The notes beneath the pieces were generated by a model. It ran no database searches. It was not told where the DNA came from and saw nothing but the letters and a program-made list of their open reading frames with translations. From a virus: a DNA stretch of 35,702 nt. Position 1 is the stretch's first letter, and every line of letters starts with the position of its first letter. The stretch covers positions 1 through 35,702 of the IMG/VR virus record IMGVR_UViG_3300025098_000144. One strand, 5' to 3'. A program made the position numbers and the translations under genes. Shown here one piece after another: positions 1-35,702 of the stretch.

Positions 1-936
1 CCAGAGGTTAGACCGGGCAAGATAATTTTGACCAATGGAGACCCTCGTGAAGTTTTACAGCCATTCAAATTTGGAGAAGTTGGGCAAATTACTTTTGCTC
101 AGGCTGCAAGCCTTCAGCAGATGGTACAACAAGCGACAGGCGCTGTGGACTCAGCAGGGATCGCTGGACAGGTCAATGGTGAAAGTACTGCTGCTGGGAT
201 CTCTATGTCTCTCGGTGCAATTATTAAGAGACATAAGCGCACCCTTATAAACTTTCAACAATCTTTTCTTTTGCCGTTTGTAACTAAGGCAGCGCATAGG
301 TATATGCAGTTCGATCCAGAAGAATACCCTGTTGCCGACTACAAATTTACAGCTACTAGTACGCTTGGCATTATTGCTAGGGAGTATGAGGTAACTCAGT
401 TAGTTCAGTTACTACAAACAATGAAGCAAGACAGCCCCATGTATCCGGTTTTAATTCAAAGCATTATCGACAACATGAACCTAAGCAATCGGGAAGAGTT
501 AATTGCTACCATGCAGCAAGCTTCTCAGCCAAACCCGCAAGCGCAACAGCTAGCCACAATGGCTCAGCAAACCCAGCTAGAGCTTCAGCAAAGTCAAACA
601 AATGCGTTGAATGGTCAGGCAGCAGAGTCCCAAGCAAGGGCTGCGAAGATTGCTGTTGAAACCGAAATTGCACCTCAAGAGCTTGAGATTGATAGAATTC
701 AAGCGGTTACCAAAAATCTTCAGGTAGGAGATGCTGACGATAAAGAGTTTGATCGCAGACTTAAGATAGCTGATAGGCTTTTGAAAGAACGAGAAATGGA
801 GGGGAAGTCAAAAAATGTTAATGACACAAACAGAAATCAACAACCTGCTGAGCCAGATCAACGCAGCATTTCAAGACCAAACAGCGGAATTGAAAATCCT
901 CAAGTCCCGCCTAAAGGATTTGGAGGACAGATTTAA
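1..936 (+). CDS. Portal protein, C-terminal part
   Basis: This is the continuation of the portal gene from the other end of the contig. Frame 1 is open from base 1 and bases 1-72 duplicate 35631-35702. The last third is glutamine/alanine-rich and strongly helical (residues encoded by about 510-800), which fits the helical barrel end of P22-like portals. The final roughly 40 residues (after 800) are low-complexity and hydrophilic, and a second reading frame in the same DNA looks more protein-like (see 815-1009). The stop TAA at 934-936 overlaps the next ATG (TAATG), implying translational coupling to the downstream basic protein. Confidence 0.85.
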   Translation, partial: PEVRPGKIILTNGDPREVLQPFKFGEVGQITFAQAASLQQMVQQATGAVDSAGIAGQVNGESTAAGISMSLGAIIKRHKRTLINFQQSFLLPFVTKAAHRYMQFDPEEYPVADYKFTATSTLGIIAREYEVTQLVQLLQTMKQDSPMYPVLIQSIIDNMNLSNREELIATMQQASQPNPQAQQLATMAQQTQLELQQSQTNALNGQAAESQARAAKIAVETEIAPQELEIDRIQAVTKNLQVGDADDKEFDRRLKIADRLLKEREMEGKSKNVNDTNRNQQPAEPDQRSISRPNSGIENPQVPPKGFGGQI

Positions 937-1009
937 TGACAAAGAAAAAAGATCCAAGGCTGGATCGAGCGGGAGTAAGCGGGTACAACAAACCAAAGAG
1001 GACTCCTAA
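815..1009 (+). CDS. Possible overprinted coiled-coil small protein (64 aa)
   Basis: An alternative frame overlaps the portal C-terminus and the start of the next gene. A strong Shine-Dalgarno-like run GGAGGGG lies about 10 bases before the ATG at 815. The translation is rich in heptad-like spacing (for example AELKILKSRLKDLEDRF) and ends in a basic, Ser/Gly-rich tail. In the same DNA the portal frame codes only for low-complexity residues. I favour a genuine small overlapping gene, perhaps encoding a coiled-coil accessory protein of the portal vertex, but an accidental open frame cannot be excluded from one sequence. Confidence 0.4.
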   Translation: MLMTQTEINNLLSQINAAFQDQTAELKILKSRLKDLEDRFNDKEKRSKAGSSGSKRVQQTKEDS

Positions 1010-1223
1010 TCATCCTAAGAAGTCTCATGTAGTTGTAGCTAAATGTGCTGACGGCTCAATTAAAACAATTAGATTTGGTCAGCAAGGAGTTAGCGGTGCA
1101 GGTAAAAATCCTAGCAGTGCCAAAGATAAAGCTAGGCGTAAGTCGTTTAAAGCTAGACACGCTAAAAACATTGCTAAAGGAAAATGCTCTGCTGCCTATT
1201 GGGCTGATAAAGTTAAATGGTAG
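936..1223 (+). CDS. Small highly basic protein, DUF6321-like
   Basis: A 95-residue lysine/arginine-rich protein. The pattern KPKRTPNHPKKSHVVVAK, then IRFGQQGVSGAG, then ARRKSFKARHAKNIAKG and a final AAYWADKVKW matches my memory of the phage family DUF6321. Function is unknown; the charge suggests nucleic-acid contact or packaging in the virion. It starts on the TAATG overlap with the portal stop and overlaps the next gene by a few bases, so it belongs to the late operon. Family recognition is from memory and should be confirmed by HMM search. Confidence 0.75.
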   Translation: MTKKKDPRLDRAGVSGYNKPKRTPNHPKKSHVVVAKCADGSIKTIRFGQQGVSGAGKNPSSAKDKARRKSFKARHAKNIAKGKCSAAYWADKVKW

Positions 1224-1483
1224 ATTTATATTGTGTAGTTTGGAAAGATGCTCAAGGCGGTTCTAATGTGGGCTGGCGAGAGATAGAAGAGCTAACTAAA
1301 ATTAAAGTAGCTACCGCTGTTTCTTGTGGCACCATTTTGCTAAACGACGAAAAGAAGTTAATAATTTGCCCCCACATGTTAATTGAAGATAATAAAATTA
1401 TAGAGGGTGATGCAGAGTTAGTAATCCCGCAACAGTGGGTAATTTCAATAACCAAGGTGTATACGATAGAAGCAATCAATTAA
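1217..1483 (+). CDS. Hypothetical protein (88 aa)
   Basis: I do not recognise this protein. It begins inside the end of the preceding gene (ATG at 1217, previous stop at 1221-1223) and ends 9 bases before the QueC-like start. The sequence alternates beta-like hydrophobic stretches (VATAVSCGTILL, LIICPHMLI, QQWVISITKVYTI) and has two cysteines but no CxxC pair, signal peptide or membrane segment. The position directly upstream of a PP-loop enzyme makes a small partner or regulator possible, but nothing in the sequence shows this. Confidence 0.65.
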   Translation: MVDLYCVVWKDAQGGSNVGWREIEELTKIKVATAVSCGTILLNDEKKLIICPHMLIEDNKIIEGDAELVIPQQWVISITKVYTIEAIN

Positions 1484-1492
1484 GGAGTGGGA

Positions 1493-2203
1493 ATGGCGTT
1501 AGAAGACAAATACAAGCTAAAAACGAAAGAGTCTATTTATACCGCACTTAAGTACCATAGGCTCTTAACCAGAAAAAATGACACAGTTATTGTTATGTAT
1601 TCTGGCGGCATGGACAGCGTTTCTCTTGCTTGGAGTTTGCTGGAGCATACTCAGCATAAAGTTCATATACATTCTATCCACCTTGATAACTCAGAAAATA
1701 GATATAAAGCAGAAGGCGAAGCTATTTATAAAAGCATCAATTGGCTAAAGGATAATCAAAGAGAGTTTGAATTTTCATCTTGCACATACTCATACAAGAA
1801 TAAATACCCTGGCGGTCGTGATATGTCGTTAGCTCTATTTCAGGCTGGAAGAATTGTTTCAACTATGGTCGATCCTGTAGCTGCTGTTTTTACTGGCGAT
1901 TACAATATGAGCAAAGAAGAAAGCGCAGAGGCTTACGGAGTTTTTAGTTCACTGTTTATAAACAAACAGGCTAAGCCAATATGGGCTGCTCCGTTTGATT
2001 ACATGAGCAAAACGCCATTAGAAAGAAGCCTTGGTGTTTATTACGCAATGCCAAAAGAGTTGCGTAAATCATACTGGTCGTGTAGAAAGCCCAAAGAATC
2101 ACCAAAAGGGTTTATTGCGTGTGGTGTATGCCATGCTTGCAAACGTCAATATGCGCTTCACAAATATATAAAGGAGAGCGAAAGTGAAAGTAAAAGCTCC
2201 TGA
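1493..2203 (+). CDS. queC: QueC-like PP-loop ATPase (7-cyano-7-deazaguanine synthase family)
   Basis: QueC converts 7-carboxy-7-deazaguanine to preQ0 using ATP and ammonia. The protein (236 aa) has the PP-loop SGGMDS at residues 37-42 and, near the C-terminus, four cysteines (about C197, C210, C213, C216) in the order C-x12-C-x2-C-x2-C, as in the zinc site of QueC. Size matches QueC (about 220-240 aa). I chose ATG 1493 because AAGGAG sits 6 bases upstream; a GTG six bases earlier is in frame. No other queuosine or archaeosine genes (folE, queD, queE, dpdA) are recognisable in the window, so the substrate must come from the host or the enzyme has another task. A different PP-loop enzyme is the main alternative. 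Confidence 0.72.
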   Translation: MALEDKYKLKTKESIYTALKYHRLLTRKNDTVIVMYSGGMDSVSLAWSLLEHTQHKVHIHSIHLDNSENRYKAEGEAIYKSINWLKDNQREFEFSSCTYSYKNKYPGGRDMSLALFQAGRIVSTMVDPVAAVFTGDYNMSKEESAEAYGVFSSLFINKQAKPIWAAPFDYMSKTPLERSLGVYYAMPKELRKSYWSCRKPKESPKGFIACGVCHACKRQYALHKYIKESESESKSS

Positions 2204-2336
2204 TGGATATCACTGGATGAAGAATGGTAAGAGTTTTAAGCTAATGAAAAACCCTTCGGGTGGTTATAAAGCTCATAAAGGATCTTCACAGTCAGTTGAT
2301 TTTCCTGTCCAAAAGGTTCATAAAGGCAAAAAGTAA
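2184..2336 (+). CDS. Lys-rich small protein (50 aa), GTG start
   Basis: This short gene overlaps the end of the QueC-like gene. AAGGAGAGCGAAA precedes GTG at 2184, a good ribosome-binding site. The translation begins MKVKAPDGYHWMKNGKSFKL and is lysine, glycine and histidine rich, ending KVHKGKK. Similar proteins with a 'P-x-GYHWMK-GKSFKLM' core recur in aquatic phage genomes as far as I recall, always without known function. Probably a small basic nucleic-acid-associated or virion protein. Confidence 0.7.
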   Translation: MKVKAPDGYHWMKNGKSFKLMKNPSGGYKAHKGSSQSVDFPVQKVHKGKK

Positions 2337-2346
2337 GGAGATTGCA

Positions 2347-2412
2347 ATGGGTTACGGAACAGGTGCGTATAAATCAAAACCTAAAAAGAAAAAGAAGCCA
2401 GTAAAAAAGTAA
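2347..2412 (+). CDS. Lysine-rich micro-protein (21 aa)
   Basis: A very short ORF with AAGGAGATTGCA directly ahead of ATG 2347. The product begins MGYGTGAYKSK and the remainder is mostly lysine and proline. Its TAA overlaps the ATG of the next gene (TAATG), which supports real, coupled translation. Function unknown; it fits the run of tiny basic proteins in this part of the late operon. Confidence 0.55.
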   Translation: MGYGTGAYKSKPKKKKKPVKK

Positions 2413-2581
2413 TGGCTCTTAAGAAGAAAGCAAAGGGGTCTATACCCAGCAACGTAAAGAATAAAGCTCTTTACTCAAGGGTTAAGGCTGCGGCTAAAAA
2501 GAAGTTTGATGTATATCCTAGCGCCTATGCTAATGCATGGCTTGTAAAGGAATACAAAAAACGCGGCGGAACTTATGCCTA
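2412..2581 (+). CDS. Small basic protein, DUF5872-like motif (56 aa)
   Basis: ATG at 2412 overlaps the preceding stop. The protein starts MALKKKAKGSIPSNVKNKAL and ends with FDVYPSAYANAWLVKEYKKR followed by a Gly/Thr/Tyr tail. That 'VYPSAYANAW' block is one I associate with DUF5872-type phage proteins. Highly basic; function unknown. Its stop overlaps the region of the next gene's start (ATG 2575), again implying coupling. Confidence 0.65.
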
Positions 2582-2823
2582 AACCTAAAAAGGGTTTAAC
2601 AAAGTGGTTTAAGGAAGAGTGGATTGACGTAAAGACCGGAAAGCCTTGTGGCAGAAGGTCTGCAAAGAAATCCAAACGACCTTATCCGTCTTGTCGCCCT
2701 AAGAAGGTAGCAGCAAAAATGACTGCTGCTGAAAAAGCAAGATCTAAGTCCAAGAAAACTGGACCTGCTAAGATCAAGCATGATGTAACCGCCTCTGGAA
2801 GGAGGCGTAAAAAGAAAACTTAA
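2575..2823 (+). CDS. Highly basic protein, DUF5872-like (82 aa)
   Basis: The segment LTKWFKEEWIDVKTGKPCGR followed by a Lys/Arg stretch, two YPSC-type residues and a lysine tail matches the DUF5872 pattern (W-F-K-E-x-W-x-D-V ... P-C-G-R ... K-R-P-Y-P-x-C) as I remember it. About a third of residues are Lys or Arg. It starts within the last codons of the preceding gene. Likely a virion or DNA-binding accessory protein; no enzymatic motif is visible. Confidence 0.7.
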   Translation: MPKPKKGLTKWFKEEWIDVKTGKPCGRRSAKKSKRPYPSCRPKKVAAKMTAAEKARSKSKKTGPAKIKHDVTASGRRRKKKT

Positions 2824-2837
2824 CTAGAGATAACCTT

Positions 2838-3086
2838 ATGGCCTCAATAGATAAAGAAGTAGAAGAGTACTACAACAAATTCTTTGACCTGTTTATGACT
2901 GATGGTTGGAAGCAGTTAATCGAAGAGTTAAGGCAGAACGCTCTAGCAATTAATAGTGTTGAAGCAACAAAAGATTCAAATGATTTGTATATTCGCAAAG
3001 GGCAGTTAATGGTTTTAGCTCATATGCTAAATCTTGAATCAACTATAAGCACTAACTTTGAAGAGCTAGGCAAAGAAGATGTATAA
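2838..3086 (+). CDS. Hypothetical helical protein (82 aa)
   Basis: An acidic, helix-rich protein with no recognised domain (YYNKFFDLFMTDGWKQLIEE, later LMVLAHMLNLE). It lies between basic microproteins and the FmdB-like gene and overlaps the latter by 8 bases (next ATG 3079). Ribosome-binding site is weak (AGAGATAACC), so the start is less certain than for its neighbours. Possibly a head-morphogenesis accessory protein judging only from location upstream of scaffold and capsid. Confidence 0.65.
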   Translation: MASIDKEVEEYYNKFFDLFMTDGWKQLIEELRQNALAINSVEATKDSNDLYIRKGQLMVLAHMLNLESTISTNFEELGKEDV

Positions 3087-3324
3087 GATATTTGACTTTC
3101 GCTGCAAAGAAGGCCATATATTTGAAGAGTTTGTAAAAAACGGGACTACAACTAGTAGGTGCAAATGTGGTGCCGTTGCTACAAAAATTGTCTCAGCGTC
3201 AAATTTTGTACTAGATGGGTCTACAGGAGATTTTCCTGGAAGGCACATGAAGTGGGTACGAGAGCATGAAAAGGCGGGGCAAAAAGGACGGGAAGCTCAG
3301 CGCGAAAAGAGTCAATCCCATTAA
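3079..3324 (+). CDS. FmdB-like zinc-ribbon protein (81 aa)
   Basis: The N-terminus MYKIFDFRCKEGHIFEEF has C9 and H13, followed by C28 and C30 in CKCG, the layout of FmdB-type zinc ribbons that commonly sit near portal/capsid genes in aquatic phages. The ribbon is followed by an FxLDGSTGDFPG segment also typical of that family, then a basic tail. Role in the phage is not established. It overlaps the preceding gene by 8 bases and is 30 bases upstream of the scaffold gene. Confidence 0.75.
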   Translation: MYKIFDFRCKEGHIFEEFVKNGTTTSRCKCGAVATKIVSASNFVLDGSTGDFPGRHMKWVREHEKAGQKGREAQREKSQSH

Positions 3325-3354
3325 TTCCATAACCATTAGGCGGAATAGGTTTAA

Positions 3355-4155
3355 ATGATGTCAAGAGCAACAATCATTGATGAGCGTCAAAATGAAGAAG
3401 AGACACAAACTTCTGAGGTAATAGCTGAAGAGGTTCTTGAGAGTCCTAAAGAGGACATACCTGAAGAATCTAATGTTCCAGAAAAGTACCGTGGTAAGTC
3501 TGTAGAGGAACTTGTACAGATGAACCAAGAGCTTGAAAAGTTTTCAGGCAAACAGAGTACGGAAGTAGGCGAACTTAGAAAAGTTGTTGATAGCTACATT
3601 CAGACAGAACTCGACGGAAAACAAGCACCTCAAACACAGCAAGAAGATGACAACAGTGATGTTGATTTTTTTGTTGATCCGCAAAGCGCTGTAAATAGAG
3701 CTATAGAAAACCACCCTAAAATTAAAGAAGCAGAAACGTACAACAAACAGTACAAGCAACAGGCCACTCTTGCTCAATTACGATCCGACCACCCAAATAT
3801 GGATCAAGTTCTGGAAGACCCTAAGTTTGCCGAATGGATTAAGGGATCAAAGGTTAGAACAAAGTTGTTTGTTCAAGCTGACCAGCAGTATGACTACGAT
3901 GCTGCAAGCGAATTGTTTACGTTGTGGAGTGAACGCTCTAGTATCGTTCAAGAAACAGCTAAAGCAGAACGCTTGAATCGTAAGAATGCAGTAAAGTCAG
4001 CAGCAACAGGCAACACTAGAGGCTCAGCTGAAGGATCAAGAAAGAAAGTTTATCGTCGGGCTGACATTATTAAACTTATGAAAACTGACCCCGAACGTTA
4101 TGCGTCCTTATCAGATGAAATTTTAAGAGCATACGCGGAGGGTCGAGTAAAATAG
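3355..4155 (+). CDS. Scaffolding protein
   Basis: A hydrophilic, acidic, helical protein of about 266 residues immediately upstream of the major capsid gene, the standard place for a scaffold that guides procapsid assembly and is then released. The first third is very acidic and Glu/Gln-rich; the C-terminus (RKKVYRRADIIKLMKTDPER) is basic and helix-forming, as in P22 and T7-type scaffolds where the basic end binds coat. Two adjacent ATGs (3355, 3358) are possible starts after GGCGGAATAGG. Identification is by position and composition. Confidence 0.75.
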   Translation: MMSRATIIDERQNEEETQTSEVIAEEVLESPKEDIPEESNVPEKYRGKSVEELVQMNQELEKFSGKQSTEVGELRKVVDSYIQTELDGKQAPQTQQEDDNSDVDFFVDPQSAVNRAIENHPKIKEAETYNKQYKQQATLAQLRSDHPNMDQVLEDPKFAEWIKGSKVRTKLFVQADQQYDYDAASELFTLWSERSSIVQETAKAERLNRKNAVKSAATGNTRGSAEGSRKKVYRRADIIKLMKTDPERYASLSDEILRAYAEGRVK

Positions 4156-4172
4156 TCTAACGGAGAACTACT

Positions 4173-5150
4173 ATGGCTACTGCAACATATCCTGGCGCGG
4201 GTGGTAATACCGCATTAACCGAAGCAGCAACGTTTGTACCAGAAATTTGGTCAGATGAAATTATTGCTGCCTATCAAAAGAACCTGAAGATGGCTCCTCT
4301 TGTCAAGCGTATTGCTATGAATGGCAAGAAAGGTGACGTTATTCACATTCCCAAGCCTACTCGCGGCGATGCAAATGCTAAAGCAGCTGATACTGCTGTA
4401 ACAATCATTGCTAACACTGAGTCAGAGTTGACAGTTACTATTAACCGTCACTTTGAATACTCGCGTTTGATTGAGGACATTGTAGAGGTTCAAGCTCTTG
4501 GATCTTTGCGTCAGTTCTACACTGAAGACGCTGGCTACTCTTTGGCTGTGCAAGTTGATAACGATCTTCACTTAGCTGGTACTGGTTTTGGTGATGGTGG
4601 CGCTATTGTATTTAGCCCTGCTGCTACTGATTACCAGCACAGTGGTTGTTTTTTCAACGATGGCGGAACTACTACTCAGTACACTGATGACACTCTAGTA
4701 GCTAGTGACGAGTTTACGGATGCTTTCTTCCGTGACATGATCCAGAAAATGGATGACAACAATGTGCCGATGGAAAATCGTAACTTGATCATTCCCCCTG
4801 CAACGCGCAATGCGATTATGGGTATTGATCGGTATGTGTCTTCTGACTTTGTAAGCGGGCAGTCAGTCAATAGCGGACTTATTGGTAACCTGTATGGTGT
4901 AGACGTTTACGTTTCTGCCAACTGCCGAACCATTGAAGCTGCTGGCGACAACACTGCTTCTAGCGTTGACACTCGCGCTGCCCTGTTGTTCCACAACGAA
5001 GCTGTTGTAATGGCAGAGCAATTGGGTGTGCGTTCGCAGACTCAGTACAAGCAAGAATACCTCTCTACGCTGTACACCGCAGACACCCTTTACGGTGTTC
5101 AGGTATACCGCCCAGAGGCAGGCTTTGTACTGGCAGTACCATCTGCTTAA
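4173..5150 (+). CDS. Major capsid protein
   Basis: A 325-residue protein following the scaffold gene. It opens with a pattern common to podovirus capsids of aquatic phages (A-x-F-V-P-E-I-W-S-D-E-I-I-A-A-Y-Q-K-N-L), then V-I-H-I-P-K-P and a region with ITxNRHFEYSRLIED. The length and composition (balanced, no low-complexity) suit an HK97-fold coat. CGGAG lies ahead of the ATG and a strong stem-loop terminator follows the stop, as expected for the most highly expressed structural gene. The fold assignment is inference from gene order and these motifs. Confidence 0.88.
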   Translation: MATATYPGAGGNTALTEAATFVPEIWSDEIIAAYQKNLKMAPLVKRIAMNGKKGDVIHIPKPTRGDANAKAADTAVTIIANTESELTVTINRHFEYSRLIEDIVEVQALGSLRQFYTEDAGYSLAVQVDNDLHLAGTGFGDGGAIVFSPAATDYQHSGCFFNDGGTTTQYTDDTLVASDEFTDAFFRDMIQKMDDNNVPMENRNLIIPPATRNAIMGIDRYVSSDFVSGQSVNSGLIGNLYGVDVYVSANCRTIEAAGDNTASSVDTRAALLFHNEAVVMAEQLGVRSQTQYKQEYLSTLYTADTLYGVQVYRPEAGFVLAVPSA

Positions 5151-5157
5151 TCTACAC

Positions 5158-5186
5158 GGGGGCTTCGGCCCCCTTTCCCTTTTGTT
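5158..5186 (+). terminator. Intrinsic terminator after the capsid gene
   Basis: GGGGGC-TTCG-GCCCCC forms a six-pair stem with a UUCG tetraloop (5158-5173), followed by a T-rich tail (TTTCCCTTTTG). It lies 7 bases after the capsid stop and ends about 23 bases before the fibre ATG, so it probably sets a step-down in transcription from capsid to tail genes. Confidence 0.85.
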
Positions 5187-5209
5187 TCGTGTTCTTCTTG
5201 GAGTAGTTC

Positions 5210-6955
5210 ATGGCAACCACTATTAAACTTAAAAACGGATCAGGTGCGCCTGCAGCTAGTGATTTAGTCCAAGGCGAACCAGCGATTGATCTGACTAACA
5301 GGCGTCTGTACACAGAGAACGGTAGCGGCGCTGTTATTGAGGTGGGTTCAAATCCAAGCAGCCTTTCTATTGGAGGGACTGCTGTTACCGCAACACCCGC
5401 AGAATTAAACATTTTGGACGGAGTAACGTCCACTACTGCCGAGCTAAACATTCTGGATGGCGTGACTTCAACCGCCGTAGAATTAAATATTCTTGATGGT
5501 GTTACTTCTACGACTGCGGAATTGAATATTCTGGATGGAGTGACATCTACTACTGCTGAGTTAAACATCCTTGACGGAGTAACCAGCACAGCCGCCGAGT
5601 TGAATATCTTGGATGGCGTTACGTCTACAGCAGCAGAGCTTAACATTTTGGATGGGGTTACCAGCACAACAGCTGAGTTAAATATCCTTGATGGGGTTAC
5701 CTCTACAACAGCAGAACTAAACATTTTAGATGGCGTTACAAGTACTGCTGCTGAACTAAATATACTAGACGGCGTTACATCAACGGCTACCGAGTTAAAT
5801 GTATTGGACGGTGTTACGGCCTTTGTTGATGAAGACAATATGTCTAGCAACTCTGCTACATCTATTCCTAGTCAACAGTCAGTTAAGGCTTATGTTGATG
5901 CTTCAGTTGTTAGCGGCAGTGGTATTTCAAATGTTGTCCAAGACACGACCCCACAGCTAGGCGGTGACCTAGACGTAAACGGCAATGCGATTGTTAGTGT
6001 ATCTAACGGAAACATTGCACTAACACCAAACGGTAGCGGCCTTGTACGGCTAGACGGCAACGTAGATATTCAATCAGGCGAGATTGTTCTGAAGAACGCT
6101 GGCTCAGTATCTAACGTAAAGTTTTATTGCGAATCCAGCAATGCTCACTACACACAGCTTCAGTCATCTGCTCACAGCGCATATAGCGGCAATGTAACGC
6201 TAACCCTGCCGCCCGCTACAGATACTCTGGTTGGTAAAGCAACAACCGACACGCTTACAAACAAAACTCTTACCTCTCCTAAAATAAATGAAGATGTTGC
6301 AGTTACTGCAACCGCAACAGAAATCAACCTGCTAGACGGAGTAACAAGTACTACAGCAGAATTAAACATTCTTGATGGTGTAACAAGTACCGCAGCGGAA
6401 TTGAATATCCTAGATGGTGTTACAGCTACTACAGCAGAACTTAACTACGTTGACGGTGTTACCTCTGCTATTCAAACCCAGCTAGATGCTAAGGCTGCTG
6501 TTGCCTCACCAACCTTTACGGGTACGGTTACAATCCCTACTGCTGACATTAACGGTGGTACAGCAGACGGCGTTGTTATTGGTGGCTCTACAGCCGCTGC
6601 AGGCACATTTACAGCAGGTACATTTACAACCGCAACTGCTAGTACTAACACCGACACAAGCAACACTGGCAATGTAACGCTGGACTTTAGTGCTAATCAA
6701 AACTTTGTACTGACGCTAACAGGTAACGTGACTCTGGTTAACCCAAGCACAGAGATTATAGGTCAGTCTGGATTTATCGTGTTTATCCAAGACGGTACTG
6801 GTGGACGAACGGTGTCTCTTGGTACTGACTACGAGACTGCTAATGGAGCAGGGCTTACCTTGTCTTCTGCCGCAAGCACTACAGACATTGTGCCTTACGT
6901 TGTAGCCGCATCAGGCCGCATCTTGCTTGGCGCTCCCCAACTCGCGTTTAGTTAA
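5210..6955 (+). CDS. Tail fibre protein with AELNILDGVT repeats
   Basis: A 581-residue fibre. After a short N-terminal head (about residues 1-60, probably the virion-anchoring part) come eleven 13-residue repeats of the form xxAELNILDGVTS (DNA 5393-5821), a spacer, then four more (6311-6466). A SPTFTGTVTIP motif and beta-rich, Thr/Gly-rich C-terminus follow, ending in a compact GRILLGAPQLAFS. Such repeats are well known in aquatic phage fibres and are taken to form a trimeric beta-rich shaft; the C-terminus would contact the receptor. GGAGTAGTTC precedes the ATG. No intramolecular chaperone motif was recognised. Confidence 0.88.
   Translation: MATTIKLKNGSGAPAASDLVQGEPAIDLTNRRLYTENGSGAVIEVGSNPSSLSIGGTAVTATPAELNILDGVTSTTAELNILDGVTSTAVELNILDGVTSTTAELNILDGVTSTTAELNILDGVTSTAAELNILDGVTSTAAELNILDGVTSTTAELNILDGVTSTTAELNILDGVTSTAAELNILDGVTSTATELNVLDGVTAFVDEDNMSSNSATSIPSQQSVKAYVDASVVSGSGISNVVQDTTPQLGGDLDVNGNAIVSVSNGNIALTPNGSGLVRLDGNVDIQSGEIVLKNAGSVSNVKFYCESSNAHYTQLQSSAHSAYSGNVTLTLPPATDTLVGKATTDTLTNKTLTSPKINEDVAVTATATEINLLDGVTSTTAELNILDGVTSTAAELNILDGVTATTAELNYVDGVTSAIQTQLDAKAAVASPTFTGTVTIPTADINGGTADGVVIGGSTAAAGTFTAGTFTTATASTNTDTSNTGNVTLDFSANQNFVLTLTGNVTLVNPSTEIIGQSGFIVFIQDGTGGRTVSLGTDYETANGAGLTLSSAASTTDIVPYVVAASGRILLGAPQLAFS
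5393..5821 (+). repeat. Eleven tandem 39-bp coding repeats in tail fibre
   Basis: Eleven contiguous 39-base units encode the same 13-residue repeat. The protein is nearly invariant while codons for N, I, L, D, G, V, T and S vary freely between units, so DNA identity is much lower than protein identity. The last unit ends LNVLDGVTA. Confidence 0.95.
6311..6466 (+). repeat. Four further 39-bp coding repeats in tail fibre
   Basis: Four contiguous 39-base units of the same family, beginning TATEINLLDGVTS and ending TTAELNYVDGVTS, separated from the first block by about 490 bases that encode a different fold. Edge units are the most diverged in protein sequence. Confidence 0.93.
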
Positions 6956-6964
6956 GGATAAGCT

Positions 6965-9406
6965 ATGTCAGGGCCAGTAGGTTCACAACAATGGATGTAC
7001 TCATCGGGCTTCTATCCGTATAAGATAGACAACTCTGCGCGTTTAGTCTCTGGTGATTTTTACTCAAGAACACCATCGTCTAGCAGTAATGCGGATACAT
7101 TTACATGGAGTGCTTGGATAAAAACAACTTTAGCAACTACTTCATTTGGTGTTGGTGGAGGGTTCTTATTTAGTGCGGGTCTTTCAGGTACTAGAGAATT
7201 TCTTATCTATCTGGATGCCACTAACCAGAGACTAAACGTGTACCAGTGGAACGGTGGTATAAATTTTCAAGTAGTTACCTCCAAGCAGTTCCGTGATCCG
7301 TCTGCTTGGTATCACCTTGTTGTGGCATATGACTCGTCTCAAGGGACAGCATCAGACAGAATTAAAATATATGTCAACGGCGAACAACAAACTGATTTTG
7401 TTACTGCTAATTATCCAGCCCAAGGATTGGGTAGTCGCAGTGGCACTACTGATGTGCAGGATATAGGCAAAAATGCTTACAACCAAGGACTCCTTGCTGA
7501 TTTCTATCTAGCTGAAGTTAATTACATTAGTGGTTCACAATTAGCGCCCACAAGTTTTGGCGAAACCAAGGCAGATACATGGGTACCTAAGAAGTACGAA
7601 GGTAGCTATGGCAGTCAGGATTTCTATTTAGACTTTGCTACTAGGGCTACCGACCCTATTGATGCTTCCGGTCAAGGAAACAACTGGACTGACACAAACG
7701 TAGCGTCTACTGATTGGATGCTGGACAGCCCGACGAATAACTGGGCTACGTTGAATCCTATTTCTGGCGTCAGCACAAACCCGTCTTATAGTGAAGGAAA
7801 TCTTAAATTTGTTAATCCCGCAGGTACTTATGCGTGGGGATATTCTACGATCCCATTGCCAAAAACAGGAAAGTGGGTGTTTGAGGTTTTGCTCCTAGAA
7901 AGTGCTTTAGGCGTATCGCCTTGGCGCTACAACTCAGCAGGCGTTACGACTAATCCTCAATATTCAAGCTACGCTACAGGCGCTACATCTACCTATCTTA
8001 TAAACGATCATGGAGGTTCTGGAAGTCAGGTTTTTGTTGAAGCAGGGGTCGAGCAGGGAAGCCACTCTGGACTGACTGCGGGTACAGTTGTGCAGGTTCA
8101 GGTAGATTGTGATAACAATGAAATGACCTTTAATTTAAACGGAACACAACAAACACAGACAGGAAGCACTGTAGATATTCCGTCAGACGTTACTTTGTAC
8201 CCCATAACTGGCGAGTGGAATAATCAGACTGTTGTAAATTTTGGTCAAGACTCCAGCTTTGCTGGAAACAAAACAGCACAAGGCAACACAGACGCCAACG
8301 GACTCGGTGACTTCTACTACAGTCCACCAGCAGGCTACCTAGCCCTATGTACGGCTAACCTGCCTGATCCTGTGGCGGCTATTGACCCTGCCTTAGACGC
8401 AAGCCCACAAGACCACTTTAATACTAAGCTGTACACGGGTAACGGTAGCACCAACAACATTACAGGCGTTGGCTTTCAGCCTGATTTAGTTTGGCTAAAG
8501 AATAGAAGTGTCGCAAGAGATCATGTGTGGGTAGATGTGCTAAGGGGTACATCTGTATCTTTGGCGTGTAACCAAACAAGCGGAGACTCTGCCAATAGCG
8601 GTCAGTTTGCTTCCTTTGACTCTGATGGGTTTAGTTTAAACTCTTCTAGCTCTTGGTGGAACGCTTCAAGCGAAACCTATGCCGCATGGAACTGGAAAGC
8701 TAGCGGCTCAGGCGTAAGCAACACAGACGGCACTGTTACATCTACCGTGTCAGCTAATACTGATGCTGGTTTTAGCATTGTTACCTATACGGGTGATGGG
8801 GCTTCAACTACAACAATAGGCCACGGCTTATCTAAAACTCCTGAGTTCTATATTATTAAAAATAGAACTGACTCCGGCACTTCTTGGCTTGTGGATAGCA
8901 ACCAACTTGCCAGCGGTCATTATTTACTTTTAGACGGTACTAATGGGTCAGGATACGCAGGTCTCTGGGGCAGTGGCCCAACTTCCAGTGTAATTACTGT
9001 AACTAGCAATTCTCAAACGAACGGAAATACGAAGAACTTTGTAGCCTACTGCTTCCACAGCGTCGAAGGTTTCAGCAAGTTCGGTAGCTACACAGGCAAC
9101 GGAAGCGCAGACGGCCCGTTTATCTACACAGGGTTTAGGCCAGCTTTTGTGATGCTTAAGCGTACTGACTCAGCGGTGGATTGGCTAATGTATGACACAT
9201 CCCGCGACCCCTATAACTATGTTGATAATACTCTGTATCCAAGCACATCTGATGCCGAAAACCCTGCTGGTTCAGCGCTGTTAGATATTGTAAGCAACGG
9301 ATTTAAATTAAGGATTGCTGGTGGTACCGCTCTAAACACAAGTAGTGGCACTTATCTCTACATGGCATTCGCTGAGATGCCCTTCAAATACGCCAACGCG
9401 AGGTAA
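6965..9406 (+). CDS. Tail-associated adhesin with LamG-like and DUF7483-like domains
   Basis: An 813-residue protein made of beta-sandwich modules. Residues about 20-215 look like a concanavalin A/LamG domain (TFTWSAWIKTT, WYHLVVAYDSS, KIYVNGEQQ). Residues about 285-425 resemble a SPRY-like domain (GKWVFEVLLLE ... NNEMTFNLNGT). From about 480 there are three related segments starting YTGNGS/YTGDGA followed by GFQPDLVWLKNR, KTPEFYIIKNR and GFRPAFVMLKR, the pattern I associate with DUF7483. These folds bind carbohydrates in other proteins, so a receptor-binding or decoration role is likely. It is 9 bases downstream of the fibre gene. Confidence 0.8.
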   Translation: MSGPVGSQQWMYSSGFYPYKIDNSARLVSGDFYSRTPSSSSNADTFTWSAWIKTTLATTSFGVGGGFLFSAGLSGTREFLIYLDATNQRLNVYQWNGGINFQVVTSKQFRDPSAWYHLVVAYDSSQGTASDRIKIYVNGEQQTDFVTANYPAQGLGSRSGTTDVQDIGKNAYNQGLLADFYLAEVNYISGSQLAPTSFGETKADTWVPKKYEGSYGSQDFYLDFATRATDPIDASGQGNNWTDTNVASTDWMLDSPTNNWATLNPISGVSTNPSYSEGNLKFVNPAGTYAWGYSTIPLPKTGKWVFEVLLLESALGVSPWRYNSAGVTTNPQYSSYATGATSTYLINDHGGSGSQVFVEAGVEQGSHSGLTAGTVVQVQVDCDNNEMTFNLNGTQQTQTGSTVDIPSDVTLYPITGEWNNQTVVNFGQDSSFAGNKTAQGNTDANGLGDFYYSPPAGYLALCTANLPDPVAAIDPALDASPQDHFNTKLYTGNGSTNNITGVGFQPDLVWLKNRSVARDHVWVDVLRGTSVSLACNQTSGDSANSGQFASFDSDGFSLNSSSSWWNASSETYAAWNWKASGSGVSNTDGTVTSTVSANTDAGFSIVTYTGDGASTTTIGHGLSKTPEFYIIKNRTDSGTSWLVDSNQLASGHYLLLDGTNGSGYAGLWGSGPTSSVITVTSNSQTNGNTKNFVAYCFHSVEGFSKFGSYTGNGSADGPFIYTGFRPAFVMLKRTDSAVDWLMYDTSRDPYNYVDNTLYPSTSDAENPAGSALLDIVSNGFKLRIAGGTALNTSSGTYLYMAFAEMPFKYANAR

Positions 9407-9411
9407 TAACA

Positions 9412-9936
9412 ATGGCATGGACATATAACACTACAGTCATCCGCGAAGGCAGAAGCTGGACGAATGATGATGGAATTAAACACCCAACTAACTGGGGATC
9501 ATGGTCAGAGGAAGAGAAGACTGCGGCTGGCCTTGTGTGGGTAGATGACCCTGCTCCGTTTGACTCACGGTTCTACTGGGCGGCAGACATACCGAAAGCA
9601 CTTGATGACGTACACGAAGTAGACGAAGACGGCGAGCCGATGCTTGACCAGCTTGGAGATCAAGTTGTGACTCTGGGTCTGAAATCTCAAGAGTGCGCCA
9701 AGGTCAAAGCAGAGGCAGGAAGTTTGCTGGCTCCTACTGATTGGTACGTTGTACGAAAGGCTGAAACTGACGTTGCTATCCCTGCTGACGTGCTTACTTA
9801 CAGGGCTGCTGTGCGTTCTTATTCTAACTCTTTAGAGACTCAGGTTAATGCTGTGAATACTCATGCTGCCTTTGTAGAGTTGCTAGAAAACACTGAAGAT
9901 AATCCTTCACCGTTTGCCTCTTGGCCTAAAGAATAA
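9412..9936 (+). CDS. Tail fibre assembly-like protein
   Basis: A 174-residue protein following the adhesin by 5 bases. The C-terminal half (KAEAGSLLAPTDWYVVRKAE, then VPADVLTYRAAVR-like spacing: IPADVLTYRAAVRSYSNSLE) has the signature common to tail-fibre assembly chaperones and related phage proteins. The N-terminus (TYNTTVIREGRSWTNDDGIKH) is frequent in aquatic phage proteins encoded next to fibres. Expected to assist folding or attachment of the upstream fibre proteins, or to be a small virion component. Confidence 0.65.
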   Translation: MAWTYNTTVIREGRSWTNDDGIKHPTNWGSWSEEEKTAAGLVWVDDPAPFDSRFYWAADIPKALDDVHEVDEDGEPMLDQLGDQVVTLGLKSQECAKVKAEAGSLLAPTDWYVVRKAETDVAIPADVLTYRAAVRSYSNSLETQVNAVNTHAAFVELLENTEDNPSPFASWPKE

Positions 9937-9941
9937 GAGTA

Positions 9942-10217
9942 ATGGATGTGTCAGAAGGACATAGGCTTGACCGAATTGAGCAAAAGTTAGACAAACTAAC
10001 TGAGGCTGTATCTCAAATTGCTCGTGTTGAGGAACAACTTTTATCTTTGTTTAAACGCATGGATCGACACGAAAAAAGATTAGACGACCAAGAGGAAGAC
10101 TTGCAGCAGTTAAACAACACAGTGCTTACAAACACTCAATCAGTAAAAGCGGGTGAGCGTTTGGTTTGGCTTGTGTTAGCTGCGGTTGCTTCTGGGCTTG
10201 GGTATTTGTTGAGGTAG
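9942..10217 (+). CDS. Coiled-coil protein with C-terminal membrane anchor
   Basis: Ninety-one residues: a long amphipathic coiled coil (about 8-65; for example RLDRIEQKLDKLTEAVSQIA) and one hydrophobic segment at the end (RLVWLVLAAVASGLGYLL), topped by Arg. Located directly before the holin with only 3 bases between, so a lysis accessory role (haemolysin XhlA-like or spanin-like) is reasonable. No lipobox or signal peptide is seen. Function is inferred from architecture and neighbour. Confidence 0.7.
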   Translation: MDVSEGHRLDRIEQKLDKLTEAVSQIARVEEQLLSLFKRMDRHEKRLDDQEEDLQQLNNTVLTNTQSVKAGERLVWLVLAAVASGLGYLLR

Positions 10218-10220
10218 CGT

Positions 10221-10598
10221 ATGTGGCAAGCACTTATATCTCCAATTACTTCTTTGCTTGGGCAGTTACTCAAGAACAAAGCTGAAGAGAAAAGCGCCAT
10301 ACACGAGGCTAAGCTAGAGGTTATTAGAAACACAGCTTCCTGGGAACAGCTTATGGCGTCTGCCAGTGCTACCTCATGGAAAGACGAATGGTTTACGTTG
10401 TTGCTTAGTGCGCCCATAGTGGCGCTTATGTGGGGTATAGGAATGAATGACCTGGAAGTACTAGACCGTATTGGTCTTGCCTTTGAAGAGCTAACAAGGC
10501 TACCTGATTGGTATCAGTACTTGTTATTCATGGCTGTATCTGCATCCTTTGGTATTCGTGGCGCTGACAAGCTGCTTGCGTTGAAGGGGTCTAAGTGA
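10221..10598 (+). CDS. Holin (three-TM family-like)
   Basis: A 125-residue protein with an amphipathic N-terminus (MWQALISPITSLLGQLLKNK), an Ala/Ser-rich charged stretch (SATSWKDEWFTLL) and two clear hydrophobic segments (LLLSAPIVALMWGIGM and YQYLLFMAVSASFGIRG), resembling phage holins of the '3TMs, Gram-negative' group, where W-K-D-E-(W/F) is typical. Such proteins collect in the inner membrane and open it at the lysis time. The stop TGA overlaps the next ATG (ATGA). The M15 peptidase near 32124 would be the matching endolysin, although it is encoded far upstream. Confidence 0.78.
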   Translation: MWQALISPITSLLGQLLKNKAEEKSAIHEAKLEVIRNTASWEQLMASASATSWKDEWFTLLLSAPIVALMWGIGMNDLEVLDRIGLAFEELTRLPDWYQYLLFMAVSASFGIRGADKLLALKGSK

Positions 10599-12172
10599 TG
10601 TCTTGGTTTTACGAGGAAGGTACAACTGGGCCAAAAGATTTTGATAATGCATCTGAGTGGCGAAATTTTGTAACTAATTTATTTAACACTCTTTTAAATG
10701 ATTACTATCAAACCGAGCAAGGCTCAGACGATATAGACAGAATTTATCGGCAAGAAGAAGCTGAAAAATGGCAAGAATTGTTAGAAGCAGTTGGATCAGG
10801 AAAAGAAGCTGTTGACGCGTTAAAAGATTTTGATGATGAATTTTTGTCAGATCTTGATGGTTGGAATGAATACAAATCTTCAGTATTAAACTCTGTTGAA
10901 TCAGAGTACGTCTCTAAAGACGATGACGATGATGGTGCTGATAATAATGATGATAGTAGCGACGATAATGATAATGACGATGATGATGGTGGCGATGATA
11001 GCGTTGACACAGCAGAACAACTAACAAAAGACGCTGCTGTTGCAGAGCAAAAAAATAAAGACGCTGCTGAAACAGAGCAAAAAGAAAAGGACAGCGCCGC
11101 AGAGCCAGAAGCAAAAGATAAAGAAAAATCTGAGGCAGAGCAAAAAGATAAAGATTCTGAAGCAGAAAAAGATAAAGACGCTGCTGAGGCAGAGCAAAAA
11201 GACAAGGATACTGAGGCAGAAAAAGATAAAGACAACAAAGAAATAACCTCAGATAATTGGACTATGTCATTTTGCCCTTCTGGATATTCATATCCTGATG
11301 GAAGCTGCGTTCCGCAAATTGAAGTTGACACAGACAGAGAAAACAAAGCAGCAAATGCGGCAGAAGAAAGAGCAAAAGATCAAGCCGCAGAGCAACAAAA
11401 AGATGCAGAAAACAGCAGCAAAGAAACGGAGCAAGAAAAGGACGATGATTTAGCAGAGCAGCTAGAAAAAGATACTGCTGAAAATGTAGCCAACAATGCA
11501 GGGATTAACAAAGACACAGAAGACTCTGCCTTAGCTGACACCACTAAGGACGATGATGGCAGCAGTGGGGATGATAGTGACGGTGACGGTGACGGAGATG
11601 GAGACGGTGACGGAAGTGACGAAGACGGAGATGGTGACGGAAGTAACGGAGACGGAAGTGACGGAGATGGAGACGGAGGAGAAGAGGCAAATCAAGATTT
11701 AAATACCAAAGATGATACAGAAGAAGAGCTAGAAATATTAAACAACCCTACCAAGGATGGTGAGACTATTGATCAAATTATTAATGGAAAAGATTCAGAG
11801 TCTGAAGCAAAAGAAAAAGAACCTGAGCTTGGCGCAGGCAATGACAAAGACGGTGGAGGCACCGAACTTTCAGTAGAAAGCCTTGCAACAAAAGACACCG
11901 AGGGAGGATCTAAAGATCCTGGCGACGGCGGAGGCGGAGAGGGTGACGTATTAAATTTGTTTAAAGGAATAGGTCTTGGGGCTGCTGCGAGCGGCGACGG
12001 CTTTACTCCTCCTGCAGCGCAGAAAACTAAATATAAATTTGATTTTAATCCCCCAACTCCACAAGACGTAAACTTTACAAATAAAGACTATTTAGCTGAG
12101 CTTGAGTTATTTAGTCCAGAAAAACAACTTGATGAAATTATTAAACGAAATTCAGGTGGGATGTTTACATGA
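10598..12172 (+). CDS. Very acidic low-complexity repeat protein
   Basis: About 524 residues. An ordered acidic N-terminus (about 1-105) is followed by an Asp/Asn block (DNA 10915-11005), a stretch of AEQKxKD-type repeats (11020-11240), a short Cys motif FCPSGYSYPDGSCVP, more Glu/Lys helix, a DGDGDG block (11570-11680) and a C-terminal ordered tail of about 60 residues. The tail contains a PPTPQD segment and ends GGMFT. I do not recognise a family. DGDG blocks resemble Asp-rich calcium-binding repeats, but this is only composition. It sits between holin and head-tail adaptor and overlaps both by 4 bases. ATG 10598 has AAGGGG 8 bases upstream; a GTG three bases earlier is in frame. Confidence 0.7.
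   Translation: MSWFYEEGTTGPKDFDNASEWRNFVTNLFNTLLNDYYQTEQGSDDIDRIYRQEEAEKWQELLEAVGSGKEAVDALKDFDDEFLSDLDGWNEYKSSVLNSVESEYVSKDDDDDGADNNDDSSDDNDNDDDDGGDDSVDTAEQLTKDAAVAEQKNKDAAETEQKEKDSAAEPEAKDKEKSEAEQKDKDSEAEKDKDAAEAEQKDKDTEAEKDKDNKEITSDNWTMSFCPSGYSYPDGSCVPQIEVDTDRENKAANAAEERAKDQAAEQQKDAENSSKETEQEKDDDLAEQLEKDTAENVANNAGINKDTEDSALADTTKDDDGSSGDDSDGDGDGDGDGDGSDEDGDGDGSNGDGSDGDGDGGEEANQDLNTKDDTEEELEILNNPTKDGETIDQIINGKDSESEAKEKEPELGAGNDKDGGGTELSVESLATKDTEGGSKDPGDGGGGEGDVLNLFKGIGLGAAASGDGFTPPAAQKTKYKFDFNPPTPQDVNFTNKDYLAELELFSPEKQLDEIIKRNSGGMFT
11577..11682 (+). repeat. 6-bp-periodic GAYGGN repeat coding DG-rich tract
   Basis: A degenerate run of GACGGT/GACGGA/GATGGA hexamers, interrupted by AGTGAC, encodes alternating Asp-Gly with occasional Ser, Asn and Glu. 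It lies inside the acidic protein and is a likely site of slippage-driven length variation. Confidence 0.85.
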
Positions 12173-12816
12173 CATATTTAGATCTGGTTAATAATGTGCT
12201 TCGCCGCTTGCGAGAGGACACTGTGCCATCTGTTGATAATGATACCTACAGCATAATGGCTAGTGATTTTGTTAATGATGCCAAAGATATGGTTGAGTCT
12301 GCTTGGGATTGGTCGGCACTCCGAACTCGCCTTACAATCACAACAGCTGCTGATGACTATACTTATTCACTAACAGGAACAGGCAGCAAGGGTAAGCTAA
12401 TAAGACTTATTAATGACACCTCCAACCTAGAAATGACGTATCAAACTCAAAGCTGGTTTGATGATAAGTTCTTTATTCAAAACACGGCATCGGGTGCGCC
12501 TGAGTATTACACTTACGCAGGAGTTGACTCTAATGGCGATGCTCAGATTGAAGTATATCCAAAGCCTGATGGTGTCTATAGTTTAAAAGCAAAGACAGTA
12601 ATTAGGAATGTTGCCCTAAGCGACAATACAGACAACCTAGCTATTCCTAGTCAGCCTGTTATTCACCTTGCTATAGCTTTGCTTGCAAGAGAACGTGGTG
12701 AAACCGGCGGAACGTCTACAGCAGAATACTTTGCTATTGCAGATAAGTATTTATCAGATGCAATTGCTCTTGATGCGCAACGGCATCCTGAAGAAACAAT
12801 TTTCTACACCCCATAG
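12169..12816 (+). CDS. Head-to-tail adaptor (P22 gp4 / T7 gp11-like)
   Basis: A 215-residue protein opening YLDLVNNVLRRLRED and with ALLARERGETGG near residue 170, the pattern of podovirus connector proteins that sit below the portal. The next gene encodes the nozzle-like protein, the usual partner order. It overlaps the acidic gene by 4 bases (ATGA) and is 8 bases upstream of the nozzle gene. Helical ends with a beta-rich centre fit the adaptor fold. Exact subfamily (P22-like or T7-like) cannot be decided by eye. Confidence 0.75.
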   Translation: MTYLDLVNNVLRRLREDTVPSVDNDTYSIMASDFVNDAKDMVESAWDWSALRTRLTITTAADDYTYSLTGTGSKGKLIRLINDTSNLEMTYQTQSWFDDKFFIQNTASGAPEYYTYAGVDSNGDAQIEVYPKPDGVYSLKAKTVIRNVALSDNTDNLAIPSQPVIHLAIALLARERGETGGTSTAEYFAIADKYLSDAIALDAQRHPEETIFYTP

Positions 12817-12824
12817 GAGCAGTC

Positions 12825-14342
12825 ATGGCACAACCACTACAAAGCATTGACTTGATTGCCCCAGGATTTAAAGGGGTAAACACAGAAGATTCTCCAATTG
12901 CACAAGATCCGTCATTTGCAGATATTGCAGATAATGCGGTGATTGATAAGCGTGGCCGTATTGCTTCTCGAAAAGGAATTAACGTTTTAACCACAAACAA
13001 AACTGTTTTGGGTACAGACTACCTGCACAAAATTCATCATTTTTACGATGAAGATAACAACGAGGTTATTTTTAGTACTGGCAATAACAAGATTATTACA
13101 GGAACAACAACCTTGGTTGATGCAACCCCAGGGTCTTATTCGATTTCAGCTAATGATTGGAAGATTATTAACTTTAATAACAAAGCTTACTTTTTTCAAC
13201 GCGGCTTTGATCCTTTAGTTTATGACAATGCTACTGGCGTTAGAACTTTTAGTACGGTAAAAGGCAATTCAACAGATGCAACTTTAAAGTGTAATGAGGC
13301 TATAGCGGCGTTTGGTCGGATCTTTATTACAGACAATGCAAATGAATCACAGACTGTTTACTGGTCTGACCTTCTTGATGGCGTTGACTTTAACGGCGGA
13401 AGCAGCGGCTCAATTAACGTAGCCCACGCATGGCCTGATGGGTATGACGAGGTTGTTGGACTTGCAGCCCATAACAATTTACTAATTGTCTTTGGCGCTC
13501 ATAGCATTCTTGTTTACTCAGGAGCTACTAGCCCGGCATCAATGACGCTAAACGATACTGTGTCTGGAGTAGGGTGCGTTGATAGAAACTCAATACAAGG
13601 AATTGGTACAGATGTATTGTTTTTATCTCATACAGGCCTTCGCAGTCTTGGTAGAACCATTCAAGAAAAATCTTTACCCATATCTGACCTTAGCATAAAT
13701 GTTAAGACAGAATTGATTGAGGTTATTTCAGCTGAAACAGAGCCTCTTGCATCTATATACAGTCCTGAGAACTCTTTTTACTTAATTTGTTTTCCTAGCC
13801 AGCAGACTGTTTTTTGTTTTGATCTTAAAGGCAGGCTAGAAAATAATGCATACAGAGTGACTAGGTGGACGTCTATTATCCATAAGTCTTTTGCAAGACA
13901 TACAGATGGCACATTGTATATTGGCTCTACTGCTGGTGTTGGCAAGTATGATGGCTACACAGACAATACATCAAGTTACCGATTTAGGTATTTTAGTCCT
14001 GCTTTGACATTTGGAGATCCAAGCAGAGTTAAGCTACTTAAAAAAATACGCCCTACGTTTGTTGGCTTGAACGACGGAACTGTGTTTGTTAAATGGTCTT
14101 ACGATTTTGAAACTGCATTTAAGAACTACGAGATTACTGTAGGCGACCAGACTACAGCGCTTTTTGGTCAGTCAGAATACGGCATTGGCACATATACCGG
14201 CGGAGTCTTAATTACAAGACAGTCTGTTCAGGCAAGTGGTAACGGTACAGCGGTAACAATTGGCATTGAGTCAGACATAAATGGCGCAATTCTATCTATT
14301 CAGGAAATTAATTTATTAGCGTTAATGGGTAAAACAGTATGA
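12825..14342 (+). CDS. Tail nozzle / tubular protein
   Basis: A 505-residue beta-rich protein. Its start (residues 8-40: I-D-L-I-A-P-G-F-K-G-V-N-T-E-D-S-P, then D-P-S-F-A-D-I-A-D-N-A-V-I-D-K-R-G) is characteristic of nozzle proteins of aquatic podoviruses, and the body has repeated short blade-like segments (VIFSTGNNKII, NNLLIVFGAHSILVYSG, FLSHTGLRSLGR). It would form the end of the short tail, the P22 gp10 or T7 gp12 position. The stop overlaps the next gene's ATG. Confidence 0.78.
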   Translation: MAQPLQSIDLIAPGFKGVNTEDSPIAQDPSFADIADNAVIDKRGRIASRKGINVLTTNKTVLGTDYLHKIHHFYDEDNNEVIFSTGNNKIITGTTTLVDATPGSYSISANDWKIINFNNKAYFFQRGFDPLVYDNATGVRTFSTVKGNSTDATLKCNEAIAAFGRIFITDNANESQTVYWSDLLDGVDFNGGSSGSINVAHAWPDGYDEVVGLAAHNNLLIVFGAHSILVYSGATSPASMTLNDTVSGVGCVDRNSIQGIGTDVLFLSHTGLRSLGRTIQEKSLPISDLSINVKTELIEVISAETEPLASIYSPENSFYLICFPSQQTVFCFDLKGRLENNAYRVTRWTSIIHKSFARHTDGTLYIGSTAGVGKYDGYTDNTSSYRFRYFSPALTFGDPSRVKLLKKIRPTFVGLNDGTVFVKWSYDFETAFKNYEITVGDQTTALFGQSEYGIGTYTGGVLITRQSVQASGNGTAVTIGIESDINGAILSIQEINLLALMGKTV

Positions 14343-14593
14343 GTGACTACAGCAAAACAACCAACTTTGGCGCTAAGGACACGTTGCCCTCTGGCGATAC
14401 CAATAAAATCATTCGTGGTAGTGAGTTTGATACGGAGTTTGATGCTCTCGTAACTGCGGTGGCTACAAAAGCCAACATTGCCTCGCCTACTTTTACAGGG
14501 ACAGTGACAGTTCCCGCGTTGACAATTACAGGAAATGTGACTGTTGACCTTGGCAGCGCGGATACGGTCACTATAGACGGAGGGACTTACTAA
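14339..14593 (+). CDS. Short fibre-like protein (84 aa)
   Basis: The first half (DTNKIIRGSEFDTEFDALVTAVATKA) is an N-terminal motif common to phage tail fibres, and the second half carries SPTFTGTVTVP, also present in the 5210 fibre (SPTFTGTVTIP), followed by a Thr/Val-rich beta stretch ending TIDGGTY. It looks like a stand-alone fibre head and shaft without receptor domain. Start and stop overlap or abut both neighbours. It may be a minor tail component or the remnant of a longer fibre. Confidence 0.7.
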   Translation: MSDYSKTTNFGAKDTLPSGDTNKIIRGSEFDTEFDALVTAVATKANIASPTFTGTVTVPALTITGNVTVDLGSADTVTIDGGTY

Positions 14594-15720
14594 TGTCTGC
14601 TTCACTTTTTGGTGACATTGCTGGCTTGGCTGCAATTAATGCTGCTTATAACAAACTAGGAAGTATTGGAACTTCAGCACAAACCAAAGCTGATGCAATA
14701 GCTCAAGACGTTTATGATAAAGGAAAGTTCCAGCCTTTTACTGTTAGATCAAATCTTGGCACATCAAGCATTGCTGCTGGTGGATCTTTAGATAGTTATC
14801 TAGGCGGACAAGCACTAACTACCCAGCAACAAATGTTTAACCGAGCTATACAAGATGTTACCGGAGAAACCTCGGGTGCACAGCTTGCTAGTAATTTAGG
14901 TCTTGATCTTATTGGAAGATCTCGCACTGAATTTGACCAGCCTATTGCTCAATATGGTCAGATGATGAGCGCGTCAGAGCAAGCCTTAAACCAGGGCATG
15001 AACTTTATGGGCCAAGCTGGTATGCCTCTCGGCCAGCGAGAGCAGCAGGTATTTGAGCGCATACGGGCAGCACAACGACCAGAAGAAGAGCGCAACCGGC
15101 TAGAGCTTGAGGAGCGATTGCTTACACAGGGAAGGTTAGGCGTTCAAACTAATATGTATGGCGGTACGCCAGAGCAACTAGCATTATCTAAAGCTCAATC
15201 AGAGTCTCAAAACATGGCTATGCTGCAAGCTATGCAGCAAGCACAGTCAGAGCAAGCGCAGGCTGGGGCTTTAGGGCAGCAGTTTACGCAGCTAGGAGGG
15301 GGCATTGCTAGTCAGCTTCAAGCATTAGAGATGGCTAGGAAAGACATTGGCATGGGCTACGCTCAGGGTGGACTAGGGCTGTTAGCTGGGCGTGAGTCTC
15401 TTGAAACGTCTGAGCTTCAACAGTCCCTTGGCGCATTAAAAGGAGCCTTGATGCCAGAAGCAGCCAATCTTAATTTGCTACAACAGCAGTTAAACGCTGC
15501 TAAGCTGCGGGAAAATACACAGCAATTCCGTACTGGTTTATTTGGCGAGGCTAAAATGTCAGGCATTGAAGCCCTGCTTGCATCTGGCATAGGTCAGTCA
15601 GATTTAATTGGCAATGTAGGCGCTGGAGTTTTAGCAGCTGGCGCGCAAAGTAAGTCAGGCGGTGGTTTGTTTGACGAGCTTTCAGACTTTCTTAGCGACA
15701 TTAATCCATTCGGCAATTAG
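14593..15720 (+). CDS. Internal virion (ejection) protein A
   Basis: A 375-residue Ala/Gln/Leu-rich, mainly helical protein between nozzle/fibre and transglycosylase genes. Podoviruses encode three internal core or ejection proteins in this position (T7 gp14-16, P22 gp7/20/16), and this would be the first. Hydrophobic glycine-rich patches occur at the N-terminus (LFGDIAGLAAINAAYNKL) and near the end (LIGNVGAGVLAAGAQ), compatible with membrane insertion upon ejection. No sequence motif is decisive. Confidence 0.68.
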   Translation: MSASLFGDIAGLAAINAAYNKLGSIGTSAQTKADAIAQDVYDKGKFQPFTVRSNLGTSSIAAGGSLDSYLGGQALTTQQQMFNRAIQDVTGETSGAQLASNLGLDLIGRSRTEFDQPIAQYGQMMSASEQALNQGMNFMGQAGMPLGQREQQVFERIRAAQRPEEERNRLELEERLLTQGRLGVQTNMYGGTPEQLALSKAQSESQNMAMLQAMQQAQSEQAQAGALGQQFTQLGGGIASQLQALEMARKDIGMGYAQGGLGLLAGRESLETSELQQSLGALKGALMPEAANLNLLQQQLNAAKLRENTQQFRTGLFGEAKMSGIEALLASGIGQSDLIGNVGAGVLAAGAQSKSGGGLFDELSDFLSDINPFGN

Positions 15721-15729
15721 GAGTAAGTC

Positions 15730-17181
15730 ATGGCAAATTTAAGATTAGGAAGCGGCACATTAAGCGCGTTAGCTAGGCCAAACTTTTCTGCAGCAGCAGG
15801 AAGTGCAATAGGCTTAGGGATGCTGGGCGCAGAAAAAAGAAGAGAAGCTGCTGAGGTTAGAGATACCGAGGAAATAACACTAGAGCTTTTAAGAAAGTCT
15901 CAGGTTGCTCAAGAGCAAGGCGACATGCGGTTGCTTAATGAGGTTAATGCAACCCTAGATGGCATGTTGACAGGCAATACTAACGAAAAGTCTCGGCAAT
16001 TAATTACCAGGGGAATGACAACTGTAGGTGGTCAACGAGCAGCCACTCAAAAGAAACAGCAAACTAATACAGCAATGTCTATTCTTAAAACTGAAGAAGC
16101 GCTTCAACAATTTGCTAATGATACAACTCCATTAACTAATGAAGAGTATGCGCAAAGAGCCAAAGTTCAAGGAGCGCTTGAGTCTCAGCTTGCCAAAATG
16201 AAACAGAATGGCGCAGCCGTAACTGAGGCGGCATCTATTCAATACAATACTGACCTAACAGGTCTTGAAAGAGATATAGAGCTAAGAGAAAAACGCGTTA
16301 GCGTTGCTGAAAATTTATTGGCTAGTGTTGATAAAGACAGCCCAGAATACGACAGGCTTGTAAATCGTTTTGAGGCAGAAGGCTTAGGGCAGGCTGTTAT
16401 AAATAACGAAACAAAAATGCAAACTTTAGAAAAAGGCCGTCTTGAAATTACAAAGTTAGAAAGCGAGGTAGGCCCATTAAGCAAAGAGGAAATGGCTCAA
16501 GCAAAAGAGCTTGGATTATCTATAACAGATGCTAGCAGCCCTTTAAGTAGAAAGCTTTTTAATGCAGCTCGAATTGTGCAAGTTAAACAAGAAACTGAGA
16601 TAGCATTGCGATCAACTAACACGCCAGAAAAAACAAGAGCTGAAGCTATAGTAAGGGCGCAGCTTAAAGCTATATCTAGGCAAGGTGACTATGTTGATTT
16701 CATTTATAACAGAGATATTGATACCAAAATTTCTAATATGACCGATGAAGAAGTAGACGACCTAATGGGTCGTGTTGCTGGATTGTCTGAAGGCGAGATT
16801 GGAAGTGAGGTTAATGCATGGTTGCGTGAGAATTTTCCAGATGCAATGAGAAGGTCTATAGCTTTTAATGAAAAAAATAAAATTGAAGCAGAAGAAATTG
16901 GCAGCTTAGTTAACAGTATCTTAAAAGGAAAAGGAATTAGCATTGCTGATGCAACAGAAAAGCAAAGAGCAGTTGCTCAACGTGAAGCAGAGCTTGCGCT
17001 TGCTGGCGCTGAGGCTGCATTAGGAAGAAAAGACAAGACTCCTAAAGAAGAAATTTTATACCGAAGAGAACCAGGAATGCCTTTTTTAAGTGATGCATAC
17101 CAAAGAGGAGTAGAAAACCTAGAAGAATATAAAAGGAATATGAGATCAAGACGCGCCCCTCAACCTACAGAGGAAAGTTAA
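15730..17181 (+). CDS. Internal virion (ejection) protein B
   Basis: A 483-residue, largely helical and charged protein with long coiled-coil stretches (around residues 30-60, 170-250, and ALAGAEAALGRK near 420). It follows the previous ejection-type protein by 9 bases and precedes the transglycosylase protein by 1 base. By order it corresponds to the middle internal core protein of T7-like viruses. Function is inferred from position and composition only. Confidence 0.65.
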   Translation: MANLRLGSGTLSALARPNFSAAAGSAIGLGMLGAEKRREAAEVRDTEEITLELLRKSQVAQEQGDMRLLNEVNATLDGMLTGNTNEKSRQLITRGMTTVGGQRAATQKKQQTNTAMSILKTEEALQQFANDTTPLTNEEYAQRAKVQGALESQLAKMKQNGAAVTEAASIQYNTDLTGLERDIELREKRVSVAENLLASVDKDSPEYDRLVNRFEAEGLGQAVINNETKMQTLEKGRLEITKLESEVGPLSKEEMAQAKELGLSITDASSPLSRKLFNAARIVQVKQETEIALRSTNTPEKTRAEAIVRAQLKAISRQGDYVDFIYNRDIDTKISNMTDEEVDDLMGRVAGLSEGEIGSEVNAWLRENFPDAMRRSIAFNEKNKIEAEEIGSLVNSILKGKGISIADATEKQRAVAQREAELALAGAEAALGRKDKTPKEEILYRREPGMPFLSDAYQRGVENLEEYKRNMRSRRAPQPTEES

Positions 17182-17182
17182 A

Positions 17183-20100
17183 GTGAAAAAAACCTCTGGT
17201 TTATCGGCAGAAAGTTTGGCTCTTGCTGATTCCATTGCTAAGCGGCGTCTTGGTATTGACGATGTTTTTGAACCAGATGAATCGCAAAAAACTTCTGGCA
17301 ATGCGGCAATTAATCAAAATGGACTTTGGGAAAGGCTGTTAAAACAAGAGTCGGGAACTAGACAGTTTGACAGCAAAGGAAACGTTGTTACATCGCAAGT
17401 TGGTGCGCTTGGAATTTCTCAAGTAATGCCTGCAACTGCTATGGACCCTGGTTTTGGGGTGCCAAATGTTTTTGATGCTGCAGAAGATTTGGGAGTTCAA
17501 ACATCAGGGCGCACTAAAGAAGAAGCAAAAAGACTTTTAGGGATTGAAAGCGTAAATAGACAATTTGGTAGGTCATATTTTGACATGCTTGCTAATCGTT
17601 ACGATGGAGACATGACAAAACAACTTATTGCTTATAACGCTGGAGCAGGAGTAGCAGATAAATACAATGGCGACCCTAAAACTTTGCCAGATGAAACTCA
17701 GGGATATATTAAAAAAATTCTTGCGGGCGTTGAAGAAAGTTCTGAAATAAAAACATCGCCAAAAATTTCTAATGATGCAAAGTTTTCTGACGAAACAATG
17801 GATCTTGCAGTTGAAATTGCTGAGCGTAGAAGAGATCAAAGCCAAAGAAATGTTCGTGCTTTAGCCACAGAATTTGGTGAAGGAATTACTTTTGGATTTC
17901 TTGGTGAGCTTGTTGCCAATGCAAGAGCGGCTAAAGAAGGCATTGAGTATGACCAAGCTAAAGCAGAATACGAAGTAGCCAGGGAAATGTGGAAAAAACA
18001 AAACCCAGAAATGGCAGGGGCAGCATTGCCGCTAGAAATACTTGGTGCTATTCCCACAGGCGGATTGCTTGTTAAAGGATTAACAAAACTAGGAACAACT
18101 GTAGCTAAGGCTGGCGCAGCAGAAGGTGCTTTGTATGGTGCAGGCACTGGGGAGACATTTGAGGAACGTGCTGCACTGGCTGCTGTTGGTGGTCTTGCTG
18201 GTCTTACTATTGGTAAGGTCATTGATGTTGCAACTACATCAAAAGCACAAGGCGGATTAAAAACGCAAGCTGACGATGTTTCGGAAGAGATATATGACGT
18301 TGATACTCAAGCTGCTCAAAGAGCAATAGATGAAGCTGAAGACGCCACTATGTACACAGAGGTAGATAATCCTGCTTATGCAGTAAAACCTTTGTCTGAG
18401 GCGCAGACTGCCGGTGAGTTGTGGACAGGATTAAAAGGGTCATTACGTCAATTTTACAATGACAAACTTACTGGTGTGTCAGATCGTCTTGGTCGTGAGG
18501 TTAGCGAAGACGTCAGAGGTCGTTACCAAGCAGCAGACGAGACTGCACTACGCATCGTCAACAAAGATCTTGATGGGTTATCGGAAGAGCTAGTCCCTGT
18601 AATTAAAGCAATTAATGAAAGCACTAGAGCAAAAGGCGTGTTGTTAGATTTTGCCGCAGGTAAGCTTGGAAAGAAATTTGATGACTCATTAGCTCGCCTT
18701 GAGCGCGAGTTAGCTGACGATCTAAATGCTGAGCATATGAGTACGCTAAAGCGTTATCTTGGTTATAGCGCTAAGAAAAATAGTGAGCTAAATAAAAAAG
18801 TATTTGGCGCTAGTTTTGGTGACATTACCTACTTGCATACTCGCAATAGAGGATATCGAGACAGGTTAAAGCAAGAGGGGATGACTGACTCAGAGATTGA
18901 AAAAATGTTTGAGGATCCTGCCTTTGAACAGCGTACTCGTGGATCGTATCTTGATGAGTCAGACTCAAAACGTCCTGACCCTACTGAGTATGAAAACCCA
19001 ATTGTTTCTGATATGCGGCGCATATTTAAAATGCAGCGACTTGCAGAAATACAGCGCAAGTTTGGAGTTCGCATTGATGACTATAAAGCTGGGCCTCGGC
19101 GCGAAAGAGCAGTAGAGCAGTCATCATCTGTTATCGAAAGAACCGGAGAGATGGCTACTGATCCTTTTTTGTTGACAAGCAATCTGCGCAAAGCGTCAAC
19201 AGACGCGTTGACTCCTGACGAGTTTATGGACGCATTAAAGTTTACACTTAAGAAAAAAGGAATTAGTGAAGACGGATCTGAATTTGCTGTACGAGAAATA
19301 ACTGAAGCACTTATGGGTCAAGCTAAAGCACCACACCCATTAATCCAAGCTGCAAATTCCCTGGCGTATGCGCTTACGCTTGCAGGCCCACTGTCTGCTG
19401 TATTAAACCTAGCTGATATTCCTTTAGTTGGGGCTAAGTACGGTGGCAGCGCAGTTCGTGAAGGCGCAAAAGCTGCGGTTCCATCAAGATTTAAAACTGT
19501 TCCTAACGCCGATCTAAAAAAGATGGGCCTTGATAACCAAACATTTGGAGAATTTGTAAACATCATAAACGATCAGGCTAGTGATGCTTCAAATTGGATG
19601 GTAACTACTGCAGAAAAAATGCGGAACACTGCTAACTTCTTAATGAAAGGCTCTGGCTTTGCTGCTATGGATCGTGTTGGTAAGCAAGGTGTTATGCGTG
19701 GGGTTCTTAAAAGCGCATCTGATGACGCTCAAGCTGGCACACTAGCGGACAATTGGAGCTTTTATTTTAATAAGGGAGAGCTAGATATACTGTCTAGCCA
19801 GCTAAGAAAGCATGGAGAAGATTGGACAAAGTACACAGGCAAGGGCTCAGAGTTAATTGAAGAGCTTATGTTTGCGGGTCTTGGTCAGCAACAATTAATT
19901 AGCGCAGCAGGAAGACCATCCGCATGGGCGCGACACCCTAACCTTCGCCCATTGTGGGCGCTCAGAGGATTTGTAGTAAAGCAGCAAGCCCTTGCGCTTC
20001 GAGAGGTTATGGGAAACATTAAAGCTGGAAAACCAGAAAAGGCTGCAGAGTTTTTAGGCCGATATGCAGTGTATGGTGCTGGGGGATATGCGGCTATTAA

Positions 20101-20485
20101 TGAAGGCCGGCAGTTTATTTTTGGCGATGGAGAGGCATCATTTGGTGGTCTTGCCAGGGGATATGGAGATGCATGGGCTTCATTGCTGACTGCTAATACT
20201 CTGGGTCTTAATGACTATCAATTTGGAAAGATTAAGCAGAACGGTCTTATGCTGACATTTGCTCAAGGACTGTTGCCAATAACTGTTACTAGGCCGTTTG
20301 ATATTGCTGGCACAACAATTGGAGTTGCTGACAGAGAGTATCCCGTGGCTCGCCTTGCCTCAGAGGTTCCTTTAATTAGAGACATTGGCCGCACTGGCAG
20401 AAATATTGGCGAGCGATTTGAGATTGATCCACTGCAAGACTTTGGCGGAATGATGACTCAAAAAAGATTGCCGCAAGAAGACTAG
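17183..20485 (+). CDS. Internal virion protein with lytic transglycosylase domain
   Basis: 1100 residues, size like T7 gp16. Residues about 45-190 form an SLT/goose-lysozyme-like domain: catalytic Glu in LLKQESGTRQF (E56), the SQVGALGISQVMPATA motif (about 71-86) and IAYNAGAGVADKYNG. It should cut peptidoglycan while DNA enters the cell. Downstream are Gly/Ala-rich hydrophobic stretches (AALPLEILGAIPTGGLLVKG, AALAAVGGLAGLTIGKVI) suited to a trans-envelope channel, then a long helical region. The start is GTG with GAGGAAAG upstream. Its TAG stop lies inside the palindrome CTAG that also gives the stop of the facing gene. Confidence 0.85.
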   Translation: MKKTSGLSAESLALADSIAKRRLGIDDVFEPDESQKTSGNAAINQNGLWERLLKQESGTRQFDSKGNVVTSQVGALGISQVMPATAMDPGFGVPNVFDAAEDLGVQTSGRTKEEAKRLLGIESVNRQFGRSYFDMLANRYDGDMTKQLIAYNAGAGVADKYNGDPKTLPDETQGYIKKILAGVEESSEIKTSPKISNDAKFSDETMDLAVEIAERRRDQSQRNVRALATEFGEGITFGFLGELVANARAAKEGIEYDQAKAEYEVAREMWKKQNPEMAGAALPLEILGAIPTGGLLVKGLTKLGTTVAKAGAAEGALYGAGTGETFEERAALAAVGGLAGLTIGKVIDVATTSKAQGGLKTQADDVSEEIYDVDTQAAQRAIDEAEDATMYTEVDNPAYAVKPLSEAQTAGELWTGLKGSLRQFYNDKLTGVSDRLGREVSEDVRGRYQAADETALRIVNKDLDGLSEELVPVIKAINESTRAKGVLLDFAAGKLGKKFDDSLARLERELADDLNAEHMSTLKRYLGYSAKKNSELNKKVFGASFGDITYLHTRNRGYRDRLKQEGMTDSEIEKMFEDPAFEQRTRGSYLDESDSKRPDPTEYENPIVSDMRRIFKMQRLAEIQRKFGVRIDDYKAGPRRERAVEQSSSVIERTGEMATDPFLLTSNLRKASTDALTPDEFMDALKFTLKKKGISEDGSEFAVREITEALMGQAKAPHPLIQAANSLAYALTLAGPLSAVLNLADIPLVGAKYGGSAVREGAKAAVPSRFKTVPNADLKKMGLDNQTFGEFVNIINDQASDASNWMVTTAEKMRNTANFLMKGSGFAAMDRVGKQGVMRGVLKSASDDAQAGTLADNWSFYFNKGELDILSSQLRKHGEDWTKYTGKGSELIEELMFAGLGQQQLISAAGRPSAWARHPNLRPLWALRGFVVKQQALALREVMGNIKAGKPEKAAEFLGRYAVYGAGGYAAINEGRQFIFGDGEASFGGLARGYGDAWASLLTANTLGLNDYQFGKIKQNGLMLTFAQGLLPITVTRPFDIAGTTIGVADREYPVARLASEVPLIRDIGRTGRNIGERFEIDPLQDFGGMMTQKRLPQED

Positions 20486-20907
20486 TCCCAGCTTTCAAAC
20501 TCTAACCAACCTGCAATACCAGCCGCTCTGTCATTCTCCAGGCGAGCGGCTTCAGCTTTGTAATGCTTAGCTACTTGCTTTTCTTCCTTTACCATGCGCT
20601 TGCCCAGCATAATATCCTCGACCTTCTCCCTAATTAACTCCAAGGCTCCTTCGCCATAGGTGTCTATGTAGTGTCGATAGAAGTAATCAGGATTGCTGCC
20701 AAACTTCTGATGGCATCCGTAACAGTGGGCAAAAGCATTGAGGGCATCATAACGAATACCTTTCTTGGCTCGGCTAAAGTAATGTGAGCAGTGCAATCCC
20801 TTGCTGTTTTCTTCGTACTTTGCCCCACATCCTTGGCAATAGAAATCATTTCGCAGCCTAACGCAGCGACTAAACCAATGGTCGGCAGGAGTTCTTTTGA
20901 TTCTCAC
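20482..20907 (-). CDS. ninG: NinG-like recombination protein
   Basis: A 141-residue protein with the NinG/Rap signature: RNDFYCQGCGAKY (CxxC), GLHCSHYFSR, then CYGCHQKF with paired Cys/His, a zinc-bound HNH-like core, and a basic helical C-terminus. In lambda-like phages NinG (Rap) resolves or cuts branched recombination intermediates. The gene ends head-on against the transglycosylase gene and overlaps the NinB-like gene upstream by 4 bases, the same NinB-NinG pairing known in lambdoid phages. Confidence 0.82.
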   Translation of the reverse strand: MRIKRTPADHWFSRCVRLRNDFYCQGCGAKYEENSKGLHCSHYFSRAKKGIRYDALNAFAHCYGCHQKFGSNPDYFYRHYIDTYGEGALELIREKVEDIMLGKRMVKEEKQVAKHYKAEAARLENDRAAGIAGWLEFESWD

Positions 20908-21320
20908 TTAAGTTGATCCTTTAGCGATTGAGGAAAGGGAACGTAGACGCCGCGATGCTCTGACAGCCATCGAACCAGCACCTCAGCAGACTCGCTTAGT
21001 TCGCGCACCGTCAGCTTAGCAGTAGAGTTCTTTTCATACATAGACTTAATGACAGGTTTATAAAGCATTTCTTTTACTAGTACATCTGTAAAGGGGATCT
21101 CAAGCGTATCACTGTATGGATGCTTAACCCAATCTCCAGCATCATTTAGCCTGTCTGCAATCTGGCGAAACCACATATGCATGGCTCCGTTCTGCCGCTC
21201 AGTTCTATTCTCTTCTCTAATTTTGTAGGTTAAAACTGTTCCGGCTTGAAACTGATCCTTGATAAAAGCAATAAAAAACTCTGCCTTTTCTTTGCTGTCT
21301 ACCATCCATCGATGCGACAT
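20904..21320 (-). CDS. ninB: NinB-like recombination mediator
   Basis: A 138-residue protein with 'EENRTERQNGAMHMWFRQIA' near residue 36, comparable to the R-x-x-x-Q-N-x-x-x-W block of NinB (Orf), and a C-terminal LTVRELSESAEVLVRWLSEH segment matching the NinB 'S-x-L-x-x-x-E-F-x-E-L-L-E' region in spacing. NinB binds SSB-coated ssDNA and assists annealing. Overlap with the NinG-like gene and the presence of ERF and an SSB-like gene fit this. Divergence is considerable, so the call is moderate. Confidence 0.6.
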   Translation of the reverse strand: MSHRWMVDSKEKAEFFIAFIKDQFQAGTVLTYKIREENRTERQNGAMHMWFRQIADRLNDAGDWVKHPYSDTLEIPFTDVLVKEMLYKPVIKSMYEKNSTAKLTVRELSESAEVLVRWLSEHRGVYVPFPQSLKDQLK

Positions 21321-21329
21321 AGCACTCCC

Positions 21330-21560
21330 CTAATGCATCTTGTAATATTTTTCTGTGATCTCTAATTCAGTAAGCAAGCTAGCTAACCATAAATCATAGA
21401 AGTCTTCTAGGGGCATATCGATTGTAAGACCATCTGGGTATGTATCCGTGTATACATCTGTTTGCTTTTCATTCTTAAGGTTTGTTGTTGCGCCACCAAC
21501 GGTTGACGTTAGCAGCACTGCATTACCGTTCGGCAACTTTACGCCAATTAAAGGAATCAC
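21330..21560 (-). CDS. Hypothetical protein (76 aa)
   Basis: Not recognised. The N-terminus (MIPLIGVKLPNGNAVLLTST) is beta-like and the C-terminus is acidic and helical (FYDLWLASLLTELEITEKYY). Its ATG overlaps the stop of the metallophosphoesterase (21557-21560), so it is co-translated in the replication operon. No cysteine motif, signal peptide or membrane segment is seen. Confidence 0.6.
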   Translation of the reverse strand: MIPLIGVKLPNGNAVLLTSTVGGATTNLKNEKQTDVYTDTYPDGLTIDMPLEDFYDLWLASLLTELEITEKYYKMH

Positions 21561-22717
21561 TCTCTGGGCCTCACTGTCACTCTGCCAATCTCGCCATCTA
21601 TCTTGTCATAGGTAATTACTTTAGCACCTCTGCGGGAAACCCATCCACCCCTGGCAGCATATGCGTCACGGCCACTTAACGTAGGATGCATTTCTGCAAT
21701 AGCGCCACCGTCTTCAATCAAACGCTCATGATGATAGTGGCCGGTATGAATGTAAGTGTAAGTAGCTTTGCCCCACATCTCTCGGAAACGTGGCTCACTA
21801 GCAAACAACTTATGCAGCTGCGCTAGCTTTACTTTGTGACCGTGGTGAAACGCCAGCATTGTTTTTCCATGAAGATAAGCGTAATACGGAAACTCATTGT
21901 CAATTACCTCTAATCTTTTTTCATCAGAAAATAGTTGTTTAATGTGCTTCCTTAACCAGATGCTTCCAGAGATGTCGTGGTTTCCTTCGGCAGAAACTAC
22001 CACCACTTTATTAAATTTTCTTAGCATCATCCTTACTGCTTCAGACATAACTGACATAGCTAGCTCGACAAGCTTCCCGTATCGCGTGTCAGCATCTAGT
22101 ATATGTCCAGACTGAGGGGTCACGCTAAGGATTCCATCCCAGTGCAGAAAGTCTCCTAGCTGACAAAGAAACCCTGTGCCGGCTTTAGGCGCAGCATCAA
22201 TCATATCGCTAACAGAATTAAGGAATACATCTCGCGCTATCTTTACGTTCCAATCGTCTCCTGTTTCCGCCTCATAAGCATACATGCCTAAATGAAAATC
22301 AGTGATAGTTAATAGAGAGATTAGATTATCGTCGTAGGCTTTTGGTGCGGGGGTAGGTGCAAACTTAGGCAGTCCTTCTAACGCAGACTCCAGCCTTTCA
22401 ATAAGTATCTCAAACTGGCGCTGCTCATCAGTCTGTGATTTAACCCATTGGCGCACCGGACTTCCGTCCTCATCATAAAAAGTAGACACGCCCTTAATCT
22501 TATGTCCGTCAGGTACAGGGTGGTGCCAATCATTGTCGGGACTGTAGCCCCTCCTAACTGCCTTGGATTTAACTGCTTCTATATGATCTCTTACAGTGCT
22601 TCGAGCCATCCCAGTTTGAACAGACGCAGCGCGTTGGGACATTCCTTGAACAAAACAAAGAGTAATTACTTCTGCTTGCTTTTCGGTTGAACAAAACTGC
22701 AATAATGGATGACTCAT
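21557..22717 (-). CDS. Metallophosphoesterase with N-terminal HTH
   Basis: A 386-residue protein. Residues about 22-50 (QGMSQRAASVQTGMARSTVR) form a sigma70-region-4-like helix-turn-helix. The C-terminal domain has all calcineurin-like motifs: D140-x-H142 in TDFHLG, GD at 188-189, GNHD at 245-248, HHGH at 291-294 and HTGHYH at 324-329, so both metals can be bound. Phage members of this family sit in replication loci and may act as nucleases or nucleotide phosphatases; substrate is unknown. GGGGGAATT precedes the ATG. Confidence 0.85.
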   Translation of the reverse strand: MSHPLLQFCSTEKQAEVITLCFVQGMSQRAASVQTGMARSTVRDHIEAVKSKAVRRGYSPDNDWHHPVPDGHKIKGVSTFYDEDGSPVRQWVKSQTDEQRQFEILIERLESALEGLPKFAPTPAPKAYDDNLISLLTITDFHLGMYAYEAETGDDWNVKIARDVFLNSVSDMIDAAPKAGTGFLCQLGDFLHWDGILSVTPQSGHILDADTRYGKLVELAMSVMSEAVRMMLRKFNKVVVVSAEGNHDISGSIWLRKHIKQLFSDEKRLEVIDNEFPYYAYLHGKTMLAFHHGHKVKLAQLHKLFASEPRFREMWGKATYTYIHTGHYHHERLIEDGGAIAEMHPTLSGRDAYAARGGWVSRRGAKVITYDKIDGEIGRVTVRPRE

Positions 22718-22747
22718 AATAATTCCCCCAGCCGTAACCGACTGATT

Positions 22748-22975
22748 TTATTTTTGTTTTTTAATTGCTTCTAACAATAACCGGCGATACTCAGGTAAGG
22801 CATCTTCTTTTTCAGTCATTGACTCAATAAATTTATATAACTGCCCTTCAATTAATCTATGTCGCATTAACTCTACTGCCATGGCGCGCTGCTGGCTTGG
22901 CAGCATTGACTTCCAATGGTACTTTTGGGTTACAAATAGCTCCAATACACGATCATCTACATGCTCAACAGTCAT
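22748..22975 (-). CDS. Hypothetical helical protein (75 aa)
   Basis: A small, charged, helix-rich protein (for example YHWKSMLPSQQRAMAVELMR), not recognised. AAAAAAGGAG lies 8 bases before the ATG, a strong ribosome-binding site that falls inside the 27-residue micro-ORF upstream. Placed between the RepA-like ATPase with its repeat arrays and the metallophosphoesterase, it may be a replication accessory protein such as a helicase loader, but this is only positional. Confidence 0.65.
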   Translation of the reverse strand: MTVEHVDDRVLELFVTQKYHWKSMLPSQQRAMAVELMRHRLIEGQLYKFIESMTEKEDALPEYRRLLLEAIKKQK

Positions 22976-23048
22976 TAAACCACTCCTTTTTTAGTTTGCC
23001 CAGGATGCCCAGTTTGCCCAGTTTGCCCAGAAAGTCCAGCAGGCCCAT
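22965..23048 (-). CDS. Putative 27-aa amphipathic micro-ORF encoded by 9-bp repeats
   Basis: ATG at 23048 reads MGLLDFLGKLGKLGILGKLK and ends seven residues later at TGA overlapping the next gene's start. The 9-bp repeats of this strand (CTGGGCAAA) encode Leu-Gly-Lys units, giving an amphipathic helix with leucine on one face and lysine on the other. No clear Shine-Dalgarno precedes the ATG, so expression is uncertain; the repeats may exist for DNA reasons and the peptide be incidental. Confidence 0.3.
   Translation of the reverse strand: MGLLDFLGKLGKLGILGKLKKEWFNDC
22995..23048. repeat. 9-bp tandem repeat array, left (TTTGCCCAG)
   Basis: Six contiguous 9-base units on the + strand: TTTGCCCAG, GATGCCCAG, TTTGCCCAG, TTTGCCCAG, AAAGTCCAG and CAGGCCCAT. 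The core GCCCAG is complementary to the TGGGCA core of the second array 40 bases away, so the two arrays form an interrupted inverted repeat. Arrays of short iterons beside a replication ATPase gene suggest an origin. Confidence 0.9.
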
Positions 23049-23080
23049 GTTTTACGGGGCCAGTTGGCTCAACCCGCCCC

Positions 23081-23131
23081 CTAAACTATGGGCATTGGGG
23101 GCATTGTGGGCATTGTGGGCATTCTGGGCAT
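23081..23131 (-). CDS. Putative 16-aa Met-Pro repeat micro-ORF
   Basis: ATG overlaps the TAA of the RepA-like gene (TAATG), and the 9-bp repeats on this strand (ATGCCCACA) read as MPRMPTMPTMPPMPIV then stop. The overlap would allow re-initiation, and multiple in-frame ATGs are present. This may equally be a by-product of a repeat array used as DNA or RNA structure. Confidence 0.22.
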   Translation of the reverse strand: MPRMPTMPTMPPMPIV

Positions 23132-23133
23132 TA
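23089..23133. repeat. 9-bp tandem repeat array, right (TGGGCATTG)
   Basis: Five contiguous 9-base units: TGGGCATTG, GGGGCATTG, TGGGCATTG, TGGGCATTC and TGGGCATTA. The last overlaps the stop codon of the RepA-like gene. Unit length equals that of the left array, and TGGGCA pairs with TGCCCA there, leaving 3-base mismatches between paired blocks. Confidence 0.92.
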
Positions 23134-24303
23134 GATATTTGCGTTCCAAGAATAGAACTTCTTGCCATGCTCGCCTCGGCGCTCTAATTTTAAATGGTTT
23201 CCCTTTAAAAGATCGATGCAGTTTCTTAAAGTTTTGCGCGAACAGGCATTGGGGTTTACATCATCATCGTTGAGCATAGAAAACAAATCACTTTGAGAAA
23301 ATGTCTTGTTGTTTTTCATGACGCTGCTAAGAAATACAAACTCATCTTCATACCTAGACAGCGCCCTGCCTATATTGACCTGCGCTCTTTGTCGGTGCTT
23401 AAGATCTGCAATGTCATCTGCACTCATAAACTTTACTGAGTCTACAGACTCTTCATAGTCAATTAGCCCTGATGTCTGCTTGTACTTAAAGCCGCCCTCA
23501 AAGCTAACCTGGCTCCTATCCTTTTCATTAATTACTAATAGCTCTTGGTATGGAGCAAACTTATCATTCAGAGGGTCAAGGCCGAACATATTATCTACGT
23601 CAGCCTTTAGATCTCCCACGCCCTCATATACTAGTCTGCCATCCATTGTTCTGTGCTTGTTGCAGTGACCCAGTAATACCACTGTCCCGCCTGCTGCAGC
23701 AAACTCTCGGAAAACGTGCAAGATTTCTCGCATATCAGCCTTGTTTAAAACTGGGGCAAACTTCTTAAGGGTATCGCAAATAATAATCTTGCCATCAGCC
23801 TCGCCTTCCATTCTTATCGCATTTAAAAAATGCAAGGCGTCACTTGTATTGCGAAGACTTGGGTCAGGTGAGTTTGCGAGAGTCACCATAGTAATTCCAT
23901 GCTTGCCACCTAGCTTTGCTTTTTGCAACACGCCTTTGGCCCCGTCATCCTCATTGAAGTAGATAACATTAGACCCACTGATTAAGTTATTTCTTATAGA
24001 TTGAAATAGATTTCCTAATATCCAAACAGTTTTACCTGCGCCGCTTGGAGCATAGACTAAGGTGACTGTCCCTGTGGTTATCATTCCTGGGATTACATCT
24101 CGCTCTTTTAAAAGCCGATCTTCTAACTCTTTAATTCTTCCGTTGATAGAAGCGTTACGCAGCCTGCTGAGAGAAGATACTGGGCTGGGGTGAGCTACCC
24201 CATTGGGTTTTGTTTCGTTTAATACAGGGCCATTGAGAGCCTGTGAGGGGGTATTAGCTAATTGACTTTCTTCAAGACAATAGGCAGCCCAATCGTCTGA
24301 CAT
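23131..24303 (-). CDS. RepA/DnaB-like replicative ATPase (helicase)
   Basis: A 390-residue RecA-fold ATPase: Walker A APSGAGKT at residues 85-92, Walker B KIIICDTL with D177, and a following GTVVLLGHCNKH segment like the sensor region of RepA-type helicases. A C-terminal winged-helix (about 310-390; SQSDLFSMLNDDD ... SRKTLRNCIDLLKG) probably binds DNA. This is probably the phage replicative helicase, loading host polymerase. AAAAAAGGAGTG precedes the ATG. Its own 3' end merges with the 9-bp repeat arrays. A RecA/RadA-like recombinase is a less likely alternative. Confidence 0.8.
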   Translation of the reverse strand: MSDDWAAYCLEESQLANTPSQALNGPVLNETKPNGVAHPSPVSSLSRLRNASINGRIKELEDRLLKERDVIPGMITTGTVTLVYAPSGAGKTVWILGNLFQSIRNNLISGSNVIYFNEDDGAKGVLQKAKLGGKHGITMVTLANSPDPSLRNTSDALHFLNAIRMEGEADGKIIICDTLKKFAPVLNKADMREILHVFREFAAAGGTVVLLGHCNKHRTMDGRLVYEGVGDLKADVDNMFGLDPLNDKFAPYQELLVINEKDRSQVSFEGGFKYKQTSGLIDYEESVDSVKFMSADDIADLKHRQRAQVNIGRALSRYEDEFVFLSSVMKNNKTFSQSDLFSMLNDDDVNPNACSRKTLRNCIDLLKGNHLKLERRGEHGKKFYSWNANI

Positions 24304-24359
24304 AGAACACTCCTTTTTTGAGGGGGGAAACCTTACAACTGTGACTCAACTATGCTTAC

Positions 24360-24388
24360 TTGTCAACAACTATCATTAACTTTATAAT
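24360..24388 (+). promoter_or_regulatory. Sigma70-type promoter P1 upstream of ERF gene
   Basis: TTGTCA (24360-24365), a 17-base spacer and a perfect TATAAT (24383-24388) point rightward into the early operon. Five of six -35 and six of six -10 bases match consensus. It lies in the divergent gap between the RepA-like and ERF genes. Confidence 0.75.
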
Positions 24389-24399
24389 GTTTGCAAAGG

Positions 24400-24428
24400 T
24401 TGACATTGTTTGAATGAATGACTACAGT
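24400..24428 (+). promoter_or_regulatory. Sigma70-type promoter P2 upstream of ERF gene
   Basis: A consensus TTGACA (24400-24405), 17-base spacer and TACAGT (24423-24428). Its start point, about 24435, would fall after the ATG at 24414, which supports the later ATG 24456 as the real ERF start. TGTCAA at 24361-24366 and TTGACA here form an inverted pair. Confidence 0.6.
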
Positions 24429-24455
24429 AAAGGAAATCAACAAAGGAGAATCGCA

Positions 24456-24860
24456 ATGTCTGAAGAGAAAAGCAAGCTGTATGAAAACTTGTTAAACGCT
24501 CAACGCCACCTATCACATGCTACTGCATCTGCTACAAACCCGCACTTCAAGAGCCAGTACGTTCCTTTTGAGGCGCTGTGGGATTATGCCAAAGAAGCAT
24601 TGAACGAGCGTGGCATTTTGATTCAGCAGATTAGTCATGAGTGTGAGGTTGGCGCATGTATTGAAACCATCTTGATTGGTTACGGTGAAACATTTGGCAC
24701 CGGCAAGATGATTGTCAGAGCAGACAAGCCGACAGCACAAAGCTTTGGAAGTGCCGTGACATATGCGAAGCGATATAGTTTATCAATGGCATTAGGCATT
24801 GGTGCGGACAAGGACGACGATGCAAATAAAGCAGAGTCAGGAACTAAAAGAGCATGGTAG
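24456..24860 (+). CDS. erf: ERF family single-strand annealing protein
   Basis: A 134-residue recombinase with ERF family features: LYENLLNAQRHLSHATASAT, then NPHFKSQYVPFEALWDYAKE, a GYGETFGTGKM beta segment, and AQSFGSAVTYAKRYSLSMAL followed by GIGADKDDDAN, the strongest signature. ERF proteins anneal complementary ssDNA during recombination and genome circularisation. The start is set by AAAGGAG 7 bases ahead of ATG 24456; an upstream ATG at 24414 lacks a site and precedes promoter P2's start. It overlaps the next ORF by 7 bases. Confidence 0.9.
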   Translation: MSEEKSKLYENLLNAQRHLSHATASATNPHFKSQYVPFEALWDYAKEALNERGILIQQISHECEVGACIETILIGYGETFGTGKMIVRADKPTAQSFGSAVTYAKRYSLSMALGIGADKDDDANKAESGTKRAW

Positions 24861-25093
24861 AAACCTATGAAGAATTCCTTGCATACATGGAGTCTGTTCG
24901 GGATAACTTTGATTTTGTTTACGATGTTAAAGCAGCCGTAGCAAATGAAGAGTGGGATCTTCTTAGGTCTGTCATCGAAGACGCACCTAACAGTGTGAAG
25001 GAGGTGTTAAATTTAGCGCCGTCGAAAGGCGGAATCTTTACGACCTATGAAAACAAGGTCATGAAAACCAATCCAAATAGGAATAGAAGATGA
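24854..25093 (+). CDS. Hypothetical protein (79 aa)
   Basis: Not recognised. It overlaps the ERF stop (ATG at 24854 in ..GCATGGTAG) and its own TGA overlaps the next ATG (ATGA), so it is a firm part of the ERF/SSB operon. Acidic and aromatic first half (YEEFLAYMESVRDNFDFVYD), Asn/Arg-rich end. May assist the annealase or SSB-like protein, a guess from context. Confidence 0.65.
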   Translation: MVETYEEFLAYMESVRDNFDFVYDVKAAVANEEWDLLRSVIEDAPNSVKEVLNLAPSKGGIFTTYENKVMKTNPNRNRR

Positions 25094-25362
25094 GTGAAGA
25101 TAAAAACTTTGTTAATGGAATGATTATTAAACTGCCAGATGAAAAAGCTCCTGACTTTGTAAAGCTGAAGCTGTCATTAAAGCTAGATGAGTTAGGCCCA
25201 TGGATCTCTGCTCAGAAAAAAGAAGATCCTTCTATGGAGTGGATTAACATTGAGATTAAAGAGGGCCGATCTGGCAAATGGTATGCTGAACGCAACATGT
25301 GGAAGCCAGAAGCTGTGCCGCAACCAACACCAGCGTCATCAGGCGATGACATTCCTTGGTAA
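25090..25362 (+). CDS. SSB-like small protein with acidic DDIPW tip
   Basis: A 90-residue protein with beta-rich body (FVNGMIIKLPDEKAPDFVKL, later WINIEIKEGRSGKWYAERN) and a Pro/Ser linker ending GDDIPW. The tip mimics the DDIPF end of bacterial SSB that recruits repair and replication proteins. The 'KAPDFVK' block is common among phage proteins next to recombinases. I infer ssDNA binding and partner recruitment; an OB fold cannot be proved by eye. Confidence 0.62.
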   Translation: MSEDKNFVNGMIIKLPDEKAPDFVKLKLSLKLDELGPWISAQKKEDPSMEWINIEIKEGRSGKWYAERNMWKPEAVPQPTPASSGDDIPW

Positions 25363-25374
25363 TAAATAAATTAT

Positions 25375-25395
25375 GCCCCGCTAGTCGGGGCTTTT
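25375..25395 (+). terminator. Intrinsic terminator after SSB-like gene
   Basis: GCCCCG-CTAGT-CGGGGC (25375-25391) followed by TTTT. It begins 12 bases after the SSB-like stop and would end or attenuate transcription of the ERF operon before the next two genes. Confidence 0.85.
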
Positions 25396-25406
25396 AAGGA
25401 GAGACA

Positions 25407-25640
25407 ATGAGCGCACAGCCTGAATACCTTTACTACCGAGAGTTGTTTAGCATCTTCAAGGCATACACTACGCCTAAATTAATGAAGGTGTTGGATTCGC
25501 AAGGGATCAAATATTTTACTGATGCCAAGGGCAAGCCATTCACCACCCGCGTTGCCATCGAAGGGGCATTAGGATCTGAGAACATCGTCCCATCTACCGT
25601 GTCGGAAAGCCCTGCGGAATCGGCAACATCGCTTAGCTAG
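25407..25640 (+). CDS. DUF4224-like small protein (77 aa)
   Basis: The core RELFSIFKAYTTPKLMKVLD followed by QGIKYFTDAKGKPFTTRVAI has the layout of DUF4224 phage proteins (helix, then 'GI-x-F-x(5)-G-x-P-x-x-R'). The Ser/Glu-rich tail is disordered. AAGGAGAGACA sits before the ATG. Function unknown; in prophages members lie near integrase or replication genes. Confidence 0.55.
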   Translation: MSAQPEYLYYRELFSIFKAYTTPKLMKVLDSQGIKYFTDAKGKPFTTRVAIEGALGSENIVPSTVSESPAESATSLS

Positions 25641-25652
25641 ATAGGGGTCGCA

Positions 25653-25691
25653 GGCATCTAGCCCTGCGGTTACAACCTGCAGGCTAGTGCC
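25653..25691 (+). promoter_or_regulatory. Strong hairpin just before the DUF3310 ribosome-binding site
   Basis: The stem pairs GGCA with TGCC, CTAG with CTAG, CCTGC with GCAGG, and GGT with ACC around a TACA loop (25671-25674), 16 base pairs with only three single-base bulges (25657, 25662, 25678). It ends 3 bases before GGGAGG, the Shine-Dalgarno of the next gene. No U-run follows, so it is not a terminator; a translational control element, protein-binding site or processing signal is likelier. Confidence 0.7.
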
Positions 25692-25704
25692 ATCGGGAGG
25701 TAAT

Positions 25705-25911
25705 ATGAAATGGAAAGCTGATCAAATTGGCGGCAGCCATTACAAATCTTTGAAGATTCAGCCGCTCGAGTATGCGTTGCAAAACAATCTTGGGGTCTGT
25801 GAACATGCTGTAGTTAAATATGTTTCAAGGTGGAAAACTAAAGGTGGCATAGAAGACCTTAGAAAAGCCCGCCATTACATTGATATTCTTATAGAAAGAG
25901 AGGTGGAATAG
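25705..25911 (+). CDS. DUF3310 family protein
   Basis: A 68-residue protein with the complete DUF3310 pattern: QIGGSHYKSLKIQPLEYA, then CEHAVVKYVSRWKTKGGIED and LRKARHYIDILIE. These are widespread in phages and often labelled 'nucleotide kinase', without good evidence. GGGAGG four bases before ATG 25705 fixes the start; an in-frame ATG 18 bases earlier lies inside the hairpin. Confidence 0.85.
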   Translation: MKWKADQIGGSHYKSLKIQPLEYALQNNLGVCEHAVVKYVSRWKTKGGIEDLRKARHYIDILIEREVE

Positions 25912-25912
25912 A

Positions 25913-25977
25913 GCAGCGATTGTGACCACTGGGCGCTGCCAACCAGCTCAATCAGGGTAGGAGTGGAAACCCCTGGT
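25913..25977. other. Two stem-loops between convergent genes
   Basis: GCAGCG...CGCTGC (25913-25939) and a nested stem ACCAG-GGGT...ACCC-CTGGT (25942-25977) occupy the gap between the DUF3310 gene and the facing accessory cluster. Neither has a U-run, so they may be rho-type or bidirectional stops, or a small structured RNA. Confidence 0.4.
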
Positions 25978-25991
25978 CAAGGCCGAGTGTA

Positions 25992-26162
25992 CTAACAATC
26001 AGGATTGAAGTCATGCCACTCTTGTGACTCGTCTACATCACCTGCGTTCCGCTCAGTCCAGAGTTCCCAGCACACATCACAATATCCATCGTCGTCTATA
26101 AACCCAGACTCGACTACCTTGCCGCACTCTTCGCACTCGCGGAACTCTTCATCTTTTGTCAT
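25992..26162 (-). CDS. Zinc-ribbon-like small protein (56 aa)
   Basis: CEECGKVV and CDVCWELW form two CxxC knuckles 18 residues apart, a typical treble-clef or rubredoxin-like mini-protein; the rest is acidic. I chose ATG 26162 because it overlaps the TGA of the upstream 26-aa ORF (ATGA); a longer form from 26186 has no ribosome site. Function unknown. Confidence 0.6.
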   Translation of the reverse strand: MTKDEEFRECEECGKVVESGFIDDDGYCDVCWELWTERNAGDVDESQEWHDFNPDC

Positions 26163-26239
26163 AGCACACCGCCCATTGCCAAACATGCCAGGGCAACTAC
26201 CATGACGCAGATCAAACCAATCACCATTTCGTTATCCAT
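26159..26239 (-). CDS. 26-aa transmembrane micro-protein
   Basis: Reads MDNEMVIGLICVMVVALACL then six more residues, one membrane span with acidic N-terminus. Its ATG overlaps the TAA of the upstream gene (TAATG) and its TGA overlaps the downstream ATG (ATGA), so both ends are joined to neighbours exactly as in a translated operon. Function unknown. Confidence 0.5.
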   Translation of the reverse strand: MDNEMVIGLICVMVVALACLAMGGVL

Positions 26240-26421
26240 TAGTCTGCTCCATGTTTGTAAGCAATCTCTTGCCTGAAGTCAGATACCGCTTCATCAAAAC
26301 AACTCGGGTGATAAATCATATCGTCCCAGCTATTTTCCCAGGGTAAATCATCAGGTAAATTTAAAGGCATCCATTTTGCAGAATGCCATATTGTTTCATT
26401 ACAGTAGTCGCATTTATTCAT
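26239..26421 (-). CDS. CxxC...HxxC small protein (60 aa)
   Basis: MNKCDYCNETIWHSAKWMPL carries a CxxC, and YHPSCFDEAV provides the second pair, giving a likely zinc finger. Tryptophan-rich middle. ATG lies in the preceding gene's last codons (26414-26421). Not recognised; many phage accessory clusters contain such mini zinc proteins of unknown role. Confidence 0.6.
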   Translation of the reverse strand: MNKCDYCNETIWHSAKWMPLNLPDDLPWENSWDDMIYHPSCFDEAVSDFRQEIAYKHGAD

Positions 26422-26650
26422 CGAACACTCCTGCTTTCCAGACCCTTAACATCCGAACGCCATCAACTTTTTCTGCTCGGGTAGCTGGCTGCACTCCATT
26501 GCAGTACATAGAAGATGCAAATGATTTGCCTGCATAGAAAGGCAGCAGCACTGAATCACCTTCAACCATTTCCTTCATTAGCTTTTGCCATTTACCGTAC
26601 CCTCTTATTTTTGAAGGAACCTCTACATCTTTATCAATTGTTACTTTCAT
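26414..26650 (-). CDS. Hypothetical protein (78 aa)
   Basis: Start ATG 26650 has GGAG 8 bases ahead and overlaps the TGA of the upstream gene. Sequence begins MKVTIDKDVEVPSKIRGYGK and has EGDSVLLPFYAGKSFASSM, which reads like a small beta-rich domain (similar in flavour to phage proteins with 'GDSF-x-V'). No catalytic motif seen. Confidence 0.58.
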   Translation of the reverse strand: MKVTIDKDVEVPSKIRGYGKWQKLMKEMVEGDSVLLPFYAGKSFASSMYCNGVQPATRAEKVDGVRMLRVWKAGVFDE

Positions 26651-26859
26651 TGCCAATTCTCCAAGTCTGGTCTGTATTTCCAGAAGTCATCCATCACTTC
26701 ATCATGGTTAAACAGACGTTGAATATCTTTTGGAGGAGTAACTCCATCCGCATAGATAGCTTCTATCTCAGTATACGGCGGCTCTTCTCTATTGCCTGGC
26801 TCGTAATACATTTCAACTACAACGCCTAATGCTGGGTGTGACCAAGATACATTACTCAC
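26647..26859 (-). CDS. Hypothetical protein (70 aa)
   Basis: Not recognised. Aromatic and acidic (VVVEMYYEPGNREEPPYTEI, then DIQRLFNHDEVMDDFWKYRP). It overlaps the downstream start by 4 bases and the upstream stop by 8, so it is part of the same translationally linked series. Confidence 0.58.
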   Translation of the reverse strand: MSNVSWSHPALGVVVEMYYEPGNREEPPYTEIEAIYADGVTPPKDIQRLFNHDEVMDDFWKYRPDLENWQ

Positions 26860-27091
26860 CGCTGCGTCCCTCCTCTCTAATAATTAGATGCTCAATTGCT
26901 GACAAAGGATTATCTAATCCAGTAGCAAACCCATTCATCCAGCAAGTAACAGGGTCACGATCACCCCACATTTTTTTGTAACGGCGATAGTCACGCAGCT
27001 GTCTTGCCTTGCTATCACGGAAATGACTTCTCCAAAAAAGCAAGTCTTCCATCGCAGCAGTTTTAGCTGTCAATTGATTGATCTTTAACAT
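26852..27091 (-). CDS. Hypothetical basic protein (79 aa)
   Basis: GAGGAG seven bases before ATG 27091 selects this start over a longer frame. Basic helical middle (WRSHFRDSKARQLRDYRRYK) and CWMNGFATGL near the end. Not recognised. It overlaps the end of the upstream gene by 29 bases. Confidence 0.58.
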   Translation of the reverse strand: MLKINQLTAKTAAMEDLLFWRSHFRDSKARQLRDYRRYKKMWGDRDPVTCWMNGFATGLDNPLSAIEHLIIREEGRSGE

Positions 27092-27275
27092 TGAAAATCT
27101 CCTCAATAGTTTTGTGCTTAGGGATAAAGTTAATGTGCTTGTTACCAATTACCTCAGAAATAAATCCATGCAGCCCTTTATAATCTGGCTTTATGTCGTT
27201 AGCAGCGCACCAATTAAAGTAAGCTTTAACTAAAGAACTGGGATAGTAATTATCTGTATCAAATGATTCAGGCAT
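27063..27275 (-). CDS. Hypothetical protein (70 aa)
   Basis: Begins MPESFDTDNYYPSSLVKAYF and contains AANDIKPDYKGLHGFISEVI, an arrangement seen in small HTH-like or scaffold-like phage proteins but not diagnostic. ATG 27275 overlaps the upstream gene's end (AATGCCTGA). AGGTGAT serves as ribosome site. Confidence 0.55.
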   Translation of the reverse strand: MPESFDTDNYYPSSLVKAYFNWCAANDIKPDYKGLHGFISEVIGNKHINFIPKHKTIEEIFNVKDQSIDS

Positions 27276-27618
27276 TACGATCACCTAGCTCTTCGTTTAA
27301 ATAATTAATGCAGCACTGCACGTCTAGCTGTATCTGTGCAAGGTTGTCATTCTTTTTTCTTAAGAGTTTAAAAAGCTCATCTGCTTGAGTTAATACCGCA
27401 ATCATTGAGCGAACATAATGACGATCATCAAAATGCACTACGTTTTCTTTTGGCTTAGCAGAGTACGGGAACAAACTTCTTGCCACTGCTTGAATTGCTT
27501 GAGCGTCCTTGTAATCTGAACCCGTATCGTAAAGATGGTCTTGCAATGCAGCACACTCAGCTTTTACAAGCTCAGGACACGCAGCTGAAATTAACTCAAT
27601 AGAAATTACTCTTGCCAT
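27268..27618 (-). CDS. Hypothetical helical protein (116 aa)
   Basis: AAAAGGAGAAAGAAAC precedes ATG 27618, a strong site, so a longer frame reading through the upstream hairpin is discarded. Helical with C-terminal LLRKKNDNLAQIQLDVQCCI. Not recognised. Located just downstream of a GC-rich hairpin. Confidence 0.62.
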   Translation of the reverse strand: MARVISIELISAACPELVKAECAALQDHLYDTGSDYKDAQAIQAVARSLFPYSAKPKENVVHFDDRHYVRSMIAVLTQADELFKLLRKKNDNLAQIQLDVQCCINYLNEELGDRNA

Positions 27619-27649
27619 GTTTCTTTCTCCTTTTGATTGAGGCGGGAAT

Positions 27650-27680
27650 CTGGCCCCCGCACCTACCGGATCGGGGCCAG
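27650..27680 (-). promoter_or_regulatory. GC-rich hairpin in accessory operon
   Basis: CTGGCCCC (27650-27657) and GGGGCCAG (27673-27680) make eight pairs around a 15-base loop. It separates the 57-aa gene from the 116-aa gene on the - strand; no U-run follows, so it may modulate mRNA decay or readthrough. Confidence 0.5.
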
Positions 27681-27692
27681 TTCCAGCCGAGA

Positions 27693-27866
27693 TCATTCCT
27701 TGTCAATAAAGGTTTTGACCAGTTCACGAACACCATCTTCCAGCTCGTCAGGCTTGACAACTTTTCGCTGAATGACACCGAGAGCTGGATCGCTGTTGTT
27801 ATCAACCCAAGTTACCTTGACGTTGCCACAATCAAGAAGCTCCAGTTCATAAAGAGTCTTACTCAT
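27693..27866 (-). CDS. Hypothetical acidic protein (57 aa)
   Basis: A frame beginning MSKTLYELELLDCGNVKVTW with a textbook AAGGAGG seven bases upstream. Acidic and beta-like first half, helical second half (PDELEDGVRELVKTFIDKE). Not recognised. The ribosome site is identical to that of the gene before it. Confidence 0.6.
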   Translation of the reverse strand: MSKTLYELELLDCGNVKVTWVDNNSDPALGVIQRKVVKPDELEDGVRELVKTFIDKE

Positions 27867-27875
27867 GCTGCCTCC

Positions 27876-28103
27876 TTAAAATCTCAATACAAACTCAGTC
27901 TTGCATTTCTTCAGCTTGCCATTGATGCCTCGATAACAAGTAATCATGTTGTAGCCAGAGTCTTGCATCTCCTTTTTGGATTTGAATACACGATACAGCT
28001 TGCCGTCTTCTGGCTTGAAGTCGTATAACCGTTTAACAACCCGGTAGATAACTATCTCTCCGGCTTCAATGTTTCTTTCCTGCGGCGCTATGTAATAACT
28101 CAT
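27876..28103 (-). CDS. Hypothetical protein (75 aa)
   Basis: Begins MSYYIAPQERNIEAGEIVIY. GGAGGCAGC precedes the ATG, which overlaps the stop of the ArdC-like gene (ATGA). Basic, beta-rich, with one CYRG and a KCK near the end. Unknown function; as the next gene after ArdC it might be a partner. Confidence 0.6.
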   Translation of the reverse strand: MSYYIAPQERNIEAGEIVIYRVVKRLYDFKPEDGKLYRVFKSKKEMQDSGYNMITCYRGINGKLKKCKTEFVLRF

Positions 28104-28936
28104 GCTGCCTCCTCGTACTTTCGCTTCATAGTGAATTGGGACATGACATACTCGACCGCCTTCTGTGCGGCAGACGCAGCCTTAAGTATGTATTGGGGAT
28201 CATCTTTGATTGCTTTCTGCCACGACTGTAGATAACTAGCGTGCTGCTTCAAGTCATAAGACACGCCAAGTTCAGCGCACAAGAACACGCTGCCAAGCTC
28301 GGCAACAAGTTCTTCTTTCGCATAGTCCTCGCTGCCGAACATGCCAGTAAGCGGTCTATCTAATCGTTTGCTGTGACCAGTGGCGTGAATGCACTCATGG
28401 TATAACGTCGATTGATGGGCATCATCTGACTCAAATTGTCCTGGCATCGGCATCTTGATTTTGTCAGTGACAGGTGAATAACAAGGATTATTACTAGAGT
28501 TACAGTCAAGCGTGACCTGAATAGCCTCTGGTATTTCATATGGCTTCTCTAATTTACTTGTTCTCATCTGAACTGGCGGTACTTCAATGCCGATCTGATC
28601 TAGATTAAAAAGGTTATACAGCTTGGCAAACTTGAACATCTTTTCGGGATCATCCTTGTCAGTGCCAGTGCCAAAGAACACAGCTGGTGTCGCCGTCTGC
28701 CCTTTGACTGAGCCGCCAAGGTCTTTTGCCTGATTAAACGTCACCCAATATGGACTCTTATAGTCATTAGCCCATGCCGAGATCATCGTTGTCAGTTGAT
28801 TGGTTCCGGTATAAGCACGCTTGCTCAACCAGTTACAGTGCAGCCGTGATTGAGACTGCCAAGTTTTGTGCCAAGTCAATTCATCTTTCATTGCCTCAGA
28901 CACAAGTCCAACAATACGATCGTATTTCTTAGACAT
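28100..28936 (-). CDS. ardC: ArdC-like antirestriction protein (zincin)
   Basis: A 278-residue protein with both ArdC parts: an N-terminal ssDNA-binding domain (about 1-125; SPYWVTFNQAKDLGGSVKG and TPAVFFG are characteristic) and a C-terminal zincin metallopeptidase with HECIH at 180-184 and a downstream EELVAELGS providing the third ligand. Plasmid ArdC protects incoming DNA from type I and some type II restriction. In a phage it would shield the genome on entry or interfere with host defence. AAAGGAG precedes the ATG. Confidence 0.88.
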   Translation of the reverse strand: MSKKYDRIVGLVSEAMKDELTWHKTWQSQSRLHCNWLSKRAYTGTNQLTTMISAWANDYKSPYWVTFNQAKDLGGSVKGQTATPAVFFGTGTDKDDPEKMFKFAKLYNLFNLDQIGIEVPPVQMRTSKLEKPYEIPEAIQVTLDCNSSNNPCYSPVTDKIKMPMPGQFESDDAHQSTLYHECIHATGHSKRLDRPLTGMFGSEDYAKEELVAELGSVFLCAELGVSYDLKQHASYLQSWQKAIKDDPQYILKAASAAQKAVEYVMSQFTMKRKYEEAA

Positions 28937-29022
28937 AACAAACTCCTTTTAATTGAAGATAGGCTGCGAGTTACCCCGCAACCTTGGTTAAACTTTACCA
29001 ACCTTTGCAAAGTTATGCAAAC

Positions 29023-29430
29023 TTACCACCAACAATCGTAATAAACGTAGTCACCTCCTTTGATTGTGTCCCTTGCCCACTGGCAGAACTTTATATCCTG
29101 CTCCTTGTACTCGGCTGCTGCCTCGTCTTGGAACTGGTGACCGTAGAAGAAGCCACCCTCGGACTCGGGCATACCGTCATCCTTAAGCAGCCGCTCCAAA
29201 GATTTGACCGTATCCAACGTCAGCATTACTGGATTACAGTTAAATTCGCCAGGGACTAGTGGCTCCAACATCCCCAGATTGATTGACGCCTCAAAAAACG
29301 CCTGCAACTTGGCATGCTTTCGCCAGTAAAACTCCTCACCATGAATGCCCTTGATTGAGTACTCGCCGTCACTGTTTTTCTCGGCGACCAACTGCTCCGG
29401 TGCACTAAATGCATATTGATCAAGTCCCAT
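29023..29430 (-). CDS. Conserved phage protein (135 aa, 'phosphoglycerate kinase'-labelled family)
   Basis: Begins MGLDQYAF, has FYWRKHAKLQAFFEA and EGGFFYGHQF, and ends VYYDCWW. This MGLDxY ... WRKxxxLQ ... YYxxWW pattern belongs to a common phage family that databases sometimes label phosphoglycerate kinase, a name not supported by any kinase motif here. GGAGAG precedes ATG 29430, which overlaps the upstream stop (TAATG). Function unknown. Confidence 0.65.
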   Translation of the reverse strand: MGLDQYAFSAPEQLVAEKNSDGEYSIKGIHGEEFYWRKHAKLQAFFEASINLGMLEPLVPGEFNCNPVMLTLDTVKSLERLLKDDGMPESEGGFFYGHQFQDEAAAEYKEQDIKFCQWARDTIKGGDYVYYDCWW

Positions 29431-29663
29431 TACAATCTCTCCAGTTTCCAATTGTCTTTACCAGTATCTTCAGGTTCGTGTGAGGTCTGCAAACTCTCAA
29501 CCCAAAGAATGAATGTCCGACGAGCATCCTGCCTGCTCATCCCAAAGTTTTCTTGCAGATACCTTGGCGCACCCATCATATTCATCACACCTGAGTCACG
29601 AACCTCAGTCAGCATGTCAAAGTAATCAGCAGGGTTTACCTCAGTCATAAAACCAGATTCCAT
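29430..29663 (-). CDS. Hypothetical protein (77 aa)
   Basis: Start ATG 29663 has AAGGAG at proper distance; another ATG six bases earlier is too close to it. Central GAPRYLQENFGMSRQDARRT is helical and resembles small phage regulators, though not specific enough to name. TAATG overlap with the next gene. Confidence 0.6.
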   Translation of the reverse strand: MESGFMTEVNPADYFDMLTEVRDSGVMNMMGAPRYLQENFGMSRQDARRTFILWVESLQTSHEPEDTGKDNWKLERL

Positions 29664-29673
29664 AATCATCTCC

Positions 29674-29868
29674 TTAATCAGCGATTAATTGACCGAACTC
29701 AGATAGCTCGGGTTGTTTTACAGCTGCGTAACCGTATGCGCTCATCGACTCACAGATATCCTGCAAGTAAATAGGATGCAGCCCTTCGTCCAATCGGGTA
29801 TGGAATCTCACCTCTGCTAAATGAATACCAGTGTGATCTACAATCCAATATGTATTTTCACTAGACAT
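29674..29868 (-). CDS. Hypothetical protein (64 aa)
   Basis: AAGGAGTTGTT precedes the ATG. Starts MSSENTYWIVDHTGIHLAEV; no motif recognised. Ten bases separate it from the next gene. Confidence 0.58.
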   Translation of the reverse strand: MSSENTYWIVDHTGIHLAEVRFHTRLDEGLHPIYLQDICESMSAYGYAAVKQPELSEFGQLIAD

Positions 29869-29967
29869 AACAACTCCTTATCAACAATTGATTGAGCGGA
29901 TGCTTTGAGGCATCACACGCGCGCGACCACCCGCGCTGTCCAGCGGGTATAATGGCGCGCCGTGGGA

Positions 29968-30156
29968 TCAAAGCTCCGCGTCATCTTCAAACGGACACCA
30001 GATAAGTGCCGCAACCATCGTCATCGCCAGGACAAACATCCCAGCGCCATACCACACATCCTGTGGGTCCATCGTCATCAGTCCATTAATTGAACACACA
30101 GTCCCCGCTACCAAATAAATCGGGAACAACAGCTTGAACATCGTTGACCACTTCAT
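29968..30156 (-). CDS. Two-TM membrane protein (62 aa)
   Basis: Two hydrophobic spans (FKLLFPIYLVAGTVCSING and WYGAGMFVLAMTMVAALIW) followed by an acidic tail. GAGGAG before ATG 30156 fixes the start. Possibly an inner-membrane host-interaction protein (superinfection exclusion-type size), an inference from topology only. Confidence 0.62.
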   Translation of the reverse strand: MKWSTMFKLLFPIYLVAGTVCSINGLMTMDPQDVWYGAGMFVLAMTMVAALIWCPFEDDAEL

Positions 30157-30160
30157 GTCA

Positions 30161-30304
30161 TCACTCCTCAAAGTCACAGAAAATTGGATTGGCATCTGGC
30201 TCGACGCCATCTACCTTGTCATCGTCAGCATTTGGGCAGTGCAGCACCGTCACATAGCCATCGCCCTCTAACGCCTCGTTGCATTTCTCGCAATAACCAA
30301 ACAT
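30161..30304 (-). CDS. Small CxxC protein (47 aa)
   Basis: AAGGAGTTTGAG precedes ATG 30304. The product starts MFGYCEKCNEALEGDGYVTV and has two further Cys (one in LHCPNA, one in FCDFEE), so a small zinc-binding domain is likely. It is the first gene after the UUCG terminator on this strand. Confidence 0.6.
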   Translation of the reverse strand: MFGYCEKCNEALEGDGYVTVLHCPNADDDKVDGVEPDANPIFCDFEE

Positions 30305-30324
30305 CTCAAACTCCTTGCAGAAAG

Positions 30325-30347
30325 AAAAAAGGGACCCGAAGGCCCCT
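30325..30347 (-). terminator. Intrinsic terminator with UUCG loop (- strand)
   Basis: Read on the - strand, AGGGGCC-TTCG-GGTCCCT followed by TTTTTT. It lies 7 bases after the DUF736-like gene and separates that gene from the rest of the cluster, so that gene may be independently expressed at a higher level. Confidence 0.85.
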
Positions 30348-30353
30348 CGATGA

Positions 30354-30686
30354 TTAAGCTACCTTGCGGCGCTTGTTGGATGGAACTGCTTTCTCAGTCG
30401 TGTCAGGCTTCTCAGCTAACTCGTCACGAGACTCAGGCTTCTCTGATTTGTTGCGGAGATACTCAAGTGTCTTCTCGGCTCGTTCGATCTGAGCAGAGTG
30501 AGCATCCTCCACCGCCATCGACAACATCTTTTTACCTGCTTTTGTCTTGCGTTCCCAAATGGCGATCTCAATCCTCTTGCCTTCGAGCATGATTTCTCCC
30601 TTGAAGGATGGAGCTTTTTCGCTGCGCTCGAGTCCCTTGTCGTTGTAGAAGGCTATTCCTTTGTTGTTTTCGATGTTAAGTGCCAT
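30354..30686 (-). CDS. DUF736-like basic/acidic protein (110 aa)
   Basis: The core (APSFKGEIMLEGKRIEIAIW then ERKTKAGKKMLSMAVED) has the beta-strand rhythm of DUF736-type proteins (K-A-P-D-x-R ... G-x-E-x-G-A-A-W-K-K-x-x-x-G-K-x-Y-L-S-V). The C-terminus is charged and disordered, ending KRRKVA. ATG 30686 follows GAGGAAATATC. Likely the first leftward gene from the control region; DUF736 members occur on plasmids next to replication/transfer genes. Low-to-moderate certainty on the family. Confidence 0.55.
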   Translation of the reverse strand: MALNIENNKGIAFYNDKGLERSEKAPSFKGEIMLEGKRIEIAIWERKTKAGKKMLSMAVEDAHSAQIERAEKTLEYLRNKSEKPESRDELAEKPDTTEKAVPSNKRRKVA

Positions 30687-30779
30687 GATATTTCCTCTAT
30701 TGATTGATTTGTGTCGTTGCCGACATGAGCAGAACTTCACTGGCTGTGCCTGATTGCAAGGGGGAAGTTAAGCGTGAAT

Positions 30780-30794
30780 CGCGGAGGGTCCGCG
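30780..30794. repeat. Palindrome CGCGGA-GGG-TCCGCG
   Basis: Six-base perfect arms with a three-base loop, the first of three hairpins in the control region. Confidence 0.75.
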
Positions 30795-30805
30795 TATGAG
30801 GGCGA

Positions 30806-30828
30806 GCTTTTCCGCTTTGCGGAAAAAA
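30806..30828. repeat. Palindromic direct repeat, copy 1 (TTTTCCGC-TTT-GCGGAAAA)
   Basis: Eight-base perfect arms (30808-30815 and 30819-30826) around TTT, preceded by AG and followed by extra A. An identical copy lies 47 bases to the right. There is no T-run outside the stem on either strand, so a simple terminator is unlikely. Confidence 0.9.
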
Positions 30829-30852
30829 ATAGCGGCCCGATTGTGAGGGGAA

Positions 30853-30875
30853 GCTTTTCCGCTTTGCGGAAAAAT
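30853..30875. repeat. Palindromic direct repeat, copy 2 (TTTTCCGC-TTT-GCGGAAAA)
   Basis: Arms at 30855-30862 and 30866-30873; identical to copy 1 including the flanking AG and AA. Spacing of 47 bases is about four and a half helical turns. Confidence 0.9.
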
Positions 30876-31475
30876 AGAGCGCCCCGAACGTGTGGAAACC
30901 GCTATTCTCGCGGCCCTTGCGAGCAGGTGCAGACTGTGAATTCGTTGCGGTTGTCAGGCTACGACGGGTACAAATCTATCGATAGAGGACATATCGCTTA
31001 TGGCGCTTGACCTCGGAAACGGCAAAGGATTCTGCAGCGACAAGGGTGAGGAGCAGCGGAAAACGGAATCCGTGTGAGCAATCAGGATTGAAGGCAACCC
31101 CTCTGCCATTTGGGAATGCAGGACAAAGGCTACAAAGCTGCCGACAACAACTGCTCACTCTGATTAGATCGGGCTAGTCGATAACCAATGTGGATAGCTA
31201 CTGAATAGCTCAGGGGATCCCAGCCAGACTCTCACACTCTTCCATACCGGACAATACGACACGTTGACCTGATGGGGGTCGAATAACACTACGGGGGGAG
31301 GCAGAGCATCGCCGGTGATATATATAGTTCCCACCCAGATACAAAAAAAGCGGAAATTGAAAAGAAGGAAACCGTTATAGATACTAGCTAAGAGGCGGAT
31401 TTGTTAGAAGAAAAAGTAATATCGGGGAGGTATTTGTATTTCTCTGTATTTATCTATAGGATAGGGAGGGTAGGA

Positions 31476-31501
31476 GGGCGTAATATGCCCTTTTAGTTTT
31501 T
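31476..31501 (+). terminator. Terminator-like hairpin ahead of the first late gene
   Basis: GGGC-GTAATAT-GCCC followed by TTTTAGTTTTT, ending 13 bases before ATG 31515 and overlapping the edge of its AAGGAG. Placed in a leader, it may work as an attenuator that must be read through for late expression, or it simply ends a leader RNA. Confidence 0.6.
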
Positions 31502-31514
31502 AAGGAGATTAAAG

Positions 31515-31703
31515 ATGAAGGATAAAGACCATACAGTTGAGTATACGTCCATTGATTACCACTCAATGTGCGAGAAGTCTAAGTCTAGGGTGAAGCAAAT
31601 GCAGAAGGCTGGCTATCCAACCATGCACGATCCTAAGCAAACCCCAGAAGAAACGGGTAAGGTAGATGGCTACTCAATCATAATGATGGGAAAGCATGGA
31701 TAA
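31515..31703 (+). CDS. Hypothetical protein (62 aa), first gene of late operon
   Basis: AAGGAGATTAAAG precedes the ATG. The product is basic and His/Met-containing (SIDYHSMCEKSKSRVKQM, ending YSIIMMGKHG). Not recognised. It overlaps the small terminase start by 8 bases, so it is co-translated with packaging genes. Confidence 0.65.
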   Translation: MKDKDHTVEYTSIDYHSMCEKSKSRVKQMQKAGYPTMHDPKQTPEETGKVDGYSIIMMGKHG

Positions 31704-32100
31704 TCAGCGTACTCAGGACTCTGGAAGGCCGTCGAAGAAGGATATTGCTTCTAATTCGGCTGGAGGCAGGAAGAAAGTTGGGCGTCCAAAGGGTGACGCC
31801 ACGATAATAAACGAGTATAAGGCTCGTATGCTGGCCTCTCCGCGCTCAAAGAAGGTAATGGATACCATATTTGAGGCGGCATTAGACCACGATCACAGGA
31901 ATCAGGCCGCAGCGTGGAAGTTAGTAATGGATCGAATACTTCCTGTGGCTGCATTTGAAAAGGATATTATCAAAGATGCTGGAAGAAGCGCGATACAAAT
32001 TAACATCACTGGTGTTGGAGCTACGTCTATTGCGAATGCAGCTGCAACAGAGGGCGAAGAAGAAGATACAGTCATTGCGATCCAAGATCCGAGCGATTAA
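31696..32100 (+). CDS. terS: Terminase small subunit (candidate)
   Basis: A 134-residue protein with a basic, disordered N-terminus carrying AT-hook-like GRP motifs (GRPSKK, GRKKVGRPKG), a helical centre (ARMLASPRSKKVMDTIFEAA then RNQAAAWKLVMDRI) and an acidic tail. That central block is common in proteins encoded just upstream of TerL in aquatic podoviruses. It would recognise the packaging site and hand DNA to TerL. Two genes separate it from TerL here. Confidence 0.68.
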   Translation: MDNQRTQDSGRPSKKDIASNSAGGRKKVGRPKGDATIINEYKARMLASPRSKKVMDTIFEAALDHDHRNQAAAWKLVMDRILPVAAFEKDIIKDAGRSAIQINITGVGATSIANAAATEGEEEDTVIAIQDPSD

Positions 32101-32123
32101 GGACAGCATAGAACAGTTTTTCC

Positions 32124-32465
32124 ATGAAATTCTTCGTTAGATCTGAGTTTAACTGCCAATACACAGGGGAAAATAAGATGAACCCTGAGTTTTTGGAGAA
32201 GTTAGATAGATTAAGGGGGGTCTGTGGATTCCCCTTTGTGATTACTAGCGGGTATAGAAGTGAAGACCACCCCATTGAGGCGGCAAAAGACACCCCAGGT
32301 ACTCACGCACAAGGCATTGCCGCTGATATCGCTGTATCTAGGGCAGTGCACAGATTCATACTAATTAACTACGCTTTTCAACAGGGATTTACAGGAATTG
32401 GTATAGATTCCGCTTTCATTCACCTCGATATTCGCGATAGCATCCCTGTACTTTGGACTTATTGA
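32124..32465 (+). CDS. M15-family peptidase, endolysin candidate
   Basis: A 113-residue zinc peptidase of the M15_3/VanY type: ITSGYRSEDHPIEAA, then GTHAQGIAADIAV (His and Asp ligands) and FIHLDIRD (third His) close to a C-terminal LWTY. Such enzymes cut peptidoglycan cross-links and serve as endolysins in small phages. The start MKFFVRSEFNCQYTGENKMN agrees with the usual family N-terminus although the ribosome site is weak. No signal peptide is present, so release would need the holin at 10221. Confidence 0.82.
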   Translation: MKFFVRSEFNCQYTGENKMNPEFLEKLDRLRGVCGFPFVITSGYRSEDHPIEAAKDTPGTHAQGIAADIAVSRAVHRFILINYAFQQGFTGIGIDSAFIHLDIRDSIPVLWTY

Positions 32466-32484
32466 CAAGATCAAGGAGTGAGTT

Positions 32485-33276
32485 ATGAAGATTATTGTAT
32501 CGGTATTAGTAGTATTACTACTTACTGGGTGTGCTTCTAGCAGTTCTGAGTATTATGAAGCCGTTCAACGAGCAGCAGAAGCAAGCTCGCAAGCATCACA
32601 AGCAAAGTTTGACGCACTGTCTAAGATTGCAGCAAGTGGTGACGGTCAAGCGGCAAGTGCCGCAGTAATGGCTTTGGCTTTAACGCAGACTGCTACGGTT
32701 CAGCCAATACCCCAGCAATCAGAAGCAATGCAGTGGGCATCTATACTTGCATCGCCAGTTACATCACTAGGCATGATGTGGATGCAGTCTGACTCCACGA
32801 AAAAAATGGCAAAGTACAACTCACAAGTTGACCTCGCTAGGATTTCATCTGATGCCAGCACACAACAAGCTCTGTATGGATCGTTTGTTTCATCAAACCA
32901 GATTACTGGTGACGTTGCCGCAGCCGGTATGACTGCGATGGGGAATGTAGACTACACGCCGTTCGTTAATGGCATGGTCACACTCGGTACTACAGGCATG
33001 ACTAGCTTGACGGATCTTAGTAAGGCAGGTTTTGACGCCAATACATCCATTGCTACCGCTGGTCTTAACTCTGCGGTTAGCCTGGGAACTGCGGGCCTTA
33101 ACTCCACAGGCAACGTAGGTATTGCTGGGATTAATGGGTTGGTCACAAACACCTCCAATTGGCTTAACTACTCAGCTGCTAACAATCTAGTATGGAAAGA
33201 CATAATGGCAACTGAACAGAAAGGTTGCGTAGCAACAGCAAACGCCGCAGGTCAAGTTATAGTTACCTGTAACTAG
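32485..33276 (+). CDS. Lipoprotein of unknown function (263 aa)
   Basis: MKIIVSVLVVLLLTGCASSS is a lipoprotein signal with lipobox LTGC (Cys16), so the mature protein should be lipid-anchored in the envelope. The rest is Ala/Ser/Thr/Gly-rich with a helical first half (EAVQRAAEASSQASQAKFDA) and a repetitive region near the C-terminus (TAGLNSAVSLGTAGLNSTGN). It ends with a Cys pair (GCVATANAAGQVIVTC). Placed next to the M15 peptidase it may be an outer-membrane spanin-type or exclusion lipoprotein, though long for a spanin. AAGGAGTGAGTT precedes the ATG. Confidence 0.7.
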   Translation: MKIIVSVLVVLLLTGCASSSSEYYEAVQRAAEASSQASQAKFDALSKIAASGDGQAASAAVMALALTQTATVQPIPQQSEAMQWASILASPVTSLGMMWMQSDSTKKMAKYNSQVDLARISSDASTQQALYGSFVSSNQITGDVAAAGMTAMGNVDYTPFVNGMVTLGTTGMTSLTDLSKAGFDANTSIATAGLNSAVSLGTAGLNSTGNVGIAGINGLVTNTSNWLNYSAANNLVWKDIMATEQKGCVATANAAGQVIVTCN

Positions 33277-33278
33277 TT

Positions 33279-34529
33279 TTGGCTGATTTAAATGTTCAGT
33301 TACTTCCTTGGCAGCAGGATGTCTACTCTGATCCCGCTAGATTTAAGGTAGTAGCAGCTGGGCGACGAACAGGGAAGTCTCGTCTAGCTGCGTGGTTATT
33401 AATTATTAATGGCCTGCAGGCAGATAAAGGCCATGTTTTTTACGTTGCGCCCACTCAAGGACAGGCCAGGGATATTTTGTGGCAAACCTTGATGGAGCTA
33501 GGACACCCTGTAATTGCTGGTTCTCATATCAACAATTTACAGATTAAGCTGGTCAACGGGGCCACGATTAGTCTTAAAGGGGCAGACAGGCCCGAGACAA
33601 TGCGTGGCGTGTCCTTGAAGTTTCTTGTAATGGATGAGTACGCAGACATGAAGCCTGATGTTTGGGAGCAGATTCTTCGTCCAGCACTAGCAGACCAAAA
33701 AGGGGAGGCTTTGTTTATTGGAACCCCTATGGGTCGCAATCATTTTTATGAACTCTATAAATACGCTGAGCTTGGAAATGATGAAACATATAAAGGATGG
33801 CACTTTACAAGCTATGACAATCCAATACTTGATCCATCTGAAATTGATATGGCTAAAAAATCAATGTCGAGTTATGCCTTTCGACAAGAGTTTATGGCTT
33901 CCTTTGAAGCTAGAGGCTCAGAGATGTTTAAGGAAGATTGGGTTAAGGTTGGCGAAGACGAAAACGATGGCGACTACTATATTGCTATTGACCTTGCTGG
34001 ATTTGAAGACGTTAATAAAAAACGAACAAAAAACACTAGGCTAGACGAAACAGCAATTGCAGTTACAAAGGTAAGTCCTGACGGGTGGTTTGTTGAAAAC
34101 ATTATTTATGGAAGGTGGGATCTCAACGAAACAGCAATGAAAATTTTTCAAGCTGTTCGCGATTACAAGCCTGTCAGCGTGGGCATAGAAAAAGGAATTG
34201 CAAAGCAGGCGGTAATGTCTCCGCTTACGGATTTAATGAAACGGTACGGAATGTTCTTTCGTGTTGAAGAGCTTAGCCACGGAAACAAAAAGAAAACTGA
34301 TCGCGTCATGTGGGCTTTGCAGGGGCGATTTGAAAACGGTTATGTTACTTTAAACAAGGGCGAGTGGAACACGCGGTTTCTTGACCAGCTGTTTCAATTT
34401 CCAGATGCTTTAACGCATGATGATTTAGTTGACGCCCTAGCTTATATAGATCAGTTGGCTAAGGTTGCATACGATTATGAGTATGAAATTGACGATCACG
34501 AAATTCTAGACGTTGTATCTGGATATTAA
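33279..34529 (+). CDS. terL: Terminase large subunit
   Basis: A 416-residue packaging motor. The ATPase domain has Walker A GRRTGKS (residues 28-34), Walker B LKFLVMDE (113-120, E120 catalytic) and motif III FIGTPMG (about 146-152). The nuclease domain starts YIAIDLAGFED (D238) and ends with HDDLVDALAYI. It packages DNA through the portal encoded just downstream. The start is TTG at 33279, three bases after the lipoprotein stop; no ATG is available before the Walker A motif and no clear Shine-Dalgarno is seen, suggesting weak coupled initiation. Confidence 0.95.
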   Translation: MADLNVQLLPWQQDVYSDPARFKVVAAGRRTGKSRLAAWLLIINGLQADKGHVFYVAPTQGQARDILWQTLMELGHPVIAGSHINNLQIKLVNGATISLKGADRPETMRGVSLKFLVMDEYADMKPDVWEQILRPALADQKGEALFIGTPMGRNHFYELYKYAELGNDETYKGWHFTSYDNPILDPSEIDMAKKSMSSYAFRQEFMASFEARGSEMFKEDWVKVGEDENDGDYYIAIDLAGFEDVNKKRTKNTRLDETAIAVTKVSPDGWFVENIIYGRWDLNETAMKIFQAVRDYKPVSVGIEKGIAKQAVMSPLTDLMKRYGMFFRVEELSHGNKKKTDRVMWALQGRFENGYVTLNKGEWNTRFLDQLFQFPDALTHDDLVDALAYIDQLAKVAYDYEYEIDDHEILDVVSGY

Positions 34530-34541
34530 TAGGAAAAAATC

Positions 34542-35702
34542 ATGGCAGATGAAATTTACGAACCCGACCCCTTAATGGTTGAAGAATCTCTTGCTGGATG
34601 GGTTATTAACAAATGCGAGAACTGGCGCGATTATTACGAGTCAAATTATGAAGACAGGTTTGATGAGTATTATAGACTTTGGCGCGGTCAATGGGATCCA
34701 GCAGATGCCCAAAGAAGCTCTGAACGCTCTAGAATAATCAGCCCTGCATTACAGCAGGCTGTAGAGTCTAATGTAGCAGAGCTTGAGGAGGCTACATTTG
34801 GCCGCGGTAAATGGTTTGATATCGCAGATGACGCTGTTGATGGCGATAAACAAGACATTGTGTATTTACGCAAAAAGCTTGGTGAAGACTTTGAGTCTTG
34901 TAAGGTGCGAAAGGCGGTTGCAGAGTGTCTTATTAATGCGGCTGTTTTTGGGACGGGCATTGGCGAAGTTGTTATTGAAGAAATTAAAGAGATGGCCCCA
35001 GCTACAGAGCCATTAATGGATGGAGACCTTCAGGCAGTTGGCGTAAATATTAAAGATCGGGTTGTTGTAAAGTTAAAACCAATATTGCCGCAAAACTTTC
35101 TAATAGACCCTGTAGCAACCTCAATAGAGGATGCTTACGGTGTAGCTATTGATGAATTTGTTAGCCGACATACGGTAGAGTTACTGCAAGAACAAGGCGT
35201 TTACAAAGAAGCAATGATCGGATCTGCTGCTCCTGACACTGAACTTGAGCCAGATCAAGACCTTACTATATATAATGATGACAAAGTAAGAATTACAAAG
35301 TATTATGGCTTGGTGCCTAAAGAGCTTCTTGAGTCTGAAGACGTAGAGGTTGAAGAAGACTCTAAGTATGTTGAGGCTATTGTCGTTATCGCAAACGGCG
35401 GCACACTTCTCAAAGCCACAAAAAATCCATATATGATGGGCGATAGGCCCGTTGTTGCATTTCCTTGGGATGTAGTCCCAGGACGATTTTGGGGTCGTGG
35501 CGTTTGTGAAAAAGGTTATAACAGCCAGAAAGCACTGGATACTGAGCTTCGCGCTAGGATTGATGCGCTAAGTCTCACGATCCACCCCATGATTGCTATT
35601 GACGCAACTCGGCTTCCTCGCGGCGCTAAGCCAGAGGTTAGACCGGGCAAAATAATTTTGACCAATGGAGACCCTCGTGAAGTTTTACAGCCATTCAAAT
35701 TT
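34542..35702 (+). CDS. Portal protein, N-terminal part (gene crosses the contig junction)
   Basis: This reading frame runs open to the last base of the window and continues in the same frame at base 1, where 72 bases are repeated. Joined, it gives a protein of about 674 residues, close in size to P22-type podovirus portals. The portal is the dodecameric ring at the head vertex through which TerL pumps DNA. The gene starts 12 bases after the large terminase stop, with AGGA ahead of the ATG, and terminase-then-portal order is the classic phage arrangement. The protein is acidic and aromatic-rich near its start (YYESNYEDRFDEYYRLWRGQ), as in podoviral portals. Family is inferred from size, order and general character; no catalytic motif is expected. 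Confidence 0.85.
   Translation, partial: MADEIYEPDPLMVEESLAGWVINKCENWRDYYESNYEDRFDEYYRLWRGQWDPADAQRSSERSRIISPALQQAVESNVAELEEATFGRGKWFDIADDAVDGDKQDIVYLRKKLGEDFESCKVRKAVAECLINAAVFGTGIGEVVIEEIKEMAPATEPLMDGDLQAVGVNIKDRVVVKLKPILPQNFLIDPVATSIEDAYGVAIDEFVSRHTVELLQEQGVYKEAMIGSAAPDTELEPDQDLTIYNDDKVRITKYYGLVPKELLESEDVEVEEDSKYVEAIVVIANGGTLLKATKNPYMMGDRPVVAFPWDVVPGRFWGRGVCEKGYNSQKALDTELRARIDALSLTIHPMIAIDATRLPRGAKPEVRPGKIILTNGDPREVLQPFKF
35631..35702. repeat. Terminal redundancy with bases 1-72
   Basis: These 72 bases equal bases 1-72 except for A at 35651 versus G at 21. Both read Lys in the portal frame. This is the signature of a circular assembly; the true genome is about 35,630 bp if the overlap is removed. 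Whether the virion DNA is circularly permuted cannot be told from this. Confidence 0.95.

Follow-up and report, generated by a model that had tools for sequence, protein, structure and literature searches.

Facing arrays of 9-bp iterons downstream of a RepA-like ATPase gene, a candidate replication origin in a group of uncultured viruses

The RepA-like gene and the facing arrays

The window, i.e. the whole 35,702-base virus record analysed here, contains on its - strand a gene for a RepA-like protein of 390 aa (23131..24303) and, directly downstream of it, two facing arrays of 9-bp repeats. The sole Pfam match of the protein is AAA_25 (PF13481, E 3e-8). In the AlphaFold2 model a RecA-fold ATPase is followed by a C-terminal winged helix predicted with confidence, and Foldseek with the whole protein returned KaiC, RecA, Twinkle and DnaB, as well as phage replicative helicases and primase-polymerases. 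The winged-helix domain (residues 319-388; 23140..23349, - strand) is the candidate reader of the repeats. A model of residues 300-390 reached a pLDDT of 92, with the order helix-strand-helix-helix-strand-strand and weak fold matches to PadR/PagR-type winged helices. The predicted recognition helix (residues 356-366; 23206-23238, - strand) contains Arg360, whose codon lies at 23224..23226 (- strand). A PDB sequence search with the protein gave no match, and the search for a close named phage found none, the one named hit being a distant Campylobacter phage protein with 23% identity.

Array A (22993..23046, + strand) consists of six AGTTTGCCC-type 9-bp units starting at 22993, 23002, 23011, 23020, 23029, and 23038, the last two of which are degenerate (AGAAAGTCC and AGCAGGCCC). 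It faces array B (23089..23133, + strand), which has five TGGGCATTG-type units (TGGGCATTN) starting at 23089, 23098, 23107, 23116, and 23125. The step between units is 9 bp throughout both arrays, and between them lies a GC-rich centre of ~42 bp (23047..23088) containing inverted TTTTACGGGGC / GCCCCCTAAAC halves. The RepA-like stop codon (23131-23133) falls within the last unit of array B, and the 3' end of the gene reads TAATGCCC on the - strand. Array A is separated by about 17-18 bp from the next gene, whose start codon is at 22975. That gene, a 75-aa ORF (22748..22975, - strand), has no match in Pfam, PHROGs, or NCBIfam; as a neighbour it is exchangeable and does not belong to the element.

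Periodicity was measured as lag-9 matches per 36-bp span. Array B scored 25/27 and array A 23/27, compared with 20/27 at best when the whole 35.7-kb window was dinucleotide-shuffled 60 times. Tandem Repeats Finder listed other repeats in the genome, mostly coding, and no second facing pair. An earlier, sequence-only reading of this DNA had described six and five units of equal 9-base period facing across a centre, unique in the genome; the count, period, placement, and uniqueness all proved correct. It had also put the arrays at the 3' end of the RepA-like gene. They do adjoin the stop codon, but the element occupies the intergenic gap directly downstream and does not lie within the gene.

The window lacks terminal repeats. 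A portal-type ORF reads across its joined ends, and the genome is therefore probably circular or permuted. Its products include portal, major head protein, large terminase, a recombinase of the Erf type, and proteins resembling NinB and NinG. Neither a primase nor a polymerase could be recognised among the scanned ORFs, which suggests that the virus uses the host replisome. The scanned ORFs, many of them small and without assignment, also contained no recognisable separate iteron-binding protein, ssi-specific primase, or gene of the ParA or ParB kind. An Excisionase/DUF4224-like ORF is present at 25407-25640, with no integrase recognised in the ORFs scanned. The protein encoded at 21557-22717 belongs to a DNA repair exonuclease family (phrog_704), and its N-terminal part gave a match to the helix-turn-helix of sigma-70 region 4. 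Elsewhere in the window, a 47-bp unit present 1.9 times (30797-30887) carries within it a strong inverted repeat (TTTTCCGCTTTGCGGAAAA) and lies close to where oppositely transcribed genes meet, and long coding repeats are found at 5384-5778 and 11027-11678, comprising 39-bp units in a 581-aa protein and 30/54-bp plus 27-bp repeats in a 525-aa protein.

Linkage of the element to the RepA-like gene in relatives

Three RepA-like queries and one repeat pattern were scanned against viral contigs to collect relatives, which gave 232 usable loci, 94 of them distinct. Facing 9-bp arrays were found in all 94 distinct relatives, no further than ~450 bp downstream of the RepA-like gene; each RepA-like scan took the best 80 loci, so that relatives further away might lack the element. 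A strict facing-array detector identified 91 of the 94, and the remaining three (L007, L070, and L071), which have a mutated unit or a shorter chain, were added by eye. The same detector was positive in only 1 of 484 other 1-kb windows. In 80 of 91 elements the first unit lies within 60 bp of the RepA-like stop codon, while in the other 11 an extra gene stands between the RepA-like gene and the element (gap 245-430 bp). The number of units per arm ranges from 3+3 to 7+5, with 3+3 the most frequent. In the scan that used the repeat pattern only, contigs with a proper pair carry the RepA-like gene or end at its expected place, with the exception of two weak pairs (L109 and L142); the contigs without the gene mostly have single arrays.

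The unit consensus over all arms is [A/T][A/T]T-G-CCC-[A/C]-G, in which CCC is invariant because it served as the anchor and the bases around it are strongly biased. Unit types vary among phages (TGCCCAG, TCCCCAG, TTTTCCCCG, TTGGCCCCG, TGCCCAC, and TTTGCCCC), and within one phage both arms change type together. Unit length is thus kept while bases change in concert in the two arms, the pattern that the sequence-only reading had named for such a comparison. Its assignment of the iterons to the RepA-like ATPase, as a candidate origin, is likewise supported, since no relative lacking the repeats, the finding that this reading had named as counting against it, turned up among the best 80 loci per scan.

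The centre has a mean AT content of 0.43 (range 0.33-0.55), and a related G/C-run motif is present in 82 of 91 elements. In six relatives (L011-L015 and L047), the entire element appears to run the other way round with respect to the genes beside it, and from these sequences its orientation does not seem to matter. In others (L069:4180-4480, L070, and L071, and also L036 and L062), a second right-hand array and hairpin modules of the form GGGGAAAAGTGGCC...TTTTCCC are nested inside the centre of the element. The position after the element is a gene-swap hotspot, occupied among relatives by the 75-aa ORF, a methyltransferase-like gene, a membrane-protein-like gene, or others.

A mobile element or MITE was considered and rejected. 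Viral contigs show no clear paired copy away from the RepA-like gene, and a scan of bacterial genomes yielded single or unrelated arrays. As a separate observation, among contigs of Alistipes/Rikenellaceae and neighbouring bacteria (L166-L172, L177, L178, L186, L194, L196, and L197), several gut Alistipes/Rikenellaceae genomes contain many dispersed arrays of 9-bp period, of the GGGGAAACT / AGTTTCCCC kind. Some of these consist of a G-array followed by a C-array ~100 bp apart, without a RepA-like gene.

Co-variation of the repeat unit with the winged helix

Every column of the RepA-like protein was compared with the base immediately 5' of CCC in the unit. The best column was residue 360, in the predicted recognition helix. 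Arg360 goes with G before CCC and Leu360 with C, A, or T in 87 of 87 scorable phages, a count in which L069 is scored by its unambiguous arm. This phage had appeared as an exception to the rule, which is explained instead by the ambiguous register of its GGCCCC. At the level of single units, phages with Arg360 have G in 245/245 left-arm units and 225/256 right-arm units, the latter figure being affected by ambiguous register in runs such as GCCCC, whereas G was found in 0/99 units of phages with Leu360.

The association was also examined against a tree built from the ATPase domain alone, on which the residue-360/unit class switched about 8 times. Seven of seven independent pairs agreed on residue 360 and the unit base (sign test p 0.0156, uncorrected for column number). 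The top seven of the 243 variable columns all lie inside the winged helix. Three phages with identical ATPase segments illustrate the switch: L041 has Leu360 and C/A units, whereas L038 and L049 have Arg360 and G units. The result was the same in a second clade, comprising 29 phages whose units differ in other ways: columns 338 and 355 separate the GCCCC type from all others without exception, and the columns that scored best pairwise (368, 378, 355, 338, and 367) are again all in the winged helix.

Genes downstream of the element served as a control. They occur with several unit types and do not track the type: the methyltransferase-like gene was found with two unit types and an xxHRWxVD gene with three, covering both Arg360 and Leu360. 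The association between winged helix and unit persists where a gene separates the two, and that gene partly tracks the type too. Several winged-helix columns switch together, and the winged helix adjoins the element, so that one recombination can shift both; some of the co-variation may therefore be linkage. Block exchange of a matched winged helix-element module is likely, because the winged helix and the element adjoin while the gene on the other side reassorts freely. Matching between winged helix and unit is what function predicts. The co-variation in these related sequences strongly supports specificity of RepA for the units, and from it we infer a RepA-DNA contact.

Candidate origin, alternatives and known systems

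The RepA-like ATPase probably has its cognate binding site on the DNA in this element, which most likely also serves as the replication origin of the phage. The computed support for this comes from the linkage to the gene, the fixed 9-bp period, the arms changing together, and the co-variation with the winged helix and not with the ATPase domain or the gene beyond the element. Against the origin stand a centre that is GC-rich (AT 0.43) and not an AT-rich melting region, and the lack of a nearby DnaA box; the nearest is kilobases away, and an origin driven by DnaA boxes was rejected. GC skew gives the origin no independent support in the window, because the skew follows the direction of transcription.

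The composition of the centre and the lack of a DnaA box also count for the possibility that RepA binds the arrays for another job, namely autoregulation of its operon or DNA partition or anchoring, and that the origin lies elsewhere. Co-variation shows that protein and site are matched and says nothing on the purpose of binding. However, the site lies downstream of the RepA-like gene and not at a promoter, the scanned ORFs have no ParA- or ParB-like gene to go with partition, the protein has the fold of a replicative helicase, and the genome offers no other facing-array candidate for an origin. We regard such another job as unlikely, though it is the most credible of the alternatives.

Less probable still is that a long DNA or RNA hairpin is what matters, in the form of a pRN1-like stem-loop origin, a bidirectional terminator, or a noncoding RNA, with the repeats merely building the stem. 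The sequence-only reading had pointed to an interrupted stem, and the arms can indeed fold: RNA folds of the element in the window reach -79.6 kcal/mol (z -5.4) on one strand and -81.7 kcal/mol (z -5.9) on the other. Pairing is poor between arms of different types, with a double cycle of -12.5 kcal/mol favouring native pairs (89%), and in both pRN1 and Bordetella phage BIP-1 the replication gene is followed on its 3' side by a stem-loop (PMC4234260). A functional stem is nevertheless not favoured. Among arms of the same type, native pairs were no better than chimeras (+2.1; 29% favourable), which speaks against a stem tuned for pairing. The spacers of the arms are systematically non-complementary, and AA/AA spacer mismatches are kept, which weakens native pairing (-32.2 vs -36.7 for the flipped partner). 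Sense and antisense folding were equal over 88 elements (mean difference 0.9 kcal/mol), so that the signature of an RNA strand was rejected as well. No consistent T-run follows the stem among the elements, and the element matched no Rfam family. A hairpin also sits poorly with the inverted orientation of the element relative to the genes in one clade, and it leaves the co-variation with the winged helix unexplained. Because pairing with the own partner equals that of same-type chimeras and no RNA strand is favoured, the sequences fit arms that are rows of similar protein-binding sites better than a hairpin selected for pairing.

That the repeats are a minisatellite made by slippage, or code for short Leu/Gly/Lys peptides, and have no function as sites is very improbable. 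The 9-bp period preserves the reading frame, and the peptides that the sequence-only reading saw on the - strand are represented by a 27-aa ORF, MGLLDFLGKLGKLGILGKLKKEWFNDC, which runs through array A (22965..23048, - strand) and is kept in five close relatives (L002, L003, L004, L006, and L157). Outside this immediate clade the ORF is absent, and the short peptides through the arrays are probably incidental. Slippage or coding would also not account for arrays that are linked to one gene in 94/94 relatives (best 80 loci per scan), always face each other, and change type together.

If the element is the binding site and origin, RepA would use its C-terminal winged helix to bind the 9-bp units, and Arg360 of the recognition helix would read the G that precedes CCC. 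Each of the facing arrays would load one RepA multimer, the two lying head to head across the centre, and the RecA-fold ATPase, driven by ATP, would melt or remodel the DNA between or beside the arrays, after which the host replisome would be brought in. We infer binding, oligomer geometry, melting, and initiation by RepA, and the steps of assembly, melting, and initiation are modelled on the RepA fold and on known systems. More tentatively, and with less confidence than in the origin itself, the winged helix and the facing iteron origin might form one exchangeable specificity module, shared by a widespread family of viral replicons that had not been described before. If so, viruses with identical ATPase domains would swap the module whole, and co-infecting relatives or satellites, for example, would be barred from each other's origin.

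For metagenomic genomes whose mode of replication was not known before, the element marks the probable origin. The natural Arg/Leu switch paired with a G/non-G switch provides a ready-made code for origin reading by a winged helix, and natural pairs that share the ATPase domain and differ in the module make origin specificity and cross-use between viruses testable.

The RepA protein of RSF1010 (IncQ) belongs to the RecA-fold hexameric helicase family, and RSF1010 has an iteron origin. The virus described here shares with it a RepA-type RecA-fold protein (AAA_25 by Pfam) and iterons. In RSF1010, iteron reading falls to a separate protein, RepC, and priming at the ssiA/ssiB hairpins to RepB' (PMC4234260), whereas here one protein seemingly serves as both ATPase and iteron reader. 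Iterons tied to an initiator gene are also known from lambda, where they are located inside gene O (PMC7157519); here the arrays face each other after the stop codon, and only the last unit overlaps it. The alpha protein of phage P4, a helicase-initiator, uses a winged helix to bind short repeats of its origin (PMC4234260), as RepA is proposed to do, but has a Toprim primase domain that the 390-aa protein lacks. In the crenarchaeal plasmid pRN1 and Bordetella BIP-1/BPP-1, a ~100-bp stem-loop origin lies directly 3' of the replication gene (PMC4234260). The likeness extends to an inverted structure 3' of the gene, a sequence that varies between relatives, and a C-terminal winged helix. However, the Rep there is a primase-polymerase with an SF3 helicase and not a RecA-fold ATPase only, and the stem-loop origin has no iterons; the BPP-1 region contains one plain inverted repeat and no direct repeats.

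The known parallel in layout is that of SaPI/PICI satellites (staphylococcal pathogenicity islands and Gram-negative phage-inducible islands), in which the origin lies immediately 3' of rep and has two iteron sets read by the C-terminal domain of Rep (PMC7581432, PMC6092414). The element described here is also immediately 3' of its gene and has two facing iteron sets. Unlike in the satellites, where Rep is a DUF927 or D5/Primase_Cterm helicase and the centre is AT-rich, the protein here is a RecA-fold AAA_25 protein, the centre is GC-rich, the unit is 9 bp and tandem, and the element sits in a phage that has head and terminase genes of its own. By analogy, the element would work like a PICI origin yet stand outside that family. 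A large group of uncultured viruses thus combines a SaPI/PICI-like layout with an ATPase unrelated to theirs, a sign that the plan of an origin 3' of rep may have arisen more than once.
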